This document shows, in pieces, positions 1 through 31,634 of a DNA stretch of 31,634 nt. Source of the DNA: a virus; the IMG/VR virus record IMGVR_UViG_3300032561_000085, positions 1 through 31,634 of that record; one strand, given 5' to 3'. The first letter of the stretch is position 1. Every line of letters begins with the position of its first letter. A model generated the notes under the pieces. The model ran no database searches. It saw only the letters and a list, made by a program, of their open reading frames with translations, and was not told the origin of the DNA. The translations under genes were made by a program, and so were the position numbers.

Positions 1-330
1 CACGAAATCGGCGAGGCGGGCGGCGTTGCGGGCACGCATGGCGGCGATGGCGTCGGCATCCGGAGCGGCGAGGGCTTGGGCCTGGGCGCGGGCGGCCTTG
101 AGAGCGCCAGCGCTGTAACGGATGGCCCGCTTGCGGCGCTGGAGATCGAGCTGGCGGAGGCGGCGCTCGGCGGCGAGGCGGACGGTGAGCTGCACGTTGG
201 TATCGCGGAAGACGACGTGGAGGGCGGCGGGATCGAGGCGCTTGACGATGGCAAGGAGGTCTTTGAGGTCGCAGGTCATGCTGGTCTGACCGAACCGGAT
301 GGACTCGAAGGGGTGCAGTGTCGCAGTCAT
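1..330 (-). CDS. Early-operon hypothetical protein, 3' part cut by window edge
   Basis: A minus-strand frame starts with ATG at 330-328 and stays open to base 1, giving 110 residues without a stop. The start overlaps the stop of the upstream membrane protein gene in the ATGA arrangement, which argues for translational coupling. The protein begins MTATLHPFESIRFG. It then has a basic helical stretch rich in Arg, Leu and Gln (about residues 55-75) and an Ala/Arg-rich tail that is probably helical. I recognise no family. Position after the Gam-like gene suggests an accessory early phage function. Confidence 0.6.
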   Translation of the reverse strand, partial: MTATLHPFESIRFGQTSMTCDLKDLLAIVKRLDPAALHVVFRDTNVQLTVRLAAERRLRQLDLQRRKRAIRYSAGALKAARAQAQALAAPDADAIAAMRARNAARLADFV

Positions 331-647
331 GAGAGCCTCCCGTGTCGGAGCTCGACGCGGAGCCAGTCCACAATGCTCAGCGCGGTGGCGCGGGCGCTGC
401 CCGCGAGCAGGGCAATCTCGCCGATGGCGACCAGGCCCCAGAAGACCGCGAAGGCCACGGCCACGGCCAGCAAGCCAGGGCGGCGGTCGTCATCGCCGGA
501 ATCAAGCTCGGGCGGTGATACGGACTCGATTCCCATGGCTTCCATCTCGCGGGTTGAGCGGCCGGCCACGGCGCAGAGGGAGAACACGAAGAGGTAGCCG
601 AATACCACGAAGAGGATCCCGAAGAAGAGCAGGTATGGGTGGCGCAT
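327..647 (-). CDS. Small membrane protein, two predicted TM helices
   Basis: 106 residues starting MRHPYLLFFGILFVVFGYLF. Hydrophobic segments lie at about residues 4-28 and 60-83, separated by an acidic loop containing an SGDDDRR-type stretch, so an inner-membrane hairpin protein is likely. The frame is open further upstream, but that part overlaps the Gam-like gene. I chose the ATG at 647 because it lies five bases after the Gam-like stop and has GGAAAG about 9 bases upstream. Function unknown; small membrane proteins in early operons of transposable phages are often superinfection or host-interference factors, but that is only inference here. Confidence 0.7.
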   Translation of the reverse strand: MRHPYLLFFGILFVVFGYLFVFSLCAVAGRSTREMEAMGIESVSPPELDSGDDDRRPGLLAVAVAFAVFWGLVAIGEIALLAGSARATALSIVDWLRVELRHGRLS

Positions 648-651
648 GGTA

Positions 652-1179
652 TCAGCTTTCCGGGGTTTCCACGGCGTCCTTGAGCAGGGCGTTGACGGCT
701 TTATCCACTTCGCGATCCGTGAAGCGGATGATAATCTGGTCGCCGGTTTCCTCGACGGTGCAGCCGATGCTCTTGAGGGTGGCGACATCGAGGTTCTTGA
801 GGGCGCTTTTGAGGACGCTCTTTTCGGTGCGGATGAGGGTGTCGGTCAGGTCGGCGTGTTTTTTCTCGATGAGGGCGACGACCTTGTCTTCGTCCTCGAA
901 GGCGATGTTGCCCTTGCCCTTTTCGAGGCCGAGCTTGATGCCGTGGAGGACGACGGTTTTGGGCTTGGTGAAGATGTGCCGCGCGGCATCGATCTGGCCG
1001 GTGAGGGTCTGGTGATGTTCGGCGGCGCGTTGCACGGCTTTTTTGATGCCGGGGAGCGCGGCGTTCTTGATGGCCTCGACTTGGATGTGGAGCTGGTTGA
1101 CCAGGCCGGCCAGGTCGTCGCGGCTGGAGCGCAAGCGCTTGGCGGTGGTGTCGAGGGTGAGGAGGGTGATTTCGGGCAT
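652..1179 (-). CDS. gam: Host-nuclease inhibitor Gam-like protein
   Basis: 175 residues. Mu Gam binds double-stranded DNA ends and shields them from RecBCD exonuclease. The layout matches Gam-family proteins: an N-terminal coiled coil (about residues 10-62), then a beta-rich core beginning KPKTVVLHGIKLGLEKGKG (about 72-90), then FEDEDKVVALIEKK. The C-terminal third contains LKSIGCTVEETGDQIIIRF and ends in a helix. The 'charged coil, then hGikhgfrKGKG, then dEdkvialI' pattern is what I know from Gam of many Mu-like prophages. It lies downstream of the transposition genes in the same leftward operon. Confidence 0.88.
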   Translation of the reverse strand: MPEITLLTLDTTAKRLRSSRDDLAGLVNQLHIQVEAIKNAALPGIKKAVQRAAEHHQTLTGQIDAARHIFTKPKTVVLHGIKLGLEKGKGNIAFEDEDKVVALIEKKHADLTDTLIRTEKSVLKSALKNLDVATLKSIGCTVEETGDQIIIRFTDREVDKAVNALLKDAVETPES

Positions 1180-1203
1180 AGGTTTTATGGGGGGTTTGGG
1201 GGG

Positions 1204-1893
1204 TTATGGATTGGTGGGCAACGCGAGATGTTTAGCCCTCGCGGGGCGCTTTTTGGTTTTGGCGTGCGCACCTGGACTGATCGAGCTAACGGTCGGGCCG
1301 GCGGGTATGTGCGCCCAGTGGGTGACCTCGCCATCTTCCAGCGGTTCGGCGTCCACGGTAAGCCATCCCGGAAAATCAGGATCGCCGGCATTATGGTAGC
1401 CCAACCACACGGGCTCGCCACGCGGCGAGGTGTCGACGATGCGGATTAACACCGTGGTGTCGTCATCAGGGAGGTCGCGGGCATCGTGCCATTCAAGGGT
1501 CTCAGGGATCGCGTGCCGGCAGCGGCAGCACATAGAGACTCCAACGGCCACGGGCGGACTGTCCACGTTTTTGAGGTGGTCGAACTGGACGGTCGCGCCG
1601 CAGGTATCACAGATGCCGACGACGTGGCTGTTAATCAACCATTTAAGGAAAGTGGAGGCGACGACGGCATCCGTGTGTCTATGCCTGGCCTTGGGGCGCT
1701 TGCAAACCGCGGTATGAGCATGGACGCAATCAATGTGGTGGCCCATGTCATGGGACGTGCAAGCAGGACAACGCCCGTGGACTTCATAGGAACCGTCTTC
1801 TAGTTCTTGTTCTTGCTGAAACCATCCCGCGGCATCGGGCAGGCAGTCGAGGGATTTAGCGCCGCAAAAACAGCAATGGAGGTAGCGGGTCAT
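1204..1893 (-). CDS. Multi-zinc-ribbon protein with DUF551-like C-terminal domain
   Basis: 229 residues. Several Cys pairs suggest zinc binding: HCCFCG (residues 6-11), CPAC, CDTCG (about 95-99) and a CCRC motif near 122-125. Between them is a His-rich stretch (HHIDCVHAHT). From about residue 134 the sequence WHDARDLPDDDTTVLIRI, then WLGYHN, and later VTHWAHIPAGP match the pattern of DUF551 proteins of phages (W.....lP.d...Vlv ... VTHWmplP), a family without known function. The tail is basic. It lies between the DnaJ-type Cys-rich gene and gam in the early operon. The leader contains no Shine-Dalgarno sequence but is C/A-rich, as in the neighbouring genes. Confidence 0.72.
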   Translation of the reverse strand: MTRYLHCCFCGAKSLDCLPDAAGWFQQEQELEDGSYEVHGRCPACTSHDMGHHIDCVHAHTAVCKRPKARHRHTDAVVASTFLKWLINSHVVGICDTCGATVQFDHLKNVDSPPVAVGVSMCCRCRHAIPETLEWHDARDLPDDDTTVLIRIVDTSPRGEPVWLGYHNAGDPDFPGWLTVDAEPLEDGEVTHWAHIPAGPTVSSISPGAHAKTKKRPARAKHLALPTNP

Positions 1894-1911
1894 ATAGGTA
1901 GGTCGGGGTTG

Positions 1912-2178
1912 TTATCGTTTGGTGCCGTTGCAGTCGGGGCAGGTGGTGTCGAGGTTGTCGTCGCAGGAGCAGGTGCGCTTGGATTCGCCGCACTCGGTGC
2001 AGATGATGCCGGCGCCTTCGCAGCGGGGGCAGTGGGCGGAGGGCAATGGCGGGGTGGTTTCCTCACCGTCACCGGGCCTGGGGGCAATGGACTTAGAGCA
2101 CTGGCGAGCCTTGGCGGCGCGGGCCAGTTCGTGGTGGAGGCTGTGGGTGATCGGACAGATGGCTTGCAGGAGGGTCAT
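1912..2178 (-). CDS. Small Cys-rich protein, DnaJ-type zinc-finger motifs
   Basis: 88 residues. The C-terminal half has CPRCEGAG, CTEC, CSC and CPDCNGTKR, resembling the CxxCxGxG repeats of DnaJ-type zinc fingers, so two structural zinc sites are likely. The N-terminal half is a short helix followed by a Pro-rich linker. No J domain is present. The gene sits directly downstream of mu-B-like in the early operon. It could bind nucleic acid or act as a chaperone-like cofactor; the sequence does not decide. Its ATG is preceded by short tandem repeats rather than a ribosome binding site. Confidence 0.68.
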   Translation of the reverse strand: MTLLQAICPITHSLHHELARAAKARQCSKSIAPRPGDGEETTPPLPSAHCPRCEGAGIICTECGESKRTCSCDDNLDTTCPDCNGTKR

Positions 2179-2213
2179 AGGATTACGATTACGATTAGGA
2201 TTTGGATTAGGAG
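2179..2213 (-). repeat. Short CCTAATC/CGTAATC tandem repeats in a non-SD leader
   Basis: Read on the minus strand, the bases just before the ATG at 2178 consist of five imperfect copies of a C(C/G)TAATC-like hexamer/heptamer, the last being CGTAATCCT directly before ATG. The same TAATCCTATG context precedes the gene starting at 7931. No Shine-Dalgarno sequence is visible. Confidence 0.55.
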
Positions 2214-2224
2214 GGAAAGGATGG

Positions 2225-3208
2225 TTAGCGGCTGCGGTTCATTTCGCGGAGGGCGGATTTGATGGCTTTCTCCAGTTCGGTGGAGTCCACCTTTTCTTTG
2301 CCTTCGAGGCGGGCGGCGATGCGGGCGACGAGGGAGTAGGCGCCGAAGCGGGTAGCTTCCTCGGCAATGCGGGCCAGGCCGGCGGCGCGGTCGTCGAATT
2401 GGCGCGGCGGGAAGAACGGGGCGAGGTCGTCGGCGGCGATAGTGGTGAGTCGGATCACGGCGTGTGTGCGGCGGTCGAGTTGGGAGGCTTCGAGGGGATA
2501 GTAGCGGTTCCATCGGTCATGGGCCTCGCTGATGGCCGCGAGGACAACCACGATGTTGGTCTTGTTGAGGATGAGCTTGAGGCCGTTCAGGGCGGCGGGG
2601 CCGAAATACTCGGCCTCGTCCACGGCGAGCAGGATGCGCTGATTGGTGGCGATGATGGCATCCTCGATGGGAGCGCGGCGGCGCTCGCCGTCGAGGCGGC
2701 AGGAGATGGCGCGGGCCACGTCCACCAGGAAGGTGGTGTAGGAGTCTTTCCAGGATTCACGGGACTCGACGACGCGGGCGTTGCATTTGGTGGCGAGCCA
2801 GGAGCAGAGCATGGTTTTGCCGCCGCCGGTGGGGGCGAGGTATTTGATGAGGCGCTCGGGGTTGCGTTTGGCGCGGGCGGCCTCGCAGGCTTTGCGGACG
2901 GCGGTGAACTGAGCGAGCTCGATGATTCCGGGCACATTGTTGGCGCGCTCGAATTGGGAGCGGAGCCGGGGCAGGTCGGCGAGGGCGGCGCGGAGCTGGT
3001 CCAGGATGGCGCGGCCAGCTTCGGGTGATACCTCGTCGAAATACGATTCTTTTTCCGGGTCAAGGGCGTCGGCGATCTTGGACCACTTGCTGACGGAGAA
3101 GGGCAGGTAGTCTCGCGCGAAGGCGGTTTGTGACGCCTCTTTGAGGGACTCGTCCCGCAGGGCGCTGATGAGGGCGAGGTTTTCGGCTGTGAGGATGCTA
3201 GCTTTCAT
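2225..3208 (-). CDS. MuB-like AAA+ ATPase, transposition target-selection protein
   Basis: 327 residues. MuB-type proteins form ATP-dependent filaments on target DNA, stimulate the transposase and provide target immunity. Walker A is APTGGGKT (residues 125-132), Walker B is ILLAVDEAE (192-200), and a DRR triplet near 245-247 fits an arginine-finger or sensor region. About 90 N-terminal residues are helical and probably hold the DNA-binding domain; the C-terminal 40 residues are a charged helical region. The gene lies directly downstream (38 bp) of the MuA-like transposase, the usual A-B order. Start ATG at 3208 has a C/A-rich leader without Shine-Dalgarno. Confidence 0.93.
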   Translation of the reverse strand: MKASILTAENLALISALRDESLKEASQTAFARDYLPFSVSKWSKIADALDPEKESYFDEVSPEAGRAILDQLRAALADLPRLRSQFERANNVPGIIELAQFTAVRKACEAARAKRNPERLIKYLAPTGGGKTMLCSWLATKCNARVVESRESWKDSYTTFLVDVARAISCRLDGERRRAPIEDAIIATNQRILLAVDEAEYFGPAALNGLKLILNKTNIVVVLAAISEAHDRWNRYYPLEASQLDRRTHAVIRLTTIAADDLAPFFPPRQFDDRAAGLARIAEEATRFGAYSLVARIAARLEGKEKVDSTELEKAIKSALREMNRSR

Positions 3209-3245
3209 TGGGGATTATTGGTTTAGGGTTTGGGGATGAGAGAGA

Positions 3246-5351
3246 TTAGTCCCAGGGCACTTCCGGGGTGGGGATTTCCTTGGCGAGCAGGTCGGTGGTG
3301 CAGTCGTCGGCGACGGTCTCCGCTATCACCACGGGCGCGGCGGGCTGGGCCACCGAGGCCAGGAGGCGCTGGTTGTGGGCGATCATCGCGGCCTTGTCGG
3401 CGGCCTGGTCGGGGTGGCGGAGGTCCAGGCGCTGGCGGCCCTGGGCCTCGAAGGAGCTTTGGACGCCGAGGGCGCGGTGGACGGAGTCCGGGTCGGTGCG
3501 GTCCACGGGATGGTAGCGCTCGCAGACGCAGACGACTTTGAGGCTGGCGCCGGATTCTTCGCAGGCCACCAGGTGGGTGGGCAGGAAGGGGTTCACGAAG
3601 CAGACGTATTCGGAGTCGTTTTTGAGGAAGGATCCGTCTGGACGGCGAGCGGTGAAGAAGAGCGGATCGGGGTCCACCTCGGCACACTCGAAGCTGAGGA
3701 TCCCGCGCTTCACGGGGAGGGGTTTGCGGCCACCGTTCAAAGCGTTCTCGCGGCCAACGAGTGATGGGATCATCTCGAAGGGCAATCGGGTAAGCTCGCG
3801 CGCGCCGGCGTCCCACACCTCGCGCCGGCTTAGGCGGATGGTCTTCACGAGGGATGGATCGGCATCGAGCATCGCCTGCACCACGCCACGCTGGGCGTCG
3901 GGAAGGGACTCGAAGGCGTGCCTCGGGAGCCACTGGTCTGCGGCGCCACCGATGCTGGGCATGCGCCAGACGGGCTGGACGAAGCCGAGACGTTCCCAGC
4001 CTTCGAGGTCGTGCTGGCGGTCGGTGTTAATGGCGTGGATGGCGGAGAGGGCGGCCTCGCGCCATTCATGCCAGGGCAGGAAGGGGAACTTACCCTGCGC
4101 GGGAGACAGGCCGGCAGAGGCGAAGGCGGCCATGGTGTTGGCCGTGTAGCGCTCGGCGCCGTGGAGCTGCTCGGGCGCTGAGTCACGGTCCTTGCCCACC
4201 TGGCCGAGGAGCATGGCGGTCTGGTTATCGATGGGGTTCCACCAGCCCTCGATCAACGCCTTGGTCCGGAAGTTGCCTTTGCTGCGGCCCTCGAATTGCC
4301 CGGAGTGGGCGGGCTTGCCGAACCGGCCGCCTACCTCGACGTGGACGTATTTCCCGAGGCACTCTTCGAGCCGGGACTTGAAGGGATCGCGGATGGCGGC
4401 AGTGCCGCGCTCGACAATCAGGTGCGTCCCAAATTTGTCGCGGCGGTAGCCGTAGCCGCACAGGCCTGCGATCACAAACCACATAAACTCCCGCTCGGTG
4501 AGCTTGCGCCGGACTTCGTCCTCGTAATCCCACAGGGTGGGTTTGAAGCCGGCGTGGAAGAGGCATCCCGAGAGGATATCGGCAGCCCCGAAGCCGAGCG
4601 GGCGCATGGGTTTTTGCTGAAAGAGCGATTTCTGGTTAAACTCATGGTCATCCAACTCCGTGTATTCGCCGACGTGGAGCGTGGTGCGGGTGGTGATGAC
4701 GGGGAAGCGGAGGAGGCTGGCCTTGCCGTGGCCGATGCGGGCGGCGGTGCGGTCGTAGGGGTCGGAGGCGAAGCGGCGGAGGTTGGCCTCGCTCCAGCCT
4801 TTGGGCAGGTCGGTGGCCGGGACGGCCTTTGGCCAGGCCGAATAACCGGGGATGGCGGTCCAGGTCTTTCCGGAGCGGTCCACGCCGGTGCGCCAGATCT
4901 GCACCATCTCATCAAAGGCCCCGCCTGAATTGCGCTGGTTGTTCTCGGTGATCCGGCGGTAGAAATCCAGGAACGCGCCACGGGTGGAGACCGGGGCCTG
5001 GTCGCCAAACTCCAGACCACGCAGGCCGGCCGCCTTGCTGTGGTTCAGGCAGATGCGCCAGTCGCCGGCCGGGTAGCCCTTGGGGTTCACCATGGAGCCG
5101 ATATACTGGTAGTATTTGGCGCGGAGGGTGTGGGCGGCCCAGGCGCGCTTGCCGGAGCGTTTCAGCTCGGCGGCAAGACGCCGGCAAGCCGTCTGCACCT
5201 TGGGCGCATGGTATATCTGCTCCATGGCGCGGAGCAGCCGCCGCGCATCGTGGATGGCATCCTCACCGACCAGGTAGGAGTGTGATTGGGCGTCCGCCGC
5301 GGGGATGTCAAAGCTGAGCGCGGCGGGTTTGGTTTCGAGGTCGGTGATCAT
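3246..5351 (-). CDS. MuA-like DDE transposase
   Basis: 701 residues, close to MuA (663). It should pair and cleave the phage ends and join them to target DNA. The N-terminal 200 residues are helical and basic (DNA binding). The RNase H-type core starts with ELDDHEF (Asp234/Asp235). The second acidic position falls in IVERGTAAI (Glu314), where relatives usually have Asp in a D-x-G context. The third is Glu368 in KALIEGWWN, preceded by RSKGNFR. GQVGKDRD (383-390) follows. After about residue 520 comes the beta-barrel region with PDGSFLKNDSEYVCFVN. It heads an A-B pair. The Glu314 in place of Asp is unusual. ATG 5351 is the first start after the previous gene. Confidence 0.93.
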   Translation of the reverse strand: MITDLETKPAALSFDIPAADAQSHSYLVGEDAIHDARRLLRAMEQIYHAPKVQTACRRLAAELKRSGKRAWAAHTLRAKYYQYIGSMVNPKGYPAGDWRICLNHSKAAGLRGLEFGDQAPVSTRGAFLDFYRRITENNQRNSGGAFDEMVQIWRTGVDRSGKTWTAIPGYSAWPKAVPATDLPKGWSEANLRRFASDPYDRTAARIGHGKASLLRFPVITTRTTLHVGEYTELDDHEFNQKSLFQQKPMRPLGFGAADILSGCLFHAGFKPTLWDYEDEVRRKLTEREFMWFVIAGLCGYGYRRDKFGTHLIVERGTAAIRDPFKSRLEECLGKYVHVEVGGRFGKPAHSGQFEGRSKGNFRTKALIEGWWNPIDNQTAMLLGQVGKDRDSAPEQLHGAERYTANTMAAFASAGLSPAQGKFPFLPWHEWREAALSAIHAINTDRQHDLEGWERLGFVQPVWRMPSIGGAADQWLPRHAFESLPDAQRGVVQAMLDADPSLVKTIRLSRREVWDAGARELTRLPFEMIPSLVGRENALNGGRKPLPVKRGILSFECAEVDPDPLFFTARRPDGSFLKNDSEYVCFVNPFLPTHLVACEESGASLKVVCVCERYHPVDRTDPDSVHRALGVQSSFEAQGRQRLDLRHPDQAADKAAMIAHNQRLLASVAQPAAPVVIAETVADDCTTDLLAKEIPTPEVPWD

Positions 5352-5378
5352 GGTGTGGGGTGATGGATGGGGGCGGTG

Positions 5379-6416
5379 CTACGCCTTGCCCTTGGTGAGA
5401 GGGGTTACCTTGGCGCTGAGCCCCCGGAGGGCGCGGAGGACTTCCTTCCACCGACTGCGCTTGATGTGCGTGCGGATGGCGCTATATTCATTGTCGATCT
5501 CGCCGCTGAGCAGGGTGATTTCGAGGAACAGACCGGCGAGGGCTTGCTCGGCCTTGGCCGCCTCGGAGGCTAGCTGCTCATCGATGGTGCGGGGCTTGAT
5601 GGGATGATGGGCGGCGGGGATCTTGTCGCGAATGACACCGGTGTCGCGATATAGCTCGGTGAGCGTTTTGCCACCGGCCAGATCGTGGAAGGCGGCAACT
5701 AGCTTAGCCTCTTCTGCGGCGGGGAGTTCCCCGTTCTCCAGGAGCTTCACATTACCCACAGTCGGCAAATCCGCCAATGCGTGTCGTATTTGGTCGGCGA
5801 AGAGCATATAGCGCTGTGCTGTCCGGTTGGCGATGTGCGGGAAATAGGACTCCCGGAAGGCCAGCCATTGGCCGTGTTTGACGGATTCTTTAAGGGCCAC
5901 CAGCTCGCACCCGGCCAAATAGGCGTAGATAACGACCTGATTGGCGGAGCGCTGGAAGCTAGCATGGAGGTGGTTTACGCGGTCGACTTGCGAGGCTATG
6001 TCGGAGGACATGACGGTGAGGGCGGGCCGGGCCTGGGCGATCTGAAGCTCCCCGGCCGAACTTGAATCCAGTTCGGTGGTACAGAGAGCGAAGTCACGGC
6101 CCGCAACCGGGACGCCCGCTGGGTGCTCGGGAGAGGGTTCGGGAGCCGGCTCGCCCTCGGGACGCACGGGGGTGGGATCGGGCTCGGGGGAGCGCACCCA
6201 GGCGCCGCAGCCGGCCCACGGGGTATTGCCGATCACGCTGGGATCGGGGCAGGCGCGGGATTTGCGGGCGTTGCAGGTGTGGCAGGGGGTATCCGATTGG
6301 AGGAGGAACGGGCCGTGGCAGATGTCGGTATGGCCGGCAAATGTTTTTGTGTGCCGGGCGCGGCGGAGGAAGTTGTGGCGGCCACAGGTGGCGCAGTGAT
6401 AGAGATGTTCAGTCAT
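5379..6416 (-). CDS. Zinc-ribbon protein with DUF3102-like domain
   Basis: 345 residues in three parts. Residues 1-60 contain a zinc-ribbon-like cluster (HCATCGRHNF, later CHTCNARKSRACPDP). Residues 75-110 are a Pro/Glu-rich linker. From about 145 to 230 comes a helical segment with LAGCELVALKESVKHGQWLAF, then NRTAQRYMLFAD. This matches the DUF3102/ParB-like pattern (G..L...K..v.hG.W..wl ... s.rtAqrYm), usually DNA-binding proteins of mobile elements. The last 120 residues are helical and basic. It is immediately upstream of the transposase, so a regulatory or transposition-accessory role is plausible. The next upstream gene overlaps its start by 8 bases. Confidence 0.72.
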   Translation of the reverse strand: MTEHLYHCATCGRHNFLRRARHTKTFAGHTDICHGPFLLQSDTPCHTCNARKSRACPDPSVIGNTPWAGCGAWVRSPEPDPTPVRPEGEPAPEPSPEHPAGVPVAGRDFALCTTELDSSSAGELQIAQARPALTVMSSDIASQVDRVNHLHASFQRSANQVVIYAYLAGCELVALKESVKHGQWLAFRESYFPHIANRTAQRYMLFADQIRHALADLPTVGNVKLLENGELPAAEEAKLVAAFHDLAGGKTLTELYRDTGVIRDKIPAAHHPIKPRTIDEQLASEAAKAEQALAGLFLEITLLSGEIDNEYSAIRTHIKRSRWKEVLRALRGLSAKVTPLTKGKA

Positions 6417-6780
6417 GGGAATGGATGGGGATCAGGAGGGGTTGGGGTTGAGCCGCGTGAGCGGCGGAAGCGATGCGGTCGGCGCGGGCGATCATCTCGC
6501 GGCCCTGGCTGCGCATCCAGGCGACGAAGTGATCGAGTTCGTCGGGGGTGGCGCTGGCGACGTGACGGTAGCCGAGCTGGCCGGAAATGATGAGGGCGCT
6601 GTCCTGGGCCAGCCGGCGGATGAGGCGCTTGGAGCCGTCATCGGCGGGGTGGCAGAGGGCGTTGGCCAGGTCGCCGGAGGAGACCCAGTGGGGATGGCGG
6701 GCGAGGTAGCCTTCGAGCCAGAGGGTGCCGGAGCCGATAGACTCGGTGGACCAGGCGCCGGGAGTGGGGGATGGGATCAT
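6409..6780 (-). CDS. Hypothetical early protein, possible winged-helix
   Basis: 123 residues, no recognised family. Residues 20-75 look like a compact helical domain: LEGYLARHPHWVSSGDLANAL, then GSKRLIRRLAQDSALIISGQLGYRHV. A helix, a helix and then a beta-hairpin is the order of a small winged-helix domain, though this is inference. The C-terminal part is a helix with DELDHFVAWMRSQGREM. Starts and stops overlap those of both neighbours (8 and 4 bases), so it is translationally coupled within the operon. Confidence 0.6.
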   Translation of the reverse strand: MIPSPTPGAWSTESIGSGTLWLEGYLARHPHWVSSGDLANALCHPADDGSKRLIRRLAQDSALIISGQLGYRHVASATPDELDHFVAWMRSQGREMIARADRIASAAHAAQPQPLLIPIHSHD

Positions 6781-7238
6781 ATAATTTTGCGGTTGCGGAG
6801 GAAATCAACGGCGCTGCCCCAGGTGATGCAGGGGGTGCGGCCGCGGCCGCGGCCGTAGGTGGTGCCGTAGACCACCGAGAGGGTCTGGTCGGTGACGAGG
6901 TTGATGGTATGGCCTGAGTCGCAGTTCCAGGCTTCGGAGAAGGCGCTGCCGGTGATGAAGGGGATGACGACGCCGGGGCGGGCGCCGTAGATGAGCCGGA
7001 GGAGGTCGGACTCGGCAAAGACCGGGGCGGTGGGCCAGGCGGAGACGGAGGCGGAGAGGAAACGATACTCGCGGCGCTTAGCTCCGGACCGGGAGATGTC
7101 CCAGGCGAGAATGGCCCCGATGTCCGCCTGCTCCTTGATGACGTTCTCGCGGAGCTTGAGCTGCTGGCGGGCGCCGCGGAGGTCGCACATCGGGAGCAGG
7201 AGGTCGACGGTAACGGGGAGATAGGTTTGGATGTCCAT
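6777..7238 (-). CDS. Hypothetical early protein
   Basis: 153 residues, unrecognised. The N-terminal 35 residues form amphipathic helices (VTVDLLLPMCDLRGARQQLK). Then comes WDISRSGAKRREYRFL, which looks like a DNA-binding recognition segment, and a mixed alpha/beta C-terminal half with a GRGRGR stretch encoded by a GCGGCC triplet repeat (6837-6855). Its stop overlaps the next start by 4 bases. The leader has AATCCCCC before ATG instead of a Shine-Dalgarno sequence. Confidence 0.6.
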   Translation of the reverse strand: MDIQTYLPVTVDLLLPMCDLRGARQQLKLRENVIKEQADIGAILAWDISRSGAKRREYRFLSASVSAWPTAPVFAESDLLRLIYGARPGVVIPFITGSAFSEAWNCDSGHTINLVTDQTLSVVYGTTYGRGRGRTPCITWGSAVDFLRNRKII

Positions 7239-7249
7239 GGAGCGGGGGA

Positions 7250-7468
7250 TTAATCGGGCATGGGCGGGCGCTGGTTGAGGCCGGCCTGGCGGTCGGCGGC
7301 CTCGGCGGTGTCATCGATGGCTTTGAGGCGGGCCTGCTGATCGGCGACGAAGCTTTTCATGCGCCGGGCGGCCTCGGGGCTGACGGAGTGGGCGCGGAGG
7401 AGAGAGAGGGCGCGTTCCTGGGGTGAGCCGGGGCGGGGCACGGGATCGGGTTCGGTGGACCAGCTCAT
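7250..7468 (-). CDS. Small hypothetical early protein
   Basis: 72 residues, unrecognised. A Pro-rich N-terminus is followed by a continuous Ala/Arg-rich helix (about residues 17-62) with RALSLLRAHSVSPEAARRM and QQARLKAIDDTAEAADRQ. The start overlaps the upstream stop in ATGA fashion, which supports it as a real member of the operon. Confidence 0.5.
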   Translation of the reverse strand: MSWSTEPDPVPRPGSPQERALSLLRAHSVSPEAARRMKSFVADQQARLKAIDDTAEAADRQAGLNQRPPMPD

Positions 7469-7689
7469 AGCGGCAGGCTCCTCGCGGTGGCGGCCTCGGC
7501 GTCGGCGATGATGCGGTCTATGTCACGAACAACGCCCCAGCCGGGCGGCGCCATGCGGACATCGGAGAGGATGGAGAGCACGGCCGGCGCGCGCTCGACG
7601 ATGGCGATCGCGGCCTCGGATCGGCTGCCGATGCCATCGGGGAGGATGGTGGCAAGCTGGGTGATTTGGTCGAGTTGGGTGGGGGTCAT
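7465..7689 (-). CDS. Small hypothetical early protein
   Basis: 74 residues, unrecognised. It has two predicted helices (QLDQITQLATILPDG and SEAAIAIVERAPAVLSIL) and a C-terminal helix. It is coupled to the downstream gene by a 4-base overlap and follows the upstream gene by 11 bases. Start ATG at 7689. Confidence 0.5.
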   Translation of the reverse strand: MTPTQLDQITQLATILPDGIGSRSEAAIAIVERAPAVLSILSDVRMAPPGWGVVRDIDRIIADAEAATARSLPL

Positions 7690-7700
7690 GGAATGGGGGC

Positions 7701-7931
7701 TTAGTTGAGGACGAAGCGGACGAATCGGGAGCAGTTCCGGCCGGCGGTCTGGGCGACCATCATGGCGCGGTGGATGGGGAAGCGCTGGGACTTAGCCAGG
7801 ATGGCTTCGAGGTAATAAACGGGGGCGAGCATCGGGCGCTTGGGGACAATGGCGAGGTGCTGGGCCGCGGCCGCGAGCAGCTCGGACTTGGTGGGCTGGC
7901 CGGCGGCGTAGACGAGATGGGGAGTGTGCAT
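7701..7931 (-). CDS. Small hypothetical early protein
   Basis: 76 residues when started at the ATG at 7931, MHTPHLVYAAG. The frame is open further upstream, but that part is Pro/Arg-rich and has the base pattern of the opposite strand, so I shorten it. The core (KSELLAAAAQHLAI, then APVYYLEAILAKSQRFPIHRAMM) is helical and the C-terminus is basic. Its leader CCCCTAATCCT before ATG repeats the leader of the gene starting at 2178. It may be the first gene of a separate leftward transcript if the plus-strand gene just upstream is real. Confidence 0.55.
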   Translation of the reverse strand: MHTPHLVYAAGQPTKSELLAAAAQHLAIVPKRPMLAPVYYLEAILAKSQRFPIHRAMMVAQTAGRNCSRFVRFVLN

Positions 7932-7962
7932 AGGATTAGGGGTTGCGGGAGTGGGGAGCGGC

Positions 7963-7988
7963 AGGCGCCGGCTCCGTGCCTGGCGCCT
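7963..7988. repeat. Inverted repeat AGGCGCC/GGCGCCT
   Basis: Seven-base perfect arms at 7963-7969 and 7982-7988 are separated by 12 bases. The element lies between the minus-strand gene starting at 7931 and the putative plus-strand gene starting near 8004. It could be an operator or an RNA hairpin; GC richness makes chance occurrence possible. Confidence 0.35.
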
Positions 7989-8003
7989 CAAATCCCCGGC
8001 TGG

Positions 8004-8249
8004 GTGGCAGCCATCCCTCTGGCAGATCTGTGCGCTGCCGACGCGGCTGTGCGACAATGGATTGCCATGCGGCAATGGCCCACGGTGCCAGACCCGGTGT
8101 GCGCCCAGCTCCACCTACGGCTGGCCGCGGCCAAGGAGCTTGTGGGGATGGCAGCGGCGGCCAGGTGGGGGGAGAGGATCCCGGTGGATGCTCAGCTCGA
8201 AATGAGCCTGATCCGGTTTTGGCGGGCGCAGGAGTTTCGTTTTTCATAG
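8004..8249 (+). CDS. Possible plus-strand small gene inside the early region
   Basis: 81 codons from GTG at 8004, or 60 from ATG at 8067; the frame also stays open upstream. By hand count of about 69 codons from 8031 on, GC is roughly 71, 51 and 76 percent at codon positions 1, 2 and 3, the usual coding signature here. The only long opposite-strand frame (7936-8262) puts the low-GC position third and gives a Pro-rich product. The protein is helical (QLHLRLAAAKELVGMAAAAR, later MSLIRFWRAQEF) and unrecognised. The opposing fact is that the minus-strand frame would neatly fill the gap between its neighbours. Confidence 0.4.
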   Translation: MAAIPLADLCAADAAVRQWIAMRQWPTVPDPVCAQLHLRLAAAKELVGMAAAARWGERIPVDAQLEMSLIRFWRAQEFRFS

Positions 8250-8266
8250 GGGGCGGTTTCATGGGT

Positions 8267-8515
8267 TCAGTATTTGTGGTGGGCGCGGCGGAACTTGTAG
8301 GCGGCGATCTCGGAACGGATGAGGGAACCGACCAGGCGGCGATCCTTCTTCAGGGACGAGCGGAGCGAGACCTCGATCAGGCTGAGAGAGCAATCATGAA
8401 CACCGGCCTCCCATGGGTTGTTGCCATTGCCCATCAGTCTTAGTCTGGCCGACCAGCGCATCCGCATCATAACCAGGCGGAAGATGATGTCATCGATGAT
8501 GGATCGGGTTTTCAT
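8267..8515 (-). CDS. Small basic hypothetical protein
   Basis: 82 residues, unrecognised, Arg- and Ile/Leu-rich: MKTRSIIDDIIFRLVMMRMRW and, at the end, SLIRSEIAAYKFRRAHH. It is likely all-helical and could bind nucleic acid. It has one of the few clear Shine-Dalgarno sequences of the early region, AGGAG about 6 bases before ATG 8515, lying at the very end of the upstream regulator gene three bases away. It is therefore likely co-transcribed with that regulator. Confidence 0.6.
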   Translation of the reverse strand: MKTRSIIDDIIFRLVMMRMRWSARLRLMGNGNNPWEAGVHDCSLSLIEVSLRSSLKKDRRLVGSLIRSEIAAYKFRRAHHKY

Positions 8516-8517
8516 GG

Positions 8518-8694
8518 CTACTCCTGGACGGTGATCCCTATCGAGATGAGCCGCGCGCGCACGGCGCGACGGATGAATTTAGACCGGTCGCTGTCCTCGC
8601 GAGTGATTGCAGCGTCTATAGCCGCGAGTAAGGGCCGAGGCACCCACAGGGCCACCATCCCGCTTTCCGTTTTCTTCGTTGTTCCACGTTTCAT
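8518..8694 (-). CDS. Ribbon-helix-helix (CopG/Arc-type) regulator
   Basis: 58 residues from the ATG at 8694. The frame extends upstream through the promoter region, which I exclude. VALWVPRPLLAAIDAAI forms the beta strand and first helix; SDRSKFIRRAVRARLI is the second helix, exactly the RHH fold that binds DNA as a dimer through the paired strands. It is the first gene of the leftward early operon and faces a second RHH gene across 95 bp. It is the best repressor or Ner-like candidate in the window, since no lambda-type HTH repressor is visible. Confidence 0.72.
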   Translation of the reverse strand: MKRGTTKKTESGMVALWVPRPLLAAIDAAITREDSDRSKFIRRAVRARLISIGITVQE

Positions 8695-8702
8695 GTTGAT
8701 TG

Positions 8703-8731
8703 AATATAATTGAGTTATACACCACACGCAA
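8703..8731 (-). promoter_or_regulatory. Candidate leftward early promoter
   Basis: On the minus strand, TTGCGT (8731-8726) and TATATT (8708-8703) are spaced by 17 bp. Transcription would start near 8697, only a few bases before the ATG at 8694. An alternative -10, TATAAC at 8720-8715, would give a leader of about 14 bases. Confidence 0.5.
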
Positions 8732-8778
8732 GATCTTTTTCCAAAAATCTTTGAAATTGATATTCTCGGGGTGTATAA
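8715..8778. promoter_or_regulatory. Inverted operator-like repeats in the divergent control region
   Basis: GGTGTATAA occurs on the plus strand at 8770-8778 and inverted at 8715-8723, each overlapping a candidate -10 box. Between them, 8731-8750 is a second imperfect inverted repeat (AGA-N-TTTTT / AAAAA-N-TCT). Symmetric sites covering both promoters fit dimeric RHH regulators. Confidence 0.45.
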
Positions 8779-8779
8779 A
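8751..8779 (+). promoter_or_regulatory. Candidate rightward promoter for the second RHH gene
   Basis: TTGAAA (8751-8756), a 17-bp spacer and TATAAA (8774-8779) form a good sigma70-type promoter. The start point would be near 8786, giving a leader of only about 4 bases before ATG 8790, so the mRNA would be nearly leaderless. Confidence 0.6.
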
Positions 8780-8789
8780 GAATGCAGGT

Positions 8790-9170
8790 ATGCCGAACAA
8801 ACGATCCAAAGATCAGACGCAAATTGCTTTCGCCCTGCACGGTGAACTGCTCCGTGGACTAGACCAAGGCCGCGAGATGAAAGGCGAAACGCGAAGCGAC
8901 TTTGTCCGCGTGGCCATTATCAACGAGCTTGCCCGGCGGAAAATTGCAATTCCGATGGGCCTTGCCCGCGCTCCGGACAGGTCACGCAAGGCGCGCTATC
9001 CGGAGAACCCCGCCGCAAACCCGGCAGTATCGGCAGACTATGTGAATCTGATGCCGGACCCTAACCTTGATCCAGCGGTGAAAGCCGCCGCAGACAGGAT
9101 CGAGGCGATGGCGGCAGAAGCGGCCAGGGCAAAGAAACGGACGAAGCGAACGCGACCCGAGACCGCCTGA
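8790..9170 (+). CDS. Second ribbon-helix-helix DNA-binding protein
   Basis: 126 residues from ATG 8790. QTQIAFALHGELLRGLDQG is the strand and first helix, and TRSDFVRVAIINELARR the second helix of an RHH domain (about residues 9-48). After it comes a Pro/Arg-rich linker, then a basic helix ending KKRTKRTR. The frame is open upstream, but that part would cover the promoter and is AT-rich non-coding sequence. The gene diverges from the other RHH gene, and the pair probably forms the lysis-lysogeny switch; that role is inference. Its 3' end may overlap a convergent small gene. Confidence 0.72.
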   Translation: MPNKRSKDQTQIAFALHGELLRGLDQGREMKGETRSDFVRVAIINELARRKIAIPMGLARAPDRSRKARYPENPAANPAVSADYVNLMPDPNLDPAVKAAADRIEAMAAEAARAKKRTKRTRPETA

Positions 9171-9261
9171 TGAGCTCGTCGGCCAGCGCTTCGATTTGTT
9201 CCAGGGTGAACCCAGATAGGACTGTCTCAAGTTGCGGATTCAGTTCAGGCGTTTGCTTCAT
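9061..9261 (-). CDS. Possible small convergent gene
   Basis: 66 residues from ATG 9261. The first 40 residues look real: MKQTPELNPQLETVLSGFTL, followed by EQIEALADELIRRSR, an acidic-basic amphipathic helix. The remainder lies antisense to the RHH gene ending at 9170 and is Ser/Pro-rich, as shadow sequence would be. The leader carries the same AATCCC element before ATG as the other minus-strand genes. It may be a short regulator with a dispensable tail, or a decayed gene. Confidence 0.4.
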   Translation of the reverse strand: MKQTPELNPQLETVLSGFTLEQIEALADELIRRSRVAFASSVSLPWPLLPPSPRSCLRRLSPLDQG

Positions 9262-9339
9262 GATGGGATTATGCTGTCCAGGGGTGAGACATCCGCTGTC
9301 TCTGGTTTGAAATGGACACGGGAAGTTATTCACAGCAAA

Positions 9340-10149
9340 ATGAAGGCCATGAAGACTGCAAGTTGGGCGATTTTAATGCTGGTCCCGGCGATGATTGGAA
9401 AGGCCGGAGGGTTAGACCAAATCACGGAGCAGCCATCGCGATACTCGGGAGGCGCGGTGTCGGTGGCAAGTCTGCATTGCATGCGATTTCCAAGGAGGCT
9501 CGTCGGGGGCTACAGCGTGGACCTGCGTCCGCTCTGCACGTGGTGGAGCAATGCGTGGACATTCGCAGCAGAGCACCCAGAACGAAGCACATCCGATGGG
9601 CCGGCTGCACGGCCATTGAAGGCATGGGTGCGGATCATTGGCGAGCCAACGCAGGGAACCACTGAGGGGTGGACAGTTGCGGGTTTTATCGAGACCGCTC
9701 CACACGCGAGTGCCCCGGCGACCATCTATCTCAAGCACCCACCAACGAAGGACGCACAGCGCTTTGTGGATCTCCGGGGAACCTGGACCGCACTAAATCA
9801 GATCCGCGAGAATATGTATGCCGCCTCGCAGGCGAATGCCGCGAGGGTGAACGAGCAGGGCGCAAAGGCTGGTATGATGCGCGCCGTCGCAAACGCGGCA
9901 CCTTCGTTTCCTGGTTTTGCGGCTTCGGCAGACGAATATAGCCGAGCGGCGGCGATGGCGGGCCAGCGCATGAGAGCTCAAGGACTCACGTCAATTCAAG
10001 CCGGCATGAGGCTCGATGATGTGAACAAGGGGCTGAAGGCATTTCCATACGGGGAGACATATCTGGTTGATTTCTTCGCGATGCCCACTGGCGAGGTCCG
10101 CGCCGGGTTGCCGGTATATGACATGGGAATGATGGTAGACGACAGGTAG
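9340..10149 (+). CDS. Secreted protein, candidate phage moron
   Basis: 269 residues from ATG 9340 (or ATG 9349). An N-terminal signal peptide is evident: MKAMKTASWAILMLVPAMIG, then small residues, so the product should leave the cytoplasm. Two Cys at about residues 47 and 66 could pair. The middle has beta-type segments (LKAWVRIIGEPTQGTTEGWTV) and the C-terminal half has an Ala-rich helix with many Met. No family is recognised. It stands alone between the control region and late operon and has its own terminator, the usual layout of lysogenic-conversion genes. Confidence 0.68.
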   Translation: MKAMKTASWAILMLVPAMIGKAGGLDQITEQPSRYSGGAVSVASLHCMRFPRRLVGGYSVDLRPLCTWWSNAWTFAAEHPERSTSDGPAARPLKAWVRIIGEPTQGTTEGWTVAGFIETAPHASAPATIYLKHPPTKDAQRFVDLRGTWTALNQIRENMYAASQANAARVNEQGAKAGMMRAVANAAPSFPGFAASADEYSRAAAMAGQRMRAQGLTSIQAGMRLDDVNKGLKAFPYGETYLVDFFAMPTGEVRAGLPVYDMGMMVDDR

Positions 10150-10187
10150 GGATGGGGAAATATTAGCCCCAAGAAATCGCCAGGCCA

Positions 10188-10214
10188 AGCCCGGTCTCAC
10201 GACCGGGCTTTTTT
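10188..10214 (+). terminator. Strong intrinsic terminator
   Basis: AGCCCGGTC (10188-10196), loop TCAC, GACCGGGCT (10201-10209), then TTTTT (10210-10214): a perfect 9-bp stem with a T tract. It ends the transcript of the secreted-protein gene and insulates the late operon. Confidence 0.93.
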
Positions 10215-10480
10215 CGTGCCTGGATGGCCAGGGATTCCGGGCGCGGGCGGGTGAAAGGGCGATTTGCGCCCAAATGCCCCAGGACGCGTCGGGGGGAGCA
10301 ATCACCGGGGGGTATGTCAAACAATCGAAATTCAAGGAACTGGTACAATCTGCAAAGGGGTCTGGGGGAAAGTCCAGGGGCTGAAGGGTGAAGGAAGGTG
10401 GCGGAGGGGCGGGATAGGAGGATTTTTCAGGAAAGCGCTGTAATGGCCTACCGTCTGGTTTGGGGGCGGGGCGGGGTGTG
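10215..10480. other. Non-coding stretch before the late operon
   Basis: About 266 bp, purine-rich on the plus strand, without an open frame that has coding-like composition. It contains a possible -10 (TACAAT at 10344-10349) without a good -35. I see no tRNA or named RNA. It probably carries the late-promoter region. Confidence 0.5.
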
Positions 10481-10503
10481 GTTTCATACTGGAAGTATGA
10501 AAC
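10481..10503. promoter_or_regulatory. Perfect 10-bp inverted repeat, candidate late-activator site
   Basis: GTTTCATACT (10481-10490), GGA, AGTATGAAAC (10494-10503). It ends 23 bp before the first late gene. Mu late promoters use Mor/C activators that bind inverted repeats upstream of a -10 lacking a -35, so this is a good candidate for such a site. The arm resembles the end-repeat motif GTTTGATACAG near 31535. Confidence 0.55.
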
Positions 10504-10526
10504 AAACCGAACACTGAGCGGACACC

Positions 10527-11255
10527 ATGAAAGACCTCATCTCGTTGCTGAACGGCAAGAAAACGTATTTCACCATTTTCATTGCGGTGATCCTGCTGGC
10601 GGGGCAGTGGGCGCACAAGTGGGTGGTGCCACAGGAAATCTACGGGCTGCTGCTGGCGATGGTGGCGGCCTTTCTGCGGCATGGCATGACGACCGAGGCG
10701 GAGGGGAATGGCGGCGGGGCGGCGGACCGGCAGGCCGGCATCGCGCCGGGGGCTATCGCCAGCGTGCTGCTGGTGGGGTCGCTGTGCGTGGGGATCACGG
10801 CGTGCATGACGAGCAAGGTGGTGAGCGTGACGCCGGGCGGGACCAATGCGCAGGGCGGGGTCTTCTCGCCGGTGACGAACACGGTAACCATCGTGGACAC
10901 GAACAATCTGGCGCTGGATTGCCTGGGGATACAGGGCCTGGTGGCGGGGGCGACGGTGGGGGCGCGGATGGCGGCGACGAATGCCATCCCGGCCTTGCAG
11001 GATGCGCAGACGGCGCTGGGCGGGCTGCTGGATGGGGCGAACGCCGGCAGTGTGCAGCAGATCCTGGAGGCGCTGGGGAAGAGCGATGACGCGAGCCTGG
11101 CCAGCGCCTTCGCGCCGATCGTGACGACGGCCTCGACGATCGAGCAGGCTTTGCTGGCGAAATACGGGACGACGGTGGCGGGGCAGATCTCGATTGCCAT
11201 CACGCGGGCCGTGTACAACGGGATCAGCCTGGGGCTGGCCGGGTTGGCGAAGTAG
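10527..11255 (+). CDS. Membrane protein with internal lipobox, holin-like N-terminus
   Basis: 242 residues. Two hydrophobic segments (about 13-27 and 38-50) with a short periplasmic-type loop resemble a small phage holin. A third hydrophobic segment (72-92) ends VGITAC, a lipobox with Cys93, as if a lipoprotein were fused behind the holin-like part. The rest is Ala/Gly/Thr-rich and helical. It is the first gene of the late operon, where Mu-like phages often keep lysis functions. A combined holin/lipoprotein role is inference. Confidence 0.65.
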   Translation: MKDLISLLNGKKTYFTIFIAVILLAGQWAHKWVVPQEIYGLLLAMVAAFLRHGMTTEAEGNGGGAADRQAGIAPGAIASVLLVGSLCVGITACMTSKVVSVTPGGTNAQGGVFSPVTNTVTIVDTNNLALDCLGIQGLVAGATVGARMAATNAIPALQDAQTALGGLLDGANAGSVQQILEALGKSDDASLASAFAPIVTTASTIEQALLAKYGTTVAGQISIAITRAVYNGISLGLAGLAK

Positions 11256-11286
11256 GGGCCAGAGGCACCACAGGAAAGGACCCCGA

Positions 11287-11898
11287 ATGGAAATCCCCAT
11301 CCTCTCGACGATCAAGGCGGGCCTGGACGCGTTCACGGCGTTCATGGGCTGGACGGCGCAACGGCAGGCGCTGAAGAACACCACGGCGGTCCAGGCCGGC
11401 GCGAAACGGGTGCAGGACCAGAAGGAGGCGGATGCGACGGCCCAAACCATCGCGAAGCGGGACACGGCGCAGATCCGGAAGGATTTGGCGGAGTTGGCGC
11501 TGGCGGTGGGGCTATTCGTCGGGGCGGTGGTCCTGGCGGGCTGCCATGGCACCGTGACGCCACCGCGCGCGGCGGCGGCCGTGGCGAGCTGGGACGGGAC
11601 GAACCAGAACAGCGGCTTCCTGGGGTGGACTACCAACTCGGCTGGCGAGACGACGGGGGCGTTCATCACGGCCCATGCGCTAGAGCGCTATAACGCGCTG
11701 ATGTTGGATTACGGCGCGGCCTGGCAGACCAAGCCTGGGGACGGAGTGACCTACCTGCCAGACGGCGGCCGAAGTTTCTGGATCGATGCGGGGCACCTGC
11801 AACACTTCGATGACGCACAGAAATGGCAGCGCAACGGCCGGCCTCCGCTAGGAAGCTATGGCCCGGCGGGCCGTCCTCCGCTAACCCCGAAGAACTGA
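11287..11898 (+). CDS. Membrane/lipoprotein-like protein, possible spanin-type lysis factor
   Basis: 203 residues from ATG 11287, with AGGAAAGG about 8 bases upstream. A charged helical N-terminus (about residues 22-68) leads into a hydrophobic segment ending VVLAGC (Cys86), a canonical lipobox in an unusual internal position. AAGGA followed by TTG start candidates just before the hydrophobic segment allows a second, shorter lipoprotein product, as in overlapping spanin genes; this is speculative. The C-terminal 110 residues are soluble, contain WIDAGHLQHFDDAQKW and end Pro/Gly-rich. No enzyme motif was seen. Confidence 0.62.
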   Translation: MEIPILSTIKAGLDAFTAFMGWTAQRQALKNTTAVQAGAKRVQDQKEADATAQTIAKRDTAQIRKDLAELALAVGLFVGAVVLAGCHGTVTPPRAAAAVASWDGTNQNSGFLGWTTNSAGETTGAFITAHALERYNALMLDYGAAWQTKPGDGVTYLPDGGRSFWIDAGHLQHFDDAQKWQRNGRPPLGSYGPAGRPPLTPKN

Positions 11899-11899
11899 C

Positions 11900-12364
11900 A
11901 TGAGATACTTCATTGCCCAAATTCCGCAGCCTAACGGGGCGCAGGTGCTCATCTGGATCGGTTGCGCGGGGTCGGTGCTGGGCGGGCTGGCGTTTCTGGT
12001 GATGCTGTTCAACCAGTTGGCCAAGGCGCGGAACACGATCGCGGGCAAGCGGGAGTCGGTGGATCTGCATCCGCAGCCGCTGGAGTTCCACGAGGGAATG
12101 ACGCCGGCCTCGGAGAAGGATTGCCGGGCGCGGCACGATCTGGCGATGAAGCGGATCGACGATCTGCAATCACGGCGCGAGGGGGATGTGGCATCGCTGC
12201 ACGAAAAGATCAACGGGGTGGCACGCGAGGTAAGCGGATTGAAAACGGCGGTGGACTCGATGGCCGACCGGATCGGCACGGTAGAGGCGCTGCCAGACCG
12301 GATCATCGCGATGCTGAGGAATTTCGGGGTGATCGGACGCGGGAACACGGATGGCAAACACTGA
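11900..12364 (+). CDS. Membrane-anchored coiled-coil protein (DUF2730-like)
   Basis: 154 residues: one N-terminal TM helix (about 16-38), then charged helix and coiled coil (about 75-135, KRIDDLQSRREGDVASLHEK and so on). A TM segment followed by a coiled coil, directly before the small terminase genes, is the position and form of Mu gp25/DUF2730 proteins. Alternatively it could be an inner-membrane spanin. It begins one base after the preceding stop and overlaps the following gene, so the cluster is tightly coupled. Confidence 0.66.
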   Translation: MRYFIAQIPQPNGAQVLIWIGCAGSVLGGLAFLVMLFNQLAKARNTIAGKRESVDLHPQPLEFHEGMTPASEKDCRARHDLAMKRIDDLQSRREGDVASLHEKINGVAREVSGLKTAVDSMADRIGTVEALPDRIIAMLRNFGVIGRGNTDGKH

Positions 12365-12644
12365 TATGAGCGACATCACCAGCGAACAACGGGAGCAGAT
12401 CCGCATGAGCCTGCTGCGGTATGGGCTTGGGTTTTTCACGATCGGCCTGGCGCGGCAGTATCTGGCGAGCGAGGGGTTCCGGGGATTGAGCCGCGAGCAG
12501 GTGCAGGCGGAGATCAACTATCTGGCGGACCCGGCGAAGGCGCTGTTGCGTGAGAGCGCGAAGGCGATCTCGCCGGAGGTGCGGCACTACTCGACCACGG
12601 CGGCCGGTCGGGACTACCTGGCCCAGGCGGGTCTGGACTCGTAA
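12351..12644 (+). CDS. Mu gp26-like small protein, probable winged-helix
   Basis: 97 residues. SEQREQIRMSLLRYG, then GLSREQVQAEINYL, then VRHYSTTAAGRDYLAQAG follow the helix-helix-wing order of small proteins that lie before the terminase genes in many Mu-like prophages; these end in a similar 'yyr.T.aGr..l' stretch. Start is ATG 12351 (overlapping the upstream gene by 14 bases) or ATG 12366. Its stop overlaps the next start by one base. DNA binding is inferred only. Confidence 0.66.
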   Translation: MANTDMSDITSEQREQIRMSLLRYGLGFFTIGLARQYLASEGFRGLSREQVQAEINYLADPAKALLRESAKAISPEVRHYSTTAAGRDYLAQAGLDS

Positions 12645-13162
12645 TGAAGAAACCCCGTTCAGACGCAGTCTTGCTGAACCTGCCGGAGGAGCAGCAGGCG
12701 GAGCTGGCGCAATGGCTGCTCACCGGGATGCCCTACCACGAGGCTCTGGTGATGGTGGAAAAGCGGTTCGGGGTGAAGTTGCGGTCGCTCGACTGCTTCC
12801 GGAAGTTCTGGAACGAGGTGTGCGCGCCGATGCTGATGGTGCGCCGCAATCGCGCGCTGGGGACGGCTGAGCAGCGCGCCGAGGCGGCGGCGATCACGCC
12901 GGGGCAGTTTGATGCGGCGACGATCGACGCCATCAAGCAGCGGGCCTATGAGCTGGCGGAGTCGCCGGAGGCCAGGCCGGGTGACGTGAAGGCGATCCTG
13001 GGGCTGGTGCTCAAGGCGCGGGACCAGGACCTGCATGAGCGGCAGATCGCGCTGATGGAGGCCAAGGCGCGCAAGGCGGAGCAGGCGGAGGCAATCACCA
13101 AGAGCGATTTGACGGCGGAACAAAAGGCGGCACGGATGCGGGAAGTGTTCGGGATCGCCTAA
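12644..13162 (+). CDS. Small terminase-like protein (DUF3486/Mu gp27 type)
   Basis: 172 residues. The N-terminal HTH-like segment has LPEEQQAELAQWLL and PYHEALVMVEKRFGVK, then the helix DCFRKFWNEVC. The middle and end are long charged helices (RAYELAESPEARPGDVKAIL, LHERQIALMEAKARKAEQAE). This is the arrangement of the gp27/DUF3486 family, which recognises packaging sites together with the large terminase encoded just downstream. Confidence 0.82.
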   Translation: MKKPRSDAVLLNLPEEQQAELAQWLLTGMPYHEALVMVEKRFGVKLRSLDCFRKFWNEVCAPMLMVRRNRALGTAEQRAEAAAITPGQFDAATIDAIKQRAYELAESPEARPGDVKAILGLVLKARDQDLHERQIALMEAKARKAEQAEAITKSDLTAEQKAARMREVFGIA

Positions 13163-13165
13163 CCC

Positions 13166-14971
13166 ATGAAACGGAATTCCAACAATAGGGGCCACCGCTC
13201 CCAGCCAGTAACACACCCGCAAGGGGGAGTGAAGGACAAGTGCGCTGGTGAAGTGGCCCCGCGGCCAGCGGCTGCAACGGAGGCGTCGGGGGCCGGCAGC
13301 GCCCCCGACGCCGAGACGCCGCCACGCTTTCCTCATAAAGTACAGAGCAATAAGGCCGAACCGGGCGGCCAGCCGGCGCGTCGCGACGCGCGGGCGAAGT
13401 CTCAAGGAAGGATGGGGCACCCGGTCAATTTGCCTTCGATTCAATGCAAGGAGGCTGTTGAGCAACTCCGAGCCCGGATCGAGGCCGCCCGCAAGACGGC
13501 GGGCGCGGGATTGAGGGATGTGCCGATTGACGAGCTGGAGAAGCGCGTAGCGACGCACACGCTGGGTGTGAATGCCAACGGATGGACCAATCCCTATCCG
13601 AAGGAGGATCCCCGGTCGCTGCTGCTGGAATACCAGTTCGCTTATCGCGAGGACAAGAGCCGGTTCAAGGCGGCTTTGATGGCGAGGCAGACGGGCAAGG
13701 ACTTTTCCAGCGAGAGCGAGGCGGCGGAGGATTGTCACCTGCGACCTAAGACGGATTGGATGATTGCGGCCCCAAGCGAGCGGCAGGCGCTGGATTCCCT
13801 GGACCAGGGCAAGACCTGGGCCGAGGCCTTCGACCTGCGCATCCATGACTACGCCGAGGAGCGCGAGGGCGGGAGCGGCACGCTGCTCAAGAGCGCCGAG
13901 ATCACCTTCTCCAATGGCAGCCGGATGCGCGCGGTGCCCGGCAAGCCGAACACCGTTCGCGGACGCGCCTCGAACCTGCTGTTGACCGAGTTCGACTTCT
14001 TCGAGAACGCGGCGGCGACGTGGCGAGCCATCCTGCCCAGCATCACGAACCCGCTTCGCGGCGGCGAAAAGAAGGTGCGGCTGGTCACCACGCCCAACGG
14101 CTCAGGCGGGGCGATGCACAAGATCTGGACGAAGCCGGACACGGCCGTCATGACGTGGAGCCGGCACCTGACGACGATCTACCACGCGGTGTTGATGGGA
14201 CTGCCGGTGAATGTGGCTCAGTTGCGAGAGGCGTTCGACGACCAGGACGGCTGGGCGCAGGAGTTTCTGTGCCAATTCCTCGACGGCTCGAACGTGCTCT
14301 TGCCCTACGACCTGGTGGCGCTGGCTGAGAGTGCCGAGGCCACCGAGGCGTGGGACCTGGCCGACGCGGGCAGCACGAACCCCTGCTATCTGGGGATCGA
14401 CTTCGGCCGTTCGAACGACCCCACGGTTTGCTGGACGCTCCAGCAGGTGGGAGACATCCTTTGGACGCGCGAGGTGCTGGTGCTCAAGAATGTGGCCACG
14501 CCGGACCAGGAGCAGATCCTCCGGAGCCGCATCCGGGGCGCGGCGCGGGTGTGCTTCGACTACACCGGGCCGGGCATCGGTCTGGGCGATTACATGGCGC
14601 GCGAGCACGGGCGATGGCATCCGGAGTCGCATGAGTTCGGCAAGATTGACCTGTGCACCTTCACCGCGAACTTCAAGCGGCTCATTTTCCCGAGGCTGCG
14701 GAAGCGGTTCGAAGCGCCGACGAAGCTGCGGATCCCGGTCTCGACGGTAATCCGCGAGGATCTGCATGAGATGCGGCAGATCATCTCGAACGGCGAGTAT
14801 AGCTACTGGAGCCCGCGCACCCAGCAGGGCCACAGTGACCGATGCACGGCGCTGGCGCTGGCCAGCCGGGCGGCGGGAGACGGCGCGGTGCCAATGCTGC
14901 CAAGGGCCTTCGCTGGCGGACGGCGAGGGAAGATCATCGCCGATCGGCGGAATAGGAGTGTGCTGGCATGA
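13166..14971 (+). CDS. Terminase large subunit (Mu gp28-like)
   Basis: 601 residues as drawn; packages phage DNA using ATPase and nuclease domains. Walker A variant MARQTGKD (172-179), Walker B-like LLLTEFDFF (271-279), coupling segment LVTTPNGSG (307-315). The RuvC-like nuclease has Asp412 (GIDFGRSNDPT), Asp465 (CFDYTGPG) and Asp558 (GHSDRCTALALA). The first 82 residues are low-complexity, match nothing in the family and overlie two perfect inverted repeats, so the true start may be near ATG 13412 or slightly later. Mu gp28 is 551 residues, fitting a shorter protein. It overlaps the portal start by 4 bases. Confidence 0.9.
   Translation: MKRNSNNRGHRSQPVTHPQGGVKDKCAGEVAPRPAAATEASGAGSAPDAETPPRFPHKVQSNKAEPGGQPARRDARAKSQGRMGHPVNLPSIQCKEAVEQLRARIEAARKTAGAGLRDVPIDELEKRVATHTLGVNANGWTNPYPKEDPRSLLLEYQFAYREDKSRFKAALMARQTGKDFSSESEAAEDCHLRPKTDWMIAAPSERQALDSLDQGKTWAEAFDLRIHDYAEEREGGSGTLLKSAEITFSNGSRMRAVPGKPNTVRGRASNLLLTEFDFFENAAATWRAILPSITNPLRGGEKKVRLVTTPNGSGGAMHKIWTKPDTAVMTWSRHLTTIYHAVLMGLPVNVAQLREAFDDQDGWAQEFLCQFLDGSNVLLPYDLVALAESAEATEAWDLADAGSTNPCYLGIDFGRSNDPTVCWTLQQVGDILWTREVLVLKNVATPDQEQILRSRIRGAARVCFDYTGPGIGLGDYMAREHGRWHPESHEFGKIDLCTFTANFKRLIFPRLRKRFEAPTKLRIPVSTVIREDLHEMRQIISNGEYSYWSPRTQQGHSDRCTALALASRAAGDGAVPMLPRAFAGGRRGKIIADRRNRSVLA
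13282..13312. repeat. Perfect 12-bp hairpin upstream of terminase core
   Basis: GGCGTCGGGGGC (13282-13293), 7-base loop, GCCCCCGACGCC (13301-13312). Very stable, with no T tract. It lies in the part of the terminase frame that looks non-coding, so it may be an mRNA structure controlling terminase translation or processing. Confidence 0.7.
13376..13391. repeat. 16-bp perfect palindrome before terminase core
   Basis: GCGCGTCGCGACGCGC is fully palindromic, 20 bp upstream of the alternative terminase start at 13412. It could be a protein-binding site or RNA structure. Confidence 0.6.
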
Positions 14972-17196
14972 AGAGCGCGAAACGAACCACAGGATTCCCC
15001 CCATCGCTCGCGGCCACGGCCACCGGCGCGGCGGCATCCACGGGCAACATCATCGAGCAGCCCATGGTAGCCCCGGCGCCGAAGCGCGGGGATCGGTTGA
15101 CCAGGTCGGGCACATCGTCGGGCCAGGCGGGGCAGATCGTTACTGCCGCGAACCGCTGGCGCGAGAACTACAACCCGCTGCGGGCGCTGACCATGCGCCG
15201 CGCCGTCGAGTTGCTGGAGCTCGGCCAGCGGGGCGATTATGCCTACCTGCAATGGGCGTTCCGGTTCATTGAACGGCGCTATCCGACGCTTTCAGCGCTG
15301 GTGACGCGGTGCGAAGCCCCGTTGAAAGAGTTCGACTGGCAGATCAAGATCAAGGCCACGCTGCCCAAAGGGGCGACGCCGGAGCAGGCGGAGGCGCAAA
15401 AGGGGTCTCTAGTGGCGGCTTACGAGCGCGTGGACAACCTCCGCGCGGCCATGGTCCATCTCCATAGCGCCGATTTCCGAGGCTACGCGCATCTCCAGAA
15501 GCACCGCGCGGCGGATGGATCGGTGTGCCATTTCGAGCCGCTGAATCAATGGTGCGTCTGCCGGGATGGACTGGAGGGGAACTGGTTCTGGAACCCGGAC
15601 AGCCGGTCCACCTCGCAGCCGCTGACGTTTCTGGGGAAAGAGTTCGCCATCGGTGGTGAGAATCTGCCGATCGAAGACTTTGTGGTCCGCGAATGTGCGA
15701 GGCCGATTGATGAGATCGGGCTGATCGGTCTCATCCGGTCCAACCTGGCCGAAAAGGACTGGGACGGTTTCCTCGAGATCTACGGCATCCCCGGCGGCGT
15801 GGTGACCATGCCGAGCAATGTGCCATCGGGCAAGGAAACGGAGTATGAGGCGGCGGCGAAGCTGATTGCCGAGGGCGGGAGCGGCGCCCTGCCGAACGGC
15901 TCGGACTACAAGCCGAACGACGCGCCGCGAGGCGTGGACCCCTTCACCCCGCGGCTCAAGCACCTGGATGAGCAATTGGTGATGGCCGGGACCGGCGGCC
16001 GGCTCACGATGCTGGCGGAGTCTGGCAGCGGCACACTGGCGGGCGGGGCGCATGAGAGCACGTTCAACGAGATCGCCAACGGACGGGCGCGCGAGATATC
16101 GGAGCTGATGCAGGCTCAGTTCGACGTTGAGGTGCTGGAACGGGAGCATCCGGGCGAGCCGGCGCTGGTGTATTTCTTATTTGGGGACGAGGAAGAGGAG
16201 GCATCCACCGAGCTTTGCAAGAACGTGCTGACGCTCAGCCAGGCGGGCAAGAAGGTGGAGACGGCGTGGCTGAGCGAGAAGCTGGGTTATCCGATCGAGG
16301 AAGCGGAAGAGCCGGAGGCGGCCGATCCCGAACAGACTTCCCCGGATGATCCGGATGCCGTTCCCATCATGAACCGCCGGGCGGTGTGGTTGATTTTGAA
16401 CGACGGCGGCAATCCGAACCATGACGAGGGCGGCAAGTTTGCCAGCGGCCCGGATTTGGCGGCCTTTCATGATAAGTCCCTTGGTCCAGGAGGACAGGAT
16501 CACCAAGTGGTGGCGTACCGTGCCGTGGATGCGGCCGAGGCGGAGCGCGTGAAGGCGGAGACCGGGATTGATGTTTCGGGGCATACCCACGCGGTGGACA
16601 ATTACGCACTTCGGCACATTCATTCCGAGCACGGCAACCCAGCAAGGGAAATGCCACGGGGCCAGGTGGCGGTGACGCGGGAAGATATTGCGGCGCTGCC
16701 GGAGACGATTTCGAAGGCGGATACGATTGAGCACGCGGGGCGGACAGGGATCGGGCGCGAGGGGATACGTTACACGCGCAAATCGGCGGGCACTACGGTG
16801 GTAGTCGAAGAGGTGCGCACCAAACGGAAGCAATTGGTGCCGGTGTCCATCGTGAAGTTTAAGAATCGGGCGACGATTGATGCTGGCAAGCCAACCCCAA
16901 CCTCTACGGCCTCACCGCTTCGCCCTGAAAGGAAGGTAATGCGCAATCGCGAGGAGGTCAAGGCCGGCCAAGCCTCGGTGGCCACGGCCGTGGCGGAGGA
17001 CCTGAGCCACGTCTTCGCGCGGCTGGAAAAGATTATAGCCATCGAGGATGACGGCGTCTTCACGGCCAAGCTCCAGGCATTCCTGGATGATTTCCCGAAG
17101 CTGAAACAGGATCTTCTGGCGGACCCGAGCGCGGCCAGGGCGTTGCAACCGGTGATTGCCGGGGCCTTTCTGCAAGGGCTGAAGGGGAAGCAATAG
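14968..17196 (+). CDS. Portal protein (DUF935, Mu gp29-like) with embedded BECR-type nuclease domain
   Basis: 742 residues. The DUF935 portal core covers about 55-470: NYNPLRALTMRRAVELLELG, KEFDWQIKIKA, FLEIYGIPGG, and NGRAREISELMQAQFD near the stem. Residues 480-500 hold the linker GNPNHDEGGKFASGP, seen before toxin domains in phage head proteins. Residues 510-632 resemble phage BECR-fold nucleases (Barnase-EndoU-ColicinE5/D-RelE-like): ALRHIHSEHGN, then GQVAVTREDIAALPE, then a beta-rich end (IRYTRKSAGTTVVVEEV). The portal-type tail (HVFARLEKI to the end) resumes near 680. So the nuclease is an insertion near the C-terminus, perhaps delivered with the DNA. No immunity gene is seen beside it. 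Confidence 0.86.
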   Translation: MKSAKRTTGFPPSLAATATGAAASTGNIIEQPMVAPAPKRGDRLTRSGTSSGQAGQIVTAANRWRENYNPLRALTMRRAVELLELGQRGDYAYLQWAFRFIERRYPTLSALVTRCEAPLKEFDWQIKIKATLPKGATPEQAEAQKGSLVAAYERVDNLRAAMVHLHSADFRGYAHLQKHRAADGSVCHFEPLNQWCVCRDGLEGNWFWNPDSRSTSQPLTFLGKEFAIGGENLPIEDFVVRECARPIDEIGLIGLIRSNLAEKDWDGFLEIYGIPGGVVTMPSNVPSGKETEYEAAAKLIAEGGSGALPNGSDYKPNDAPRGVDPFTPRLKHLDEQLVMAGTGGRLTMLAESGSGTLAGGAHESTFNEIANGRAREISELMQAQFDVEVLEREHPGEPALVYFLFGDEEEEASTELCKNVLTLSQAGKKVETAWLSEKLGYPIEEAEEPEAADPEQTSPDDPDAVPIMNRRAVWLILNDGGNPNHDEGGKFASGPDLAAFHDKSLGPGGQDHQVVAYRAVDAAEAERVKAETGIDVSGHTHAVDNYALRHIHSEHGNPAREMPRGQVAVTREDIAALPETISKADTIEHAGRTGIGREGIRYTRKSAGTTVVVEEVRTKRKQLVPVSIVKFKNRATIDAGKPTPTSTASPLRPERKVMRNREEVKAGQASVATAVAEDLSHVFARLEKIIAIEDDGVFTAKLQAFLDDFPKLKQDLLADPSAARALQPVIAGAFLQGLKGKQ

Positions 17197-17202
17197 ACAC
17201 GT

Positions 17203-18282
17203 ATGAATCCGAGCATTCTGAACCGAGAGTTTAAGCACCCGACCGATGGCTGGTACCAAATCGAGCCGGCGGGCGAGCATCCGAACCAGGCCAGCCGCGT
17301 AATGCAGGTGGTCGATGCGGAGGCGATCGAGAACATCGTAAACCGGTTCAACACGGATGCCGATGCCAGCAAGCTGTCTCACGGCACGGAGATGCTGGTG
17401 GACCACGAGCATTTCAAGCACGAGGAGGACAAGGAATCTCTCGCCTACGGGTGGCTCAACCGATTGCAGGCGCGCGCGGATGGCATCTACGGCCGCATCC
17501 GCTGGACGGCCACAGGCCAGCCGGCTGTGGACGGCGGCGATTATCGCTTTTTCTCCACGGAGTATGACCCGGCGGATCTCGAGATCCTCAACACCAGCGG
17601 TGAGACCCGGCGGATCCGGCCGATGCGGCTGGACGGGCTGACGCTCACTAACTCGCCTAACAACAAGGGCGGGCGCCCGATCACGAATCGCAGAGAACAA
17701 TTTCGCCAGGGCGCGGATGCCCCGGCGGACAAACAAACCGAAACCAAAGGAAAATTGATGAAGTCAGTAGCTACGAGACTTGGATTGTCCGCCGACGCGT
17801 CTGAAGAGGGCGTGTTGGCAGAGGTGACCAAGTTGCAGAATCGGGCGACGACGGCGGAAGCCGAACTCACGCCGCTCAAGAACCGGGCCACCGAACTGGA
17901 GGCCAACAACCAAACCCTGCTCGCTGAGCAGGTCGACGGCATGATGGACGCGCATGGCATCAAGGCCGAGGACAAGGTCCGCAACCGGCTTCGCCCGGTC
18001 TTGCTGGGCCTCAAGAACCGCGAGGACCGGACGGCCACCCTGGCCGATTTCGGATTCACTCCCGGCCTGGCCAAGAACCCGGCCGCTGGAGCCACGGGGC
18101 AGACCCGGCTGCACAATCGCGACACCAAGCCTCCCGGCACGGTGGCGGAACCGGACGCCAAGGGCGACGAGGCCAAGGCGACGAAGATCATGAATCGTGC
18201 GCTGGAAATCCAGAAGCAGGTGGGGAACACGCTGCCCACGGCTATCCGCCAGGCGCAGAACGAGGCCGCGAACGCGAGCTAG
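17203..18282 (+). CDS. Head maturation protease with fused scaffold (Mu I-like)
   Basis: 359 residues. Residues 1-165 form the protease, similar to Mu gpI: GTEMLVDHEHFK (61-72), LAYGWLNRLQARADGIYGRI (80-99), DYRFFSTEY (113-121, Ser118 a likely active-site residue) and LTLTNSPNNKG (147-156). From residue 186 on it is helical and coiled coil, the scaffold. It is expected to assemble the procapsid and then degrade the scaffold. It follows the portal by 6 bases, with no MuF gene between as there is in Mu. Confidence 0.86.
   Translation: MNPSILNREFKHPTDGWYQIEPAGEHPNQASRVMQVVDAEAIENIVNRFNTDADASKLSHGTEMLVDHEHFKHEEDKESLAYGWLNRLQARADGIYGRIRWTATGQPAVDGGDYRFFSTEYDPADLEILNTSGETRRIRPMRLDGLTLTNSPNNKGGRPITNRREQFRQGADAPADKQTETKGKLMKSVATRLGLSADASEEGVLAEVTKLQNRATTAEAELTPLKNRATELEANNQTLLAEQVDGMMDAHGIKAEDKVRNRLRPVLLGLKNREDRTATLADFGFTPGLAKNPAAGATGQTRLHNRDTKPPGTVAEPDAKGDEAKATKIMNRALEIQKQVGNTLPTAIRQAQNEAANAS
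17758..18282 (+). CDS. Nested in-frame scaffold protein (Mu Z-like)
   Basis: 174 residues from an internal ATG of the protease gene. AAAGGA (17746-17751) lies 6 bases before this ATG, one of the better ribosome binding sites in the late operon, and the preceding 20 residues are a low-complexity linker (DKQTETKGKL). In Mu, scaffold Z is made in the same way from within gene I. The product has a coiled coil (LQNRATTAEAELTPLKNRATELEANN) and a C-terminal helix. Internal initiation is inferred, not proven. Confidence 0.65.
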   Translation: MKSVATRLGLSADASEEGVLAEVTKLQNRATTAEAELTPLKNRATELEANNQTLLAEQVDGMMDAHGIKAEDKVRNRLRPVLLGLKNREDRTATLADFGFTPGLAKNPAAGATGQTRLHNRDTKPPGTVAEPDAKGDEAKATKIMNRALEIQKQVGNTLPTAIRQAQNEAANAS

Positions 18283-18303
18283 GCAATCAACCCCAACCAT
18301 AAT

Positions 18304-18326
18304 GCGGCGCTCTGACGAGCCGCCGC
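18304..18326 (+). repeat. Intergenic hairpin 1 (before decoration gene)
   Basis: GCGGCGCTC, loop TGAC, GAG-C-CGCCGC; one bulge. It belongs to a set of related elements between head genes, with similar flanks (CAACCATAA before, A-rich AAACACAAAG after). No T tract follows. Confidence 0.6.
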
Positions 18327-18347
18327 TTCGAGAAACACAAAGAAAAT

Positions 18348-18773
18348 ATGAACATCATTCTGAACTCCGGCCAGAGCAATACTCGGCAGGGCGACATAAA
18401 CCTTCCGGCCAGCGTCGACCTGACGGGCAAGGAGAACCTGTTGTGGAAGATCGTGAACAACAACGGCGTGGCGAACTTCGCGCTCCCCACAACGGTGCTC
18501 GACATGGCGCCCTGGATCGGCGCGAGCGGCGATGTGGCAGGCAACAACGTGGCGGCCGAGGTGCCCCGCGCGGACGGCAACTGCCGAGTCCTGCTCGATG
18601 GCACGTGCAGTCCCGGTGACATGCTCTCGCTGAGCCCGACGAACTGGGGCCGTCTGGTCAAGCCGGCCGTGTCGAGCGGGGCGACCAACTATTGGGCCAT
18701 CGCCGAGGAAGTCGGCGTGGCGGGGCAGCGGGTGCTGTGCCGCTTTGTCGGCCCGATCGCCGTCACGCTGTAA
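18348..18773 (+). CDS. Head decoration-like protein
   Basis: 141 residues, beta-rich. The segment GTCSPGDMLSLSP, then GRLVKPAVSSG, then IAEEVGVAGQRVLCRFVGP follows the pattern of small capsid-decoration proteins (gd.v.l...G....a...g....GvAle.a..G..v.v.l). These stabilise the capsid and lie directly before the major capsid gene, as here. Family assignment (DUF2190 or similar) is tentative. The leader is A-rich with no clear Shine-Dalgarno sequence. Confidence 0.66.
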   Translation: MNIILNSGQSNTRQGDINLPASVDLTGKENLLWKIVNNNGVANFALPTTVLDMAPWIGASGDVAGNNVAAEVPRADGNCRVLLDGTCSPGDMLSLSPTNWGRLVKPAVSSGATNYWAIAEEVGVAGQRVLCRFVGPIAVTL

Positions 18774-18792
18774 CCGAAATCACAACCATAAC

Positions 18793-18814
18793 GGCGGAGC
18801 CCCTTGGCCCCGCC
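18793..18814 (+). repeat. Intergenic hairpin 2 (before major capsid gene)
   Basis: GGCGG-A-GCC, loop CCTT, GGC-C-CCGCC. Same position and flanks as hairpin 1 (ACAACCATAA before, CACCAAAGAAAG after). Confidence 0.65.
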
Positions 18815-18837
18815 ACCAAAGAAAGAAACAATAGACT

Positions 18838-19782
18838 ATGGCAGAATCAAGACTAGCGGCACTGGCGACGAGCCCGCTGCTGCAAAACTTCGCCATCACG
18901 GCGAGCCAAAAGGCCATCCGGCCGATTGGTCAGTTCCTCGCGCCCATTTGCGAGGTGCCTGACATCACGTTCCGGTACAAGAAGTACACGGAAGACAACC
19001 GCTACCGGGTGCCGAACACCAAGCGCCAGCCGGGCGCCAAGGCCACGGTGCTGGGGTTTGCGGCGGACGACATCAGCCAGACGCTCGAACCGAACGCGCT
19101 GGACTTCCCCATCCCGAATGTGGAGCAGCTCTCGGACGAGGGCCTGCAATATGCGCTGATGGAAGCGCAGACGGTGCTGGCCGATGCCTCGGCCCTGGCG
19201 CTGGAAAACGAGATCGTGCAGTACGCGCAGACGGCGGCGCTGGCCTCCTCGCTCACGCAGGCGGTGGACTTCACGAACACCCAACTCGACCCGGTGCCGA
19301 TCATCGATGCGATGATCCTGGCCGTGGCCAAGGCGAGCAAGAACGGCGCGCCGGTGAAGGTCCTGTTCGGGACGACCAAGTTCAAGCAGTTCCGGAACAA
19401 CCCGAACGTCACCAGCCGGTACAAGGTGACCACGGGCGCCAACAAGGGCTCGCTGGGCATTGTGTCGCCGACGATCCAGGACGTGGGCGGGCTGTTTATC
19501 ACGAACCCGGATGTCGAGCTGAGCATGATGGTGATCGACCAGTCGGCTCCCGGCACGACCGAGAACATCCAGTTCCTGCTGGACTCGATCCTCATCGTGT
19601 TCGCCAGCAACTCGGCGCCGAACCGGATGGATCCGTCGTTCATGAAGACGTTTGCCCGCATGGGCGGCTTCTTCCGGAGCGGGTCCTACACCACGGAGGA
19701 CCAACGGGACCAGGTCCTCAAGATGGATTGGACGACCCTGCCGGCCGTGACGAACACGGCGGCCGTGGCGGCCATCAAGTAA
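18838..19782 (+). CDS. Major capsid protein
   Basis: 314 residues, the likely main head subunit (HK97-type fold expected). Features typical of a capsid family of Mu-like prophages that differs from Mu gpT: an N-terminal region followed by IGQFLAPICEVPDITFRYKKY, then RVPNTKRQPGA, then LDFPIPNVEQ. The middle has the spine helix and PVKVLFGTTKFKQFRNNP. The C-terminal beta segments contain FARMGGFFRSGSY. It follows protease, scaffold and decoration genes in standard order. Confidence 0.87.
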   Translation: MAESRLAALATSPLLQNFAITASQKAIRPIGQFLAPICEVPDITFRYKKYTEDNRYRVPNTKRQPGAKATVLGFAADDISQTLEPNALDFPIPNVEQLSDEGLQYALMEAQTVLADASALALENEIVQYAQTAALASSLTQAVDFTNTQLDPVPIIDAMILAVAKASKNGAPVKVLFGTTKFKQFRNNPNVTSRYKVTTGANKGSLGIVSPTIQDVGGLFITNPDVELSMMVIDQSAPGTTENIQFLLDSILIVFASNSAPNRMDPSFMKTFARMGGFFRSGSYTTEDQRDQVLKMDWTTLPAVTNTAAVAAIK

Positions 19783-19805
19783 CAGCAACCACCAAACACC
19801 ATACT

Positions 19806-19827
19806 GCGGAGCCCTCGCGGGAGCCGC
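19806..19827 (+). repeat. Intergenic hairpin 3 (before exported-protein gene)
   Basis: GCGG-AG-CCC, loop TCGC, GGG-AG-CCGC (two internal mismatches). Flanks again match hairpins 1 and 2 (CACCATACT before, A-rich after). Confidence 0.55.
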
Positions 19828-19841
19828 TACGACGAAAACAC

Positions 19842-20330
19842 ATGAATATAAAACCAAAACGCGGCCTGCTGACGGCGGGCCTTTACACGTCCGCCTTGAT
19901 GGCGATGATCCTCACGGCCTCGCCGCCACCGGCGCAGGCCGCTGACAGCCAGGGCTATCCGACCGCCTTGGTGTCGATAACCAACCTGCCCACCGTGCTG
20001 ACAAACGGCCAGGGCGTGGCCTTGACCAACTACATCCCGCTCTATCAGGGCCGCGGAGCGGCAATCCAGGCGCAATGGGTGAATCCGTTATCAACCAACG
20101 GGTACCAGACCTACTACATCTCGCCCTCGGTGGACGGGACAAACGCATGGTCCACCAACGTGTGGCAGTGGAAGGTGGTGAGCTCCGGGAGCACGACTAA
20201 CCAGTTTGCGGCCACCAACTGGTCGCGCGGCGCGCTGGATGGCTTCGTGGCCCTGATCATCACTGCCATCACCAATTCGTCGGCCAATTGGACGAATTAC
20301 GGCATGATCTATAGCGTGCCGAACTTGTAG
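19842..20330 (+). CDS. Exported protein encoded inside the head gene cluster
   Basis: 162 residues from ATG 19842. It has a clear signal peptide: MNIKPKRGLLTAGLYTSALM, a hydrophobic core, then SPPPAQA-AD with an AxA cleavage site near residue 32. The mature part is a beta-sandwich-like domain rich in Thr, Asn and Trp (TYYISPSVDGTNAWSTNVWQW), about 130 residues, resembling small structural or adhesin-like domains. A Sec signal is unexpected for a virion component; the product may instead act at the host surface or periplasm. Unrecognised family. Position between capsid and adaptor genes with its own hairpin. Confidence 0.72.
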   Translation: MNIKPKRGLLTAGLYTSALMAMILTASPPPAQAADSQGYPTALVSITNLPTVLTNGQGVALTNYIPLYQGRGAAIQAQWVNPLSTNGYQTYYISPSVDGTNAWSTNVWQWKVVSSGSTTNQFAATNWSRGALDGFVALIITAITNSSANWTNYGMIYSVPNL

Positions 20331-20345
20331 CGGTTTTGGAGCAGG

Positions 20346-20381
20346 CCGGCGGCGGGGCTATGGGGATGGCCACGCCGCCGG
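20346..20381 (+). repeat. Intergenic hairpin 4 (before head-tail adaptor gene)
   Basis: Perfect 9-bp arms CCGGCGGCG (20346-20354) and CGCCGCCGG (20373-20381) with an 18-base loop. It is the strongest of the four hairpins that separate consecutive head genes. Confidence 0.7.
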
Positions 20382-20409
20382 TTCTTCCCACGAACAAACA
20401 GGAATCAAA

Positions 20410-20817
20410 ATGGCAGAGAACTGGATTCAACTCGCGGATACCGACGTGTTCAGCGCGACGAGCGCCGAGCGGCTGACGATCGCCGGCATCAAGCGCGTGG
20501 ACGACCTGAGCGACATCTGCGCGCAAGTCACGCTCATGGTGCGGCAGGCGTACATCCTCAGCAACCGTGACTTGGGCGACGATGGCACCATCCCCGAGGG
20601 GCTCAAGGACCGGGCCATCTCGATCGCCATGTGGCGGTTTATCTCCACGGGTGTTCCCCGGATGCCCGCCATCCAGACGCGCGAGCGGCAGGAGGCAGCC
20701 AAAGAGGCCCGGACGTTCCTCGATTCAATTTCCCACGTGCAAGTGGGCACGACCACGACGCCAGCAATCGGGTGCAAGCGCCACACCTTTGGCCCCCGGC
20801 ACGAAGACGGCGTCTGA
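20410..20817 (+). CDS. Head-tail adaptor-like protein (gp36 position)
   Basis: 135 residues. The sequence begins with WIQLADTDVFSATSAERLTI, then helices with RQAYIL, LKDRAISIAMWRFISTGVPRM and TRERQEAAKEARTFLDSI. The all-helical pattern with 'RaisiAmyRf' followed by 'r..eAi..L..i..G' is that of phage connector proteins of the Mu gp36/DUF1320 type, which plug the portal and join the tail. The gene order supports this. Confidence 0.72.
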   Translation: MAENWIQLADTDVFSATSAERLTIAGIKRVDDLSDICAQVTLMVRQAYILSNRDLGDDGTIPEGLKDRAISIAMWRFISTGVPRMPAIQTRERQEAAKEARTFLDSISHVQVGTTTTPAIGCKRHTFGPRHEDGV

Positions 20818-20821
20818 TACC

Positions 20822-21640
20822 ATGGATATCGTCACCCCAATTGAATTCTCGGAGGCCATTGACCAGTGGCTGGCCAGGGTGACGTTGCCGACTGGCCTGG
20901 ACAGCGCCACCATCAAACAGCAGATCTCGGCCGCCATCCGGCGGCAGAGCGTGTTCAGCGCTGAAACGATGATGGAAGGCTACCTGGACCGAATCCAGAG
21001 CACGTTGGCCAGTGTGATCCAGCCCAAACAGGAGCTAAGGACCGATGAAACCGGCGCCACGAAGACCGTCATCACCGGACACAATCCGGCCACGGCGCGG
21101 GAGGCGCTGCGGAATGCGCTCCGATCGGAAGGCTATCGTCCGGCGGAAGACATCAAAGGCACGATCAAGGACCTGAGCAGCGACGCGCGGCTCAACCTGG
21201 TGGTAAAAACCAACACCGACCTGGCCCAGGGCGCGGGCAAGTACGTGCAATCCAATCTCGACGAGGACGTGATCGAGCTTTATCCGGCGTGGGAATTGGT
21301 CCGCTACGAGAAGCGATCGACGCCGCGGGACTGGGAGCAGCGCTGGAGGATCGCGGCCCAGGTGGCGGGCGATGCCCAGGCCAATGCCTGTCTCGGGCTC
21401 TACGGACGCATGTGCGCGCTCAAGAGCAGCGAGATCTGGGAGCAACTCGGTGAGGGCGCCGGCGGCTATACGGATACCCTCGATAACCCCTATCCGCCCT
21501 TCGCTTTCAACTCGGGCATGTGGACCGATGATGTATCGAGGGACGACGCGCAATCATTGGGATTGCTCGAAGAGGGTGACCAGGTGAAGCCCAAGATCCT
21601 CGATATCGCCAAACTGTTCGGATTGGGGGGTGAGTCATGA
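20822..21640 (+). CDS. MuF-like minor head protein
   Basis: 272 residues from ATG 20822, four bases after the adaptor stop. EFSEAIDQWLARVTLPTGLDS and FSAETMMEGYLD are N-terminal helices; SDARLNLVVKTNTDLAQGAGKY, then YPAWELVRYEKRSTPRDWEQ RW, later ALKSSEIWEQLGEG and NPYPPFAFNSGMW show the MuF-type order (internal helix with T-N, 'PAwELvR', then 'PyPPF...SGm'). MuF-type proteins enter the head or are injected with DNA. In Mu, MuF lies between portal and protease; here it lies after the adaptor. Confidence 0.7.
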   Translation: MDIVTPIEFSEAIDQWLARVTLPTGLDSATIKQQISAAIRRQSVFSAETMMEGYLDRIQSTLASVIQPKQELRTDETGATKTVITGHNPATAREALRNALRSEGYRPAEDIKGTIKDLSSDARLNLVVKTNTDLAQGAGKYVQSNLDEDVIELYPAWELVRYEKRSTPRDWEQRWRIAAQVAGDAQANACLGLYGRMCALKSSEIWEQLGEGAGGYTDTLDNPYPPFAFNSGMWTDDVSRDDAQSLGLLEEGDQVKPKILDIAKLFGLGGES

Positions 21641-22260
21641 GCATCACCATCAACGTCACTCGGAACGACGCCACACCGCGGATGGACGCGTTGCGGGCCT
21701 CGCTAACGCCAGGCCGGCTATCGGCGGCCGTGGGGCCGGCCTGCGCCAATCTCACGCGCGCGCATTTGCGGGATCTGGGCCAGAACAAGCGGGGCTGGCC
21801 TACCACGAACTTCTGGGCGCGGGCGGCCAAGGCGACTAGCTGGCGCCGCGTGCCCGAGGGCACGGTGGTGTCGATCAATCAGATCGGCGTGCGCCAGCGG
21901 TTCTTTGGCGGGCCAATCAGCCCCGTGAATGCCAAGGCGTTGACCATCCCCATCTCTCCGGTCGCCTACGGCCATGTGGCGAGCGATTTCCCCGGCATCT
22001 TCGCCCTCAAAACGCCCAAGGGAACGTACCTCGTCCAGAAGGATGAAACCGAGGGCATGAAGAAGCGCGAGCGGGCCAAGGCCATCCGGGGCATGGGCGG
22101 GAACTGGAAACGGCGCGAGGCAGGTACCTTGCACTTCCTGTTCAAGCTCGTTTCCTCGGTCTTGCAAGGGCCGAATCCGGGCGTATTGCCGGACATGGAC
22201 GAATACCGCGCCGAGAGCAACAAGGCCGTGCTGGCGGCGGTCATCAAGCGCGATCGATGA
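21637..22260 (+). CDS. Virion morphogenesis / tail completion protein (Mu gpG-like)
   Basis: 207 residues. It begins MSITINVTRNDATPRMDALRA, has an early helix, then HLRDLGQNKRGWPTTNFWARAA, and a beta-rich core (GTVVSINQIGVRQRFFGGPI, then KALTIPISPVAYG). The 'f...a..nf.sgGwp...f....' and 'rq.fGG.I.P....aLaIP' motifs are those of phage virion morphogenesis proteins, which complete the tail end joined to the head. Overlaps both neighbours by 4 bases. Confidence 0.8.
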   Translation: MSITINVTRNDATPRMDALRASLTPGRLSAAVGPACANLTRAHLRDLGQNKRGWPTTNFWARAAKATSWRRVPEGTVVSINQIGVRQRFFGGPISPVNAKALTIPISPVAYGHVASDFPGIFALKTPKGTYLVQKDETEGMKKRERAKAIRGMGGNWKRREAGTLHFLFKLVSSVLQGPNPGVLPDMDEYRAESNKAVLAAVIKRDR

Positions 22261-22979
22261 GCACCAAGAGCAACATTGTAAGCCTCCAGGAATACGTGTT
22301 TAACGGGCTGTTAAGCTGCGATCTCTTCGCCGCCTACAACGTGGTGATGGCCCGCGAGTTCCTGGCCCAGTCGCAAGTGGAGTTCGACGCGCTCTGGCTC
22401 ACGCCGCGGACGGCGGGCGGGCCGAGCGGGATCGGGATCTATGTCGAGATGCCCTCACTGGACATCGACAAGCCCAACAGCCTCCAGCGCAATCTGACCC
22501 TGGGGATCGTGGTGATCGAGGAGCGGAATATCAATATGGGCACGGCCGGGACCGGCACCTCAGCGGAGGAACTGGCCGAGGCGGTGCTGGATTTCGCCTT
22601 CGGCTGGCTGCTGGGATTCTCCAGCGCCCTGACGCCGGCGAGCGGCACGGTGCGCCCGGCGCGGGATGTTGTCGAGGGTGGCGGACTGATTGTCTACCGG
22701 GCGAGCCTGAGTCTGCGGCGGGAGCATCAATCCACGGCCAGGTGTGATATGCCGCTCATTTCGGCGGTGGGGGATGGCACCTGGACGCTGGCCAACGGCA
22801 CCAACACTCCGGACGCCGCTATATACTATACCCTGAATGGCTACCTCCCCGGCAAGAGCGTGGCCTCGGCAGTGCTTTACTCGGCGCCGGTGGCTCTGAC
22901 CACCGGCCAAACTATTACGTGGGCCGCGTGGCGGAGTGACCGCCTGCCCTCGCATGTCCAAACTCGAACGATTCAATAA
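22257..22979 (+). CDS. Tail terminator-like protein with C-terminal chitobiase-type beta domain
   Basis: 240 residues. Residues 1-160 fit a Mu gp37-type tail terminator: a short helix, beta strands (NLTLGIVVIEERNIN), a helix ELAEAVLDFAFGWLL, and a final strand LIVYRASLSLRRE. Residues 165-238 add a separate domain: NTPDAAIYYTLNGYLPGKS, then SAVLYSAPVALTTGQTITW. This is the pattern of the CHB_HEX_C_1 (chitobiase/beta-hexosaminidase C-terminal) beta domain, usually an extracellular sugar- or surface-binding accessory. The fusion is unusual for a terminator. Confidence 0.72.
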   Translation: MSTKSNIVSLQEYVFNGLLSCDLFAAYNVVMAREFLAQSQVEFDALWLTPRTAGGPSGIGIYVEMPSLDIDKPNSLQRNLTLGIVVIEERNINMGTAGTGTSAEELAEAVLDFAFGWLLGFSSALTPASGTVRPARDVVEGGGLIVYRASLSLRREHQSTARCDMPLISAVGDGTWTLANGTNTPDAAIYYTLNGYLPGKSVASAVLYSAPVALTTGQTITWAAWRSDRLPSHVQTRTIQ

Positions 22980-22985
22980 AAACGT

Positions 22986-23972
22986 ATGGCAACAGCAATT
23001 GACAGCAGCTTAATCACGGTCGGCGGTCCGTGCAAAATCATCGACAACTCAACCTCGGCGGGCCTGACCCAGAGCGGCGCGGCCACCATCTACACTGAGG
23101 AAGATGTCACTATCGAGCCGGTCATCGGAGAGCGGGCGGTCCCGTCCTCGGTGGGTGGCGAGCAGGATACGACCATCACCGATCTGACCTGGAAGATCGT
23201 CGGCCAGCCCAAGGCCATCTGGACCACGGCGGTGGCCGGGGCCATCGTCCCGGCCGGCATCGTCAACTGGACGACGGCGGGCGGGCGCGTGTGCGGCTCG
23301 GCTAACCGCTACGTGACGGTGATCGGCTCGGATGGCGAGATGTACATCTTTGCCCGCGGCTGCGTCACCAAGCCGGCGAGACTGTTCTTCGGTCTGGGGA
23401 AGTCCCTCTACGGCTCGGTCGAATGGACTTGCTACATCGGATCGGCGGCGCAAACCACCGACACGGGCGCGTTCTACGTCCAGAGCACGGGCGCCACCTG
23501 GTCGCAGGTGGATTACCCGACGACCCACCAGGAGGCGATCGCCACGGCGGCCTGGGGCGCGGTCACGGGCTGGACCACGCTCTTCGCCGAGGACGGCTTC
23601 TCCGTGGAGCATGAGGTCAAGCTCACGCCGGTGAAGATGGGCAACCTCACGGTGGACCATCGGATCTCGGGCTACCGAGCGGCCTGCAAATTCAAACCGG
23701 AGCAGCCCACGAGCGCGCAACTGTTGACCGCACTGGGCTTGCAGGGTGCATCGATGGGCGTCGGCACGCGGATGTCGTCGCGGGCGAACAGCTTCGTCAT
23801 CACCGCTCCGGGCGTGGGCCTGGGCGGGAGCGGGACCTCGATTTCCTGCACCATTGCCGGCGCATCGCTGAATAAGGGCGCATTCCTGTTCTCGAACAAG
23901 GTCAACCGACACGGCGAGTTCGCGATGATCACGTCGCTGACGACGCCGGCGGCGCGGATCACGCTGGCTTAA
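22986..23972 (+). CDS. Major tail tube-like protein
   Basis: 328 residues, beta-rich, with few charged residues and many Thr, Gly and Val. N-terminal segment SLITVGGPCKIIDNSTSAGL; middle HQEAIATAAWGAVTGWTTLFAEDGFSV in two parts; C-terminal ASMGVGTRMSSRANSFVITA and KGAFLFSNKVNRHGEFAM. The order after the terminator and before the tape measure, the absence of a sheath gene and the composition all fit the tube of a siphovirus. No family was named with certainty. Confidence 0.7.
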   Translation: MATAIDSSLITVGGPCKIIDNSTSAGLTQSGAATIYTEEDVTIEPVIGERAVPSSVGGEQDTTITDLTWKIVGQPKAIWTTAVAGAIVPAGIVNWTTAGGRVCGSANRYVTVIGSDGEMYIFARGCVTKPARLFFGLGKSLYGSVEWTCYIGSAAQTTDTGAFYVQSTGATWSQVDYPTTHQEAIATAAWGAVTGWTTLFAEDGFSVEHEVKLTPVKMGNLTVDHRISGYRAACKFKPEQPTSAQLLTALGLQGASMGVGTRMSSRANSFVITAPGVGLGGSGTSISCTIAGASLNKGAFLFSNKVNRHGEFAMITSLTTPAARITLA

Positions 23973-24009
23973 CACCCGCGAAACTCACTAGCGATAGGAA
24001 CAAAACACT

Positions 24010-24216
24010 ATGGATAAGCAACAACTTGAGACGATGGCGACCGTGTTGGGTGAACTGGATAAGGCCGTGGCGGGAATGCTGACGGATGCCCATCACGGGG
24101 CATCGCCCTTCGTGGCGCCCTTGCGGGTGCGGCTCACGGCGGCCATGGATGCCCTGGCCGGCCACCAGGCGTGGCTGGCCACGCAGCCCGCGCCCACGGC
24201 AACCCTGGCGGCCTGA
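24010..24216 (+). CDS. Small helical tail protein
   Basis: 68 residues, helical (MDKQQLETMATVLGELDKAV, LTAAMDALAGHQAWLA). It lies where siphoviruses keep tail assembly chaperones, between tube and tape measure, but no slippery site for the usual chaperone frameshift is evident at its end. The leader is A-rich (AGGAACAAAACACT before ATG). Confidence 0.55.
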   Translation: MDKQQLETMATVLGELDKAVAGMLTDAHHGASPFVAPLRVRLTAAMDALAGHQAWLATQPAPTATLAA

Positions 24217-24217
24217 C

Positions 24218-24637
24218 ATGAAGGTCGAATACCGAACGCCGGCGGGCAGCGGAGGCTACTCCGTGCTTGCGGATGAGAACGCCACCACGGACACGGGTGA
24301 GCGCATCTCCGGGTACCAGCCGGCATTTCGGAAGACGCCGGACATTCAGGCACTGGCGATGTCGGGTGTGCAGTTCGTGGCGGACCGCGGCAATGGGGTT
24401 TGGACGCTCAAGTTCAACGTGGACCGCATCCACGCCAGCGCCGCCACCGCGGTTTCCTTCGTGGCCACGCATGCGGCAGTTTTCGCCGGATACCAGGCCA
24501 GCATCGATCTGCAAATCACCGTAGGCGCCACGGTGTTGCATTTGCTGGGCGCGGCGCTGACGGCGCTTACGCCGGCGCCGCAGTCCGATCAGTCATCGTT
24601 CTTCAGTTACGAGTTCACCGGACCGAGTTATGGCTGA
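24218..24637 (+). CDS. Hypothetical tail protein
   Basis: 139 residues from ATG 24218, starting one base after the preceding stop. Beta-rich: GYSVLADENATTDTGERISG, then GVWTLKFNVDRIHASAA, later ATVLHLLGAALTAL. It overlaps the tape measure start by 8 bases. Position suggests a tail assembly or tape-measure partner; not recognised. Confidence 0.6.
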   Translation: MKVEYRTPAGSGGYSVLADENATTDTGERISGYQPAFRKTPDIQALAMSGVQFVADRGNGVWTLKFNVDRIHASAATAVSFVATHAAVFAGYQASIDLQITVGATVLHLLGAALTALTPAPQSDQSSFFSYEFTGPSYG

Positions 24638-26105
24638 TTCTGACAACGCCCTGGATATTCTGATTCGCACGCTGGCGGATACCGCCGGAGCGGATAAGGT
24701 GCAAGCCGCCCTGGACCGGGCGACGAAGGGGACCGTTGACGAGGGAAAAGCCAACGAAGAAGCGAGCAAGCACGCGGAAAAGAACGAGTTTAGCCACCGG
24801 CAACTGCACAAGATCTTCCACTCGCTTAGTGAGGTGGTTCCGGGCCTTGGCCAGGCGATGATGTTCACCCTTGGCGCGGCGGCCGGGGGAACGGCGGTGC
24901 TCGTCGAGGGGATCAAGGTCCTCGCCGGATGGATCGAGAAAATCAGGGAGAAATACAAGGAAGCTGCCGAGGCATCGGCAGAGGTATGGAGGGCGGGGCA
25001 GGACGACTCTGCGAAGGCAATCACGGCGGCGGCCGACTATGCGCGGACGCTCGAAGAAATCGCGACGGCAACGGATCAGGTGAAGGCGGCGGAAGACCGC
25101 GAAAGGGCTGTGCTCGAAGCCATCGAGCACGCCCGAATGAAGATCCTCGAAGCGCAGGAAAAAGAGGCCATGGCGGCGGCCAACGGCGATAAAATGGCGG
25201 AAGCGGACGTGCAGCGGCGCTTCGGCAAGGCCAAGACGGCAGAGCAGCTCGCCGCCGAGCAGGATTCCATCCAGCAGATGGAGGAGAACCGAAACAAGGC
25301 CGAGGCCACGGCTAAGGAGGCGATGGCTAAGTCGGAGGCGGCAAGGGGTGCCTATCATAACGCTCTCCAGCCCGGCGCGCCTGGGCAGTCCGAAGCCGCG
25401 ATGGCGGCGGCCGAGCTAAAAGCGAACGAGGCCAAGCTGCCCAAAGCGATTTTGGCCAAACAAGACGCGGAGCGCGCATTGGCATCGCCAGTGTACACCG
25501 CCGGCATATTCGGGCCAAGTGACTTGGGGGTGGCGGCGGACAGAGAGCGTCAGCGCGCCGCGCTCGATGCCGCGACTAAGGCCGTTACCGACGAAATGGT
25601 GGCCGAGCAACAGGCGCGCCAAGCTGTGGAAGCGCGAAAACAGGCCGTCGATCGCCTGGCAGAGGAGCAAAAGAAGGCCGACGAGAAGCTCGCGACGGCG
25701 AACAAATCCCTCGAAGACCTCGAAAACCAGATCAAGCAGGCCAAGGCCGTGGCGGGCGTCCACGCACAAGCAGCGGGTGCAGTGGCAGACGAGGCGCGCA
25801 AGGGAGAGGCGGAGCGGGCGGGACTGAGCAACCCGCGATTAGCCGGCGCGGTGAGGGGCTGGCAGGCTGACATCGAGGCCGAGGAAGGCCGGGCACATGG
25901 CCGGAAAATGAGCCAGGACCAAGCCGCGGGCATCCGGACGCTGGTGGCCACGCTCAAGGCTGCCGGCAATGGCCAGGACGCCATCAACAAGATCCTCCAG
26001 AACATGATGGATATTCACATCAGCCACGAGCAAAAGCTCCAGACGATCGCCAATGCCTTGAATGTGGTGAGAGCCCAGATCGCCAGCTCGCCCAACCGCC
26101 AATGA
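24630..26105 (+). CDS. Tail tape measure protein
   Basis: 491 residues. A hydrophobic stretch, PGLGQAMMFTLGAAAGGTAV and GIKVLAGW (about 71-105), is followed by very long Ala/Glu/Lys-rich coiled coil to about 420, the usual build of a tape measure. At about 0.15 nm per residue it would predict a tail near 75 nm, short for a siphovirus (established rule, inferred number). It lies between tube and tip genes. Confidence 0.82.
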   Translation: MADSDNALDILIRTLADTAGADKVQAALDRATKGTVDEGKANEEASKHAEKNEFSHRQLHKIFHSLSEVVPGLGQAMMFTLGAAAGGTAVLVEGIKVLAGWIEKIREKYKEAAEASAEVWRAGQDDSAKAITAAADYARTLEEIATATDQVKAAEDRERAVLEAIEHARMKILEAQEKEAMAAANGDKMAEADVQRRFGKAKTAEQLAAEQDSIQQMEENRNKAEATAKEAMAKSEAARGAYHNALQPGAPGQSEAAMAAAELKANEAKLPKAILAKQDAERALASPVYTAGIFGPSDLGVAADRERQRAALDAATKAVTDEMVAEQQARQAVEARKQAVDRLAEEQKKADEKLATANKSLEDLENQIKQAKAVAGVHAQAAGAVADEARKGEAERAGLSNPRLAGAVRGWQADIEAEEGRAHGRKMSQDQAAGIRTLVATLKAAGNGQDAINKILQNMMDIHISHEQKLQTIANALNVVRAQIASSPNRQ

Positions 26106-26839
26106 CCTACTGGACCATCACCTATGGCGGCGTGGAGCAGGCGATTTCCTCCTGGGGCATCACGGAATATAGCGTGGATATCGTTTGCCGGGGCACGGAC
26201 ACGCTCCAATTGACCACGAGCGAGCTATTTGACCCAGTCGCGCGGCAGTTTACCTACGAGCAGCCCATGGTGTTGCAGCGGGATCGCGTGCTAACGGGTT
26301 CGACCTGGTCATCGGGATCGATTGTTTTCCAGGGTTTTGTGGGCAACCCGAAGATGACGGCGGATGGCTCGCATCAAGGCATCAGCTATCCCGTCTATGG
26401 GGCCTGGTGGAAGCTGGAGCGGCTGCAATTCAAGCAGACGCGGCAGGTTTTCAACGGCTACGTGGTCCCGACTGACCCGTACAGTGGACTAAACCCGCTG
26501 GCGACCGTTTTTATCGCCGAAACCTTCCTCGGTGAGGACCCCACCGAGGCGCAATGGACCGGCGCGCAAGCCATCACCGAGATCCTCAACTTCGCCAACG
26601 AGTGCTGGAACCCGACGAAGCGCGGGGCGACCTCAGGCCGGGACAACACGCAAGACCTGCTCACAATCGGGACGATCGACTGTGGCCAGGTGTTCCCCAA
26701 AACGAGGGCGAGCACGCTGAGTTGCGCGGAGGCCATCACGCAGATCCTGCGCGGCTTCTTCCCGGCCACCGTGCCGTGGTTCAACTACGCGACCACGCCG
26801 CCGACGCTCAATATCCGAGACCAGAGCAACCTGACCTGA
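26102..26839 (+). CDS. Tail-tip protein, N-terminal half of a split gene
   Basis: 245 residues. Beta-rich N-terminus (YSVDIVCRGTDTLQLTTSEL, VLQRDRVLTGSTW, VFQGFVGNPKM) resembling tail-tip/hub proteins; later a helix TLSCAEAITQILRGFF and VPWFNYATTPPTLNIRDQSN at the end. That last motif ('PWF.y...PtL.i....') normally continues into a further domain in hub proteins. The following gene starts one base later in the +1 frame and supplies such a domain. So this is either a true two-gene tip or one protein interrupted by a frameshift. Confidence 0.72.
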   Translation: MTYWTITYGGVEQAISSWGITEYSVDIVCRGTDTLQLTTSELFDPVARQFTYEQPMVLQRDRVLTGSTWSSGSIVFQGFVGNPKMTADGSHQGISYPVYGAWWKLERLQFKQTRQVFNGYVVPTDPYSGLNPLATVFIAETFLGEDPTEAQWTGAQAITEILNFANECWNPTKRGATSGRDNTQDLLTIGTIDCGQVFPKTRASTLSCAEAITQILRGFFPATVPWFNYATTPPTLNIRDQSNLT

Positions 26840-26840
26840 T

Positions 26841-27911
26841 ATGGCCTACACGCTCAATCTATCGGCCTGCCGAAACGTGGAGATCACGCCGCTCTACGAC
26901 CGCCAGATCGCGGGCGTCATCATCTGCTACAAGCAGGTAAATCTCGTCAGTGGTGTCCCCTGGCCACAGATCTACATCGACAAATACCCGGCCACCATCA
27001 CCGACTACACACCGAATGTGCTCACCCACGTGGTGGAATTGGCCGGTCGCAAGGTGACCAACTTCTCCGGATCGGTGCGGGTGGCATCGCTGGCGAACGC
27101 GTTTTCATCGACGGCTAACGTCCGGGCCGCCTTCTGGCTGGCCCTGGACTCGACGCTGCAAGCGCCGGAAGTCCACTCGACATCGGTGACGGCCGCCGTG
27201 CCGACGAGCGTGGTAAATGCCCAAACGGGCGCGGCGGTGGATACCACGACCGCCTACCCGAACATCCTCCTGCCCGGATGCATCGTGGCGAGTTGGATGG
27301 GCGTGAACTGGGTCGAGGCCGTCATCACCATGGACCATGGGTTTACGACCTATTCCGACCCTCTCACTTGGGCCGTGCCGGCGCTGGGTGTGCACCGGAC
27401 GTGCTCGATGCGGGTAATCCTCACGAATGCCATCACCCAGATCTACACTGGCCAGCAATTGAACGACACCGGCGACCCGATTCCGCCGCTTTACCCGGCC
27501 TCGGGCAGCCTGGCCCAAGCGATGTATAATTCGACCAGCGCCCTCCAATACGAAGGGCAAGTCACGCTGTTGGGACAGACGCTCCGGAGCGACATCGCGG
27601 CGGGATCGGCGCTCAGCCTGGTCGGTCCAAGCGGGAACACCTACGGCCCGGTGCTAGTGCAATCCGTGGCCACTCGGCCGCACTATGGCGAGATGCGCGT
27701 GAGCTTCGGCCCCGTGGCACGGCAGGACCTGCAAGGGTTAATCACCATGTGGATGGCCACGCGCTGGCGGACCGCCTACAACCTGCCATCGGGCCGCGGC
27801 AGTGCCACCGCGTCTGATATCACCAGCGTGGATTCCAGCGGCGCCTCGGCTCGGCACGATACGGCGCACGGCGTGCCGCAATACTCACGATTTGAAGTGA
27901 CCGGGAGCTAG
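26841..27911 (+). CDS. Tail-tip protein, C-terminal half of a split gene
   Basis: 356 residues from ATG 26841. It begins YTLNLSACRNVEITPLYDRQ and continues IAGVIICYKQVN, which reads like the middle of a hub protein ('l.itprydlqv.GV.i.Y'), not a natural N-terminus. The C-terminal part has SALQYEGQVTLLGQTL and RPHYGEMRVSFGPV, resembling the end of phage hub proteins. No strong Shine-Dalgarno sequence precedes its ATG; expression by coupling or +1 shifting is likely. Confidence 0.72.
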   Translation: MAYTLNLSACRNVEITPLYDRQIAGVIICYKQVNLVSGVPWPQIYIDKYPATITDYTPNVLTHVVELAGRKVTNFSGSVRVASLANAFSSTANVRAAFWLALDSTLQAPEVHSTSVTAAVPTSVVNAQTGAAVDTTTAYPNILLPGCIVASWMGVNWVEAVITMDHGFTTYSDPLTWAVPALGVHRTCSMRVILTNAITQIYTGQQLNDTGDPIPPLYPASGSLAQAMYNSTSALQYEGQVTLLGQTLRSDIAAGSALSLVGPSGNTYGPVLVQSVATRPHYGEMRVSFGPVARQDLQGLITMWMATRWRTAYNLPSGRGSATASDITSVDSSGASARHDTAHGVPQYSRFEVTGS

Positions 27912-27914
27912 GCT

Positions 27915-28133
27915 ATGAGCACACCCAAGATTCAGACCATGTCATCGCCGGGCACGCGGGATTTTCGCCTGGCCTGGTTCAACACGGACGGCACGATCGA
28001 CACAAGCCAGGCGTCCGTGGTGATTGATTTGGCCTCGGCCAGCGGGAAGCAGATTTCGCTGCAAACCATGACGGTTTGCGATGGGACGGGGACGCAGAAG
28101 AGCATCATCGTGCTGGCGAGCGCTCCGTTTTGA
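27915..28133 (+). CDS. Small tail-tip accessory protein
   Basis: 72 residues, beta-rich: MSSPGTRDFRLAWFNTDGTI, later ISLQTMTVCDGTGTQKSIIV. It begins three bases after the hub gene and ends three bases before the next. Unrecognised; a small tip or baseplate component is likely by position. Confidence 0.6.
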   Translation: MSTPKIQTMSSPGTRDFRLAWFNTDGTIDTSQASVVIDLASASGKQISLQTMTVCDGTGTQKSIIVLASAPF

Positions 28134-28136
28134 GCC

Positions 28137-31100
28137 ATGACGAACATTTTCGGAGCACCGTATCGTCCGCCGGCCGGGGGTTGGCCCTCGGTGAGGAAGT
28201 GGTTTTTCGGGACGGCGTTCCAGCATAAACGGACGAGCGAGAGCGCCATTCCGTCGTTCTTGAACGTCACCACGGTGGCGGATTACCACATTCCTTCGAC
28301 GCATCCGCTCCTGCCCTACCCCCGGCTGGACGATCGGAGCGCATGGCCGGATCCGGGTATCGCGGGGACCTGTCCGGGTCCCGGCACGCAGCCGAATCCA
28401 TCATGCGGGCAGGTGACGCCGGGCGCGGCGATGTGCGGGCCGTGGTTCACCGGGGCGATCGATAACCGTCCGGCCTATGTGGCGGGGATGGTGGATCGGA
28501 ATACATACGCCGCTTCTTCGGCCGGGACGCTGGATTTCTCGCGGTGCCACAAGCTGGGTTTCAAGAATGTGCAGGCGTGGAAATCGTGGCACGGCCGGCT
28601 TAACTATCTCAGCCACGATGCCGGCGGACGGCCGGACCGAATAGCGAGCGGAACTTGCCTCTACAACATCGAGTTTGTGCAATCGGCTCCGGACGCCACG
28701 CGGTATCGGACGGAGGGGCTTAGCTGCGTCTATGACAACCGGTTTTACTATCGCAGGGCCATTGTTGAGGAGCATGCGGCGACGGCGACTCGGAGTGTGA
28801 CGGTGAACCGCTACTCGGGCATTTTGACGGGCTCGGCGGCCGTGACGGTGACGATCGGGACGGATGACGGAAACGCGGCGGCAAATCGGGACTCGCATAT
28901 CGGGATTTCGGCTCAATCGGCAATCGATTGGTGGAATGGGATGCTGCTGAAATGGACGATCAATGGGTGGACGATTACCGTGACGCTGGCGAGCGGGGTA
29001 TATACGGCGACGGGGAAGACGGGGGCCATTACGGTGGGTACCGGTACGTTCGCGCCGGGGACGGGCGCGCTGAGCCGGACGGAATACGATTCCACGGGGG
29101 CGAACGTGACATACACGGAGTCGGCGAGCTTCACGGCGACGGGGTTTACGCATACCTGGCACACCATTGAACAGGGTGGCGAGGGTGAGGATGTGACGGT
29201 AACGGTGACGGGGGCACTTTCCGATGGGTATGCGGGGAGCGATTTGCAGGATGATTTGTGCGGTTTGCTGGCGCAATGGGACCTGACGAATGATGTGGTT
29301 TATCCATGGCGGCAGGATGAGCAGATCACGATCGCGCCGGTGGTGAGATGGAACGAGGTGCCGGGGACGGTGACGCCAATGGTGGCGGCCTTCACCGGGA
29401 CCTACGTGGACGGTAACGCGGCCCGATATGATGGCACGCTGCACGGCGCGCCGCTCTCGGCTGGGCGCGGCCCGCACTTTGACTGGACCCATGAGACTTG
29501 GCGCGCCTGCCAAAACGACACGGGCACGGCCCGGTATAAGTACGCCTATGGGGCCTGGAGCGGCGCGGCGCATCCGGCCATGACTCCGGGGTATGAGCTG
29601 CCGGATACGGGGGACGCGACGGATAGTGTCGTGCCCCAGACGGCCACGCAATGGACCCAGAATTGGAACGATACGGGGGACCTACAGCCGGGGCTGATTC
29701 CGGGCTGGGCCTGGATGCGCTACAACGCGGGGACGGGCATCATGAGCGCGCAGAAGTGGGCGGAGATTAAGGGGCTGCGGCCCAGCGCAAACTTTGCCCG
29801 GCCTTGCGAGCAGGACCGGCTGGCAATTGACCCGGTAGGAGCGCGATGCGCCACCTATACGGCGGCGACGCCCCCGCGGGTGACGCTGGACAGCGCGACG
29901 ACCATTATCACCGGAGACGGCTGCGTGGTGGCGGGGGTGCCGAGCGTGGTAAGCGGGCTCTACCAGGTGACGAAGATTTCCTCGCTGGTGTATGAGCTAA
30001 CGACACTGGCGGCGGCTATTCCGGCCTGGTCGTTGCTCCCGTTCAATCCGGGGAGCGGCATCATGGGCAAGGTGCGATGGGCAACGGCGGCGAGCATTGG
30101 CGGACGGATCTCGGTGGCGGCGGCCACGCAGTCGGGGGCCTCGGTGGTCATGACGCTGGCCGCTCCCGCGCTATATCTATATAGCGGGGATCGGGTGGAT
30201 TTCGCGGGTGTGGCTGGTTTGGGGGCGAATCTGGCGGCCACGGTGACGGATTCGACGCACATTAGCGTGACGGGGACGCTTTCGGGGAGCTACTCGGGCG
30301 GGGGATATGTTGCGGCGCACGGGGCGGCGGCATACCAATGGTATGACGACCAGCCCAAGGGCGATTTTCTAACCATTGAATGGCAATTTAACCAGCGGGA
30401 TTTTGCGGAGCAGAACCGCATCAACACGCAGGCGACGACGGCGGCCGGGTGCCCGGACCTGCCAGCGTCGGGGACGGTGCCGCGGGTGGTGCAGACGACC
30501 CACGGAATGCCGCAGGCGGTTTCAGCGCTGTATGCCAATCAGCAGGCGCTGCCATTCTCGGTGTGCGGTCCCCAGGTGGCGTGCATTTCGCCGAATGGAG
30601 AGGGGTTCGCGAATGGCTATACGATGGCGTTTCCGGCGGCGCTAGCGCCGGATTCCCGCTACGGCTCGATGTGGCAGGCGATGATTATGCAGGAGATGGA
30701 TGATCCGCTCTGGCTGGCACCGCACAAGCCGTGCGCCAACAACGGGAGCGGATCGGCACCGACCTGCTGCGCCTATGTGGAGGACAATATCGGCTGTCCG
30801 GCGAACACGGACGATTGCGATGATGTGTGCGCGGATGGGCCGGGGGTGCGCTACTATCCCCACCGGCCATTGGTGGAGGCGAGGGAATACGTGCCCACCG
30901 TCAGCATGGTGACGGCGCCAGCACTGCCCTCGGATTGCACGATCTACATCCTGAACATCGGGGACCTGGCATCCAGCACGCCGCCCAGCGGCAAGCTGCT
31001 GCTCCCACCGGGTGGGCTGGGTTACGCGCCGAACACCAGCGGGGCGGATCCGTATCAGCCGATCGCGGCGGACACGGCATGGGGGCGCTATTTGCGGGCG

Positions 31101-31166
31101 ATGAATTGCGTCTGCACCGGCAGCAATTTCTGGCTGGCATACCAAAACAACGGGGTGTTCTGCTGA
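28137..31166 (+). CDS. Large Cys-rich tail-tip/receptor-interaction protein
   Basis: 1009 residues with about 24 Cys, very unusual for a cytoplasmically folded phage protein. Early Cys lie in short loops (GTCPGPG, PSCGQ, MCGPW). The centre (about 225-440) is Thr/Gly-rich beta sequence, including VTVTVTGALSDG. The C-terminal 250 residues have a dense cluster (PTCCAYVEDNIGCPANTDDC, then DDVCADG) and end in GVFC. No glycosidase or peptidase motif was seen. As the last large tail gene it is the best candidate for receptor binding or a tip needle; zinc binding or disulfides are open. Confidence 0.68.
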   Translation: MTNIFGAPYRPPAGGWPSVRKWFFGTAFQHKRTSESAIPSFLNVTTVADYHIPSTHPLLPYPRLDDRSAWPDPGIAGTCPGPGTQPNPSCGQVTPGAAMCGPWFTGAIDNRPAYVAGMVDRNTYAASSAGTLDFSRCHKLGFKNVQAWKSWHGRLNYLSHDAGGRPDRIASGTCLYNIEFVQSAPDATRYRTEGLSCVYDNRFYYRRAIVEEHAATATRSVTVNRYSGILTGSAAVTVTIGTDDGNAAANRDSHIGISAQSAIDWWNGMLLKWTINGWTITVTLASGVYTATGKTGAITVGTGTFAPGTGALSRTEYDSTGANVTYTESASFTATGFTHTWHTIEQGGEGEDVTVTVTGALSDGYAGSDLQDDLCGLLAQWDLTNDVVYPWRQDEQITIAPVVRWNEVPGTVTPMVAAFTGTYVDGNAARYDGTLHGAPLSAGRGPHFDWTHETWRACQNDTGTARYKYAYGAWSGAAHPAMTPGYELPDTGDATDSVVPQTATQWTQNWNDTGDLQPGLIPGWAWMRYNAGTGIMSAQKWAEIKGLRPSANFARPCEQDRLAIDPVGARCATYTAATPPRVTLDSATTIITGDGCVVAGVPSVVSGLYQVTKISSLVYELTTLAAAIPAWSLLPFNPGSGIMGKVRWATAASIGGRISVAAATQSGASVVMTLAAPALYLYSGDRVDFAGVAGLGANLAATVTDSTHISVTGTLSGSYSGGGYVAAHGAAAYQWYDDQPKGDFLTIEWQFNQRDFAEQNRINTQATTAAGCPDLPASGTVPRVVQTTHGMPQAVSALYANQQALPFSVCGPQVACISPNGEGFANGYTMAFPAALAPDSRYGSMWQAMIMQEMDDPLWLAPHKPCANNGSGSAPTCCAYVEDNIGCPANTDDCDDVCADGPGVRYYPHRPLVEAREYVPTVSMVTAPALPSDCTIYILNIGDLASSTPPSGKLLLPPGGLGYAPNTSGADPYQPIAADTAWGRYLRAMNCVCTGSNFWLAYQNNGVFC

Positions 31167-31459
31167 TGATCCAGGTCATCCATACGAGTTTCCCAAGTTT
31201 GGGGCGGCAGGCCCGCAATGCGGCGGGGGCCGCGGGCCGGGTGGTTGCCGCGGTGGCGATGGGCGCGCCGGTGATGGTATCTGACCAGGTGAGGGCGGAG
31301 CGGCTAGCCCAATGCGGGGAATGCCCCCACCACAGCGGTGGGCGGTGTGCGCTGTGCGGTTGTTGCCTGGGGGGATCGGTCCTGGACAAGGCGATGCTCG
31401 CGACGGAGAGATGCCCGGATAGTCCGTCCAAGTGGGATAGGGTCATTCATCGACCCTGA
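31166..31459 (+). CDS. Small Cys-rich protein, last late gene
   Basis: 97 residues from ATG 31166, whose A is also the last base of the preceding stop (TGATG). Cys pattern: CGECPHHSGGRCALCGCCLG, then KAMLATERCPDSPSKW. This C..C......C..CGC...K......CP...W form is known from small Cys-rich proteins at the end of phage tail modules, probably zinc-binding; function unknown. It may assist folding of, or join, the Cys-rich tip protein before it. It is the last gene before the prophage end. Confidence 0.7.
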   Translation: MIQVIHTSFPSLGRQARNAAGAAGRVVAAVAMGAPVMVSDQVRAERLAQCGECPHHSGGRCALCGCCLGGSVLDKAMLATERCPDSPSKWDRVIHRP

Positions 31460-31483
31460 AACGGGCATGCAATCCCCGTTCTC

Positions 31484-31498
31484 GCCCCTTTCAGGGGC
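31484..31498 (+). terminator. Hairpin after the last late gene
   Basis: GCCCCT (31484-31489), loop TTC, AGGGGC (31493-31498). A longer alternative pairs CCCTGAAA near 31454 with TTTCAGGG. No T tract follows, so termination strength is uncertain. Confidence 0.5.
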
Positions 31499-31504
31499 TG
31501 GAAA

Positions 31505-31546
31505 AGTGTATTGAACCTCTGCGAAACTGTATCAAACCGTTTGCGC
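31505..31546. repeat. Tandem transposase-binding-like repeats at the prophage right end
   Basis: Two imperfect direct copies offset by 21 bp, with cores GTGTATTGAACC (from 31506) and CTGTATCAAACC (from 31527), each followed by a GCG-containing segment; about 15 of 20 positions match. The outer copy ends 9 bp inside the predicted terminus. Mu has two adjacent 22-bp MuA sites (R1, R2) at its right end in the same place. Confidence 0.75.
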
Positions 31547-31547
31547 A

Positions 31548-31634
31548 TTACTTCAGGACCGAGGTCGGCTCGTCTAGAATGAGAATCCGAGTCTCCAGGT
31601 AAAGCTGCTTGAGGATCTCGACTTTTTGTTTCTG
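31548..31634 (-). pseudogene. Host sugar-type ABC transporter ATPase, truncated by prophage insertion
   Basis: Entering from the right edge, the minus strand reads QKQKVEILKQLYLETRILIL, then DEPTSVL. This is the stretch after the ABC signature plus Walker B of ATPases of sugar/nucleoside importers (family form 'qrVEIlKaLyrga.iLILDEPTavLTpqE'). The frame crosses into phage DNA within the last Leu codon and stops after one Lys at TAA (31550-31548). The expected T-P-x-E after the Leu is missing, and D-loop and H-loop would be lost, so the protein should be inactive. Host bases end at 31556. Confidence 0.85.
31556..31560. other. Predicted 5-bp target duplication GGACC
   Basis: Mu-type transposition duplicates 5 bp. 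The phage terminus reads CTTCA up to 31555, the inverse of TGAAG, which I recall as the first bases of the Mu right end. The next five host bases are GGACC, so the same five should precede the left end outside the window. Confidence 0.6.

Follow-up and report, generated by a model that had tools for sequence, protein, structure and literature searches.

A predicted BECR-type domain inserted between the core and tail of a Mu-type phage portal protein

Fusions to MuF and portal domains were described by Iyer et al. in 2017 as the simplest PBECR architectures, and the portal fusions are read as packaged and injected (PMC5512222). Domains of the 2H, Nudix, and ART types have likewise been listed on portals and read as packaged and injected (PMC9503650). 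Of the 512 residues of gp29 in phage Mu, the last 124 are not found in the virion; the authors credit their absence to protease I (PMC11915804). In the related phage JBD30, both the crown and the wing of the portal are located within the capsid (PMC11445458). Effectors on MuF are widely discussed; for head-borne effectors, how many copies are present, how they are released, and with what timing they act is poorly defined. Here, we compare with these systems a Mu-type portal gene of an uncultivated virus, whose product is predicted to carry a PBECR3 domain between its core and its C-terminal tail.

The portal gene and its genomic setting

The window, that is, the whole stretch of DNA that was analyzed, is a single uncultivated virus record of 31.6 kb. 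It contains an intact plus-strand ORF of 742 aa (14968..17196), whose ATG at 14968 overlaps the stop of the preceding ORF, the terminase large subunit (13166..14971, plus strand; PF03237, 26.8 bits, cut-off 22). Residues 98 to 440 of the 742-aa product (15259..16287, plus strand) match the Pfam profile Portal_Mu (PF06074, 100.5 bits, cut-off 23.9); this core also has a sequence match to the solved portals 8rka and 9khx, and hhalign pairs it with Mu gp29 at an E value of 8e-15. By Pfam profile and hhalign, the product is thus classified as a Mu-type portal, in agreement with the carrier named in an earlier reading of the sequence alone (the sequence-only reading).

The candidate releasing protease, a 359-aa homologue of Mu-like protease I/scaffold (17203..18282, plus strand; PF10123, 92 bits; PHROG head maturation protease), is encoded 6 bp past the portal ORF and is followed by the capsid genes, and, as had been remarked from the sequence, no adjacent immunity gene is visible. 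A gene of 141 aa lies between the protease and the major head protein (18838..19782, plus strand; PHROG 1005, E value of 3e-22), in the same place as a 143-aa gene of an Akkermansia phage. Just upstream of the portal gene of an Akkermansia phage is a tRNA-gene-like sequence (L011:4771-4850), so described by resemblance only and not by a tRNA finder. Pfam gave no match to PF04233 (MuF) in the portal ORF or anywhere in the record. Loss of MuF was considered as an explanation and rejected, because a diverged MuF-like minor head protein gene lacking a toxin domain sits past the capsid gene, at approximately 20822..21640 (plus strand); its presence is the one correction to the sequence-only reading of the locus. 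Its product is 31% identical by BLASTP over 205 columns to a homologue in an Akkermansia phage, which itself matches a minor head PHROG, and hhalign relates it to MuF proteins with a probability of 80.5% and an E value of 1e-5.

A MuB-like DNA transposition protein encoded on the minus strand (2225-3208) points to a transposable, temperate phage. Beside it, a 701-aa minus-strand ORF (3246-5351) has no match in Pfam, PHROG, or NCBIfam and, judged by position, would be a diverged transposase. No NCBIfam family matched the portal, MuF-like, or replication-end proteins, and no PADLOC family matched the portal or the adjoining small genes. Relatives of the portal were found in Verrucomicrobiota assemblies, including a Limisphaerales, a Verrucomicrobia, and an Akkermansia MAG, which makes a verrucomicrobial bacterium the most likely host; a search for the host through PBECR3 in genome contigs gave no confirmed relative, and the phylum came from the portal instead.

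The PBECR3 domain, its insertion, and its linker

The sequence-only reading had placed a nuclease-like region at portal residues about 510 to 632 and had proposed a fold prediction and a PBECR profile search. The profile search located PF18812 (PBECR3) at residues 520 to 627 (16525..16848, plus strand) with 55.4 bits against a cut-off of 30 (E value of 7e-15), and the domain also exceeds the Pfam cut-off in two near-identical IMG/VR contigs, L002 and L003 (51.9 bits in the L002 orthologue). PBECR3 homologues were gathered from virus contigs, and 20 were aligned (alignment A6). Eight residues are invariant across these 20 sequences (H555, G556, E561, R564, G565, Q566, A568, and V569), including the RGQ motif R564-G565-Q566 (codons at 16657..16665) and the helix histidine H555 (16630..16632; alignments A4 and A6), the predicted catalytic residue; H550 (16615..16617) is nearly invariant, so that the conserved histidine expected near residue 550 is retained. 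The predicted active-site alcohol, S627 (16846..16848), falls in a column with Ser or Thr in all 19 of the 20 rows that reach it. In the structural model, H550 and H555 lie within a predicted helix (545 to 555) and S627 lies in the final strand, and this residue pattern matches the active-site configuration of Iyer et al.

The AlphaFold2 model of the domain, built on the A6 alignment (pLDDT 93, pTM 0.85), consists of helices followed by four strands, the order by which the BECR fold is recognized (a helix, then four to five strands). BECR RNases came out on top when the model was compared with the PDB by VIA-align: the leading matches were BrnT (Z 8.3), a Salmonella toxin-antitoxin toxin (7.1), and CdiA-CT (7.0), with colicin D (6.7), 3ao9, the C-terminal domain of a sequence-specific ribonuclease (5.5), and RelE (5.2) further down. 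A Z score of 7 to 8 can by itself reflect a common arrangement, but here one RNase fold prevails among the matches, in agreement with Pfam. Foldseek against the PDB gave weak matches with RelE ranked first (E value of 0.08), and the fold call is based on VIA-align together with Pfam. A sequence-profile search of A6 against the PDB returned a weak match to a designed TIM barrel, which was ignored. Among viral models, the domain was matched best by large phage proteins that bear the name nuclease or ADP-ribosyltransferase. Profile and model together support a BECR-type domain with its predicted active-site residues intact at residues 520 to 627, which is probably an RNA-cutting enzyme.

Comparison with related portals (alignment A7) delimits the insertion. 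In the portals of L057, L058, and L059 (47, 40, and 40% identity), the core is joined directly to a helical tail, and the stretch corresponding to residues ~478 to 668 (16399..16971, plus strand) is missing. The C termini of these portals align with residues 669 to 742 of the window portal (16972..17193, plus strand), which confirms the earlier observation that portal-type sequence resumes after the nuclease-like region. The tail alone is matched by tblastn in two Verrucomicrobiota genomes, G389 (query 649-738, E value of 6e-7) and G234 (query 667-741, E value of 4e-6), and in G234 a core match (query 63-444) lies ~117 bases from the tail match. Since sister portals keep core and tail but lack residues ~478 to 668, the sequence comparison identifies the PBECR3 stretch as a true internal insertion. 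Third-position GC is 0.68 in residues 478 to 660 and 0.83 in the core, consistent with later acquisition of the insert. The same domain order was found in only one other lineage, L002 and L003, whose portal is 67% identical. Between the window and L002, the PBECR part is 77% identical (dN 0.17) and the portal core is 68% identical (dN 0.26), with dS close to saturation.

Among the PBECR3 homologues gathered here, MuF is the commonest carrier: in many phages, the domain forms the C terminus of a MuF or minor capsid protein, and it also occurs in portal-MuF fusions (L043 and L048), in giant multidomain proteins, and, in Rhizobium phage RHph_N28_2, as a 119-aa gene directly after the portal gene. 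In the Verrucomicrobiota genome G216, a prophage has a portal that is free of BECR domains, together with a MuF-like protein of 411 aa that ends in a PBECR3-like C terminus (24.9 bits, under the Pfam cut-off). The portal of the Verrucomicrobiota genome G221 (L160:2897-4975, minus strand) has Portal_Mu and then PBECR3 at its extreme C terminus, past the tail, and in the domain tree the portal-borne PBECR3 domains of the window, L002, and G221 cluster together (98/71; 99% of bootstrap trees). Inspection of 44 further portals of the lineage revealed C-terminal PBECR1-like domains in seven and PBECR2 in one; these lie past the tail in portals of Mu-like prophages in Verrucomicrobiota genomes (L138, L140, L141, L143, L146, L147, and L149; L142), where L138 and L140 are just under the PBECR1 cut-off and L141, L143, and L149 were assigned by similarity to L138/L140. 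RDxxGxF-type linkers are present in the portals of L138, L140, L141, and L143. Thus, the view that BECR domains reside mainly on MuF holds as a tendency, but by these sequence assignments a BECR domain on the portal is a recurring theme in the lineage, and what is unusual is its location between core and tail. No support was obtained for reading the C-terminal domain of the L083 portal-MuF fusion as a BECR domain. Two further architectures were observed: an intein-like sequence, below Pfam cut-offs, inside a MuF-PBECR3 protein (L049:4087-6354) and a Mu-type portal fused in frame to the N-terminal part of a Mu-like protease I (L130:1540-3564).

The insert opens with a linker, NPNHDEGGKFASG (residues 482 to 494; 16411..16449, plus strand), of the type NPNHDExGxFASG, which is conserved in L002 and recurs elsewhere, both in effectors and in head proteins of phages. 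In IMG/VR, 30 stretches matched a DNA pattern for NPNHDExGxFA; Pfam found a head-protein or effector domain in 15 of the 19 ORFs scanned beyond L002, and it is on the nature of these carriers, not on chance frequency against shuffled sequence, that the weight of the linker rests. The carriers include portals (L072, L078, and L083), MuF proteins (L074, L080, L084, and L086), S78 prohead proteases (L075 and L097), a ClpP-type protease (L070), ADP-ribosyltransferases (L074, L084, L087, L089, L094, and L095; L084 just under cut-off), and the anti-CBASS protein Acb1 (L093). A literature search for five literal variants of the linker found no paper printing them. Within single polypeptides, several linker copies can stand between modules, as in a 1,444-aa MuF protein (L080:1083-5414, minus strand; also in L009) in which four to five of them accompany a PI3/PI4-kinase-like domain. 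Polyvalent proteins (Iyer 2017) are defined by more than one effector domain on a single chain that is transferred along with the DNA; the window portal holds one effector domain, and L002 adds a second linker and a further cassette: its portal is 898 aa long and continues past the tail with a second linker-like stretch, HPRDESGKFSES (HPRDESGKF; L002:8287-8661), and a helical cassette rich in His and Ala. Helical stretches of a similar kind come after the linker in L070, L075, L076, and L097, and the prohead protease of L075 contains a Hint/LAGLIDADG-like sequence below Pfam cut-offs (L075:924-4550). In L093, an open ORF (L093:6471-8129) has its Acb1 domain (125 bits) flanked by two linker motifs; if the linker marks delivered cassettes, this Acb1 protein would be a virion-linked counter-defence.

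Proposed release and delivery weighed against other explanations

The model we prefer, and in which we place about even confidence, is that the portal serves as the carrier of the RNase domain, with twelve copies loaded per head, clipped free, and ejected with the DNA. Twelve portal subunits, each with PBECR3 between core and tail, would form the portal ring during head assembly, with the extra sequence facing the prohead interior. The neighboring Mu-I-type protease would then cut each subunit past the core, near residues 427 to 440, and free a linker-PBECR3-tail fragment inside the head; this fragment would exit with the DNA and cut RNA in the newly infected cell, which may aid early takeover or blunt RNA-dependent defence. 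In the hhalign alignment, Mu residue 403 is paired with window residue 442, which puts the Mu boundary (~388) at about window residue 427, and the segment corresponding to the missing part of Mu gp29 takes in the linker, PBECR3, and the tail alike. This comparison with Mu supports a location of the insert within a protease-clipped segment, and, as a protease I homologue adjoins the portal gene, clip-and-eject is the simplest model; delivery with the genome, which the sequence-only reading had raised, is plausible and strengthened by the clipped position. The missing density in the Mu portal may instead reflect disorder, and a free PBECR3 fragment might leave the prohead with the scaffold ahead of DNA packaging, which counts against delivery. 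An attempt to place PBECR3 in the portal dodecamer from a full-length model (pLDDT 57) was dropped as too uncertain.

PBECR3 could instead bind RNA or DNA, as a packaged or tethered module that lacks nuclease activity and acts in structure or assembly. Such a role was proposed by Iyer et al. for the inactive PBECR on Mu gp30 (MuF) (PMC5512222), and the carrier is an essential structural protein that assembles in the living host; however, the predicted active-site His and Ser/Thr are kept family-wide, and the domain is conserved at least as well as the portal core, so that we consider this account unlikely. It appears quite unlikely that the RNase stays undelivered and acts late in the producing cell, at the stage of assembly or lysis, on RNA of the host or of competing phages, which takes in the competing-phage idea of the sequence-only reading. 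The portal gene is late and no immunity gene adjoins it, but an active RNase made alongside the capsid proteins would harm the phage's own late translation, and PBECR is repeatedly seen on head proteins that become part of the virion (as also in PMC5512222). An artificial origin, either an assembly chimera or a random frame fusion, has hardly any probability: the window is one virus record, but the 67%-identical protein with the same domain order is present on two other contigs, and the protein-coding pattern across the joint is under purifying selection (window versus L002).

The MuF toxin model (PMC5576092) suggests a polymorphic competition toxin, by which virions released from lysogens would poison nonimmune neighbors while lysogens keep an immunity gene, and the lineage exchanges BECR families on the portal as polymorphic toxins do. 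In MuF toxin genes, a small ORF lies just downstream in 89% of cases (PMC5576092), whereas the gene that follows here is the protease, in the window and L002 and, to judge from its size and position, also in L160. Three related loci yielded no recognizable candidate for an immunity gene, and we regard a competition toxin as decidedly improbable. Portal genes are late genes, expressed once the cell is committed to lysis; because of this timing and the lack of a candidate at the three loci, the lysogen's need for an immunity gene, raised by the sequence-only reading, is a weak worry. That no immunity gene could be recognized is easier to reconcile with an effector expressed late and injected than with a competition toxin.

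Under the preferred delivery model, the portal carrier would set the effector dose at twelve per head, and location in a segment that Mu seems to lose by proteolysis offers a concrete, testable release step. More tentatively, and with less than even confidence, the C-terminal part of Mu-type portals that the protease would remove may be a general loading bay for swapped effector cassettes (PBECR1, PBECR2, PBECR3, and others), often attached through linkers (NPNHDExGxFASG or RDxxGxF), present in twelve copies per head, cut free, and injected. This would suggest what the C-terminal part of Mu-type portals, otherwise unexplained, is used for. If it is true, the linker family, which elsewhere also joins ARTs and Acb1, would be a recognizable sign of virion-delivered cassettes, and the motif is a possible handle for finding more virion-delivered counter-defence or takeover proteins.

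Comparison with described systems

The PBECR3 model shares its fold, by VIA-align (Z 5 to 8), with BrnT, RelE, colicin D, and CdiA-CT, but those RNases are toxins of toxin-antitoxin, bacteriocin, or CDI systems, have immunity partners, and are not virion parts; unlike the RelE and BrnT toxin-antitoxin systems, the window portal gene has no adjacent antitoxin gene and is flanked by terminase and protease genes. With the MuF toxins (Jamet et al. 2017, PMC5576092), it has in common an effector on a portal-associated head protein of temperate phages, whereas its carrier is the portal itself, which lacks a MuF domain, and there is no small ORF downstream that resembles an immunity gene. Mu gp29 belongs to the same portal family, and the same protease family stands beside the head genes (PMC11915804); gp29 has no nuclease there, and the PBECR-like domain of Mu resides on gp30 (MuF) and is described as inactive.

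Within the window's own portal lineage, the G221 portal (L160) likewise combines Portal_Mu with PBECR3, but with PBECR3 C-terminal, past the tail, and the PBECR1 and PBECR2 portals listed above carry BECR in the C-terminal part, from another BECR family and again past the tail. The closest described counterparts are the PBECR-portal and PBECR-MuF fusions of Iyer et al., in which the same superfamily stands on a tailed-phage head or portal protein as a predicted packaged, injected RNase; the window portal differs in having PBECR3 between core and tail and no MuF domain in the ORF, and the text of Iyer et al. is silent on where PBECR sits within portals. The PBECR-portal fusion as a kind has thus been known since 2017. 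The fold, active-site residues, and portal carrier proposed by the sequence-only reading are supported; its immunity concern is weak. What is new here is the internal position of the domain, its correspondence to the segment apparently removed by the protease in Mu, an ORF that lacks MuF, the shared linker, and a testable delivery model.
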